Origin: an uncultured Spirochaetales bacterium
Lineage (GTDB): Bacteria > Spirochaetota > Spirochaetia > Sphaerochaetales > Sphaerochaetaceae
Length of the DNA: 38,351 bases
NCBI GenBank assembly: GCA_949295675.1
Contig: CASFMA010000019.1
Coordinates: 1 to 38,351, forward strand
Direction: 5' to 3'
Positions within the stretch are counted from its first letter, which is position 1. Each line of letters opens with the position of its first letter. This document shows, in pieces, positions 1 to 38,351 of the stretch. The position numbers and the translations under genes are program-made. Below the pieces are notes generated by a model. The model was not told where the DNA came from. It worked only from the letters and a program-made list of their open reading frames with translations, and did not search any database.

Positions 1-261
1 GATACTGATAAGCTTCAAGATCTCTATCTCGATGAAGTGGCAAAAGAAGATGATTCTGTTACACTTATCAAAGTGATAGATACAGTAGCAAGAGCAAAAG
101 GTATGACAAAGATAGCAAAGGAAGCAGGGATTTCCAGGGAAGGGCTTTACAAGTCACTCTCACCAAATGATAATCCTTCTTTTGCAATAATATGCAAGAT
201 ACTGAATGCAATAGGTTACACTCTTGTTCCTACACGTATTGCAAAGAAAACAGAAATTTGA
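1..261 (+). CDS. HigA-type addiction-module antidote, 5'-truncated
   Basis: The reading frame is open from the first base, so the true start lies upstream; 86 residues are visible. The segment RAKGMTKIAKEAGISREGLY followed by KSLSP and NPSFAIICKILNAIG is the helix-turn-helix signature of the small 'probable addiction module antidote' family (Xre/HigA-like), which binds DNA and neutralises a RelE/HigB-type toxin. A GTG at 37 is in frame, but the homologous residues before it (LQDLYLDEVAKEDD) match the usual N-terminal part of the family, so 37 is not the real start. The partner toxin would lie just upstream, outside the window. Composition is A+T-richer than the chromosomal genes to the right, which fits a transferred module. 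Confidence 0.85.
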   Translation, partial: DTDKLQDLYLDEVAKEDDSVTLIKVIDTVARAKGMTKIAKEAGISREGLYKSLSPNDNPSFAIICKILNAIGYTLVPTRIAKKTEI

Positions 262-575
262 CTTTGAGTAGTTGACTAGTTTTTGACGAAGAAAATCTTC
301 GGAAATATAGATAATTGGGAGAAATGAGAGAAATATATGGAGTTTCTGAGAATCAAAGCTACTCTATATAGTGTGAGAACATATGTTACCATTGAGTGGG
401 AGTAGTATCGGGTAACCTGAAACTGATTCTTCAGGATCGCTGGTGCAATATATTTGATTCAGAACTGAATTTCTGCTGAGGATTTCTATGGTTTGCCAGT
501 TGGCTGGATGGTATGTCTTGGATGATAGAAGCGTTCTTTTTTGATGCTATCCATGTCCCCTAGATTGATATCACT

Positions 576-597
576 GGTACGTTTTTGGTACGTTTTT
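576..597 (+). repeat. Tandem 11-bp direct repeat
   Basis: Two perfect adjacent copies of GGTACGTTTTT, at 576-586 and 587-597. The 11-base period is about one helical turn, so the copies lie on the same DNA face. They lie about 145 bases upstream of arcC in the A+T-rich stretch. They could be a regulator site or chance slippage. Confidence 0.8.
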
Positions 598-695
598 GGG
601 AAAAAATAGCTTATTCCTGACATAATAAGGAAAATATGTAGAAAATAAGTGCTTGCAGAATAATGTGATATAAATGGGCTCAAAATGGCTTTTTA

Positions 696-715
696 TGTTG
701 CAGTTTGTTGCAGTT
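696..715 (+). repeat. Tandem 10-bp direct repeat before arcC
   Basis: Two perfect adjacent copies of TGTTGCAGTT, at 696-705 and 706-715, ending 25 bases before the arcC start codon. Their position in the promoter or leader zone makes a regulatory role possible, but no regulator can be named. Confidence 0.8.
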
Positions 716-740
716 GTGGTAATCTTTAGCTGGAGGAACT

Positions 741-1685
741 ATGGATTCCAAGCTTATAGTCATAGCAATCGGCGGCAATTCGCTCATTGAGGATAAGAAT
801 CATGTGACAGTTGATGCGCAGTATCAGGCGGCAGAGAAGACAGCCCATCATATCGCAAAGCTGATAAAGGCAGGGCACAGGGTTGTCATAGCGCATGGCA
901 ATGGGCCGCAGGTAGGATATATACTTCTGCGTGCTGAGTATGCCAGCAAGATATTGCATTCGGTTCCCCTTGATTCATGTGTCGCTGATACTCAGGGCGC
1001 TATAGGGTACCAGCTGCAGAAAGCCCTTGGGAATGAGCTCCACAAGATCGGGATCGACAAGAACGTGGTTACGGTTGTCACTCAGGTTGAGGTCGATCCT
1101 GCAGATCCTTCGTTCAGCAATCCGACAAAGCCTATAGGCTCGTTCATGAGCGAAGCTGATGCAAAGTACCATGCAGAACATTCCGGATGGAGCGTCGTCG
1201 AGGACTCAGGCCGAGGGTGGAGGCGTGTCGTTGCCTCTCCTAAGCCTCTTTCCATAATAGAGATTGACTCTGTGCGCATACTGCTTGATGCTGGCTGTAC
1301 TGTCATCGCGGCAGGCGGCGGAGGCATTCCTGTCGTCAGGAACAAGGATGGCGGGTTTGAAGGCAGGGAAGCTGTTGTCGACAAGGATCTTGCAGCGGCA
1401 ATCCTCGCCAAGAGGCTTAATGCCGATGCCTTTGTGATATCCACAGCGGTTGAGAAGGTCTGCATAGATTTCGGCAAAGCCACTGAGAAGGCACTTGATG
1501 AACTTACTGTGGAGAAGGCTATGGAGTACGCTGCTGATGGGCAGTTCCCGCCAGGATCAATGCTTCCGAAGATCCAGGCTGTCGTGGATTATGTGAGGAC
1601 CATCGGAGGAGTAGGGATAATAACAGATCCGGAACATCTCTCAGACGCTATCGATGGATGCGGCGGAACCAGGATCGTGCGCTGA
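741..1685 (+). CDS. arcC: Carbamate kinase
   Basis: A 314-residue cytoplasmic amino-acid-kinase-fold protein. It interconverts ATP plus carbamate and ADP plus carbamoyl phosphate, usually making ATP from carbamoyl phosphate released by arginine, agmatine or purine catabolism. Visible hallmarks are the N-terminal AIGGNSL, the nucleotide and carbamate loop HGNGPQVG near residue 52, and AAGGGGIPVV mid-protein. Length is normal for the family. The start follows GGAGGA at 732-737 with a four-base gap. No arginine deiminase, ornithine carbamoyltransferase or other carbamoyl-phosphate-forming gene is adjacent, so the substrate source is unknown here. The last 38 bases overlap the 3' end of the convergent DUF4105 gene. 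Confidence 0.95.
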   Translation: MDSKLIVIAIGGNSLIEDKNHVTVDAQYQAAEKTAHHIAKLIKAGHRVVIAHGNGPQVGYILLRAEYASKILHSVPLDSCVADTQGAIGYQLQKALGNELHKIGIDKNVVTVVTQVEVDPADPSFSNPTKPIGSFMSEADAKYHAEHSGWSVVEDSGRGWRRVVASPKPLSIIEIDSVRILLDAGCTVIAAGGGGIPVVRNKDGGFEGREAVVDKDLAAAILAKRLNADAFVISTAVEKVCIDFGKATEKALDELTVEKAMEYAADGQFPPGSMLPKIQAVVDYVRTIGGVGIITDPEHLSDAIDGCGGTRIVR

Positions 1686-2916
1686 CAAGCTCTGCTGCGT
1701 AGAACGGCAGTATCGAGATGTAATAAGCGGCATTTCCCTGATGGAATGTCGTTATAAGCTGTATCAGAAGCGCTATGGCCATAAGGAAGGTGCAGAGGAA
1801 GCCTGACTGCCATAGCGCTTTCCTTCTTTCCTTCCTTCCAAGCGACATGAAGTGTAGAATAGCGGAAACAAGGATCGTAGGCGGTATCACCAGCAGGTTT
1901 ATGTTCCAGTATGTGACGTCATGGTTTGTCATCGTCATGACGAAAAGCAGGATAAGCGACAGTATGCCTAGGAAAACCTCCTCAAGGCCTGTCACGATGT
2001 CTCCAGCTCTCCTTACGCTTCTTCTCCTGGAGATCGTCATCAGCGGGAATATCATCATAACGATGCCGATAATGGCCGTACGCAGCTCCAGCGAATAGTT
2101 TTCGGGAACAGCCTCCCTGCTTCTTGTCTCATATATGACAGATCTCCCGCATCCCTCGAATTCAGATATGGCTTCCTCCAGTATTTCCGGCAGGAAGCAT
2201 GCCTGATACAGATTCAGCGGCTCATCTATGTTCGGGCCTTCAAGATAGTTCAGGATGTACTCAAAGAAGAGAGAAGGGGAGAGATATAGCTCTGCCCATT
2301 GCCTGTAGCTCTTGCCTGTCTCGATCTGCTCTGCCCATCTCCTGAACTCATCTCCTGTTGCGGCTGAGTATATGTCCCTTATCCTGGTTGCGCAGTTATC
2401 CTTGTAGTAGTGGTAGAGATATGTCCTGTTCTCGGGAAGCGAGTTCCTGGATACGAAGAGCATGACGGCTTTCTTCGCCTCAGGCTGGAGATCAAGCGGG
2501 ACGACCGATACAGTCCTGTCATCATTTATGAATCTAGCTGTCTTGTTCTCTGCCCAGCCAGATGAGATGCTGTAGTATAGAAGCCCCTTTACGAAATTCA
2601 GGTAGAAGCCTTCCGAGAAGCTGAAGTTTCCCCAGTCATACATCACTGGCTCCTGGTCAGGAGGATCTATCACAAGCCCTGAATGGCCGAAGTAGCCATA
2701 GACTGGCTCTGTAGGGGATGCTGTGAGAAGGTACATCTCCGTGTTCCCGTAATATGCTTCTTCTTCACTGGTGAGATTCCCCTGGAAGTCCTCTTTTGCG
2801 AGCTCTTCCATGCTGTAGAAGAGATCAGGCCGTATTTCAATGCCTCCTGCGACAGATGCAGCAAAGAGTCCTGATGCTATGCAGATGGTTATGGCCGTGG
2901 TGATAAATCTCTTCAT
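1648..2916 (-). CDS. DUF4105 (Lnb N-terminal periplasmic domain) membrane protein
   Basis: A 422-residue envelope protein. The start is placed at the ATG giving MKRFITTAITICIASGLFAA, a clear signal sequence; an in-frame ATG 51 bases upstream would put a polar extension before it. The N-terminal half carries YGYFGHSGLVIDPP and YHYYKDNCATRIRD, matching the Gly-His and Asn-Cys motifs of the DUF4105/Lnb domain, named after part of lacto-N-biosidase. The C-terminal part contains about five hydrophobic segments (for example GIVMMIFPLMTI and GILSLILLFVMTM), so the domain is tethered to the inner membrane and faces the periplasm. Biochemical function is unknown. No Shine-Dalgarno precedes the ATG; a TATTAT -10 lies 10 bases upstream. 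It is divergent from recO and overlaps arcC tail to tail. Confidence 0.8.
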   Translation of the reverse strand: MKRFITTAITICIASGLFAASVAGGIEIRPDLFYSMEELAKEDFQGNLTSEEEAYYGNTEMYLLTASPTEPVYGYFGHSGLVIDPPDQEPVMYDWGNFSFSEGFYLNFVKGLLYYSISSGWAENKTARFINDDRTVSVVPLDLQPEAKKAVMLFVSRNSLPENRTYLYHYYKDNCATRIRDIYSAATGDEFRRWAEQIETGKSYRQWAELYLSPSLFFEYILNYLEGPNIDEPLNLYQACFLPEILEEAISEFEGCGRSVIYETRSREAVPENYSLELRTAIIGIVMMIFPLMTISRRRSVRRAGDIVTGLEEVFLGILSLILLFVMTMTNHDVTYWNINLLVIPPTILVSAILHFMSLGRKERRKALWQSGFLCTFLMAIALLIQLITTFHQGNAAYYISILPFYAAELVSARSWFRRIHR

Positions 2917-2926
2917 AGACTGAAGG

Positions 2927-2954
2927 ATAATACTATTTCCATTTCTGTTGTATA
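2927..2954 (-). promoter_or_regulatory. Putative promoter of the DUF4105 gene
   Basis: On the minus strand, TATACA (2954-2949), a 16-base spacer and TATTAT (2932-2927). The -10 ends 10 bases before the ATG at 2916, so the transcript would have only about 3 bases of leader, consistent with the missing ribosome site. Confidence 0.45.
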
Positions 2955-2956
2955 TG

Positions 2957-2985
2957 TTGACAGCCATTTATGCGTTTCATATCTT
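2957..2985 (+). promoter_or_regulatory. Sigma-70 promoter of recO
   Basis: A perfect TTGACA (2957-2962), a 17-base spacer and TATCTT (2980-2985). Transcription is expected to begin near 2992, one base before the recO ATG at 2993, and no Shine-Dalgarno is present. The same -10 hexamer recurs in the rpsU promoter. Confidence 0.7.
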
Positions 2986-2992
2986 CATATCC

Positions 2993-3727
2993 ATGGAAAG
3001 GGATTCTAAAGGGCTTGCCATCGTCGTGAAGAGCGAACGTATACGTGAGAATGACAGGATGCTCACTCTCTTTTCACTTCCGCTGGGAATCATAAAAGCC
3101 ATATCATATGGTGCAAGGAAGAGCATAAAGTGCGTGCGCGCGCCGCTGTATACAGAGGGAGTCTTCTCCCTATCCCTGTCAAGGGGCGGTAATTGGAGCC
3201 TCAAGGATATTGATGTGATCTCCACCCATGGCTATCTGCTTGAGGATCTCGAGAAGAACATGGCTGCAGTGCTTTTCTCCGAGATGATAATCTCTGGCAA
3301 GGATGCCACCGCAGAGCTTTACACGCTGTATACATCTGCCATAGATCTTCTTGAGTTCTATGACAGCGAGAGCGTTGTGATATCGTTCATAGCACATTAC
3401 ATGAGGCTGTCAGGCCTTTCCGGTGACTATCAGAGCTGTCCTGTATGCTCAAGATCATATGGCGATGATGAGATAATAGGTTTTTCGGATGTGGAGGGTG
3501 TTGCTGTCTGCTCTGAGTGTGATACCATGTCGGGTAGCCTGATCCTGCCTCCGAATGCCAGACGCTTCATAGCAAGGACACTTTCCCTTGGCATAAAGGA
3601 CTCGATGGAGCTCCGCATCAGCGCTGAGCAGAGGCACAGGATATTCAGGTATATGCTCCGTTCTCTTTCCCTGTCCTTCCCTGGCAGGCTGGAGAGCCTT
3701 GAGCATGGAATCTGGGAGTTGCAGTAA
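2993..3727 (+). CDS. recO: DNA repair protein RecO
   Basis: A 244-residue recombination mediator. RecO works with RecF and RecR to load RecA onto SSB-coated single-stranded DNA and anneals complementary strands. The N-terminal OB-fold part shows GLAIVVKSERIRENDRMLTL; the C-terminal half has the four-cysteine zinc site CPVC (149-152) and CSEC (173-176). Length is standard. Upstream in-frame codons back to 2948 would add a non-homologous hydrophobic extension, so the ATG at 2993 is preferred. It has no Shine-Dalgarno and sits at the predicted transcription start. recJ begins immediately after the stop codon, forming a repair operon. Confidence 0.93.
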   Translation: MERDSKGLAIVVKSERIRENDRMLTLFSLPLGIIKAISYGARKSIKCVRAPLYTEGVFSLSLSRGGNWSLKDIDVISTHGYLLEDLEKNMAAVLFSEMIISGKDATAELYTLYTSAIDLLEFYDSESVVISFIAHYMRLSGLSGDYQSCPVCSRSYGDDEIIGFSDVEGVAVCSECDTMSGSLILPPNARRFIARTLSLGIKDSMELRISAEQRHRIFRYMLRSLSLSFPGRLESLEHGIWELQ

Positions 3728-5851
3728 GTGAATGTCAGGATACCTCAATCTGATGCCTCGAAGGTAAGGGCGATGAAGGAACGTTACTCTCTTGATCTGC
3801 TGAGCGCTACCGTGCTTGAGCGGCGTGGCGCAAGGAGCGGAGAGGATATCCTCTACTATCTTGAGAATGATGTGATATACCACCACTCGCCATTTGAGGC
3901 GGAGGATGTGCCGATTGCCGTGGACAGGATAATGGATGCCATCGAAGAGCAGGAGAAGATCCTTGTCTTCGGGGACAGGGATGTCGATGGCGTCACTGCT
4001 GCAGCGATCATGGTACGGGCGCTGCGCAGGCTTGGCGCAAATGAGCTGAGCTACCGCCTCCCGACAGGAGATGAGCCTTATGGCCTTACCTCTGATGCTG
4101 TTGATGAGATACTGGAGAAGGGCTATACGCTCGTCATAACTGTCGACTGCGGCATCTCCTGCATAGATGAGATAGCGAAGCTTGAGAGGAACGGAGTTGA
4201 TGTCATAGTCCTTGATCATCATATAGCAGGTGATGATCTTCCTCCGGCCGCCGCTATATTCGATCCACGCGTGGAAGGAGCGGGGTATCCATTCCCAGGC
4301 CTTGCAGGCTGTGCAGTGAGCGCCAAGATGGCGTGGGCGCTCTTCTTCTCTCAGACGCCTTTATATGGAAGCGAATGTATAGTGCTGCATGCCGAGCCTC
4401 GCAATGGCACAATCCGCATAAATGCGGTGCGGCTTGAGAACCTTGTCGAGATAGACAGGATCACGGAAGAGGTGGTCGAAGGCGCATTCTCTGTGGAGAG
4501 GAGCCGCCTTATGGATTTCCTTGCGGTGAATCTTCCGGTGTTTGTCCTTGATGGCGATGTTGAGAAGAAGATGCTTCACCGTGCATTCGGAGATGGCGTG
4601 GATATCTCCCTTATTGACATACGGGAGAGGCTTGAGGCTGTGATGCCGCGCGTCAAGGGCCATTCGCTGTTTGACCTTGCCATGGTGTCACGGGCTGCGA
4701 AATACCAGGAAGGGGACAAGGAGATAGAGACCCTCCTATCGCTTTTCCGCTCGGTTTCCATCCATTCATACCCATCTCTTTCAACTGACTATGATGATAT
4801 CCTTCAGCTTGTGGCGATAGGGACCATCGCTGACCTGATGCCGATGAAGGATGAGAACCGCATGATAGTCAAGCGCGGCCTTATGATGCTTTCCAGGAAG
4901 CCTATTGCCTCGCTGGTGTATCTGATAGCACGCCAGAATATGACTGGTAAGAAGATAAACTCCCGTGATGTGTCGTTCTATATAGCTCCTGTGCTCAATG
5001 CAGCCGGCAGGATGGGAAATCCTGAAGCTGCCCTTAAGCTGCTCCTTACAGATGACAGCGCACTGTCTGTCAGCCTTACCGATGATCTTCTGGATATGAA
5101 CAAGGCAAGGCAGAGGGCAGAGGAAGATGTGCTGGCCCTTGTCCGGGAGAAGGCGGCAGAGAGCCTTTCAGATCTGGACGGCAGGTTCATCATAGTCGAT
5201 GACAGGCAGATACCGAGGGGGCTTACTGGCTCCATAGCCTCAAAGCTCTCATCTGAGTTCCTTGTCCCCTGTATCGTCATGGCAGATACAGAAGGGAGGA
5301 TTTCCGGATCGATGAGATGCAAGGAAGGGTGGGACGCAAAGGCTTTCCTTGATACCTTGTCCTCATATTTCGAAAGCTACGGCGGGCATAGCAAGGCTGC
5401 TGGCTTCTCCCTTCCGAGCGAGCATAAGCAGGCTTTCATGGGCGCGCTGGCCGAAGCGGTCGCAGGGCAGAGTGCGGAAAGCCCTGTCATGAAGGAGATG
5501 GTGGCAGATGCCCAGATTCCTGCAGAGTATATGACAGAGGAGCTCTGGAGGCTTTCTGAGCTTCTTGAGCCATTTGGGCAGGAGAACGATCCGCTGAAGC
5601 TTTATATAAGGAATGCAAAGATAATAGATGTTCTTCCGACAAAGGGTGACAGGCGCATGCTTCGCTTCACTGTCAGCTTCGGCCGCTATTCATGGCCTGC
5701 CATATGGTGGCATCCCCATGATAAGGAGAGCTTCTGCAAAGGAGCTGCGGTGGACGTTGTATTCACTCCTGACACAAACTACTGGAAAGGCCAGTCGAAG
5801 ATGCAGATGCTTGTCGAGGAGATGGAATGTGTTGACACCATTGGCCAGTGA
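3728..5851 (+). CDS. recJ: Single-stranded-DNA-specific exonuclease RecJ
   Basis: A 707-residue DHH-family 5'-3' exonuclease acting on single-stranded DNA in RecFOR recombination, base excision and mismatch repair. Metal-binding motifs are visible: FGDRDVDG (D83, D85, D87), VITVDCG (D140), the namesake LDHH (163-165), then GTIADLMP and VLNAAGRMG. The DHHA1-type substrate motif YGGHSKAAGFS follows, and an OB-like C-terminal part ends the protein. It is longer than E. coli RecJ (577) because of extra sequence between the DHH motif and GTIADL. The start is GTG directly after the recO TAA, with GGGAG at 3714-3718 as ribosome site. Confidence 0.95.
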   Translation: MNVRIPQSDASKVRAMKERYSLDLLSATVLERRGARSGEDILYYLENDVIYHHSPFEAEDVPIAVDRIMDAIEEQEKILVFGDRDVDGVTAAAIMVRALRRLGANELSYRLPTGDEPYGLTSDAVDEILEKGYTLVITVDCGISCIDEIAKLERNGVDVIVLDHHIAGDDLPPAAAIFDPRVEGAGYPFPGLAGCAVSAKMAWALFFSQTPLYGSECIVLHAEPRNGTIRINAVRLENLVEIDRITEEVVEGAFSVERSRLMDFLAVNLPVFVLDGDVEKKMLHRAFGDGVDISLIDIRERLEAVMPRVKGHSLFDLAMVSRAAKYQEGDKEIETLLSLFRSVSIHSYPSLSTDYDDILQLVAIGTIADLMPMKDENRMIVKRGLMMLSRKPIASLVYLIARQNMTGKKINSRDVSFYIAPVLNAAGRMGNPEAALKLLLTDDSALSVSLTDDLLDMNKARQRAEEDVLALVREKAAESLSDLDGRFIIVDDRQIPRGLTGSIASKLSSEFLVPCIVMADTEGRISGSMRCKEGWDAKAFLDTLSSYFESYGGHSKAAGFSLPSEHKQAFMGALAEAVAGQSAESPVMKEMVADAQIPAEYMTEELWRLSELLEPFGQENDPLKLYIRNAKIIDVLPTKGDRRMLRFTVSFGRYSWPAIWWHPHDKESFCKGAAVDVVFTPDTNYWKGQSKMQMLVEEMECVDTIGQ

Positions 5852-5861
5852 ATGCTATCTT
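5832..5861 (+). promoter_or_regulatory. Sigma-70 promoter of rpsU inside the recJ 3' end
   Basis: TTGACA (5832-5837), an 18-base spacer and TATCTT (5856-5861). The -35 lies within the last codons of recJ. Predicted start is about 5868, giving a leader of roughly 39 bases with a strong ribosome site. Confidence 0.65.
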
Positions 5862-5906
5862 CACTCAGTTGGACTTTGACCCTCAAGGGAGAGGAGGTGA
5901 GATATA

Positions 5907-6116
5907 ATGGCATTCGTTAAGGTAGACGAGAATGAACCACTCGAGAAGTCGATCAAGCGCTTCAAGAGAATGGTGGAGAAGGAAGGCATCATCCGCGAGT
6001 GGAAGAAGCGCGAGTATTACGAGAAGCCTTCAACCATCCTCAACCGCAAGAACAAGGCTCTTGCGAGGAAGCAGATGAAGAAGGTCAGGAAGATGCACGC
6101 ATCAAAGGCGTATTGA
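5907..6116 (+). CDS. rpsU: 30S ribosomal protein S21
   Basis: A 69-residue basic protein of the small ribosomal subunit, located on the platform near the anti-Shine-Dalgarno end of 16S rRNA. The sequence [18 protein letters not shown] followed by REYYEKPS and a Lys/Arg-rich tail is typical of S21, at the usual length. A strong GAGAGGAGGTGAG ribosome site precedes the ATG. It has its own promoter overlapping the end of recJ and a strong terminator just downstream, so it is a single-gene unit, unlike the rpsU-dnaG-rpoD operon of enterobacteria. Confidence 0.97.
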
Positions 6117-6122
6117 TTGCAT

Positions 6123-6150
6123 GGGCTGCTTTGCGGCCCTGTTTTTTTTT
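6123..6150 (+). terminator. Intrinsic terminator of rpsU
   Basis: A 7-bp stem (6123-6129 with 6133-6139, one G-T pair) closed by a TTT loop and followed by nine consecutive T at 6142-6150. It begins 6 bases after the rpsU stop. Confidence 0.92.
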
Positions 6151-6235
6151 ATCCTTCTCTGCGGACGGATTGCATGCCATGCCTCTTGTATAGCCGCAAT
6201 ATATTTTTCATAAAGCTCAGTAATCTATATTTTCT

Positions 6236-6266
6236 TTGACAATTAGATAAGTGCGTGAAATACTAT
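6236..6266 (+). promoter_or_regulatory. Putative promoter of the serA-serC-lrp operon
   Basis: A perfect TTGACA at 6236-6241. Possible -10 boxes are AATACT at 6259-6264 (17-base spacer) and TACTAT at 6261-6266 (19-base spacer). The leader before the serA ATG at 6301 is about 30 bases and contains the ribosome site. Confidence 0.6.
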
Positions 6267-6300
6267 TTGCGTAAAACATTAAATGAAGGAGAGGTTTAGT

Positions 6301-7182
6301 ATGCTGATTCTTATTTCTGATGCTTTTGATAAAAGCTTACCTGGAAAGCTTTCTGCCTTTGGCGAGGTCACTGATGACAAGTCGAGGCTGAAGGATGCTG
6401 ATGTCGTACTCATCAGGTCAAAGACCAAGGCTGACAGGGCATATATAGACCAGGCTCCGAATCTTCGCCTGATAATACGCGGCGGTGTCGGCATGGATAA
6501 CGTTGACAAGGAGTATTGCAAGGAGAAGGGCATCATAGCTGTGAATACCCCGAAGTCATCTGCGATAGCGGTTGCCGAGCTTGCTTTCTCTCTCATGATC
6601 TCTGTTCCGAACCATATCCCTTATTATGACAGCACGATGAAGAAGGGCGAATGGATGAAAAACACGAAGCGCACAGAGCTGTATGGCAAGACACTCTGCC
6701 TTCTTGGCATGGGGAATATCGCAAGGCAGGTGGCGATGCGCGCAAAGGCATTCGGCATGAATATCGTTGCCTATGATAAATATGTCGAGAAATCTGATCT
6801 GGCTGAGATGAGGAGCCTTGAGGATGCTGTGAAGGATGCTGACTACATCTCAATGCACCTCCCTTTCACGCCTGAGACAGACAAGATGCTTTCAGCTTCC
6901 CTGATCAGCAAGATGGAGAGGAAGCCTGTGATAATAAATACAGGAAGGGGAAAGTGCGTCGATGAGCAGGCTGTTGCGGCCGCCCTCAAAGATGGCAGCA
7001 TCTCCTGGTTCTGCACAGATGTCTATTCAGCGGAGCCGCCAGCTGCGGACAATCCTCTGTTTGGCTGTGAGAATGTCACCCTTACGCCTCATGTGGGGGC
7101 GAACTCAGTAGAGAACCTGCTCCGTATCGGCGAAGAGGTTTGCGAGACTATCGAGAAGTGCATTAAGGAGGGAAGAATATGA
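6301..7182 (+). CDS. serA: D-3-phosphoglycerate dehydrogenase, short form
   Basis: A 293-residue D-2-hydroxyacid dehydrogenase. It oxidises 3-phosphoglycerate to 3-phosphohydroxypyruvate with NAD, the first step of serine synthesis. The nucleotide site is LLGMGNIA (134-141) with the NAD-selecting acid in VAYDK; the catalytic triad is R216 (NTGRGK), E245 (SAEPP) and H264 (LTPHVGANS). The protein stops after the catalytic domain and lacks the regulatory ACT domain, so it should not be inhibited by serine in the E. coli manner. The ATG at 6301 is chosen over 6283 because AAGGAG (6286-6291) lies 9 bases before it. It overlaps serC by 4 bases (ATGA). Confidence 0.92.
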   Translation: MLILISDAFDKSLPGKLSAFGEVTDDKSRLKDADVVLIRSKTKADRAYIDQAPNLRLIIRGGVGMDNVDKEYCKEKGIIAVNTPKSSAIAVAELAFSLMISVPNHIPYYDSTMKKGEWMKNTKRTELYGKTLCLLGMGNIARQVAMRAKAFGMNIVAYDKYVEKSDLAEMRSLEDAVKDADYISMHLPFTPETDKMLSASLISKMERKPVIINTGRGKCVDEQAVAAALKDGSISWFCTDVYSAEPPAADNPLFGCENVTLTPHVGANSVENLLRIGEEVCETIEKCIKEGRI

Positions 7183-8258
7183 GGAAGATGAATTTCTTCG
7201 CGGGCCCGTCAACTCTGCCAGTTGAGGTCCTGGAACAGCTCAGGGACAACATGGTGGATTACCATGGCAAGGGGCTGTCGATGATTGAGGCTTCGCATCG
7301 TGGCGGGATGTTCGAGGAGATGTATGATGAATGCCTTGCGGATTTCCGCCGTCTTCTCTCGATACCTGATGATTATGATGTGTATTTCCTCGGGGGCGGC
7401 GCAACGCTGCAGTTCACGATGATCCCGATGAACTTCCTTCTTGAGGGAAAGAGCGCTGATTACGTGCGCACCGGTTCATGGGCCAACAAGGCTGCAGATG
7501 ATGCCGCTAAGCTCGGCAATGTGAATATCGCATTCGACGGCAAGGAGTCGAACTTCACGACATTGCCTGATCCAGCTTCCGTAAAGCCTTCGGAAGGGGC
7601 ATGCTATTACTATCTTTGCTCGAATGAGACAATCGGAGGCATAGAGTGGCAGGACTTCCCTGATACAGGATCTGTCCCTCTGATCGCTGATATGTCTTCA
7701 GATATCCTCTCAAGGCCTGTTGACGTAAGCAAGTTCGCAATGATCTACGGCGGCGTGCAGAAGAACCTGGGGCCAGCTGGTGCCACATTCATAATCATGC
7801 GCCATGATATGCTTGATCGCCGCAATCCAGGACTGACGGCATATATGGACTATGCCAAGCATGCGAAGGACAAAGGCCTGTACAATACACCTCCTGTTTT
7901 CTCGATCTGGGCTGTCGGCCTGGTCCTTAAGTGGATACTTGCGAATGGCGGCGCGGAAGGCATGCTCGCACATGCTATAGAGAAGAGCGGATACATCTAT
8001 GATGTCATTGATTCATCTGATTTCTTCCGCTCACCTGTCGATAAGCGCTGCAGGTCAAGGATGAATGTCGTGTTCCGCCTCCCATCAGAAGAGCTTGAGG
8101 CCAAGTTCGTCAAGGAGGCTGAGAAGGAAGGCATGCTGGGCCTGAAGGGACATAGGTCGGTCGGAGGTCTTCGCGCGAGCCTTTACAATGCGCTGCCTAT
8201 GGAGGATGCGGCGTCGCTTGCCCAGTTCATGAAGGAATTCGAGAGGCGAAATGGATAA
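7179..8258 (+). CDS. serC: Phosphoserine aminotransferase
   Basis: A 359-residue class-V aminotransferase using pyridoxal phosphate. It converts 3-phosphohydroxypyruvate and glutamate to phosphoserine and 2-oxoglutarate, the second step of serine synthesis. The N-terminus NFFAGPSTLP is typical; LGGGATLQF binds the cofactor phosphate; the Schiff-base lysine is K195 in YGGVQKNLGPAG; GLKGHRSVGGLRASLYN is the C-terminal substrate motif. Translation is coupled to serA by an ATGA overlap and the next gene starts inside its 3' end. No phosphoserine phosphatase gene is in the window. Confidence 0.95.
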   Translation: MRKMNFFAGPSTLPVEVLEQLRDNMVDYHGKGLSMIEASHRGGMFEEMYDECLADFRRLLSIPDDYDVYFLGGGATLQFTMIPMNFLLEGKSADYVRTGSWANKAADDAAKLGNVNIAFDGKESNFTTLPDPASVKPSEGACYYYLCSNETIGGIEWQDFPDTGSVPLIADMSSDILSRPVDVSKFAMIYGGVQKNLGPAGATFIIMRHDMLDRRNPGLTAYMDYAKHAKDKGLYNTPPVFSIWAVGLVLKWILANGGAEGMLAHAIEKSGYIYDVIDSSDFFRSPVDKRCRSRMNVVFRLPSEELEAKFVKEAEKEGMLGLKGHRSVGGLRASLYNALPMEDAASLAQFMKEFERRNG

Positions 8259-8715
8259 GGTTCCTAGACGTATAGACGATACGAACAAGGACATAATCAG
8301 GTCGCTCCGTGATGGACGTAAGCCTTATAGCGCGGTTGCTGATGAGCTTGGAATCACCGAGAATACTGTCAGGAGCCGCGTGAACAAGCTTATGGATGAT
8401 GGAGTCCTGTCCATAACGGGGCTTGTGGATCCTGAGAAGGTCCCTGGCATGCAGGTTGTCATGATGGGCGTCAAGCTCAAGACCCTTGAGCTTGATGTCA
8501 AGGCCAAGGAGTTCTGTTCGCTGCGCGGGGTATTCTCTGCAGCTGTCGTCACCGGCAGGTACGATCTCATAGTCCAGCTTGTGCTTTCAGAGGAAGAGGG
8601 GCTTTCCCTCCTGGATTTCTTCAAGTATGAGCTTGTGAAGATTGCGGAGATTCTTGAAGTTGAGACGTTTGTAGTATACCAATCCCACAATTTCTGGGTT
8701 CCCTACAAGCTTTGA
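8251..8715 (+). CDS. Lrp/AsnC-family transcriptional regulator
   Basis: A 154-residue feast/famine regulator. Residues 8-60 form the winged helix-turn-helix (YSAVADELGITENTVRSRV), and the remainder is the effector-binding RAM domain with alternating beta strands and GRYDLIVQL. Such proteins form dimers to octamers and respond to amino acids. Its start lies 8 bases inside serC, so it is translated with the serine enzymes. By inference it senses serine or a related amino acid and controls its own operon. A terminator follows directly. Confidence 0.88.
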   Translation: MDKVPRRIDDTNKDIIRSLRDGRKPYSAVADELGITENTVRSRVNKLMDDGVLSITGLVDPEKVPGMQVVMMGVKLKTLELDVKAKEFCSLRGVFSAAVVTGRYDLIVQLVLSEEEGLSLLDFFKYELVKIAEILEVETFVVYQSHNFWVPYKL

Positions 8716-8747
8716 AAGACGGCTCGCCTGAGCCGTCTTCTCTTTTC
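8716..8747 (+). terminator. Intrinsic terminator of the serine operon
   Basis: A 10-bp perfect stem (8716-8725 with 8730-8739) around the loop GCCT, followed by a T-rich run. It starts at the base after the regulator's stop codon. Confidence 0.85.
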
Positions 8748-8797
8748 AGACGTTCTTCCCTTTATGGGGCAGAATGTATTCGCTTATATATATTTTA

Positions 8798-8806
8798 TGT
8801 TATAAT
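8798..8806 (+). promoter_or_regulatory. Extended -10 promoter of the DHOD-like operon
   Basis: TGT followed by a perfect TATAAT (8801-8806), an extended -10 element. No good -35 is seen, as is usual for this class. Predicted start is about 8813, leaving a leader of about 17 bases that holds AGGAGA (8815-8820). Confidence 0.65.
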
Positions 8807-8829
8807 TCCATCTCAGGAGAATGATTGCT

Positions 8830-9801
8830 ATGATTGAAACCAAATATCTCGGGCTGACTCTCAGGTCGCCGGTCATCGTCTCTTCCGGCCCGCTTACGCA
8901 GAATATAGCCTCTCTCAGGAAGTGTGAGGAGGCAGGTGCCGGAGCCGTGGTGCTTAAATCAATCTTTGAAGAGCAGATAGAATCTGATGTCAATAAGGAA
9001 CTTGAGGATAATGCAGCATATCTTGATCATTCATCTGCAGAGAGTTTCTTCCTTTCATCAAGCAGGGATTTTTTCATTGACAAATATATGAAGCTCCTTT
9101 CAGAGGCAAAGAAGGAGCTGTCGATTCCGGTCATTGCCAGCGTGTGCGCAAAGGACATGGCAAGCTGGATAGATTATGCGGAGAGATTCGTAGCCTGCGG
9201 TGCCGATGCGATAGAGCTTAACTACTATCCGATATCCTCTGACAAGAATGTCCCGGGGGCCACTGTCGACAAAAAAGCCATTGAGTTTGCGGAGAAGGCG
9301 AGAGCAAAGATAAAGGCGCCGCTTTCGATGAAGATAGGATACAAGTATTCATCGCTTGCGAACATGATCTCATCATTTGACAAGGCAGGCATAGACGGTG
9401 TCGTGCTCTTCAACCGCTTCTTCCGCCCTGATATAGATATAGACAAGCTTGAGTTCACTTCAGGCTCTCCTGCATCCAGCGCTGATGAGTACGCGGAAGC
9501 TTTGCGATGGATAGGGCTCATGAGCGGTGAATGCTCGATGGATTTCTGCGGCAACACCGGCATACATTCAGGCGAGAGCGTTGTCAAGATGCTTCTGGCA
9601 GGGGCGAAGGCTGTGGAGATCTGCTCTGCGATCATCAAGTCCGGCTTCGGCGTGATCGGGGATATCAACGCATTCATAGAAGGATGGATGAAGAAGCACG
9701 GCTACAGCTCGCTTGATGATTTTACCGGTATCCTTGCAGAAGAGAACCGCAGGGACGGCTACAACTGGGAGCGTACCCAGTTCCTGAAGACAATAAGCTG
9801 A
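8830..9801 (+). CDS. Dihydroorotate-dehydrogenase-like flavoprotein, substrate unknown
   Basis: A 323-residue TIM-barrel protein of the PyrD-like family. The opening TKYLGLTLRSPVIVSSGPL and the C-terminal phosphate-binding segment GNTGIHSGESVVKMLLAGA fit FMN binding. Where true class-1 dihydroorotate dehydrogenases have the active-site Asn-x-Ser-Cys-Pro-Asn loop, this protein reads ELNYYPISSD, so the catalytic cysteine or serine is absent. That matches the 'DHOD-like' subgroup found in many anaerobes, whose reaction is unknown. The ATG at 8830 is preferred because AGGAGA lies 9 bases before it; the ATG at 8821 abuts the same site. It is first of three closely spaced genes with an acyltransferase and a lipoprotein. 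Confidence 0.82.
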   Translation: MIETKYLGLTLRSPVIVSSGPLTQNIASLRKCEEAGAGAVVLKSIFEEQIESDVNKELEDNAAYLDHSSAESFFLSSSRDFFIDKYMKLLSEAKKELSIPVIASVCAKDMASWIDYAERFVACGADAIELNYYPISSDKNVPGATVDKKAIEFAEKARAKIKAPLSMKIGYKYSSLANMISSFDKAGIDGVVLFNRFFRPDIDIDKLEFTSGSPASSADEYAEALRWIGLMSGECSMDFCGNTGIHSGESVVKMLLAGAKAVEICSAIIKSGFGVIGDINAFIEGWMKKHGYSSLDDFTGILAEENRRDGYNWERTQFLKTIS

Positions 9802-9809
9802 GGTGTGCG

Positions 9810-10937
9810 ATGAATATTGATGAGTATAGAGATATAGCCCCGTACTGGGGCAAGGACTTCGAGGATGCCAAGCAGCGTCTTATCGACAACAAGGAGTATC
9901 TGGCATCGTTTCTCTCCCTTCTCGGGGGCAATGATGATGCAGAGAGGACAAAGGCTTATCTTGATGGCGTCTTTGAGGGTATAGCCAGGTCCAGGACATA
10001 CCCTGATTTCCATACGATGGTCACGGCAGGTGTCCTTATCCCTACCGTTATTGCCCGTACCATGACAAGCTTCACCGCATCTGGTGCAGAGAACCTCGAC
10101 CCAGGCAAAGGATATCTTTTCATATCAAACCACAGGGATATAATCATGGACTGCGCGCTTCTTGATTATGCCCTCCTCATAGCCCACAGGCCGCTTTGCG
10201 AGATGGCTTTCGGCGATAACCTGATCCAGAACCAGTTCGTTGAGGATCTTTTCAGGATGAACGGAGGTGTCATCGTGAAGAGGGAGCTTCCGATGAAGGA
10301 GAAGTATCTGGAATCGAAGCGTCTTTCCCAGTATTTCTCAGAGCTTATAACAGAGGCTCACAGGTCTATATGGATAGCGCAGAAATCCGGCAGGTCAAAG
10401 GATGGGATCGATGAGACGCATCCTTCAATCATAAAGATGCTTTATCTTTCAAAGAGGGGAACGGGAACTGACTTCTCCGATTTCATCAACAGCATGAACA
10501 TAGTTCCGATCGCGATAAGCTATGAATACGATCCGAACGATATAAACAAGGGCAGGGAGGAGATCATACGTCAACATCATGATGGTGCATATGAGAAGAA
10601 GAAGTATGAGGATCTCATCTCGATGTGCAAGGGGATGAAGTGCCAGAAGGGAAGGGTGCATCTCTCTGTAGGGACGCCTCTTTCAGGGCAGTTCAGCAGC
10701 CCTGAGGATGTTGCAAGGGCCGTTGACCACCAGATTCATCTCAACTACAGGCTCTGGGACACGAATATGTTCGCCTTTGACTACATGGAAGGGACTGACC
10801 GCTATAAGAAGGAGCTTGAAGGCTTTGATGGGAAGGCTTTCCTCTCGCGTTTTGCACATCTTACTCCTGAAGTCAGGTCCTTTGTCCTCAACTGCTATGC
10901 GAATCCTGTGCGTATGGCCATCAAGGAGAGATCTTGA
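9810..10937 (+). CDS. PlsC-like glycerolipid acyltransferase
   Basis: A 375-residue acyltransferase. The central block has LFISNHRDIIMD, resembling the active-site motif I of glycerolphosphate acyltransferases, followed by VIVKRELPMKEK and a motif-III-like MNIVPIAISYEYDP. The catalytic pair is H108 with D114, five residues apart instead of the canonical four; D110 is an alternative partner. Similar spacing occurs in a family I recall from Bacteroidetes and other anaerobes. The likely role is acyl transfer in phospholipid or other lipid synthesis at the cytoplasmic membrane; the acceptor is unknown. It starts 8 bases after the flavoprotein gene (GAGGTG ribosome site) and its TGA overlaps the TTG start of the lipoprotein gene. 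Confidence 0.75.
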   Translation: MNIDEYRDIAPYWGKDFEDAKQRLIDNKEYLASFLSLLGGNDDAERTKAYLDGVFEGIARSRTYPDFHTMVTAGVLIPTVIARTMTSFTASGAENLDPGKGYLFISNHRDIIMDCALLDYALLIAHRPLCEMAFGDNLIQNQFVEDLFRMNGGVIVKRELPMKEKYLESKRLSQYFSELITEAHRSIWIAQKSGRSKDGIDETHPSIIKMLYLSKRGTGTDFSDFINSMNIVPIAISYEYDPNDINKGREEIIRQHHDGAYEKKKYEDLISMCKGMKCQKGRVHLSVGTPLSGQFSSPEDVARAVDHQIHLNYRLWDTNMFAFDYMEGTDRYKKELEGFDGKAFLSRFAHLTPEVRSFVLNCYANPVRMAIKERS

Positions 10938-11500
10938 AGCGTCTTCTGCCTGTTCTCCTTCTGCTTTTCCTAGCCGCCTGCAGTGAAGAGCCTTTCGATG
11001 TCTCGTCTCTTTCGCTGCGCGGCAGCACAATGATAACGATAGCTGACGAAGCTGACAGGCATGAGCATCTTACGCTCTCAGCTGCATTCTCCAATCCTGA
11101 TGAAAGCTACACATACCGTCTTGTATCGCCAGACGGGACCCTTGTATGGGAGGGGAGCATGTCAGGCAGCGACATCCTCAGCTCGGAAGCTATAGAGCTG
11201 ACAGCCGGTGCCTCTTTCCTGTCTGGGGATTATAGCGTCCTTTTCTATTCGACGAATGGTACCGAGCTGAGCTCATCGGTGCCATACAACAGCGACAGGA
11301 GCTATCCATCATTCATCGATGGCGTGCTTTCTTCAGATGCGTATGTCATAGAGTATGATGAGGAAGGCCTTGTGCTGGAAGAAGGTGATAGAGAGGGCGG
11401 TTATGCCCTCCCTGATGGTGTCTCCCGTGCTGAAATAACAGCCGTTGACAGATTCGGCAACTCGATCTCTGTCAGCCAGTCCTTCCAGCAAGAAGCCTGA
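10934..11500 (+). CDS. Predicted lipoprotein, TTG start
   Basis: A 188-residue secreted protein. The N-terminus MKRLLPVLLLLFLAACSEE has a basic start, a hydrophobic core and the lipobox LAAC, predicting lipidation at Cys16 and attachment to a membrane. The mature part is rich in Ser, Asp and Glu with beta-strand character (YTYRLVSPDGTLVWEGSM), like an immunoglobulin-like fold, but no family is recognised. The start is TTG within a TTGA overlap with the acyltransferase stop, supported by AAGGAGAG just upstream. Its last 29 bases overlap convergent mutL. Function unknown; co-transcription suggests an envelope or lipid role. Confidence 0.75.
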   Translation: MKRLLPVLLLLFLAACSEEPFDVSSLSLRGSTMITIADEADRHEHLTLSAAFSNPDESYTYRLVSPDGTLVWEGSMSGSDILSSEAIELTAGASFLSGDYSVLFYSTNGTELSSSVPYNSDRSYPSFIDGVLSSDAYVIEYDEEGLVLEEGDREGGYALPDGVSRAEITAVDRFGNSISVSQSFQQEA

Positions 11501-13271
11501 GTTCTTTCTCGCTTATCTTCATGAGGAACGTCCTTCCATGCGGGCATGCAGGCTCTTTCATGGCAAAGACCTTCTTCAGTATCTCCTCAGCGCTCCATCT
11601 GTCTATGTCATCTCCTGCCTTTATCGCGGCCTTGCATGCTATCACTGCGAACAACCGCGATTCAAGCTCCTGGCCATCAGCCCTGGCGGACTGTATGAAG
11701 TCCGTGATCTCGCTCTCAAGCGAACGGCAGGAAGCCGGCATCTCCGTCACCTCCCATACGCCCTTGCCTCTCTTCTCAAGTTTTATGCCAAGGGATTCAT
11801 ATACTTCTGTATTCCTTTCTATGAATTCATCGGCAAGATCATCCACCTCGATCCTTATCGGGACAAGCAGCGGCTGCACTGTCCGCTTTGCGAGAAGGTC
11901 ATCGTATAATATCCTTTCATGCGCTGCATGCTGGTCTACAAGGTAGAGGTCATGGTCTTTCTCTGCAATCAGGAAAAGATGGAAAGCCTGTCCTATATAT
12001 CTGAAGCAAGGCTCGTCTGTGTCCTTTGCTTTCTCTTCCTCCTGGACCTTCCTTTTCAGCGCTTCCGCTTTCTTTCCTCTCTCTCTTTCATCAATCAGCG
12101 CTTTTGCCTTCTCCAGCCATGCCTTGTCTTTCTCCGCATAGGGGATTACAGGTTCTGAGAGCGGTCTGGAGGAAGTGTGGCGGGTGAATGATGGGACAGT
12201 GCTTCCTTGTTCAGTCCTTACAGCCTCTTTGCGCTCTTCCAGATAGAATTCCTTCTGTATCGGGGCTATCTCAGGTATCTGCCGCTTCACGCCGTTCTGT
12301 ATCAATGTGACTATTGCGTGATGGATTTCAGCCTTGTTCCTGATCTTCACCTCCCTCTTTGCTGGGTGGATATTGAAATCGACAAGCTCCGGGCTGTCAT
12401 TTATGAATACGACAGCATAGGGATATGATCCACCTGGAAGAAGCTCGCCATAGCCATATGTCACAGCCTGCTGCAGCGAATACTCCTCGACAGCCCTTCC
12501 GTTTACATATATCCTTATCTCCTTGCGATCGGAGCGTTTTATCGCCTGGTTCCCTGCGATTATATCTATGGAGAAATCCTCGCTCTCCGTATGCAGCGAA
12601 TATACATCGGCATCAGCTATCCCTTCAGAACGGTAAAGCATCATGACGCGTTCCTTCAGGCTCTCAGCCTTTGGCCAGTCAAGCCTCAATGCGCCATCAG
12701 ATGAGAATGTGAAGCGTATCCCTGGGAATGCCAGTGCCTTTGATACAAGCATGCTCCTGCACATGGAGGCCTCGGTAGATGAACGCTTGAGGAATGCCCT
12801 CCGCGCGGGGATGTCAAGAAAGAGGTCCTCAGTTGTCACTGCGGTTCCTTTGCCTGGTCCTCCTTCCGCTATGTCATGCCGTCTGCCATTGTCTATCACA
12901 AGCGTGGATGCCTCACCGGTTTCGGCAGAATGTGTCGCGACAGTAAGCTTTGTCACCGCACCGATGGAGTAGAGTGCTTCACCCCTGAATCCCAGGGTGT
13001 GTATCGTGTAGAGATCATCGGGATCGTGTATCTTGCTCGTTGCATGCCGGTTGCCGAGGATGGCCAGATCCTCCCTTGTTATTCCGGAGCCATTATCAGA
13101 AACAGAGAGGCGGTCAATGCCGCCTCCATCTATGCTTGTCCTTATCTCATCAGCGCCTGCGTCTATCGCATTGTCAAGAAGCTCGCGGAGAATCGATGAT
13201 GGACGTTCGATCACTTCTCCTGCCGCTATGCGCTGCGACAGGAGCGGGTCAAGAAGATTTATATGCGCCAT
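11472..13271 (-). CDS. mutL: DNA mismatch repair protein MutL, endonuclease type
   Basis: A 599-residue protein that links MutS mismatch recognition to strand incision. The GHKL ATPase domain shows E30 and N34 (LLDNAIDAG), DNGSGI (59-64) and GFRGEA (94-99). The C-terminal dimerisation and nuclease domain has DQHAAHERILYD from residue 446, ACKAAIKAGD near 544 and CPHGRTF near 576, the metal-site motifs of MutL proteins that nick DNA themselves in bacteria without MutH. The nuclease motif ends in Asp where the consensus has Glu. The start codon overlaps the upstream FecR-barrel stop (TGATG) with GTGGAG as ribosome site, indicating translational coupling. Confidence 0.95.
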   Translation of the reverse strand: MAHINLLDPLLSQRIAAGEVIERPSSILRELLDNAIDAGADEIRTSIDGGGIDRLSVSDNGSGITREDLAILGNRHATSKIHDPDDLYTIHTLGFRGEALYSIGAVTKLTVATHSAETGEASTLVIDNGRRHDIAEGGPGKGTAVTTEDLFLDIPARRAFLKRSSTEASMCRSMLVSKALAFPGIRFTFSSDGALRLDWPKAESLKERVMMLYRSEGIADADVYSLHTESEDFSIDIIAGNQAIKRSDRKEIRIYVNGRAVEEYSLQQAVTYGYGELLPGGSYPYAVVFINDSPELVDFNIHPAKREVKIRNKAEIHHAIVTLIQNGVKRQIPEIAPIQKEFYLEERKEAVRTEQGSTVPSFTRHTSSRPLSEPVIPYAEKDKAWLEKAKALIDERERGKKAEALKRKVQEEEKAKDTDEPCFRYIGQAFHLFLIAEKDHDLYLVDQHAAHERILYDDLLAKRTVQPLLVPIRIEVDDLADEFIERNTEVYESLGIKLEKRGKGVWEVTEMPASCRSLESEITDFIQSARADGQELESRLFAVIACKAAIKAGDDIDRWSAEEILKKVFAMKEPACPHGRTFLMKISEKELRLLAGRTG

Positions 13272-15745
13272 CAGAACTCCACTCTTCCAAGAAGCTTGAA
13301 CTGCAGATATGACTCTTCTGAAAGTCCATATACATTGATGTAGCTGCTGTTCGCGCTCTTTGGGATGTATACAGTCCTTGCCTCAGCTGTCAGGCCGAAC
13401 ATGCCGAAGTCGAGATCTGCTCCGACTGCGAAGAGGAAGTTTTGTCCCATGAAGAAGTCTTTTGCGTTGAAATCCTTGAATGACGATACGAGGTTCCTTG
13501 CAGCAGCTGATGCGTAGATATCCGCAACTGTGCCGATATGCCCTTCGATCCTTATCTTTGCTGTATCGAGAGGTGCGGAATCCTTGAATCCCTCGATATC
13601 ATCAACGGCATAGGAGAGTGCTACTTCCACAACATCAAAGTCCAATGTGAGTGCAGCTGATGCGAAGAATGCGTCATTTGCTCCGTTCAGGCTCTGGAAC
13701 TTGTCCTTTGAGGAGACCTCATGCCTGGCAGCCGTGAACTCATTGAAATATTCTATTGAAAGTCCTTTCCTGTAGCCTCCGCTGATCTCCACTGTCACAG
13801 GCTTGAAGTCAAATGTGAGCTGTGCGCCCGCAAGGAATGGAAGCATGTGATCATCGGCGAAGTCATAGATTATCTCGCTGCTTGCCAGCTCGTTGTTCTC
13901 ATATGATGTGAACATAGTCCCTGACGCGAAGGCCGAGAGGATGAAGCTCCTTCCCGCGAATGGGATATCAAGCCTGATCTCTGGGAAGAAGAAGACATCA
14001 TAATAATCAAATGTCGTGAACAGGAACTCTGTCGGTACATTTATGCTGAATGCTGTTCCACGGAATGCAAATGGATAGAACGAGACTCCGAACTCTCCGA
14101 TATGAGGTGCTTCCGCATTATCCAGATAGACCTGGAAGGAGAGGTTGGAGAAGTTGAAGCCAAGGCGTACTGCAAGGCCTTCATCCCAGCCATATTCGGA
14201 GAAGAGCGTGCCATTCCTCTCATAGCCTCTTTCCATTCGCAGATATGCGATTGTGGAATCAGGATTGCCAAGATAGAGATGATCTATCAGCGTCATTGAA
14301 TCCGTGATCGCATCATAGATAGTCTCTGCTGTGGTGTTTCCCTTGTCTGTTCCGAAGTTCCAGTTCTCCTTGCCGCTGAACCCTGCAAGGCGGAATGGCC
14401 CGTTCGTGAAGGCCATCTGGAGAGGAACCCTCAGCCCGATCTGCCAGTTGCCCCTTCCGATAGTCACGCTTGGCGTCACGAGAATCAGAGGATTTCCGTC
14501 TATTTTCTCATTGCCGTCCTTCACGCTGTTCCAGTTGAGAGGGTAGCTTGCTCCAAGCTCGACACCGAACTTCACGAGAGGCTCTTCCTCTGCTGTCTGC
14601 ACACTCTGCGTCTGTACACTGGCTTCTTCTTCAACAAGGGTTGCAGTCGATGTGACTGACGGCTTTGATGGAACAGTCACATCGACAAGCTCTGCGCCTG
14701 GCTCTGTGAATACCGGTGAAGACGGGACAAGCACTGCAGAAGGTGCTGTTAGCATCGGTGCGGAAGGAACTGTCTTCACAAGTTCTGAAGATGTGCCGGC
14801 GAAAACTGGGGCAGAAGGAATTCTTGGCTCCTCTTCTTCAATTGCCGTTATAGGTCCGATGAATACTGGAGCATCTGGCACTGCCCCTGTTTCTTCCTCA
14901 ATCTGTATTGCAGGTTCTGTCATCACAGGTTCCGACGGGACTGTCTCATCAATCTGGACTACGGGTTCGCTCAATACAGGCTCAGATGGGACTGTCTCAT
15001 CAATCTGCACGACAGGTTCGCTCAATACAGGCTCGGATGGCACTGTTTCTTCATATGCCGGGATCTCCTCGCTTTCCGTAGAGCTCTCGACCGGCGTTGC
15101 AGGAATCGACACAGACTCTTCTGTCTCATCTACAGTGATTGCAGGCTCTTCCTGTGCCGGCACAGCATCATAGACGATGAGATCATCAAGTACGGACGTC
15201 GCATAGTAGCTGTGCTGTGTAGCCTTGACAGCAGAACCTTCTGCATAGTAAAGCTCGCACATCGGCTGCACCTCAATTGTCCTGGCCCTCAGTGCATCAT
15301 ATGATACAGCATCAGACGCCGAGTAGTTCATGAAGGCTTCCATGCTGTCTGTGGATATGAATGCGTATTCGCCTTCCCCCTGGATCGCTGTGCGGGAAGT
15401 CGGTGTATAGAATGTCAGCGGAAGATCTTCCTTCATCACGACATTAGCTGTTCCATATACGAGATAGAGAGTGGGGTCTGCTGTCGTAAAACCTGTAACG
15501 GCAAGAACTGAATCACCTTGGAGATATACATCTCCGAACTTTGATGTGAATGCCTTTGTCTCCCCGCTGGTCCTTATGATATAACCGCTTTCAGTGATAT
15601 CGGAAAGGACACTCAATGAAGTTCCGTCAGGAGCGAACAGCTCCACATCATCAATATTCCCTTCGCTTATCGTCAATGCAGTGGAGTCTGCCATGAGAAG
15701 CGTCATTGATAACAGGATCAGTATTGCCGATAGAAATTTCTTCAT
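13271..15745 (-). CDS. FecR-domain protein with Pro/Glu repeats and outer-membrane barrel
   Basis: An 824-residue exported protein. The ATG at 15745 gives the signal peptide MKKFLSAILILLSMTLLMA; an ATG 18 bases upstream is possible. Residues about 25-180 resemble a FecR domain (GDVYLQGDSVLAVTGF, FYTPTSRTAIQGEGEYAFIS). A spacer of about 190 residues follows, rich in Pro, Glu, Ser and Val with VPSxPV units, including near-identical 17-residue repeats. The last 430 residues have alternating aromatic and polar strands (WQIGLRVPLQMAF, FQVYLDNAEAP) and end in GRVEF with terminal Phe, the usual signal of outer-membrane beta barrels. It is probably an envelope protein with the FecR part in the periplasm and the barrel in the outer membrane. 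It is co-translated with mutL, an odd pairing. Confidence 0.7.
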   Translation of the reverse strand: MKKFLSAILILLSMTLLMADSTALTISEGNIDDVELFAPDGTSLSVLSDITESGYIIRTSGETKAFTSKFGDVYLQGDSVLAVTGFTTADPTLYLVYGTANVVMKEDLPLTFYTPTSRTAIQGEGEYAFISTDSMEAFMNYSASDAVSYDALRARTIEVQPMCELYYAEGSAVKATQHSYYATSVLDDLIVYDAVPAQEEPAITVDETEESVSIPATPVESSTESEEIPAYEETVPSEPVLSEPVVQIDETVPSEPVLSEPVVQIDETVPSEPVMTEPAIQIEEETGAVPDAPVFIGPITAIEEEEPRIPSAPVFAGTSSELVKTVPSAPMLTAPSAVLVPSSPVFTEPGAELVDVTVPSKPSVTSTATLVEEEASVQTQSVQTAEEEPLVKFGVELGASYPLNWNSVKDGNEKIDGNPLILVTPSVTIGRGNWQIGLRVPLQMAFTNGPFRLAGFSGKENWNFGTDKGNTTAETIYDAITDSMTLIDHLYLGNPDSTIAYLRMERGYERNGTLFSEYGWDEGLAVRLGFNFSNLSFQVYLDNAEAPHIGEFGVSFYPFAFRGTAFSINVPTEFLFTTFDYYDVFFFPEIRLDIPFAGRSFILSAFASGTMFTSYENNELASSEIIYDFADDHMLPFLAGAQLTFDFKPVTVEISGGYRKGLSIEYFNEFTAARHEVSSKDKFQSLNGANDAFFASAALTLDFDVVEVALSYAVDDIEGFKDSAPLDTAKIRIEGHIGTVADIYASAAARNLVSSFKDFNAKDFFMGQNFLFAVGADLDFGMFGLTAEARTVYIPKSANSSYINVYGLSEESYLQFKLLGRVEF
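14889..15041 (-). repeat. 51-bp in-frame tandem repeats in the FecR-barrel gene
   Basis: Units at 15041-14991 and 14990-14940 are nearly identical and encode ETVPSEPVLSEPVVQID; a third, more diverged unit lies at 14939-14889 (VPSEPVMTEPAIQIEEE). The period is exactly 17 codons, so copy-number change would keep the frame. Looser VPSxPV units continue toward the C-terminus. Confidence 0.9.
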
Positions 15746-15815
15746 AACCACCCTCTTGAGCATATAAGCCCAACTAGTAACAGTTTATCACAAGAAAAGA
15801 GAAAAGCACTACTGG

Positions 15816-15833
15816 TTTCTATGTGTATAGAAA
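15816..15833 (-). terminator. Hairpin between the TtcA-like and FecR-barrel genes
   Basis: A perfect 7-bp stem TTTCTAT/ATAGAAA around a 4-base loop, just after the TtcA-like stop. The stem is A+T-rich and the T-rich run (TTTTCTCTTTTC on the minus strand) begins 9 bases later, so termination would be weak and partial read-through into the FecR-barrel gene is likely. Confidence 0.3.
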
Positions 15834-15835
15834 GC

Positions 15836-16621
15836 TTAGTTTTCTTTCTCCCCGCTTTTTTTCTCTGCAAGCACGCACGATGAGAAATCGTGAGCGTTGT
15901 AGATATGTTCCCTTGTGAGCTTGTCAATGCGTGAAAGCTCTGATATCACAGGCTTGAGCCTTGCCCTGACATTGGTCTGGTCGTATGGGCAGACAGGCTT
16001 GACGACAGGAAGGTCATAGCTCTCTGCAAGCCTTCTTACAACGCTCTCCCTTGTCTCTATAAGCGGCCTTATTATATGGAGCTTCCCATCAAAGAAAGGC
16101 TGGACTGGGTGCATTGTCTCGAAATCTGCCCTGAAGCACAGGTTCATGAGCGTCGTCTCTGCAAGATCATCCAGATGATGGCCCATGGCTATAAGGCTTA
16201 TCCCTTCCTGCGAGGCCTTCTCGAAGAGTATCCTTCTTCTGTTCCTCGCACAGAGATAGCAGTTGAAGCTGCCCTTGAATGAGTCAGGATGCTGTGCCTC
16301 CGAGAGGATCCTGAAATCTATGTCCAGCGCGTCAAAGTATCTGTAAAGCTCTTCTTTCTTCTCTTCAGGGATCGGATGCTCTATCCAGTCGATCATTATG
16401 GCCTCAAGGCTATAGCTGACAGGAAGCCATCTTCGCCTTATCGAGAGGGCAAGGGACATGGCAAGAGAGTCCTTTCCTCCAGACGCTGCGATAAGGACCT
16501 TGTCTCCGCCCTGTATCATCCTGTAGTTGTTTATGGCCCTGCCGACTCCCTTCACGAACCTCATAACCCATGGCGGCATGTCCCCGTTTATCAGGTCGGC
16601 GTAAGATAGCTTCTCATCCAT
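15836..16621 (-). CDS. TtcA-like tRNA sulfurtransferase (PP-loop ATPase)
   Basis: A 261-residue cytoplasmic protein of the TtcA/TtuA group, which adenylates a base and adds sulfur through a [4Fe-4S] cluster; TtcA makes 2-thiocytidine at tRNA position 32. The PP-loop is SGGKDS (47-52). Cluster-ligand candidates are C121 and C124 (NCYLCARNRRR) and C211 (VCPYDQTN), spaced as in E. coli TtcA. GHHLDDLAET is the second nucleotide-binding motif. The order and single third cysteine favour TtcA over TilS, but the substrate base cannot be read directly. AAGGTGG lies 6 bases before the ATG, and the gene starts 8 bases inside the HD gene. Confidence 0.82.
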   Translation of the reverse strand: MDEKLSYADLINGDMPPWVMRFVKGVGRAINNYRMIQGGDKVLIAASGGKDSLAMSLALSIRRRWLPVSYSLEAIMIDWIEHPIPEEKKEELYRYFDALDIDFRILSEAQHPDSFKGSFNCYLCARNRRRILFEKASQEGISLIAMGHHLDDLAETTLMNLCFRADFETMHPVQPFFDGKLHIIRPLIETRESVVRRLAESYDLPVVKPVCPYDQTNVRARLKPVISELSRIDKLTREHIYNAHDFSSCVLAEKKSGEKEN

Positions 16622-17906
16622 GCCTTACCACCTTGAATGCCTCAAGCGCATCATCCTCGGAAACATAGGAGGGCAGGTAAAGCGCTGCGTTTCTCAGGCT
16701 TGATGAGAAGAGGCTTCCTGCTTTCTGGAATATGAGGCCTATCGCGGAAGCGTCTGACACTGTCCCGTCAGGCATGAGTATCTTTATATCTGTCTCGAAG
16801 CTTATCGGCTCGGGAATGTCTATTATGACGTCCTCCTTCCTGAGCGATGGATATCCTTTTTTGAGTATGCTTAGCACCTTGTCCTCAGCCAGATATCTTG
16901 TCTCTATCCTTTCAGCCTCTTCCGTGAGTGTTTCTCCTTCCCTGTATCCAAGCTCCGCCTTCCTCTCAAGGAGCCTGCCATGCTCAACGTCACGGATAAG
17001 CGAGAACGGACCGTAGTCCGAGAATCTCTCCTGCAGGGCGTAGAACTCATAGTCATCCTTGAGATAGAGGTCGTTGAAGGTTATCACATTCTCCCTGAGC
17101 GCTGTCAGTATGGCTTTCTTTATCATGGCAGTGGCGCTCCTGACACCTTTATGCCAGTAGAGATTGCGATACATCATGTATTTTGAGAACAGGACTTGCT
17201 CTACTGAGCTTATCGCGCTCTTGTCAAGAAGCAGAGTTCCGTCTGAAAGGGAGAGCGATGTGATTATGTAGTCAGTGTCCTGCCTGCCATATGGTATGCC
17301 GGCGAAGAACGCATCGCGAGAGAGATAGTCCAGCTTGTCAGGATCCAGGGTGCCTGAGAGTATCCTGCGGTATATCGCTGTCTCCGGATCGCCGCAGCTG
17401 CAGTCCTTGTCTATGATCATGGCTGTCATTTCCCTATCCGCCCCAGCCTTGGATATTGCCGCTCCAAGCTCATCGTCTTCCTCTATAAGATGCCTGGCGA
17501 TCTCCTCATGCTCCATCATCGAAAGTTCCTTCAGCGAGTGCGCATACGGGAAATGCCCTATGTCATGCAGCAGACAGGCTGCAAGGAAGCTCATCATCCC
17601 TTTCCCTGTGAATGGAAGCTCCGTGCTTTTGCGCGCTATCGAGAGCAGCATCTCCCTGCCTATATGGTAGACCCCTATAGAGTGGTTAAGCCTTGTATGC
17701 ACAGCTCCAGGATATATGTGGTATGCAGGTCCGTTCTGCTTGATCCTTGAAAGTTTCTCAGCAGCCTGCGTGTCAAGTATTGCCTTGAGCCCTTCTGTGA
17801 ATGGCACATTGCCCCACAGGGGATCCTTTACAGAGTGGATGAATCCGCTTTCAAGCAAGTTAAGTGCTTCTTCTCTTCTCATGAGAGAGAAGATAGCATA
17901 TTTCAC
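16614..17906 (-). CDS. HD-superfamily phosphohydrolase (COG1078-like)
   Basis: A 430-residue HD-domain protein resembling SAMHD1/dGTPase-like enzymes that hydrolyse nucleotides. Metal ligands are visible as H75 in HTRLNHSIGV, H114-D115 in LLHDIGHFPYAH and D193 in LDPDKLDYLSRDAFFAGI. The C-terminal 200 residues are helical with no recognised extra domain. Substrate is unknown; dNTPs are a reasonable guess. The start is uncertain: GTG at 17906 lies 8 bases after a TATAGT -10 (leaderless), while an in-frame ATG at 17882 gives MRREEALNLLES. Neither has a Shine-Dalgarno. It overlaps the TtcA-like gene by 8 bases and is divergent from the small secreted-protein gene. Confidence 0.82.
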   Translation of the reverse strand: MKYAIFSLMRREEALNLLESGFIHSVKDPLWGNVPFTEGLKAILDTQAAEKLSRIKQNGPAYHIYPGAVHTRLNHSIGVYHIGREMLLSIARKSTELPFTGKGMMSFLAACLLHDIGHFPYAHSLKELSMMEHEEIARHLIEEDDELGAAISKAGADREMTAMIIDKDCSCGDPETAIYRRILSGTLDPDKLDYLSRDAFFAGIPYGRQDTDYIITSLSLSDGTLLLDKSAISSVEQVLFSKYMMYRNLYWHKGVRSATAMIKKAILTALRENVITFNDLYLKDDYEFYALQERFSDYGPFSLIRDVEHGRLLERKAELGYREGETLTEEAERIETRYLAEDKVLSILKKGYPSLRKEDVIIDIPEPISFETDIKILMPDGTVSDASAIGLIFQKAGSLFSSSLRNAALYLPSYVSEDDALEAFKVVRHG

Positions 17907-17914
17907 GTTCCATC

Positions 17915-17922
17915 ACTATAAT
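17915..17922. promoter_or_regulatory. Symmetric bidirectional -10 element
   Basis: Minus-strand TATAGT (17920-17915) and plus-strand TATAAT (17917-17922) share the same four central bases. Start codons lie 8 bases (GTG, HD gene) and 6 bases (ATG, secreted protein) beyond each hexamer. The whole region between the two start codons is only 22 bases, too short for a ribosome site on either side. No good -35 is seen in either direction. Confidence 0.6.
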
Positions 17923-17928
17923 GCAGCT

Positions 17929-18306
17929 ATGCTGAAGACTGCGTGTTTGGTTTGCATCATACTCTCCTCATTCCCTGTTCTCGCCGTCGCGCCGATATCA
18001 GGAGCGATAGGGGAGGTCGCCACTGAGGTCGTGCCCGGCTCCATCACAGAGACTGCCCTCGAGGCTTCTGCTGAGCTTTATACAGAGCAATGGCTTGAGA
18101 AATATACAGCCTCCCCATATGAATTCGGAGAGGCTTATTCCGATATCCTAAGTGATCTCCTGCCCCTGCAGAATCCTATAGCCGGCAGGGAAAGGAACGG
18201 CGCCGTTGATGTCCAGGACTTGGACACAGGCACTGTCCTTTCATTTGTCTTCCAGGATGGCAGGATCGCCGCCATCCTTCCTGTCAGACAGAGCGAAGGG
18301 ACCTGA
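17929..18306 (+). CDS. Small secreted protein of unknown function
   Basis: A 125-residue protein. The ATG at 17929 gives a signal sequence (MLKTACLVCIILSSFPVLAVA) with a plausible cleavage after Ala-Val-Ala; Cys9 is not in a lipobox. The mature part is acidic, with helical TALEASAELYTEQWLEKYT and a short beta-rich tail (GTVLSFVFQDGRIAAILPV). The open frame extends upstream to 17716 but runs antisense through the HD gene, so the longer form is rejected. A perfect TATAAT ends 6 bases before the ATG and there is no ribosome site, predicting a leaderless mRNA. The last 23 bases overlap convergent pepF. No family recognised. Confidence 0.6.
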   Translation: MLKTACLVCIILSSFPVLAVAPISGAIGEVATEVVPGSITETALEASAELYTEQWLEKYTASPYEFGEAYSDILSDLLPLQNPIAGRERNGAVDVQDLDTGTVLSFVFQDGRIAAILPVRQSEGT

Positions 18307-20062
18307 ATCGCTCAAGAAGCTGTCCGAAATGCTCTGCTGCTGCCTTTACCGGAAGAGGCGATGCCATGTCCACGCCAGCGACGCGCAGGGCCTTTATAGG
18401 AGTCCTTGATCCGCCGCTCTTCAAGAATGATATATAGTCGTCTCGTTCCTTATCGCCCCCGCTGAGGACCCTTTCGGATAGCGCTATCGATGCAGATATG
18501 CCTGTTGCGTACTTATAGCAGTAGAAGGCTCTGTAGAAGTGAGGGATCCTTAGGCACTCGAGGTTGCTCACGTCCTCGAACTCCATCGCATCACCGAAGT
18601 ATTCCCGCTGGAGCCTTCCATATTCAGATCTCATGACATCAAGGGTGATAGGTTCCTCGTTCTCCGCTTTCCTGTGGATCAGCAGCTCGAACTCGGCGAA
18701 CATTGTCTGCCTGAACAGCGTTGCCACTATGTCATCAAGGTTCTTCCCGATGATATATGCAGCCTCTTCATCAGATGAGGCATGCTCCAGCAGGTAATGC
18801 GAGAGAAGGTTCTCGTTGAATGTCGATGCGACTTCAGCCTCGAATATTGAGTAGTCATAGCACATGTAAGGGTTGTTCCTCACCGAGTACCATGAGTGCA
18901 TCGAGTGGCCGCCTTCATGTATGAGGGTGAATACGGAATCCAGCACGCTGTCCTCGAAGTTCGTGAGGATATAGGGATTGCCTGCATAGCTGCCTGCCGA
19001 GAATGCCCCGCTTCTCTTTCCCTTGTTCTCGTATCTGTCAACCCAGCGGTCTTCGGTAAGGCCTTTGACCAGAGTGCTGCGATACTCTTCCCCAAGCGGC
19101 TTTACAGCCTCCGATATGAGTCCCACAGCCTCATCATAGCTGTGATGGCTCTCTATCCCTGGCACCATCGGGATATAGCAGTCCCAGTGCCTGAGCTTTT
19201 CCTTTCCAATCACCTTGGCCTTCACCCTGTAGTATTCATGAAGGGTAGGGAATGCCTCGTGCACTGATGATATGAGGGATGTGTATACGCTCTCCGGGAT
19301 ATCGTCAGGGAACAGCGCTGCCTCGAGTGATGATCTGAATTTCCTTGCCTTCGATACGAAGATATCCTCGTTTATGGAGGCTGCATAGAGATCTGAAAGC
19401 GTATGCTTGTGTGCATCATATGCCTTGTAGTAGCTGCTATATGCCTCTCGCCTTATCTTCTCATCAGGGTTCTTCAGGAATTTCGCATATGTCCCGTGCG
19501 TCAGCTTCTCGCCTTCGACATCATCGAACTCAAGCTCGATGTTGTTGAGGTCCATGAAAGTCTTCTCAGCACCTCCCGATACAGGGGAGAAGAGGCTCAT
19601 TATCCTTTCTTCGCTCTCTGAAAGCACATGCTTCTTTTCCCTGAGGGTCTTCCTCATCCAGATCCTGAACTCCCTGAACCGCGGTTCCTTCATCCATTCT
19701 CTGATAAGCTTCTCGTCACCTGCCATAAGCTCCGGAGAGAAGTATGATATGGCTTCTGAGAATGATGCCGCTGCAGCCTGATATGTCCCGAGCCTTCTCT
19801 GGACATCCTTGTCCATGCTGTCTGCCTCATATGAGAGGAATGCCCAGTTCCCCACACGCTCTGAGAGCATTGAGGTCTCCTTCAGATATACAAGGGCATT
19901 GTACAGGGAGTCTGGGGATGTGAGCAGCGTGCCTTTGTATGAACCGGCTTTCCTGAATGCCTTCCTGAGCTTCCTCATCTCCTTTTCCCAGCTCTCGCCA
20001 TCTTCTGCAAGAAGCGAGAGATCCCATGTATCCTCTGTCCTCTGATCCTTTCTCTCAATCAT
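18284..20062 (-). CDS. pepF: Oligoendopeptidase F (M3 family)
   Basis: A 592-residue cytoplasmic zinc peptidase that cleaves oligopeptides of roughly 7-17 residues. The zinc site HEGGH (382-386, in TLIHEGGHSMHSWYS) and the downstream glutamate ligand in FEAEVASTFNE are intact, and SGAFSAGSYAGNPYILTNF precedes them as usual. Length is normal. ATG at 20062 is preferred because AAGGAGG lies 9 bases before it; the frame could begin 21 bases earlier. The gene starts 8 bases inside rdgB. Confidence 0.93.
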   Translation of the reverse strand: MIERKDQRTEDTWDLSLLAEDGESWEKEMRKLRKAFRKAGSYKGTLLTSPDSLYNALVYLKETSMLSERVGNWAFLSYEADSMDKDVQRRLGTYQAAAASFSEAISYFSPELMAGDEKLIREWMKEPRFREFRIWMRKTLREKKHVLSESEERIMSLFSPVSGGAEKTFMDLNNIELEFDDVEGEKLTHGTYAKFLKNPDEKIRREAYSSYYKAYDAHKHTLSDLYAASINEDIFVSKARKFRSSLEAALFPDDIPESVYTSLISSVHEAFPTLHEYYRVKAKVIGKEKLRHWDCYIPMVPGIESHHSYDEAVGLISEAVKPLGEEYRSTLVKGLTEDRWVDRYENKGKRSGAFSAGSYAGNPYILTNFEDSVLDSVFTLIHEGGHSMHSWYSVRNNPYMCYDYSIFEAEVASTFNENLLSHYLLEHASSDEEAAYIIGKNLDDIVATLFRQTMFAEFELLIHRKAENEEPITLDVMRSEYGRLQREYFGDAMEFEDVSNLECLRIPHFYRAFYCYKYATGISASIALSERVLSGGDKERDDYISFLKSGGSRTPIKALRVAGVDMASPLPVKAAAEHFGQLLERFRSLRSV

Positions 20063-20657
20063 CCTTACCTTCCTCCTTCGCAAGCAGCATGGCCATTATT
20101 CGTGCGGCCTTTCCTCTGTGTGAGTATCTGTCCTTCTCTCCTTCAGGCAGCTCTGCTGAGATCATTCCAGCCTCCTTTATCCAGAAGACCGGGTCGTATC
20201 CGAAGCCAGATGTCCCTGACGGAGCAAGCGCGATGGCGCCTTCGCAGCTTTCCTGGATTATGTACTTCCTGTTCTCATCGAGGATCAGGCATAGGGCTGT
20301 CGTGAATACAGCGCTTCTGTCCTTGATCCCTTCCATGTTCCTGAGAAGCAGCATGTACCGTTCCCTTGCGGAAAGCTCATGGCCAGCCGTATCGTTGCCA
20401 TAACGGGCAGTGTGCACCCCAGGCTCTCCTCCTAGCGCCTTGACCGAGAGCCCTGAGTCATCGGAGAGTACAGGCGCATGGACGAGGGAGAAGAGCGCTT
20501 CTGCCTTTATCATCGCGTTCTCTATGTAGCTTGTCCCGGTTTCCTCCGGGGCGAAAGCCATTCCTATATCCTTTGGCAGTATCAATGTGTGGCCGCCAAG
20601 AAGCCTTGCCATCTCAATTCTCTTATGGTCGTTGTTTGATGCAAAATAAAGCCGCAT
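20055..20657 (-). CDS. rdgB: RdgB/HAM1 non-canonical purine NTP pyrophosphatase
   Basis: A 200-residue house-cleaning enzyme that hydrolyses dITP, ITP and XTP to the monophosphates, keeping deaminated purines out of nucleic acids. Signature segments are FASNNDHKRIE at the N-terminus, VLSDDSGLSV, GVHTARYG, SGFGYDPVFW and YSHRGKA. The frame extends 75 bases further upstream into the sigma-like gene, but homology begins at the ATG at 20657. No Shine-Dalgarno is present; a TATATT hexamer ends 6 bases before the ATG. pepF overlaps its 3' end. Confidence 0.93.
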   Translation of the reverse strand: MRLYFASNNDHKRIEMARLLGGHTLILPKDIGMAFAPEETGTSYIENAMIKAEALFSLVHAPVLSDDSGLSVKALGGEPGVHTARYGNDTAGHELSARERYMLLLRNMEGIKDRSAVFTTALCLILDENRKYIIQESCEGAIALAPSGTSGFGYDPVFWIKEAGMISAELPEGEKDRYSHRGKAARIMAMLLAKEEGKDD

Positions 20658-20663
20658 ATGATG

Positions 20664-20669
20664 AATATA
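20664..20669 (-). promoter_or_regulatory. Putative -10 of a leaderless rdgB promoter
   Basis: Minus-strand TATATT with 6 bases between it and the rdgB ATG, the same geometry as at 17917-17929. It lies in the 23-base gap after the sigma-like gene. The -35 region (inside that gene) is not a good match. Confidence 0.45.
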
Positions 20670-20680
20670 ATTAATTTCCG

Positions 20681-21661
20681 TCACATTTGCACCATTTCCA
20701 TTACAGATTCGAGCAACTCCCTTGTCCTGCATATGTCATTCGATATCGTTGATCTGGGAACGTGCGTAAGCTCTGCTATCTGCCTCTGTGTAAGTCCTTT
20801 CCTGGATTTTGCGAGCTTTTCACGCCTTTTCTCATATATGGCCTTTGTCCTCTGATATGCTTCGTGGAGCATGCCGGCCTTTGCATCATCGTCCTCTGCC
20901 GCGATTGCATGACGCAGCTTTGCCATTGTCTGCCAGTACCTTCCAGCTATTTCCTCTGCCTTCTTCCTGTCATCCTCGTTTATCCTCAGCTCCTCATGCC
21001 TCATCAGGTAGAAGTGGGTGACAAGGGACTTGTCAACGGAGAGCACGCGCGACACGCCATTCATGAATCTGTCGTTCTCTGTCTCCGGAAGCGAAAGAAG
21101 GAATGTGAGGAAGCGTCTGCGGCTTACCTTGCTTGAGAGGGCCTTGCGGAGCTCTCCCTCTGCAGGGCTTCCTGCTGAATCGCAAGCCTGGCTTTCCTTT
21201 ATGATCTTCTCCATGATCTCTGTGAGGCTCAGGTTGCCTACATCCTTCGCATTGGAGGCATTGTATTCCTCCGCGTCTTCCTTCAGCTCCCTGTCATAGA
21301 GCGACAGGTCTGAGTAGAGCAGGGCTTTTTCCGTGAATTCCCTTGTCCTTTTCTTCTTGAGATACTGCATACATCTGTAGCGGCATATCTGGGAAAGGTA
21401 TTTGTTGTATGTCAGCCCTGATATCCTGAATGAGTCCACGATCCTGTCAATGTCGCGTATGATATCGATGAGGAAAGCTGAGGCATCCTCTTCGGGAAGG
21501 TACAGGTTCCTCTGCGGTATGAGGTAGAGCAGGATCTTCGTCCGGTCCTTCACCTTGCTCTCAAGCATCAGTTTCTCCTCGCTTCCATCTGCAAGCGAAT
21601 TGTATCTTAGCACAACAGCGCTGAACGCCATATCTTCCTTTTCGCTGAAAAAGTGTTTCAT
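20681..21661 (-). CDS. Divergent sigma-70-like protein
   Basis: A 326-residue protein. Residues about 40-105 resemble sigma-70 region 2: an acidic helix (EEDASAFLIDIIRDIDRIV) followed by LTYNKYLSQICRYRCMQYLK and a run of basic residues, the pattern of the core-binding and -10-contacting helices. A charged middle section of about 170 residues is unlike region 3. The end has a helix-turn-helix, GLTQRQIAELTHVPRSTISN, like region 4 or a repressor HTH. It may be an atypical sigma factor or a DNA-binding regulator derived from one. A strong AAAGGAGG lies 5 bases before the ATG. It stands alone behind the nrnA terminator. Confidence 0.5.
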   Translation of the reverse strand: MKHFFSEKEDMAFSAVVLRYNSLADGSEEKLMLESKVKDRTKILLYLIPQRNLYLPEEDASAFLIDIIRDIDRIVDSFRISGLTYNKYLSQICRYRCMQYLKKKRTREFTEKALLYSDLSLYDRELKEDAEEYNASNAKDVGNLSLTEIMEKIIKESQACDSAGSPAEGELRKALSSKVSRRRFLTFLLSLPETENDRFMNGVSRVLSVDKSLVTHFYLMRHEELRINEDDRKKAEEIAGRYWQTMAKLRHAIAAEDDDAKAGMLHEAYQRTKAIYEKRREKLAKSRKGLTQRQIAELTHVPRSTISNDICRTRELLESVMEMVQM

Positions 21662-21705
21662 AATGCCTCCTTTGGCGCATAAAATGCCGCAGGAAGCATG
21701 CCAAA

Positions 21706-21745
21706 TTGTTTATAAATAAAATAACTCCCTGCATTGCAAGGAGTT
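21706..21745 (-). terminator. Intrinsic terminator of the tig-clpP-clpX-nrnA operon
   Basis: On the minus strand AACTCC and GGAGTT (21745-21740 with 21728-21723) flank an inner TGC/GCA stem, with one mismatch between. A T-rich tail (TATTTTATTTATAAA) follows. It lies about 20 bases after the nrnA stop. Confidence 0.75.
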
Positions 21746-21765
21746 GTTGTTTAGTGCAACAATGC

Positions 21766-22743
21766 TCAGATGAGCTCTGAGAATATCTTTTCAAGCATCT
21801 TCTCTGCTTCGTCCACGCTCATCTTCACCGTAGCGCCTGCCGCATGCAGATGTCCGCCCCCTCCAAGCCCTGCTGCAAGCGCGCCCACATCTATCTGTGA
21901 GTGATGCTTGCTTCTGAAGCCTATCTCAAGAGCGTCCTTCTTTTCCTTCAGGAAGACAACGGCCTTTACGTTCTCTGTCTCCAGAAGCGTGCCGTATATG
22001 CTGTCGCTCAGTCTCTCGTCACCGATCTCAGCAGGCTGCCGGGCGAATATCACGGCACCGCCAAGCACTGGCTTTGATGCAAGTATTATCGATGCTGCAT
22101 CCTTTATGTCCTTCAGCTTCCGGCCATCGTGCATCATATCGTATATGTCGTATGGTGATACCCCCATGGCCGTGAACTCTGAGACGCGCGAAAGGCTGTC
22201 AGGCGCTGTCTTCTCGCTGAGGAAGTGGAAGAACCCTGTATCTGTCGCGAACCCGATATAAAGGTATCTTGCCATCACCTCTGTCAAAGGGACGCCAAGC
22301 TCCCGCCTCACCTCATCGACAAGCATTGTCGTAGAAGGGGACTGCGGTACGATATAGCTCAGGCCTTCCTCTGTGAATGGCTCTCCAGCAGAGTGGTGGT
22401 CTATGCAGATTGTCTTCAGTGATCTCAGCTTCTCGAATGGCTTTCCTGGACGGTCAGGGGTGGAGCAGTCCAGCACAATGACAAGTGGATCCTTGCCGAG
22501 GAAATCTTCTGGAGCCTCCTTCAGGAACTCGCTTTCATATTTCCTCACATCGGAGCGCAGGAATTCCCCTTCGTTGAGAAGAAGGCATTCCTTTCCCATG
22601 TGATGGAGGATCTCCCTCATCGCCAGAGAGGAGAATACAGCATCTCCGTCTGGGTTGCGGTGGGCGATAACGATAGCGGAACTCTTCTCCCTTATCAGCG
22701 AGATGAGCTTTTCGTCAGCTTGCGGAAATATACTTGCCTTCAT
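21766..22743 (-). CDS. nrnA: DHH/DHHA1 phosphoesterase, NrnA-type nanoRNase
   Basis: A 325-residue cytoplasmic phosphoesterase. NrnA proteins degrade 2-5-base RNA fragments and often 3'-phosphoadenosine 5'-phosphate; others in the family cleave linear cyclic-dinucleotide products. Motifs in order are [33 protein letters not shown] and the C-terminal DHHA1 glycine motif [10 protein letters not shown]. The length is typical. The start lies 29 bases inside clpX, so translation is probably coupled; no strong ribosome site is seen. A terminator follows. Confidence 0.88.
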
Positions 22744-23971
22744 CTGTTATCATCTTAGGTTCGGTCCGGCTTATGACATTGTCCCTGTCCACGATGACCT
22801 TTGTCACGTTCTTGATTGATGGGATGTCATAGCTTATCCCGAGCATGAGGTTCTCGACTATTGACCTCAGGCCTCTGGCACCTGTCTTCTGCTCAAACGA
22901 CTGGTTCGCGATCGCATCTATCGCATCATCTGTAAAGCTCAGCGTGATGCCGTCAAGTGCGAATGATGTCTCATACTGCCTTATGATAGAGTTCTTAGGC
23001 TCTGTGAGGATGCGCTTGAGATCATCCTTCGTGAGGTTGTTCAGCGTCACGTGCACAGGAAGCCTTCCTATGAACTCAGGTATCAGGCCGAACTTCACAA
23101 GGTCATCAGGATGAAGCTCCCTGTACAGGGATTCCAGATCCTTCTCTTCCTTGTTTATGATTGTCGCGCCGAATCCCATCGATGATGTCGCGACTCTCTT
23201 CTCTATTATCTTGTCGAGCCCGACGAATGCACCGCCGCATATGAAGAGGATGTTGGAAGTGTCGATCTTTATCATCTCCTGGTTCGGATGCTTCCTTCCT
23301 CCCTGAGGAGGGACAGATGCAACAGTCCCTTCGATGATCTTCAGGAGCGCCTGCTGCACGCCTTCGCCTGAGACATCCCTTGTTATCGAGACGTTCTCGC
23401 CCTTCTTGGAGATCTTGTCGATCTCATCTATGAAGATGATTCCATGCTGGGCCCTCGGGATATCATAATCAGCAGCCTCGATGAGCTTGAGAAGTATGTT
23501 CTCAACGTCCTCTCCGACGTATCCCGCTTCTGTAAGGGTAGTCGCATCAGCGATTGCGAATGGCACATCAAGCTTCTTCGCAAGTGTCCTGGCAAGGAGT
23601 GTCTTGCCTGTTCCGGTAGGCCCGATCATCAATATGTTGGACTTGTCTATCTCAACACCTGATTCCGCGATGCGCTTGGCATACTTCACACGCTTGTAGT
23701 GGTTGTATACAGCGACGGAAAGCACTTTCTTCGCTGCTTCCTGACCTATCACGTACTGATCAAGATATTCCTTGAGTTCCTGCGGGGTAGGGATTTCCTT
23801 GATTTCCGACTCGCCATCTGATGTCGATGATGATGTGTCCATCTGGCCAAGGATATCATTGCATGTGTCTATGCAGTTCTCGCAGATCGCGACGCCCGGA
23901 CCTGAGACAAACCTCACGCTTCCATCGAGCGGCCTGCCGCAGAAGGAGCAGTATTTTGAATTTCTAGCCAT
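22715..23971 (-). CDS. clpX: ATP-dependent Clp protease ATP-binding subunit ClpX
   Basis: A 418-residue AAA+ unfoldase that feeds tagged proteins to ClpP. The zinc-binding domain has C8, C11, C30 and C33; Walker A is GPTGTGKT (117-124); the pore loop is AGYVGEDVE; Walker B is IIFIDEID; sensor and arginine-finger segments follow ([10 protein letters not shown]). The ClpP-docking loop reads MGF rather than the usual IGF, in SSMGFGATI. The gene begins 1 base after the clpP stop, and nrnA starts within its 3' end. Confidence 0.97.
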
Positions 23972-23972
23972 A

Positions 23973-24566
23973 TTACTTTCTCATTACTTTGTCCACGATG
24001 CCATACGCAAGGGCATCATCGGCATTCATGTAGTAATCGCGGAGTATATCCTTTGCGATCTCGTCCTCGCTTCTGCCTGTATGCAGAGCCATCAGCCGCC
24101 TCGTGACTTCATTGATCCTCTGAAGCTCGCGTGATGATATTATGATATCGCTGGCCTGTCCCTCCGCACCGCCTGAAGGCTGGTGGATCATGACCCTTGC
24201 ATTGGGCAGGATCGCACGCTTTCCCTTCTCGCCAGCGGCAAGGAGTATCGCAGCCATGGAGCAGGCCTGTCCCATGCAGATAGTTGCGACAGGGCAGCTT
24301 ACGTACTGCATTGTATCATATATGGCAAGACCAGCTGTCACGCTTCCACCTGGACTGTTTATGTATAGGCTGATATCCTTTGTAGGCGATTCGCTTTCAA
24401 GGAAAATAAGCTGTGCCACCACCAGATCGGCAGTGGCATCTGTAATCTCCCCGTCAACGAAGATTATCCTGTCCTTCAGAAGGCGGGAGAATATATCATA
24501 TTGCCTTTCGCCTGTCCCTGACTGCTCTACGACATAAGGGACAAGCGTGTTCATCCTTTCGTTCAA
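23973..24566 (-). CDS. clpP: ATP-dependent Clp protease proteolytic subunit
   Basis: A 197-residue serine peptidase forming the 14-subunit barrel that works with ClpX. Catalytic residues are S103 in GQACSMAA, H128 in MIHQP and D177 in [16 protein letters not shown] is the oxyanion strand. The segment after the serine (SMAA rather than SMGA) is a small deviation. The preferred start is TTG at 24566 because AGAGGA lies 6 bases before it; the ATG four codons on has its only purine-rich stretch directly abutting it. The gene starts 2 bases after tig. Confidence 0.97.
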
Positions 24567-24568
24567 GA

Positions 24569-25921
24569 TTATTCCTCTTCTCCATAAGCTCCGGCGATGT
24601 AGTCATCATAGCTGACTGTCTTGCCGGACTTGAATGTGTTGTTCTCGATAAGGAATGGGGCGACCTTCTCGAACTTCAGGCTGTCGCGGAGGATGTTCTC
24701 ATAGTATTCCTTGTCCTCTTCCTTGACGCTCTGATAGTTCTTGTCCCACTCTTCCTTGAACTCCTCATCAGATACTGCGAAATCTTCCTTGTTCTTCACT
24801 GCATCGAGGATAAGCTGATCCTTCAGGTTCTTCGTGCAGGAATCCTTCCACTCCTCAAGGAGGGCTTCCTTTGTAGAGCCCTGCATCTTCAGGAAGCTGA
24901 GGATCTGGTCCTCAGTGAGGCCTGACTGCCTGTAGAAGTTTCTCCATGCCTGCTCAAGCTCAGCATCGAGCATGGATGCCGGGATCGTGATATCCGTCTT
25001 CTCCTCGATAGCCTTGAGAAGGGCATTGATCTTATCGTTCTTCATCCTCTCCTCAACCTGGCTCTCGAAGTCCTTCCTGATGCCCGCCCTGAGATCTGCG
25101 ACTGTCTTGTACTCTTCCTTTATATCCTGCGCAAGCTCGTCATTCACCTCTGGAAGCTCTCTGTACTTGACCTCGGATACTGCGATCCTGAGCTTGATTG
25201 TCTTTCCATCATAGCCTGGGACGTGGTCGTCGGCTGTATAGGTCTTCTCAACAGTCTTCTCGTCACCTTTCTTCATTCCGATGACATCGTTATCGATCTT
25301 GTAGAAGTTATAGCCCGAGCCTATCGTGAAGACGAATCCCTTGCGCTCTGTCGAGGCAATCTCGTTTCCGTCCTCTCCGATCTCCACATAATCCACTGTG
25401 ACGATATCGCCATTCTCAGCAGCTCCATCCTTTGTCCTGACAACGGAGTTCTGCTCCCTTTTCTTCTCGATTTCCTTGTCGATATCAGCTTCAGTGACCT
25501 CTACGGAAGGCACTTCCACTTCCAGCCCCTTATACTCAGGCAGCTCGAAGCGAGGGTAGATATCATAGACAACTGTATATGTGACATCCTCGCCCTTCTT
25601 GAAGGGGATGAGCTTCTCTTCGTCCTGAAGCACAGGCGTTGAGAATGCAAGCGGCTTGTCCTCGAAGCTGAGTGTCTGGATAGTATCCTGGAGGTACTTC
25701 TCCATAGCATCGAACGAGCTTTCTTCCCTGATCATTTCCCCATACTTTCTTTCAACGACGGATGTTGGAACCTTTCCCTTCCTGAATCCATCGATCTGGA
25801 TTGTCTTGGCATATTTGCCCAGCTTCTCCTGATAAGCCTTCTCCAGTGTATCGGCATCAATCGTAAGAGTAAGTGAAGCCTGGGAGTTCTCTAGCAACTT
25901 TACGCTTTTCTCAGCATCCAT
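24569..25921 (-). CDS. tig: Trigger factor
   Basis: A 450-residue ribosome-associated chaperone and prolyl isomerase that shields nascent chains at the tunnel exit. The ribosome-docking signature GFRKGKVP is at 45-52 in the N-terminal domain. A PPIase (FKBP-like) domain occupies roughly 155-245 ([16 protein letters not shown] to [10 protein letters not shown]), and the helical substrate-cradling C-terminal domain ends in acidic AYGEEE. GAAGGAAG precedes the ATG. It heads tig-clpP-clpX-nrnA, a common chaperone-protease arrangement. Confidence 0.96.
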
Positions 25922-25946
25922 ATTGTACTTCCTTCAAACTATATTT

Positions 25947-25959
25947 CAGAACTATTCTG
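25947..25959. promoter_or_regulatory. 13-bp palindrome in the tig leader
   Basis: CAGAA-CTA-TTCTG, a perfect inverted repeat with a 3-base centre. With the promoter at 25973-26001 it lies about 10 bases into the transcript, so it could be an operator or a short leader hairpin. No CIRCE heat-shock element is seen. Confidence 0.4.
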
Positions 25960-25972
25960 CTCTAGCTAAGTA

Positions 25973-26001
25973 AATATACTGAAAAAAAACCACCATGTCA
26001 C
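25973..26001 (-). promoter_or_regulatory. Sigma-70 promoter of tig-clpP-clpX-nrnA
   Basis: Minus-strand GTGACA (26001-25996), an exact 17-base spacer containing eight T, then TATATT (25978-25973). Predicted start is near 25966, giving a leader of about 45 bases. A weaker TATAGT (25943-25938) also exists. Confidence 0.6.
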
Positions 26002-26035
26002 TAGGGCCGCGGACAATGCCGATATCATGCCCGCA

Positions 26036-26068
26036 GAAGGAAAAAGGGCCGCATCGCTGCGACCCTTT
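26036..26068 (-). terminator. Intrinsic terminator of the ABC importer operon
   Basis: An 11-bp stem (26068-26058 with 26053-26043, one G-U pair) around a 4-base loop, followed by a T-run on the minus strand. It begins about 20 bases after the last gene of the operon. Confidence 0.9.
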
Positions 26069-26087
26069 GAGTACAATGCTGGATGGA

Positions 26088-26612
26088 TCAGAAGTCCATG
26101 GTCATATCTCCGAACATATCCTCTTCTGTCGGGATTTCCTCTTCCGCTGCTGTTGCCGCTGCGCCGCCGACATTCAGCCCGAGCTGCTGGGCCATTGGCA
26201 CGAACTCAGTGAGGTACTGGTCTTCGCTGAGCCCCGCGACAAGGGCTGGCAGGCTGAGGACAACCTGGGTCTCATTGACAGGGACCGTGAACTCCTGCTC
26301 GATCTCGAACTGGTTGAAGTCCTCATCTTCGTATATCACGTGTATTGTGTGCTTCTGCCTCTGCACTGTGGCTTCCCTTCTTGTCCTGGGGGAGTACTCC
26401 TGGCTTTCGCCTCCGTCTACAGATACCTCCGCCCATTCAAGCGCCCTGTATGAGACACCGTCGATCTCGATGGTCCTGTTGTCCACGTATACAGTATGCT
26501 GCTTGCCGAAGTGGTAAAGGAACACAGCAAGGAGGATTATCAGCACAATGACCGCAAGACGCACAAAGAATGAGAGATTGAAGATGTCCTTTATATTCTT
26601 CTTGCTGTTCAT
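26088..26612 (-). CDS. Single-pass membrane protein of the ABC importer operon
   Basis: A 174-residue protein with a short basic N-terminus, one hydrophobic segment (residues about 15-35, VRLAVIVLIILLAVFLYHFG) and a soluble part of about 135 residues, probably periplasmic. The soluble part is beta-rich and acidic (TVYVDNRTIEIDGVSYRAL, QKHTIHVIYEDEDFNQFEI). I recall similar small proteins beside DUF3798 transporters (possibly annotated DUF6672) but cannot verify this. Its start overlaps the permease stop (ATGA) and the operon terminator follows, so it is a true operon member. An accessory or assembly subunit is an inference. Confidence 0.7.
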   Translation of the reverse strand: MNSKKNIKDIFNLSFFVRLAVIVLIILLAVFLYHFGKQHTVYVDNRTIEIDGVSYRALEWAEVSVDGGESQEYSPRTRREATVQRQKHTIHVIYEDEDFNQFEIEQEFTVPVNETQVVLSLPALVAGLSEDQYLTEFVPMAQQLGLNVGGAAATAAEEEIPTEEDMFGDMTMDF

Positions 26613-27715
26613 GCCTTTGCCTCCTTCTGCTGCTCTGCGATAGCTTTGGCAGATTCTGCCTTCTCACGTCTTTCCCTGATCTCGTACAGCACGAGCGAGA
26701 GAGTAATGACTCCATAGGAGATGAATACGCGGAAGAACTCTCCGATCTGGGCCTGTCCCATCAGCTCGCGTCCAGCCTGAGGTGCGAGTATGAACATCAG
26801 GTGGAAGAGGATGATGCCGAGGAACACGTTCTTTATCGAAGCCCTGGAAACAGAAGCGCCTCCGACGAGAAGGGCAGCGATGCTGAACATTCCTATCTGC
26901 GAATGTGAGTTGTATGTGTTCAGCGTTCCCATGTTCGAGAGATAGAGGATCATTCCATATGCCGCGAAGATCGTTGAGATCACGATGGCAAGTATCCTTG
27001 TCCTCTCTACCTTTATTCCGGCTTCCCTTGCGACTTCCATGTCCTGTCCGACAGCTCTCATATCCTGGCCGAGCTTTGTCTTCCTGAACCATATGATGAC
27101 AACGCAGAGCATTGCTATGAGGATTATGGTGAGGAGAGGGATCTTGACTCCGCCGATAGTGATTGCCCAGAAATTGTCCACTGACTGCCTTACGTTGATG
27201 AGGTCAATCGTGTTCCTCACGCCATAGCCGCGCGGAAGTATGACCTGATCTGAATGGATAGGGATCACAGGTCCCATTCCGTAGAGGACCACAAGCTGGT
27301 ATACGCCATTCATGAAGAACGAGATCATGTAGCTTGTTATCATCTCGCGGCCCTTTGCCATGTTGAGCATCTTTCCGCAGAACCAGCCGAGAAGAGCAGC
27401 TATTGGAGTTGCGATGATGGCTGCAAGGAGAAGCCCTGGGATACCTACGACATTCCAAGCTGTTATGAAGATGATTCCTATCTGTCCTGCCATGGCTCCC
27501 AGCGTCATTCCGAAGTTCAGGCCCATTCCTGCCATGATAGGTATGAGGAGGGAGAGAACCAGGAAGCTGTTGCGCATTATCCTTGTGATTATCTGGCTTA
27601 CAAGATACTGGCCTGAATAACCAGCAAGAGGGATACATATTATGCAGAGAACTATGAAGATGATAGGAACGATGTTGTTCGCTAGGAACTTCTTGATATC
27701 TATTTCTTTATTCAT
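26609..27715 (-). CDS. ABC importer permease (RbsC/BmpB-like), second subunit
   Basis: A 368-residue polytopic inner-membrane protein with about 8-10 hydrophobic segments. GMGLNFGMTLGAMAGQIGII and the cytoplasmic coupling stretch GQDMRAVGQDMEVAREAGIKVER are typical of the branched-chain-amino-acid/ribose/nucleoside permease superfamily (BPD_transp_2). It pairs with the preceding permease to form a heterodimeric channel. The C-terminus is a charged cytoplasmic tail (REKAESAKAIAEQQKEAKA). It overlaps the upstream permease by an ATGA and the downstream small gene likewise. The substrate cannot be read from the sequence. Confidence 0.9.
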   Translation of the reverse strand: MNKEIDIKKFLANNIVPIIFIVLCIICIPLAGYSGQYLVSQIITRIMRNSFLVLSLLIPIMAGMGLNFGMTLGAMAGQIGIIFITAWNVVGIPGLLLAAIIATPIAALLGWFCGKMLNMAKGREMITSYMISFFMNGVYQLVVLYGMGPVIPIHSDQVILPRGYGVRNTIDLINVRQSVDNFWAITIGGVKIPLLTIILIAMLCVVIIWFRKTKLGQDMRAVGQDMEVAREAGIKVERTRILAIVISTIFAAYGMILYLSNMGTLNTYNSHSQIGMFSIAALLVGGASVSRASIKNVFLGIILFHLMFILAPQAGRELMGQAQIGEFFRVFISYGVITLSLVLYEIRERREKAESAKAIAEQQKEAKA

Positions 27716-28752
27716 CTAGATGCCCCCGATTTTCTTGTCAGAGCGTAGAGGATCATGCCGTTGGACACTATTATCCTCAGTACTTCCGACATATCTGTAT
27801 GGATCAGGTTGTTCATGACTGACGGGGTCATTGTCACTATTCCCTGATAAAGTATCGTTCCGATGATAACGTTAGGGATTGATGCCTTGTTCACGGACGC
27901 TCCTCCGATGAGGATCGCGGATACAGCTGGCATTGCCATGTACATCGGCCCCTGATAGAGCTGGATGAAGCCATAACCCTGCTGGTAGCAGAGTATGCCA
28001 AGCGCGCCAAGCCATGTCGACATGATGACTGAAAGCGTCCTCTGCCTGTCTACCGAGATGCCTGATGCGCGTGCGAATATCGGATTTGATCCGACAGCTG
28101 TCATCGCTGTGCCTGTCTTCGTGTGCAGGAATGCCCAGATTATGAATGCGAAGAGCGCGAAGAAGAGGATCTCTCCGAATGATATCTCAAGAGTCCCTAT
28201 CTTCAGGCAGAGCAGGTTGTGCAGTATCTGGGAGTAGAAGCCATCTGTTGATATCGTTGTCCTGAGCCCGCTTCCTGAATAGCCCCATACCATCGTAGGC
28301 GATGAATAGGGGAGGATAAGCCACATGATCGACATGAACGCGACAGATGAGAACCCAACATAGGTCGCAATCATCATCTCACTGCCCTTCACCCTGTTCA
28401 GAAGCTTTCCATAGCCCCATCCGAGGATGATCGCGAACGGTGTGGAGTAGAGTATCGCAAGAAGGAATGACAGCGGTCCCGTCACGCCTGTCTCAATGGA
28501 GAGCGTCGCTCCGAGAAGGCCTGATATGATTCCAAGAGGCAGGCCGAAGTTGAGCCCGCAGCCTGAATGGATCATCGGTACCATCGCAAGGACCATTATG
28601 GAATTCATGCCGAAGCGTGCAAGGGTGTCGGAGATCGATGCGCCGACCCTTATCCCTACAAAAGGCGCGATTATGAAAAGCAGCAGCAGGAATCCTGCGA
28701 TGATGAGCCTCGGCAGACCGAAGGAACTCAGGAATGATTTCACTTTTTCCAT
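27712..28752 (-). CDS. ABC importer permease (RbsC/BmpB-like), first subunit
   Basis: A 346-residue polytopic membrane protein of the same superfamily as its neighbour, with IHSGCGLNFGLPLGIISGLL and the coupling segment GTAMTAVGSNPIFARASGI. AAGGAGG lies 7 bases before the ATG at 28752, which overlaps the ATPase stop codon (TGATG); the adjacent ATG at 28755 is less well placed. The frame stays open to 28872 but that part is antisense to the ATPase gene's coding logic and is not counted. Two distinct permeases plus one double ATPase is the nucleoside-importer type of architecture. Confidence 0.9.
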   Translation of the reverse strand: MEKVKSFLSSFGLPRLIIAGFLLLLFIIAPFVGIRVGASISDTLARFGMNSIMVLAMVPMIHSGCGLNFGLPLGIISGLLGATLSIETGVTGPLSFLLAILYSTPFAIILGWGYGKLLNRVKGSEMMIATYVGFSSVAFMSIMWLILPYSSPTMVWGYSGSGLRTTISTDGFYSQILHNLLCLKIGTLEISFGEILFFALFAFIIWAFLHTKTGTAMTAVGSNPIFARASGISVDRQRTLSVIMSTWLGALGILCYQQGYGFIQLYQGPMYMAMPAVSAILIGGASVNKASIPNVIIGTILYQGIVTMTPSVMNNLIHTDMSEVLRIIVSNGMILYALTRKSGASR

Positions 28753-30356
28753 CATTTTGCCTCCTTCATTGTTTTCCCTACCATCAGGATGCCGAAGTCT
28801 TCGCTTGGCGTGGATGCTGGAAGGATGCCGGAGATAGCGCCATCTGTCACGATAGCTATGCGGTCGCAGCACTGCCTGAGTTCCTCAAGCTCTGATGATA
28901 TCATCACAATGGTGACGCCGAGCTTCCTGTTGTATTCCTTGAGAGCCTGCAGGACAAGAGCCTTCGCTCCTACATCAATGCCTCTCGTCGGCTCAGACAC
29001 GAAGAGAAGCTTCGGCTCGAGCGCGAACGCCTTTGCAAGGCATATCTTCTGCTGATTGCCTCCCGACAGCTCTTTTGCCTTCTGCTTCGATGACGTGCAC
29101 TTGATCTGGAGCTGCTTGATGTATTTGTCGGTGACTTCCTTGATTGCCCCCTGGTCACGCCATTTTATAAGGCCTCCAAGGTAGTTCTTGAGGAACTTGT
29201 TCTGTATCTGCATCGCCGGGAAGGCTATATTCCATTCCAGGGACTCATCGAGAAGGAGCCCGACACCTCTTCTGTCCTCTGATACGAACGCTATCGAGGA
29301 ATCGAGGCAGGCTCTTGTATCCCCGAGGGTGATCTCCTTGCCGTTGAGGGATACCTTTCCACCTGATGGATAAAGCCCCATTATTCCGTTAGGGATGCCT
29401 ATCTTGCCCTGTCCTGCAAGGCCGCCTATGCCAAGGAACTCTCCCTGATGCACCTCAAGATTCACGTTCTTGACGGTCTCTCCTGGCATATCAACCCACA
29501 GGTTCTTCACTGAAAGGACGACCTTATCGGAAATCTTCCTTGCATCCTGCTTGTCTGATGATGCGGAGCTTACCTCGCGTCCTACCATCAGCTTTGCCAT
29601 CTCTGTGATCGATGTCTTGGCAGCATCCAGCTCATTTATGATCCTTCCATCACGCATGACGATGACTTTGTTGCATACATCAAGGATCTCCTGGAGCCTG
29701 TGCGTGATGAAGATCACGGAGATGCCCTGGGCGGAGAGGTTCTTTATCGCACGGAGCAGCATCTCTGCTTCTTTCTCTGAAAGGACCGCTGTCGGCTCAT
29801 CCAGCACAAGAAGCCTGATTGATGATTTAGATATTTCCCTGGATATCTCCGTGAACTGCTTATGCCCTACAGGCATCTCAGAGACAAGCATATCTGGATC
29901 GAGGCTTACACCAAGCTTGGTGATTGCGTCTATTGCTTTTTTCTGAAGGGTCTTGCGGTCTATCGTATTTGCTCTTGGACCGAATACAAGTGAGAGAACG
30001 CTTTTGTTTTCCGGCTCCCTGTTCAGGAGTATGTTCTCTGCTGCTGTGAATCCAGGAAGAAGCGAGAATTCCTGGTGAACCATGCCGATTCCGGCTTTCA
30101 ACGCATCTAATGGAGATGCAAACTTTACTTCCTTGCCATCTATGAGGATCTTTCCCCCATAGCCTCCCGTCTGATGTATGACGTCCATACCGAAGAGGAT
30201 GTTCATAAGAGTGCTTTTACCTGCGCCGTTCTCTCCGACGAGACCTAGCACCTCTCCCTCTCTCAGCGTGAAGTTGACATCTTTCAGGACGGGGTTTCCG
30301 TTGTACTCCTTGCTGACATTCTGCATCTCTAGCAAGGGCTTTGTCATTTCACTCAT
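28752..30356 (-). CDS. ABC importer ATPase with two nucleotide-binding domains
   Basis: A 534-residue cytoplasmic protein with two fused ABC domains, as in RbsA and YufO. The first has Walker A GENGAGKST (about 41-49) and Walker B LLVLDEPTAVLS but a degenerate signature (MPVGHKQFTEI). The second has a degenerate Walker A (GLAGQGKIG) but a good signature LSGGNQQKICLAKA and FVSEPTRGIDVGAK. This complementary degeneracy is normal for the carbohydrate/nucleoside uptake class. Three ATGs lie within 12 bases; 30356 is best spaced from AAGGGG. A stem-loop separates it from the binding-protein gene upstream. Confidence 0.93.
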   Translation of the reverse strand: MSEMTKPLLEMQNVSKEYNGNPVLKDVNFTLREGEVLGLVGENGAGKSTLMNILFGMDVIHQTGGYGGKILIDGKEVKFASPLDALKAGIGMVHQEFSLLPGFTAAENILLNREPENKSVLSLVFGPRANTIDRKTLQKKAIDAITKLGVSLDPDMLVSEMPVGHKQFTEISREISKSSIRLLVLDEPTAVLSEKEAEMLLRAIKNLSAQGISVIFITHRLQEILDVCNKVIVMRDGRIINELDAAKTSITEMAKLMVGREVSSASSDKQDARKISDKVVLSVKNLWVDMPGETVKNVNLEVHQGEFLGIGGLAGQGKIGIPNGIMGLYPSGGKVSLNGKEITLGDTRACLDSSIAFVSEDRRGVGLLLDESLEWNIAFPAMQIQNKFLKNYLGGLIKWRDQGAIKEVTDKYIKQLQIKCTSSKQKAKELSGGNQQKICLAKAFALEPKLLFVSEPTRGIDVGAKALVLQALKEYNRKLGVTIVMISSELEELRQCCDRIAIVTDGAISGILPASTPSEDFGILMVGKTMKEAK

Positions 30357-30381
30357 CATTTCCCCTTATATACACAGAAGA

Positions 30382-30403
30382 AAGGGGAGGAAGTCCTCCC
30401 CTT
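30382..30403 (-). promoter_or_regulatory. Stem-loop between binding-protein and ATPase genes
   Basis: A perfect 9-bp G+C-rich stem AAGGGGAGG/CCTCCCCTT with a 4-base loop, followed by only a mild pyrimidine run. Such hairpins commonly reduce transcription into, or stabilise RNA upstream of, the transporter genes. The 3' arm (CCCCTT) is also complementary to the AAGGGG ribosome site of the ATPase gene 14 bases further on, so an alternative pairing could hide that site. Confidence 0.7.
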
Positions 30404-30422
30404 CACCCTGCGGATTGAAGTA

Positions 30423-31637
30423 TTACTGGAACTCCTTTCCTGTCATATAGAAACACCACTCAGGGATCTCTATATCAGTGTTGCCCATGTAGTATCCTGG
30501 GTTGCCCATGATATATGTATCCTGGTAAACGAGGACGAAGTTATCATAGGATACACCAGAGGTAGCGTCAACAAGCTGTGAGCCATTCCAGTTGGCGCCT
30601 GGTGTGTAATCGGAGAATGCCTTTCTGATGTTCCTTACGGAAGTATAGTCGAAATCCTCTCCGTTCATCTCAGCCTGCACAGCCTCGATAGCGAGCTTTC
30701 CAAGACCTGCGGATGTTGTGTAGCCGTAGCTGTATGCCCATGTTCCGAAGCGTCCTGCACCGCCCTGCTCGACGATAGCTGCCTCAACCTTTGCAAGGAT
30801 TGCAGGGAAGTCGCCAGCCTCTGCTGAGAGGTCGATTCCAAGAGCTCCAGGATATCCCATGAGAGGTGATGGAAGGTCTGCTTCAACGAAGTAGCCGCCA
30901 TACTCCATGAGCTGCCTGAGAAGAGGCTCTGTATGTGCGTCGTTCGTGCAGAAGAATGCAGTGTTCTGGCCATACTGCTCAATCCATTCAGGAGTTCTCT
31001 CGAGGATGTACTGCTGTGCGCCTGCGATACCGACATCGGATGTCGGGTCTGGAGCTGATACGTCAACGAACTTCATTCCAAGCTCATTGCATGTCTGGAT
31101 CATGATAGCTCTTCTTCTCTGCATCTTCTCCATTGCGAGATGGCGTGGGAAGGAGATGTGCACGAATGTGTCGCATCCGAGCTTGTGTGCAGACTGGATC
31201 ATCAGATAACCACGTGCGACGAAGTCATTTGATGTTACGAGATCAGCAGCCCCTGAGATGAGATATGGCTCCTCATGAGCTTCTCCTGCGAAGCAGAGGA
31301 TGTCAGGCCTTACAGCCTTGATCTGGCGGAAAGCCTCTGCTGTTCCAGGTACTGCCTGGTTGACGATGACTGCCTTCATGAGAGGATCATCAGCAAGGCC
31401 TGCGATGACGGAGATTGTCGTCTCCTGCTCTTCCATGAAGTTGTCAGGATATGTCATATGCTGGATGATGCCGCCGTCAGCGACTGCGCCGTACTCTGCG
31501 ATAAGAGCCTCAGCACCGCGAAGGTCATCCTCTGACTGGGAAACTGTTCCGGTTACGATGCCGATGTGGAAGTCAGCAGCGAAAACAGCTGCGCTGAGCA
31601 TCACAAGAGCAAGAAGAACCGCAATTGTCTTTTTCAT
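30423..31637 (-). CDS. DUF3798-type periplasmic substrate-binding protein
   Basis: A 404-residue exported protein. The signal peptide MKKTIAVLLALVMLSAAVFAA ends in Ala-x-Ala and has no lipobox, so the mature protein should be soluble. The fold repeats binding-protein features: FHIGIVTGTVSQSEDDLRGA at the start of lobe 1, VIVNQAVPGTAEAFRQIK, and lobe-2 segments such as AFFCTNDAHTEPLLRQL. This matches my memory of DUF3798, a family distantly related to the basic-membrane-protein/nucleoside binding proteins; many members are lipoproteins, unlike this one. As first gene of the importer operon, with AAGGAG before the ATG, it should deliver the substrate, which is unknown. Confidence 0.78.
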   Translation of the reverse strand: MKKTIAVLLALVMLSAAVFAADFHIGIVTGTVSQSEDDLRGAEALIAEYGAVADGGIIQHMTYPDNFMEEQETTISVIAGLADDPLMKAVIVNQAVPGTAEAFRQIKAVRPDILCFAGEAHEEPYLISGAADLVTSNDFVARGYLMIQSAHKLGCDTFVHISFPRHLAMEKMQRRRAIMIQTCNELGMKFVDVSAPDPTSDVGIAGAQQYILERTPEWIEQYGQNTAFFCTNDAHTEPLLRQLMEYGGYFVEADLPSPLMGYPGALGIDLSAEAGDFPAILAKVEAAIVEQGGAGRFGTWAYSYGYTTSAGLGKLAIEAVQAEMNGEDFDYTSVRNIRKAFSDYTPGANWNGSQLVDATSGVSYDNFVLVYQDTYIMGNPGYYMGNTDIEIPEWCFYMTGKEFQ

Positions 31638-31673
31638 AGTTTCTCTACTCCTTTAGTTTTAGTGGATTGACTT

Positions 31674-31703
31674 ACCATACCATGATAGTTGGACTACTTT
31701 CAA
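31674..31703 (-). promoter_or_regulatory. Promoter of the ABC importer operon
   Basis: Minus-strand TTGAAA (31703-31698), an 18-base spacer ending in TGG, and TATGGT (31679-31674), an extended -10. Predicted start is near 31667, about 30 bases before the binding-protein ATG. A perfect minus-strand TATAAT at 31711-31706 could serve as a second promoter. Confidence 0.55.
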
Positions 31704-31764
31704 GAATTATACAGAATATTGCATAAGAATGCAGTTTGCTTGTAATGCAGCGTTGATGTCTGTA

Positions 31765-31777
31765 AGCTATCATAGCT
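31765..31777. promoter_or_regulatory. 13-bp palindrome before the small sigma gene
   Basis: AGCTAT-C-ATAGCT, a perfect inverted repeat around one base, just upstream of the AGGGGG ribosome site. It contains TATCAT (31768-31773), a possible -10, so a protein bound here would block transcription. No matching -35 is evident. Confidence 0.45.
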
Positions 31778-31787
31778 GCAGGGGGCG

Positions 31788-32501
31788 ATGATGGATAATG
31801 ACAGGAAGACGGAGATGCTTTCGCTGTACCGGCCGCTGATACTGCATGAGGTCGGACGGTACGTGGAGAAGATAGGGGATATGGCGCAGGCAATGATGGA
31901 TGATCTCGTGCAGGTCGCTTCCCTTGGATTGCTTTCTGCCCTTGATTCATTCGATCCCGGGAGATCACCTGCGATCATCCCATATCTGAGAAAAGGCGTG
32001 GATATGGCCATAATGGGCGAGCTGTCTAGGAATCTCAGGCTTATACGGCAGCCGAAAGGCGTGCAGGCCTCTGTCCGCTCCCTCAGGAGGGCGTGCATCG
32101 AGAACCCTGGTGCCGATGACGATGCCATTTGCAGAGCTGCAGGCCTTTCTCCTGCTGAGCTGGCGCTGGCACGGAAGGCAATCGCGTCAGAGGAGCTTTT
32201 CCATATAGATGCAGATCCTGATGCTTGCGACATTATCAATGATGGCAGCGGTTTTGAAGATGAGGTGGCGGACAATGCCATGGTCGGCGATCTTGAGTGT
32301 GCCATAGACAGGCTTGATGACGATGACAAGTTCATCATAAAGGCTTATACGGGTACGTTCGGAGAGAGAAAGCTCACAGACAGGCAGCTTGCAGGAAGGC
32401 TTTCATGCTCGATATACCTGATCCACGCACGCATACGCCATATAATGTATGCCCTCAGCTTTGATCTTGGCGCTGATTCTGTTGCGTTCGAGGATATGTA
32501 G
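31788..32501 (+). CDS. Small sigma-70-family protein
   Basis: A 237-residue protein (236 if the second ATG at 31791 is used; AGGGGG is better spaced for it). DDLVQVASLGLLSALDSFDP matches sigma region 2.1-2.2, and the following IPYLRKGVDMAIMGELSRNLRLI aligns with regions 2.3-2.4. GADDDAICRAAGLSPAEL resembles region 3, and the C-terminal LTDRQLAGRLSCSIYLIHARI is a region-4 HTH. Region 2.4 is less aromatic than in housekeeping factors, so the -10 specificity is probably different, and there is no region 1.1. It is divergent from the ABC importer; no anti-sigma gene is adjacent. Confidence 0.72.
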   Translation: MMDNDRKTEMLSLYRPLILHEVGRYVEKIGDMAQAMMDDLVQVASLGLLSALDSFDPGRSPAIIPYLRKGVDMAIMGELSRNLRLIRQPKGVQASVRSLRRACIENPGADDDAICRAAGLSPAELALARKAIASEELFHIDADPDACDIINDGSGFEDEVADNAMVGDLECAIDRLDDDDKFIIKAYTGTFGERKLTDRQLAGRLSCSIYLIHARIRHIMYALSFDLGADSVAFEDM

Positions 32502-32524
32502 TGCTACCATTCCCTAGAGATTTG

Positions 32525-32545
32525 GAACAAGGTTTCATTTTGTTC
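32525..32545. promoter_or_regulatory. Inverted repeat before the sugar kinase gene
   Basis: GAACAA (32525-32530) and TTGTTC (32540-32545), 9 bases apart, ending just before the AGGAG ribosome site. It could be a repressor site or a leader hairpin. Evidence is limited to symmetry. Confidence 0.35.
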
Positions 32546-32556
32546 AGGAGTTGATT

Positions 32557-33642
32557 ATGGCAACTGTTGTTACGTTCGGTGAGATAATGGGCAGGATGAG
32601 TACGGAAGGGCATTACACGCTCCGCCAGTCTCTTCCTGGCAATCTTGCGTTCTGCTTTGCTGGCGCTGAGGCGAATGTCGCGGCATCTATCGCCCTTCTG
32701 GGAGGGAGCTCCAGGTTCGTGACAGCGCTTCCAAGGAATGATCTTTCAGAGGCATGTATAGGTAACCTCCGCAATCTTGGAGTCGACACATCGCATATCC
32801 TCATGAAGGATGAGGGCAGGCTTGGGCTGTATTTCGTTCAGGATGGAGCCAACCAGCGGCCGTCGAAGGTCATCTATGACAGGGCTGGCTCGACTCTGTC
32901 TGAGACTGATGGCTCTGAATATGACTGGGATGCGGCATTTGACGGGGCTGATGTGCTTCATGTGTCAGGAATCACTCCTGCTGTAAGCCGCAAGGCTGCG
33001 GAGGCCCAGCTGCTGTGCATGAGGAAAGCGAGGGAGCATGGGCTCCTTATATCATTTGACTGCAATTTCCGCTCGAAGCTCTGGACATGGGATCCGACTG
33101 TGTCAAAGGAGGAGCTTGCTGGCCGTGTCGTAAGGGAGATGATGGAGTATGTTGATATCCTGTTCGCTGCCAGAATCGATGCAGAGACCCTTCTTGGCAT
33201 ACATCTTTCATGCCCTGATGACCTTTCCAGGATCGACGAGCAGCCGTATGTGGCCGAGGCTATAGCAAGGAAATACCCATCTGTCAGGCTCCTTGCCACC
33301 ACGATGCGGAAATCGATATCAGCGACATATAACCAGTGGGGAGCCGCCCTGTACGACATCTCAAACGGCGATCAGTACGTATCTCCCTGCATAGATGGCC
33401 AGTATGTCCCGTATGACATAACAAGCATCGTTGACAGGATCGGTGCCGGTGACAGCTTTGCCGCCGGCATAATCTACGCTTACCTTGACAGCGAGCTTTC
33501 CAGGGATATGCAGACCGTAGTTGATTTCGCGACGGCATCGTCCTGCCTATGCCATAGCATCGAGCAGGATATAAACTATGTGTCAAGGGACGATGTCCTT
33601 CAGCTCATGGCCTCAGGCGGACATGGCACAGTTTCCCGATGA
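32557..33642 (+). CDS. PfkB-family sugar kinase, KdgK-like
   Basis: A 361-residue ribokinase-fold enzyme that phosphorylates a sugar or sugar acid with ATP. The N-terminal TFGEIMGRMS and GAEANVAASIALLGG motif bind the sugar; DRIGAGDSFAAGIIYAYL near the C-terminus is the PfkB signature 2 with the catalytic Asp and anion hole. The overall pattern (VTFGEIMxR, FDCNFRSKLW, RKSISATYNQW) resembles 2-dehydro-3-deoxygluconokinases, but the substrate is not proven. The ATG at 32557 follows AGGAG with 6 bases. No KDPG aldolase or uronate gene is adjacent. Confidence 0.85.
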   Translation: MATVVTFGEIMGRMSTEGHYTLRQSLPGNLAFCFAGAEANVAASIALLGGSSRFVTALPRNDLSEACIGNLRNLGVDTSHILMKDEGRLGLYFVQDGANQRPSKVIYDRAGSTLSETDGSEYDWDAAFDGADVLHVSGITPAVSRKAAEAQLLCMRKAREHGLLISFDCNFRSKLWTWDPTVSKEELAGRVVREMMEYVDILFAARIDAETLLGIHLSCPDDLSRIDEQPYVAEAIARKYPSVRLLATTMRKSISATYNQWGAALYDISNGDQYVSPCIDGQYVPYDITSIVDRIGAGDSFAAGIIYAYLDSELSRDMQTVVDFATASSCLCHSIEQDINYVSRDDVLQLMASGGHGTVSR

Positions 33643-33681
33643 AGGTTGACCGATTGCCGATAGGGTGGTACACATATTAGT

Positions 33682-33703
33682 GTTAAGGCATGGCCGCCTT
33701 AAC
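33682..33703 (+). terminator. Hairpin downstream of the sugar kinase
   Basis: A perfect 8-bp stem GTTAAGGC/GCCTTAAC around a 6-base loop, 40 bases after the kinase stop. Only TTCT follows, so it would be a weak terminator or part of a structured RNA. Confidence 0.45.
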
Positions 33704-33744
33704 TTCTAAAGATCCTCTGGGACCGGATGCAAACCGGGTTTCGC

Positions 33745-33777
33745 GAAGAGACAGTTCATAGCGGCTGTCTCTTCTTT
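33745..33777 (+). terminator. Intrinsic terminator upstream of the desulfoferrodoxin gene
   Basis: A 10-bp perfect stem (33745-33754 with 33765-33774) and a 10-base loop, followed by TTTGTTG. It ends any RNA from the kinase gene or the intervening 100 bases, just before the desulfoferrodoxin promoter. Confidence 0.75.
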
Positions 33778-33785
33778 GTTGCTTA

Positions 33786-33815
33786 TTGTCCCTCTTATCG
33801 TTATCTTAATATATA
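33786..33815 (+). promoter_or_regulatory. Putative promoter of the desulfoferrodoxin gene
   Basis: TTGTCC (33786-33791), an 18-base spacer and TATATA (33810-33815). Predicted start is near 33822; AAGGAG follows in the short leader. Confidence 0.5.
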
Positions 33816-33832
33816 GAACAAGGAGTCTTGAA

Positions 33833-34204
33833 ATGAGTTTAGTATTCTATAAATGCCCTGTATGCGGCGAAATGGTCCTTATGGTGAAGAAAGCTGGATG
33901 CACACCATCCTGCTGCGGCAAGGAGATGGTCGAGCTCAAGGCCGGCGCTGTGGATGCTGCAGTTGAGAAGCACGTGCCAGCATGCACGATCGAGAACGGC
34001 AGGCTTTCCATAAAGGTTGGCTCTGTGGAGCATCCGATGACAGATGAGCATTACATCGAATTCATCGCTGTTGAGAAGAAGGATGGATTTGTCCTGAAGT
34101 ACCTGAAGCCAGGTGACAAGCCTGAAGCAGAGTTCTGCGCCTGCGGAGCTGTCTCCGTATACGCATACTGCAATCTTCACGGTCTTTGGAAGGCAGATCT
34201 TTGA
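33833..34204 (+). CDS. Desulfoferrodoxin (superoxide reductase)
   Basis: A 123-residue two-iron superoxide reductase that reduces superoxide to hydrogen peroxide without making oxygen, a defence of anaerobes. Center I (rubredoxin-like) has C8, C11, C27 and C28. The catalytic center II has the complete set H47 (EKHVP), H67 and H73 (EHPMTDEHY), C113 and H116 (CNLHGLW). Three further cysteines (23, 102, 104) are near the sites. AAGGAG lies 8 bases before the ATG; an upstream in-frame start is rejected because homology begins with SLVFYKCPVCG. A lipoprotein gene overlaps its stop. Confidence 0.95.
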   Translation: MSLVFYKCPVCGEMVLMVKKAGCTPSCCGKEMVELKAGAVDAAVEKHVPACTIENGRLSIKVGSVEHPMTDEHYIEFIAVEKKDGFVLKYLKPGDKPEAEFCACGAVSVYAYCNLHGLWKADL

Positions 34205-34899
34205 GCAGGGCAGGGCGGCATCTGCTGCCCGTTCTGATTGCTGCCATCCTTATTTCATGCCAGACACAGGGGGTGAGGACATATACAGAGGAAGAGACAT
34301 CCGCTGCATTTGCCCTCTTGTCTTCTGACATGATCGAGTACATCACGATAACATATCCGGGGAATATACCGGCAGAGAGAGTCGAGGCGGCTTTGCCTGC
34401 ATCTTTTTCAGCTTATTCCGGCCTTGTCCCGCTTTATAGCGAGATAGCAGCGGATTACTCTGAGCGTATAGCGGGGATAATCTCGCCGCTGCTGCCGGCA
34501 GCCTATGGCGTTGTTGAGGATGCGATGGCTGTCATATCGGCTTCCTATCCATTGGACCTCATTGAAGGCGACACGGCGTTCACCGAGGCTGTCAGAGAGC
34601 GGGCAGGAGAGAATGTCAGATCGGTATACCTGTCAAGCCTGATGGGGGTGGAGAGCGAGCTGTCAGATGCTTTCTCGGTTCCCGATTCTGTATTCTCGTC
34701 AGTACGCAAGGCGTATTATAACCTTGCATCTGTAGGAGGAGGGATGACTGTCCCTTATCCTGTTCCATTCACGCCGGAGAATCTTTCAAATCTGCTCTCT
34801 GACATCCTTTTTGATCGTCTTGGAGAGGCAGAGCGGTCATTGAAGAACCGCCCGCTTTCAGATGTCGAGTCACCGTATTCAGTCTTCTGGGAGGTGTGA
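34201..34899 (+). CDS. Predicted lipoprotein, TTG start
   Basis: A 232-residue secreted protein. The N-terminus MSRAGRHLLPVLIAAILISC has the lipobox LISC with lipidation at Cys20. The mature part is alanine- and serine-rich and mostly helical, with no recognised domain. I place the start at TTG overlapping the desulfoferrodoxin stop (TTGA), because GGAAGG at 34188-34193 lies 7 bases before it; an in-frame TTG at 34186 would sit over that site. The same TTGA arrangement occurs at 10934. RarA starts at its stop codon (TGATG), so an envelope protein is translated with a DNA-repair ATPase. Confidence 0.72.
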   Translation: MSRAGRHLLPVLIAAILISCQTQGVRTYTEEETSAAFALLSSDMIEYITITYPGNIPAERVEAALPASFSAYSGLVPLYSEIAADYSERIAGIISPLLPAAYGVVEDAMAVISASYPLDLIEGDTAFTEAVRERAGENVRSVYLSSLMGVESELSDAFSVPDSVFSSVRKAYYNLASVGGGMTVPYPVPFTPENLSNLLSDILFDRLGEAERSLKNRPLSDVESPYSVFWEV

Positions 34900-37037
34900 T
34901 GAACCTTTTCGATGAAGCTGCCGCCAAGGATGAGCCGCTTGCTGCAAGGATGAGGCCGCGGACGCTTGATGAGTATATCGGGCAGGAACATATACTTGGG
35001 AAGGGGAGGCTGCTTCGCCGTGCAATACAGGCGGACCAGCTTTCCTCTGTCATATTCTACGGTCCTCCTGGGACTGGCAAGACAACGCTTGCGAGGGTCA
35101 TCGCAAATACGACACGGAGCCATTTCTCAACGCTCAACGCGGTGCTTTCAGGCGTGAAGGAGCTCCGGACGGAGATCGAAGAGGCCCGCGACCGCAAGGC
35201 TCACTATGGCATGCGTACGATCCTCTTCATAGATGAGGTGCACCGCTGGAACAAGAGCCAGCAGGATGCCCTGCTCCCATGGGTAGAGAACGGCACGTTC
35301 ATCCTCATAGGCGCAACCACCGAGAATCCATACTTTGAGGTCAATGCCGCGCTTGTATCACGCTCAAGGATATTCCAGCTCAAGAAGCTTGGCGATGATG
35401 ATCTCATGAGGATAGCAGAGGCTGCATTGTCTGATAAGGACCGTGGCTATGGCCGATACTCCGTCGAGTTTGAGCAAGGTGCACTGGAGCATCTCGTATC
35501 GGTAGCTGCAGGGGATGCGCGTTCACTGCTGAATGCGCTTGAGCTTGCCGTTGAGACAACCCCGGAGCATTTTCCCCCTCCAGATGGCACTAAGATATTC
35601 ATCTCGAAGGAGACAGCTGAGGAATCGATACAGAGGAGGGCTGTGCTCTATGACAAGGAAGGGGATTATCACTTTGATGTGATATCTGCATTCATAAAGT
35701 CCCTTAGAGGGTCAGATCCTGATGCGGCCCTATACTGGCTTGCGCGGATGGTCAGCGCAGGAGAAGATCCACGCTTCATATTCAGGCGGATGATAATACT
35801 GGCGGCAGAGGATGTCGGGATGGCTGCTCCTGAAGCTGTTTCAATCGCCGTGGCTGATGCTGAGGCCTTTGACCGCATAGGGCTTCCTGAAGGACGCTTC
35901 CATCTTGCGCATTCAGCCATTTACCTTGCGACCTGCCCGAAGAGCAACAGCGCGCTTGGCTTCTTCGATGCCTTGTCAGATGTGGAGAAGGAGAAGGCTG
36001 AGGATGTCCCTAACCATCTGAAGGATCCATCACGTGACAGCAATGGATTCGGGCATGGGGAAGGATATCTCTATCCTCATTCATATCGTGACCATTGGGT
36101 CGGGCAGCAGTACTTGCCTACGGGGCTGCAGGGAAAGGTCTATTACAAACCTTCCGATATGGGATATGAGAGCACTATCAGGGATCAGGTGATGGAGAGG
36201 CGCGAGGCCCAGCTGGAAGCTGTAACCGAAGACCTGTATCAGGAGAATCTCACATTCTCTCCAGGGGACAAGGAGAGAGAACGCTGGATTGCAAGGGCGA
36301 TGTCCGGAAGGTCCGAGAACCTTCTTGCGCTTTCGCGCAGGCTGTACTCGGGGATATCAATACCAAGACATGAGAATGTGCTTGTGCTTAACGCATCGCA
36401 TGGCCTTCTTCTCTGGCCTCTGATGAAGATGAATCCTGAGGGGCTTTCCGTCGCAGCAGTGAAGACTGCCGGACAGAAGGAGATAATAGAGCATTTCTCG
36501 TCTGAGCTTGATTCCCTTCTGCGTCCGATGGTGATAGTTGCATCTGCCCATGAAGCATTCGGCCAGCTTGAGGATGGCCTTGTCTTCGGCGTGATATCAG
36601 GGCGCAATGTCCTTTCGCGCCTTGAAGAGGACAGGAATCTGCTCCCTTTGATGAGAAGCAGGCTTGAGCGTGATGGTCATATAGCATTGCTTGAGGCCAT
36701 TCCATCTCTCTCAATGCGTCTTTCGGCATTTGCGTCAGACAGGATCAAAGAGAGCCTTATAGAGGCGGAAAGCCATATATACACTGAAGACAATCCACTC
36801 ACATGCTGGGGAAAGAGCGAGCTGGAGGATGCCGTGAAGAGTGTCTTCCCAGATGCCAGCATTGAGTATGTCGAGGACAAGGAGGATCGTCTTCTCTCAC
36901 GTCCCTCGCTCCTTTCATTCTATCGCAACAGCTATGCAGGAACAGGCATCAGCGAGGATGAGTTTATCAGTGAGTTTGAGAACAAGAGCGTAAGGTGGAG
37001 CAATACCGTAGCTGTGATCAGATCAGGCATGCAGTGA
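34899..37037 (+). CDS. rarA: RarA/MgsA AAA+ ATPase fused to a methyltransferase-like domain
   Basis: A 712-residue protein. Residues 1-435 are a complete RarA, a clamp-loader-related ATPase acting at stalled replication forks: RPRTLDEYIGQEHILG, Walker A GPPGTGKT (55-62), Walker B LFIDEVHR, sensor ATTENP, and the tetramerisation part ending SYRDHWVGQQYLP. RarA usually ends near residue 440. Here about 270 more residues follow, with VLVLNASHGLLLWPLM resembling motif I of a Rossmann methyltransferase in degenerate form, then VMIVASAHEAF-like strands. I recall this as the 'RarA/unknown domain fusion' known in cyanobacteria. ATG at 34899 follows GGGAGG; the last 15 bases overlap tetR. Confidence 0.88.
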   Translation: MNLFDEAAAKDEPLAARMRPRTLDEYIGQEHILGKGRLLRRAIQADQLSSVIFYGPPGTGKTTLARVIANTTRSHFSTLNAVLSGVKELRTEIEEARDRKAHYGMRTILFIDEVHRWNKSQQDALLPWVENGTFILIGATTENPYFEVNAALVSRSRIFQLKKLGDDDLMRIAEAALSDKDRGYGRYSVEFEQGALEHLVSVAAGDARSLLNALELAVETTPEHFPPPDGTKIFISKETAEESIQRRAVLYDKEGDYHFDVISAFIKSLRGSDPDAALYWLARMVSAGEDPRFIFRRMIILAAEDVGMAAPEAVSIAVADAEAFDRIGLPEGRFHLAHSAIYLATCPKSNSALGFFDALSDVEKEKAEDVPNHLKDPSRDSNGFGHGEGYLYPHSYRDHWVGQQYLPTGLQGKVYYKPSDMGYESTIRDQVMERREAQLEAVTEDLYQENLTFSPGDKERERWIARAMSGRSENLLALSRRLYSGISIPRHENVLVLNASHGLLLWPLMKMNPEGLSVAAVKTAGQKEIIEHFSSELDSLLRPMVIVASAHEAFGQLEDGLVFGVISGRNVLSRLEEDRNLLPLMRSRLERDGHIALLEAIPSLSMRLSAFASDRIKESLIEAESHIYTEDNPLTCWGKSELEDAVKSVFPDASIEYVEDKEDRLLSRPSLLSFYRNSYAGTGISEDEFISEFENKSVRWSNTVAVIRSGMQ

Positions 37038-37583
37038 GATGTTGTTTATCCCCATGACCCGGAAGGCAAGCTCTATTATCATTTCAGAGATCTCCTCGGA
37101 GCTGCATGAGAATCCATTGTCGATCCAGTCCCTGACAATTCCTATGGCTCCCGTTACGCAGAACACATAGCGCAGCCTTGTCTTCTCTGCATCATCGATC
37201 AGCAGGAAATCATTGTACTTGTCCATGACGGTGCGCATCAGCGTCTCACCGAATGCGTTGTCGACGCCATCACGCATCAGCGCCTCGACTATGGAGGAGT
37301 TGTTCTTCACATATTCCATCAGCCTCGAGAAAGATACCACTATATCCTTTGGCTCTTTTGATTCGACTTTGGGCAGATGGTCGAGTATATCCTTCTCAAG
37401 CTCATCGATAAGATCCCTGGGGCATGAATAATGTACATAGAAAGTGCTTCTGTTGACACCAGCCTTCTCGCATATTCCCTTTACGGAGATCCTGTCAAAT
37501 GGCTGTGTCTTCAGAAGCTCGGTGAGGGCGCTTTTCAGCATTTCCCTTGTCTTGGCTACTCTTTTGTTAGCTTTCTCTTCCAT
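37023..37583 (-). CDS. TetR/AcrR-family transcriptional regulator
   Basis: A 186-residue repressor-type protein. The N-terminal HTH is typical: TREMLKSALTELLKTQPFDR, then ISVKGICEKAGVNRSTFYVH. The helical C-terminal ligand domain includes IGIVRDWIDNGFSCSSEEIS, the usual ending of the TetR_C_8-like group. The ATG at 37583 gives MEEKANKRVAKTREM; a longer frame to 37622 would run through the promoter. No Shine-Dalgarno is present and the -10 is 10 bases away. The regulated genes are unknown; the neighbours are convergent rarA and the NYN gene. Its 3' end overlaps rarA by 15 bases. Confidence 0.88.
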   Translation of the reverse strand: MEEKANKRVAKTREMLKSALTELLKTQPFDRISVKGICEKAGVNRSTFYVHYSCPRDLIDELEKDILDHLPKVESKEPKDIVVSFSRLMEYVKNNSSIVEALMRDGVDNAFGETLMRTVMDKYNDFLLIDDAEKTRLRYVFCVTGAIGIVRDWIDNGFSCSSEEISEMIIELAFRVMGINNISLHA

Positions 37584-37593
37584 ATACAAGGAA

Positions 37594-37622
37594 ATATTAG
37601 AGTATGGCCAGCGGTGAGTCAA
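37594..37622 (-). promoter_or_regulatory. Sigma-70 promoter of the TetR gene
   Basis: Minus-strand TTGACT (37622-37617), an exact 17-base spacer and TAATAT (37599-37594). The predicted start is 3-4 bases before the ATG at 37583, so the message would be nearly leaderless. Confidence 0.7.
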
Positions 37623-37640
37623 TGAAGAGAAAGTGAAGTT

Positions 37641-38351
37641 TCACCGGCATCTGTACATGATCACGCTTGCGTTGCCGTTTGTCGGGACCTTCTTTATCTC
37701 ATAGCGCTCAGGGAACGCCTTCAGGAGATCGGAAAGCTTGGCAAAGCCATACGCGTATGTGTTGAATTCAGGTTTTACGCGCTTGATGTACGTGCCTGCT
37801 GCGCTGACGTTCGTGTATCCGTCATCATCCTGGTACTTGCCGTTTGCGATGCGCAGGAGTACATGTATCTCATCTATGCTCGCATTGATATCATCATCCT
37901 TGTCCTGGCTTGATGTGTCCTGCGGCGCTTCCTTCTTTCCCTTTGTGCTTTTCTTTGCCGTCTTCTCTTTCTTCTTTGGTTCTGATGACTGGATATACTC
38001 GAGGTAGATGAAGTCATCGCAGGCATTCCTGAATGCCTCTGGCGTCTTTTTCTCCCCGACGCCTATTACGTATATTCCATCTTCCCGCAGCCTCACTGCC
38101 AGCGGGGTGAAGTCACTGTCGCTTGATACAAGCACGACAGCATCGTATCGTCCTGTATGGAGAAGATCCATCGCGTCTATTACCATTGCTATATCAGTGG
38201 TGTTCTTCCCTGATACATAGTCAAACTGCTGCTCGGCCTTTATCGCAAGCCTCTTTATCTCATCTTCCCATTTAGCCAGTATCTGCTTCTTCCAGTTTCC
38301 ATATGCTTTCTTTACTATTATGCGTCCATATGCTGATATCTCATGGAGCAT
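37641..38351 (-). CDS. NYN-domain (LabA/DUF88-like) protein with LOTUS-type C-terminus, 5'-truncated
   Basis: At least 236 residues are visible; the frame runs to the window edge. A Met codon sits exactly at the edge, but the first NYN strand (normally a hydrophobic-Asp segment) is missing, so the true start is outside. Visible NYN motifs are TTDIAMVIDAMDLL and VVLVSSDSDFTPLAVRLRE, with metal-binding aspartates of a PIN-like RNase fold. A Lys/Glu-rich linker follows, then an OST-HTH/LOTUS-like domain (GYTNVSAAGTYIKRVKPEFN to SDLLKAFPERYEI). Such proteins are predicted RNA-binding nucleases; the substrate is unknown. It is upstream of tetR on the same strand, but tetR has its own promoter. Confidence 0.85.
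   Translation of the reverse strand: MLHEISAYGRIIVKKAYGNWKKQILAKWEDEIKRLAIKAEQQFDYVSGKNTTDIAMVIDAMDLLHTGRYDAVVLVSSDSDFTPLAVRLREDGIYVIGVGEKKTPEAFRNACDDFIYLEYIQSSEPKKKEKTAKKSTKGKKEAPQDTSSQDKDDDINASIDEIHVLLRIANGKYQDDDGYTNVSAAGTYIKRVKPEFNTYAYGFAKLSDLLKAFPERYEIKKVPTNGNASVIMYRCR

Follow-up and report, generated by a model that had tools for sequence, protein, structure and literature searches.

In the stretch of DNA analyzed here, a contig of 38,351 nucleotides from an uncultured Spirochaetales bacterium of the gut (hereafter, the window), an HD-domain phosphohydrolase gene and a gene for a small secreted protein diverge from a 46-bp intergenic region (17883..17928). Comparison with relatives indicates that this region probably contains two separate, overlapping sigma-70-type promoters, each starting transcription at or next to the start codon of the gene it serves. 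The minus-strand promoter, an extended -10 reading TATGC-TATCTT (17890-17900), would produce a leaderless HD-phosphohydrolase mRNA from ATG 17882, and the plus-strand promoter, with its -10 TATAAT (17917-17922), would produce a leaderless mRNA for the secreted protein from ATG 17929. The initial annotation of this locus had described a 22-base divergent region in which one symmetric -10 served two leaderless genes. The two back-to-back leaderless starts are supported, a -10 at leaderless distance being conserved for each gene throughout the genus; one -10 common to both is not supported, and with the HD start at ATG 17882 the true intergenic length is 46 bp.

The HD gene (16614..17882, minus strand) encodes a protein of 422 aa identified by its Pfam matches (HD, 1e-6; HD_assoc_2, 2e-15). 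Homologues were gathered from 60 relatives, which are not independent of one another, and those belonging to the same genus (Ca. Ornithospirochaeta, Spirochaetaceae) are about 48-84% identical. The minus-strand ORF is open as far as GTG 17906, with ATG 17882 lying 24 nt further in. In a protein-guided alignment, the codon aligned with 17882 reads ATG, GTG or TTG in all 41 genus genomes, the window included. The GTG at 17904..17906, previously taken as the HD start, is a start codon in the window only and in 0 of 40 same-genus relatives; at the equivalent position, L002 has CGG, L053 has GGA and L003 has GAG. An in-frame stop stands directly ahead of the HD start in L072 and L035, and 12 nt ahead of it in L004 and L006. 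The extra eight residues that the longer reading would add (VKYAIFSL in the window) owe their apparent conservation in the closest species solely to the overlapping promoter; with the gene start corrected, this apparent N-terminal stretch would be promoter sequence read as codons.

Upstream of the corrected start, the motif TGnTAnnnT ends 6-9 nt ahead of the start codon in 39 of 41 genomes, the window among them, with a spacing of 6 nt in 25 genomes and 7 nt in nine; TAnnnT is rare, near zero, at other spacings. In the window the extended -10 ends 7 nt ahead of ATG 17882, which gives a predicted +1 at 17882-17883. The -10 hexamer takes nine forms (TACTCT, TATCTT, TATATT, TATCCT, TAATTT, TATTTT, TAAGCT, TATTCT and TAATGT), so that TG, TA and the final T of the extended element are constant and the n positions vary; the counting required the TGnTAnnnT motif, which makes the constancy of these bases partly a product of construction, but not the spacing peak. 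Constant key bases combined with varying free bases are the pattern expected of selection on a promoter. The two exceptions (L030 in genome G014 and L033 in genome G001) have an AGGAGA Shine-Dalgarno site ahead of a TTG start instead. For HD genes outside the genus the upstream context differs, and inspection by eye found no leaderless motif there.

On the plus strand, the secreted-protein gene (17929..18306) encodes 125 aa with a signal peptide and belongs to no known family: neither Pfam nor NCBIfam yielded a match, and an AlphaFold2 model (pLDDT 88) found no significant fold match in the PDB (best E 0.026). The ORF is conserved: a search of 48 genus genomes found it in 44, including all 24 of good quality, and at each of the 29 loci with enough flank it adjoins the HD gene. 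At its 3′ end it overlaps a convergent oligopeptidase-F (pepF-like) ORF by 23 bp (18284-18306). In the window the open reading frame continues a long way upstream, and starts upstream of ATG 17929 were considered and rejected because several relatives have an in-frame stop 15-18 nt ahead of the ATG. In 28 of 29 genomes the orthologous start follows the end of a -10-like hexamer by 6-8 nt, and no other spacing has more than three such hexamers; in the window the hexamer is TATAAT, 6 nt ahead of ATG 17929, with a predicted +1 at 17929. In many relatives the plus hexamer reads GAGAAT, AAGAAT or GAAAAT, weak at position -12, and in four of them it can also be read as a Shine-Dalgarno site. The window itself has no Shine-Dalgarno site ahead of ATG 17882 or ATG 17929, as leaderless starts would have it, and the initial annotation was right that none precedes ATG 17929 or GTG 17906.

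The symmetry that had suggested a single promoter resides in the octamer ACTATAAT on the plus strand at 17915-17922. As described in the initial annotation, TATAAT (plus strand, 17917-17922) and TATAGT (minus strand, 17920-17915) overlap, with the four bases 17917-17920 in common. The spacings given there, 6 nt from TATAAT to ATG 17929 and 8 nt from TATAGT to GTG 17906, are likewise correct as letters, but the second does not lead to the HD start. Since 0.61 occurrences of ACTATAAT are expected per window by chance, the octamer alone is unsurprising, and the weight of evidence for it is its position and conservation. In a four-way alignment of the window and its three nearest relatives two blocks are invariant, GAAGATAGCATA (the HD extended -10) and ACTATAAT, and the sequence separating them varies. 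The AC that completes TATAGT next to TATAAT is invariant in 4 of 4 clade members, whereas elsewhere, beyond the two blocks, invariance is seen in only about 3 of 26 columns, and a -10 serving the plus strand only would not need the octamer to be conserved whole.

If ACTATAAT acted as one bidirectional -10 making both mRNAs, with the HD protein translated leaderless from GTG 17906, the overlap of the hexamers on both strands and the invariant AC would be explained, and the implied separation of starts, about 21-23 bp, would fall within the range of E. coli bidirectional promoters (18, 10 and 23 bp; PMC12825309). This reading is nonetheless highly improbable, given that GTG 17906 is not a start codon in any relative, that the HD gene owns a conserved extended -10 ahead of ATG 17882, and that outside the window's clade the octamer is absent, yet both genes and both leaderless -10s remain. 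Moreover, the conserved starts and -10s predict transcription starts 46-47 bp apart, not some 10-23 bp. An HD protein that starts at ATG 17882 and has a promoter of its own is the arrangement that the initial annotation had named as incompatible with its proposal, and it is the one to which the comparative evidence points. TATAGT (17915..17920, minus strand), invariant in the four-genome clade and absent in other relatives, is therefore probably not the HD -10, a role that falls to the separate extended -10 kept in 39 of 41 genomes.

TATAGT could still fire leftward in this clade in addition to the HD gene's own leaderless promoter, yielding a minor transcript with a leader of about 24 nt. The invariance of AC against its variable surroundings favors such an addition, as does the finding that -10 symmetry yields divergent transcription in E. 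coli (PMC12825309). Against it, the clade comprises just four sequences, AC might instead be a remnant or belong to the HD promoter's -35, and the resulting leader would have no ribosome site before ATG 17882; we consider this addition unlikely. Under the preferred reading of two separate promoters, the -10 hexamers at 17890-17895 (minus) and 17917-17922 (plus) lie on opposite strands with overlapping polymerase footprints.

The wider genus offers a different view of the symmetry at this locus. In many relatives the start codons are 61-67 bp apart, and a single symmetric octamer, TTSACAAA on one strand and TTTGTSAA on the other, stands between the two -10s, placed to serve as a -35 in both directions (at 17 nt from the plus -10 and 15-17 nt from the HD -10). 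Most members of this group have TTGACA, TTCACA or TTTACA at 17 nt, or close to it, upstream of the plus -10, which is usually preceded by TGn. The window and its three nearest relatives have a start spacing of 47-48 bp, 17 bp shorter, and lack TTSACAAA; at the window site there is no convincing -35 for either promoter, and a consensus -35/-10 scan, of little informative value here, gave no match. In terms of sequence, then, the shared symmetric element of the wider genus is a putative -35, and in the window's clade the two predicted -10s stay separate. Plausibly, the shared -35 disappeared with a loss of 17 bp, for which a full-consensus plus -10 compensated in this clade.

The same spacing signature is seen beyond this locus. 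Genome-wide tests were performed on partial samples of 140-271 kb with simple ORF calls. A strong -10 at 6-7 nt before the start marks 24 genes in G000 (271 kb) against 7.7 expected (P = 2e-6) and 23 genes in G033 (260 kb) against 6.6 expected (P = 5e-7), an excess of strong-motif genes amounting to about 8% of genes in these two samples; G025 has the same spacing peak. No excess of strong -10s at leaderless distance was found in the 140-kb sample of G014 (L114-L120), with 3 against 2.4 expected. Given that G014 lacks the signature and that both G014 and G001 have a Shine-Dalgarno-led HD gene, their lineage may have moved away from leaderless starts, and these sister species, with one gene switched to a Shine-Dalgarno start, provide a natural comparison.

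These data also bear on whether the -10-like motifs are promoters at all. Transcription might come from elsewhere, the motifs being coincidental AT-rich sequence or translation signals, and the purine-rich plus hexamers of some relatives could indeed be weak ribosome sites. The tight spacing peak of 6-7 nt on both sides, the 17-nt spacing to TTSACA in many relatives and a genome-wide spacing peak that is absent in G014 all speak against this interpretation, to which we assign very little credence.

Divergent pairs in which each gene has a -10 at leaderless distance recur in these genomes. In G000, G033 and G025 together there are 14, where shifted spacings predict about 2.1; their starts lie 44 bp or more apart, many of them near 63-66 bp; a scan from 20 bp up found no pair with a shared -10 and a spacing of about 22 bp. 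The window itself contains another compact divergent pair (2917..2992) in which both genes are predicted to be leaderless and whose layout is kept in relatives. Its plus-strand gene (ATG 2993) is recO, identified by TIGR00613, and shows TTGACA-N17-TATCTT-N6/7-ATG in five genomes (the window, with N7, and four relatives). Its minus-strand gene (ATG 2916) is presumably DUF4105-like, going by the motif of that family. Further pairs of this kind were observed at L105 (5573/5621), L106 (9928/10000), L109 (16417/16480), L142 (8380/8449) and L092 (3090/3134), with starts 44-72 bp apart across these five.

Returning to the two promoters of the 46-bp region, their predicted starts would be 46-47 bp apart, and therefore the two polymerases would have to occupy the same ~50 bp and would be expected to exclude each other; translation of both messages would proceed by leaderless initiation. 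More tentatively, these spirochaetes may possess a recurrent unit made of back-to-back leaderless promoters with start codons some 44-93 bp apart, often arranged round one symmetric -35 common to both and, in the clade of the window, also containing a symmetric -10; such a unit would couple the transcription of two genes with leaderless messages. If this is right, divergent gene pairs throughout the genus are packed round ~45-90 bp, with the promoter making up the whole 5′ context of either gene; translation control would then have to act via leaderless initiation, and exclusion between polymerases could tie the two genes together.

Each component of this arrangement has precedents. Leaderless bacterial genes of the TA-led type lack a Shine-Dalgarno site and carry TAnnnT some 10-12 bp ahead of their start codon (Zheng et al. 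2011, PMC3160421), and they have already been reported in spirochaetes, in 6 of 18 genomes and for a mean of 3.9% of genes (PMC3160421); dRNA-seq of Leptospira interrogans revealed ~440 leaderless mRNAs (PMC5243855). Both genes described here resemble TA-led genes in having a -10 at leaderless distance and no Shine-Dalgarno site, but they diverge across 46 bp, the double form recurs across the genus, and the strong-motif estimate is about 8%. For Ornithospirochaeta, the titles and abstracts searched included nothing transcriptomic, and the literature searched held no description of two divergent leaderless promoters recurring in one genus, an absence that argues only weakly for novelty. Promoters that fire in both directions from one symmetric -10 are an established class, their starts commonly lying 10-23 bp apart (Warman/Grainger; PMC12825309). 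The locus shares with them two overlapping -10-like hexamers on opposite strands, but by comparison the HD -10 appears to lie elsewhere, and in relatives the shared symmetric element would be a -35. The P_CR/P_M promoters of EcoRV are divergent with overlapping polymerase sites (modelled in PMC5333194); here too the sites overlap and occupancy is predicted to be mutually exclusive, but no regulator is known and both messages are predicted to be leaderless. Leaderless genes and overlapping divergent promoters are thus both known, and their recurrent combination, as read from these sequences, would be modestly new.
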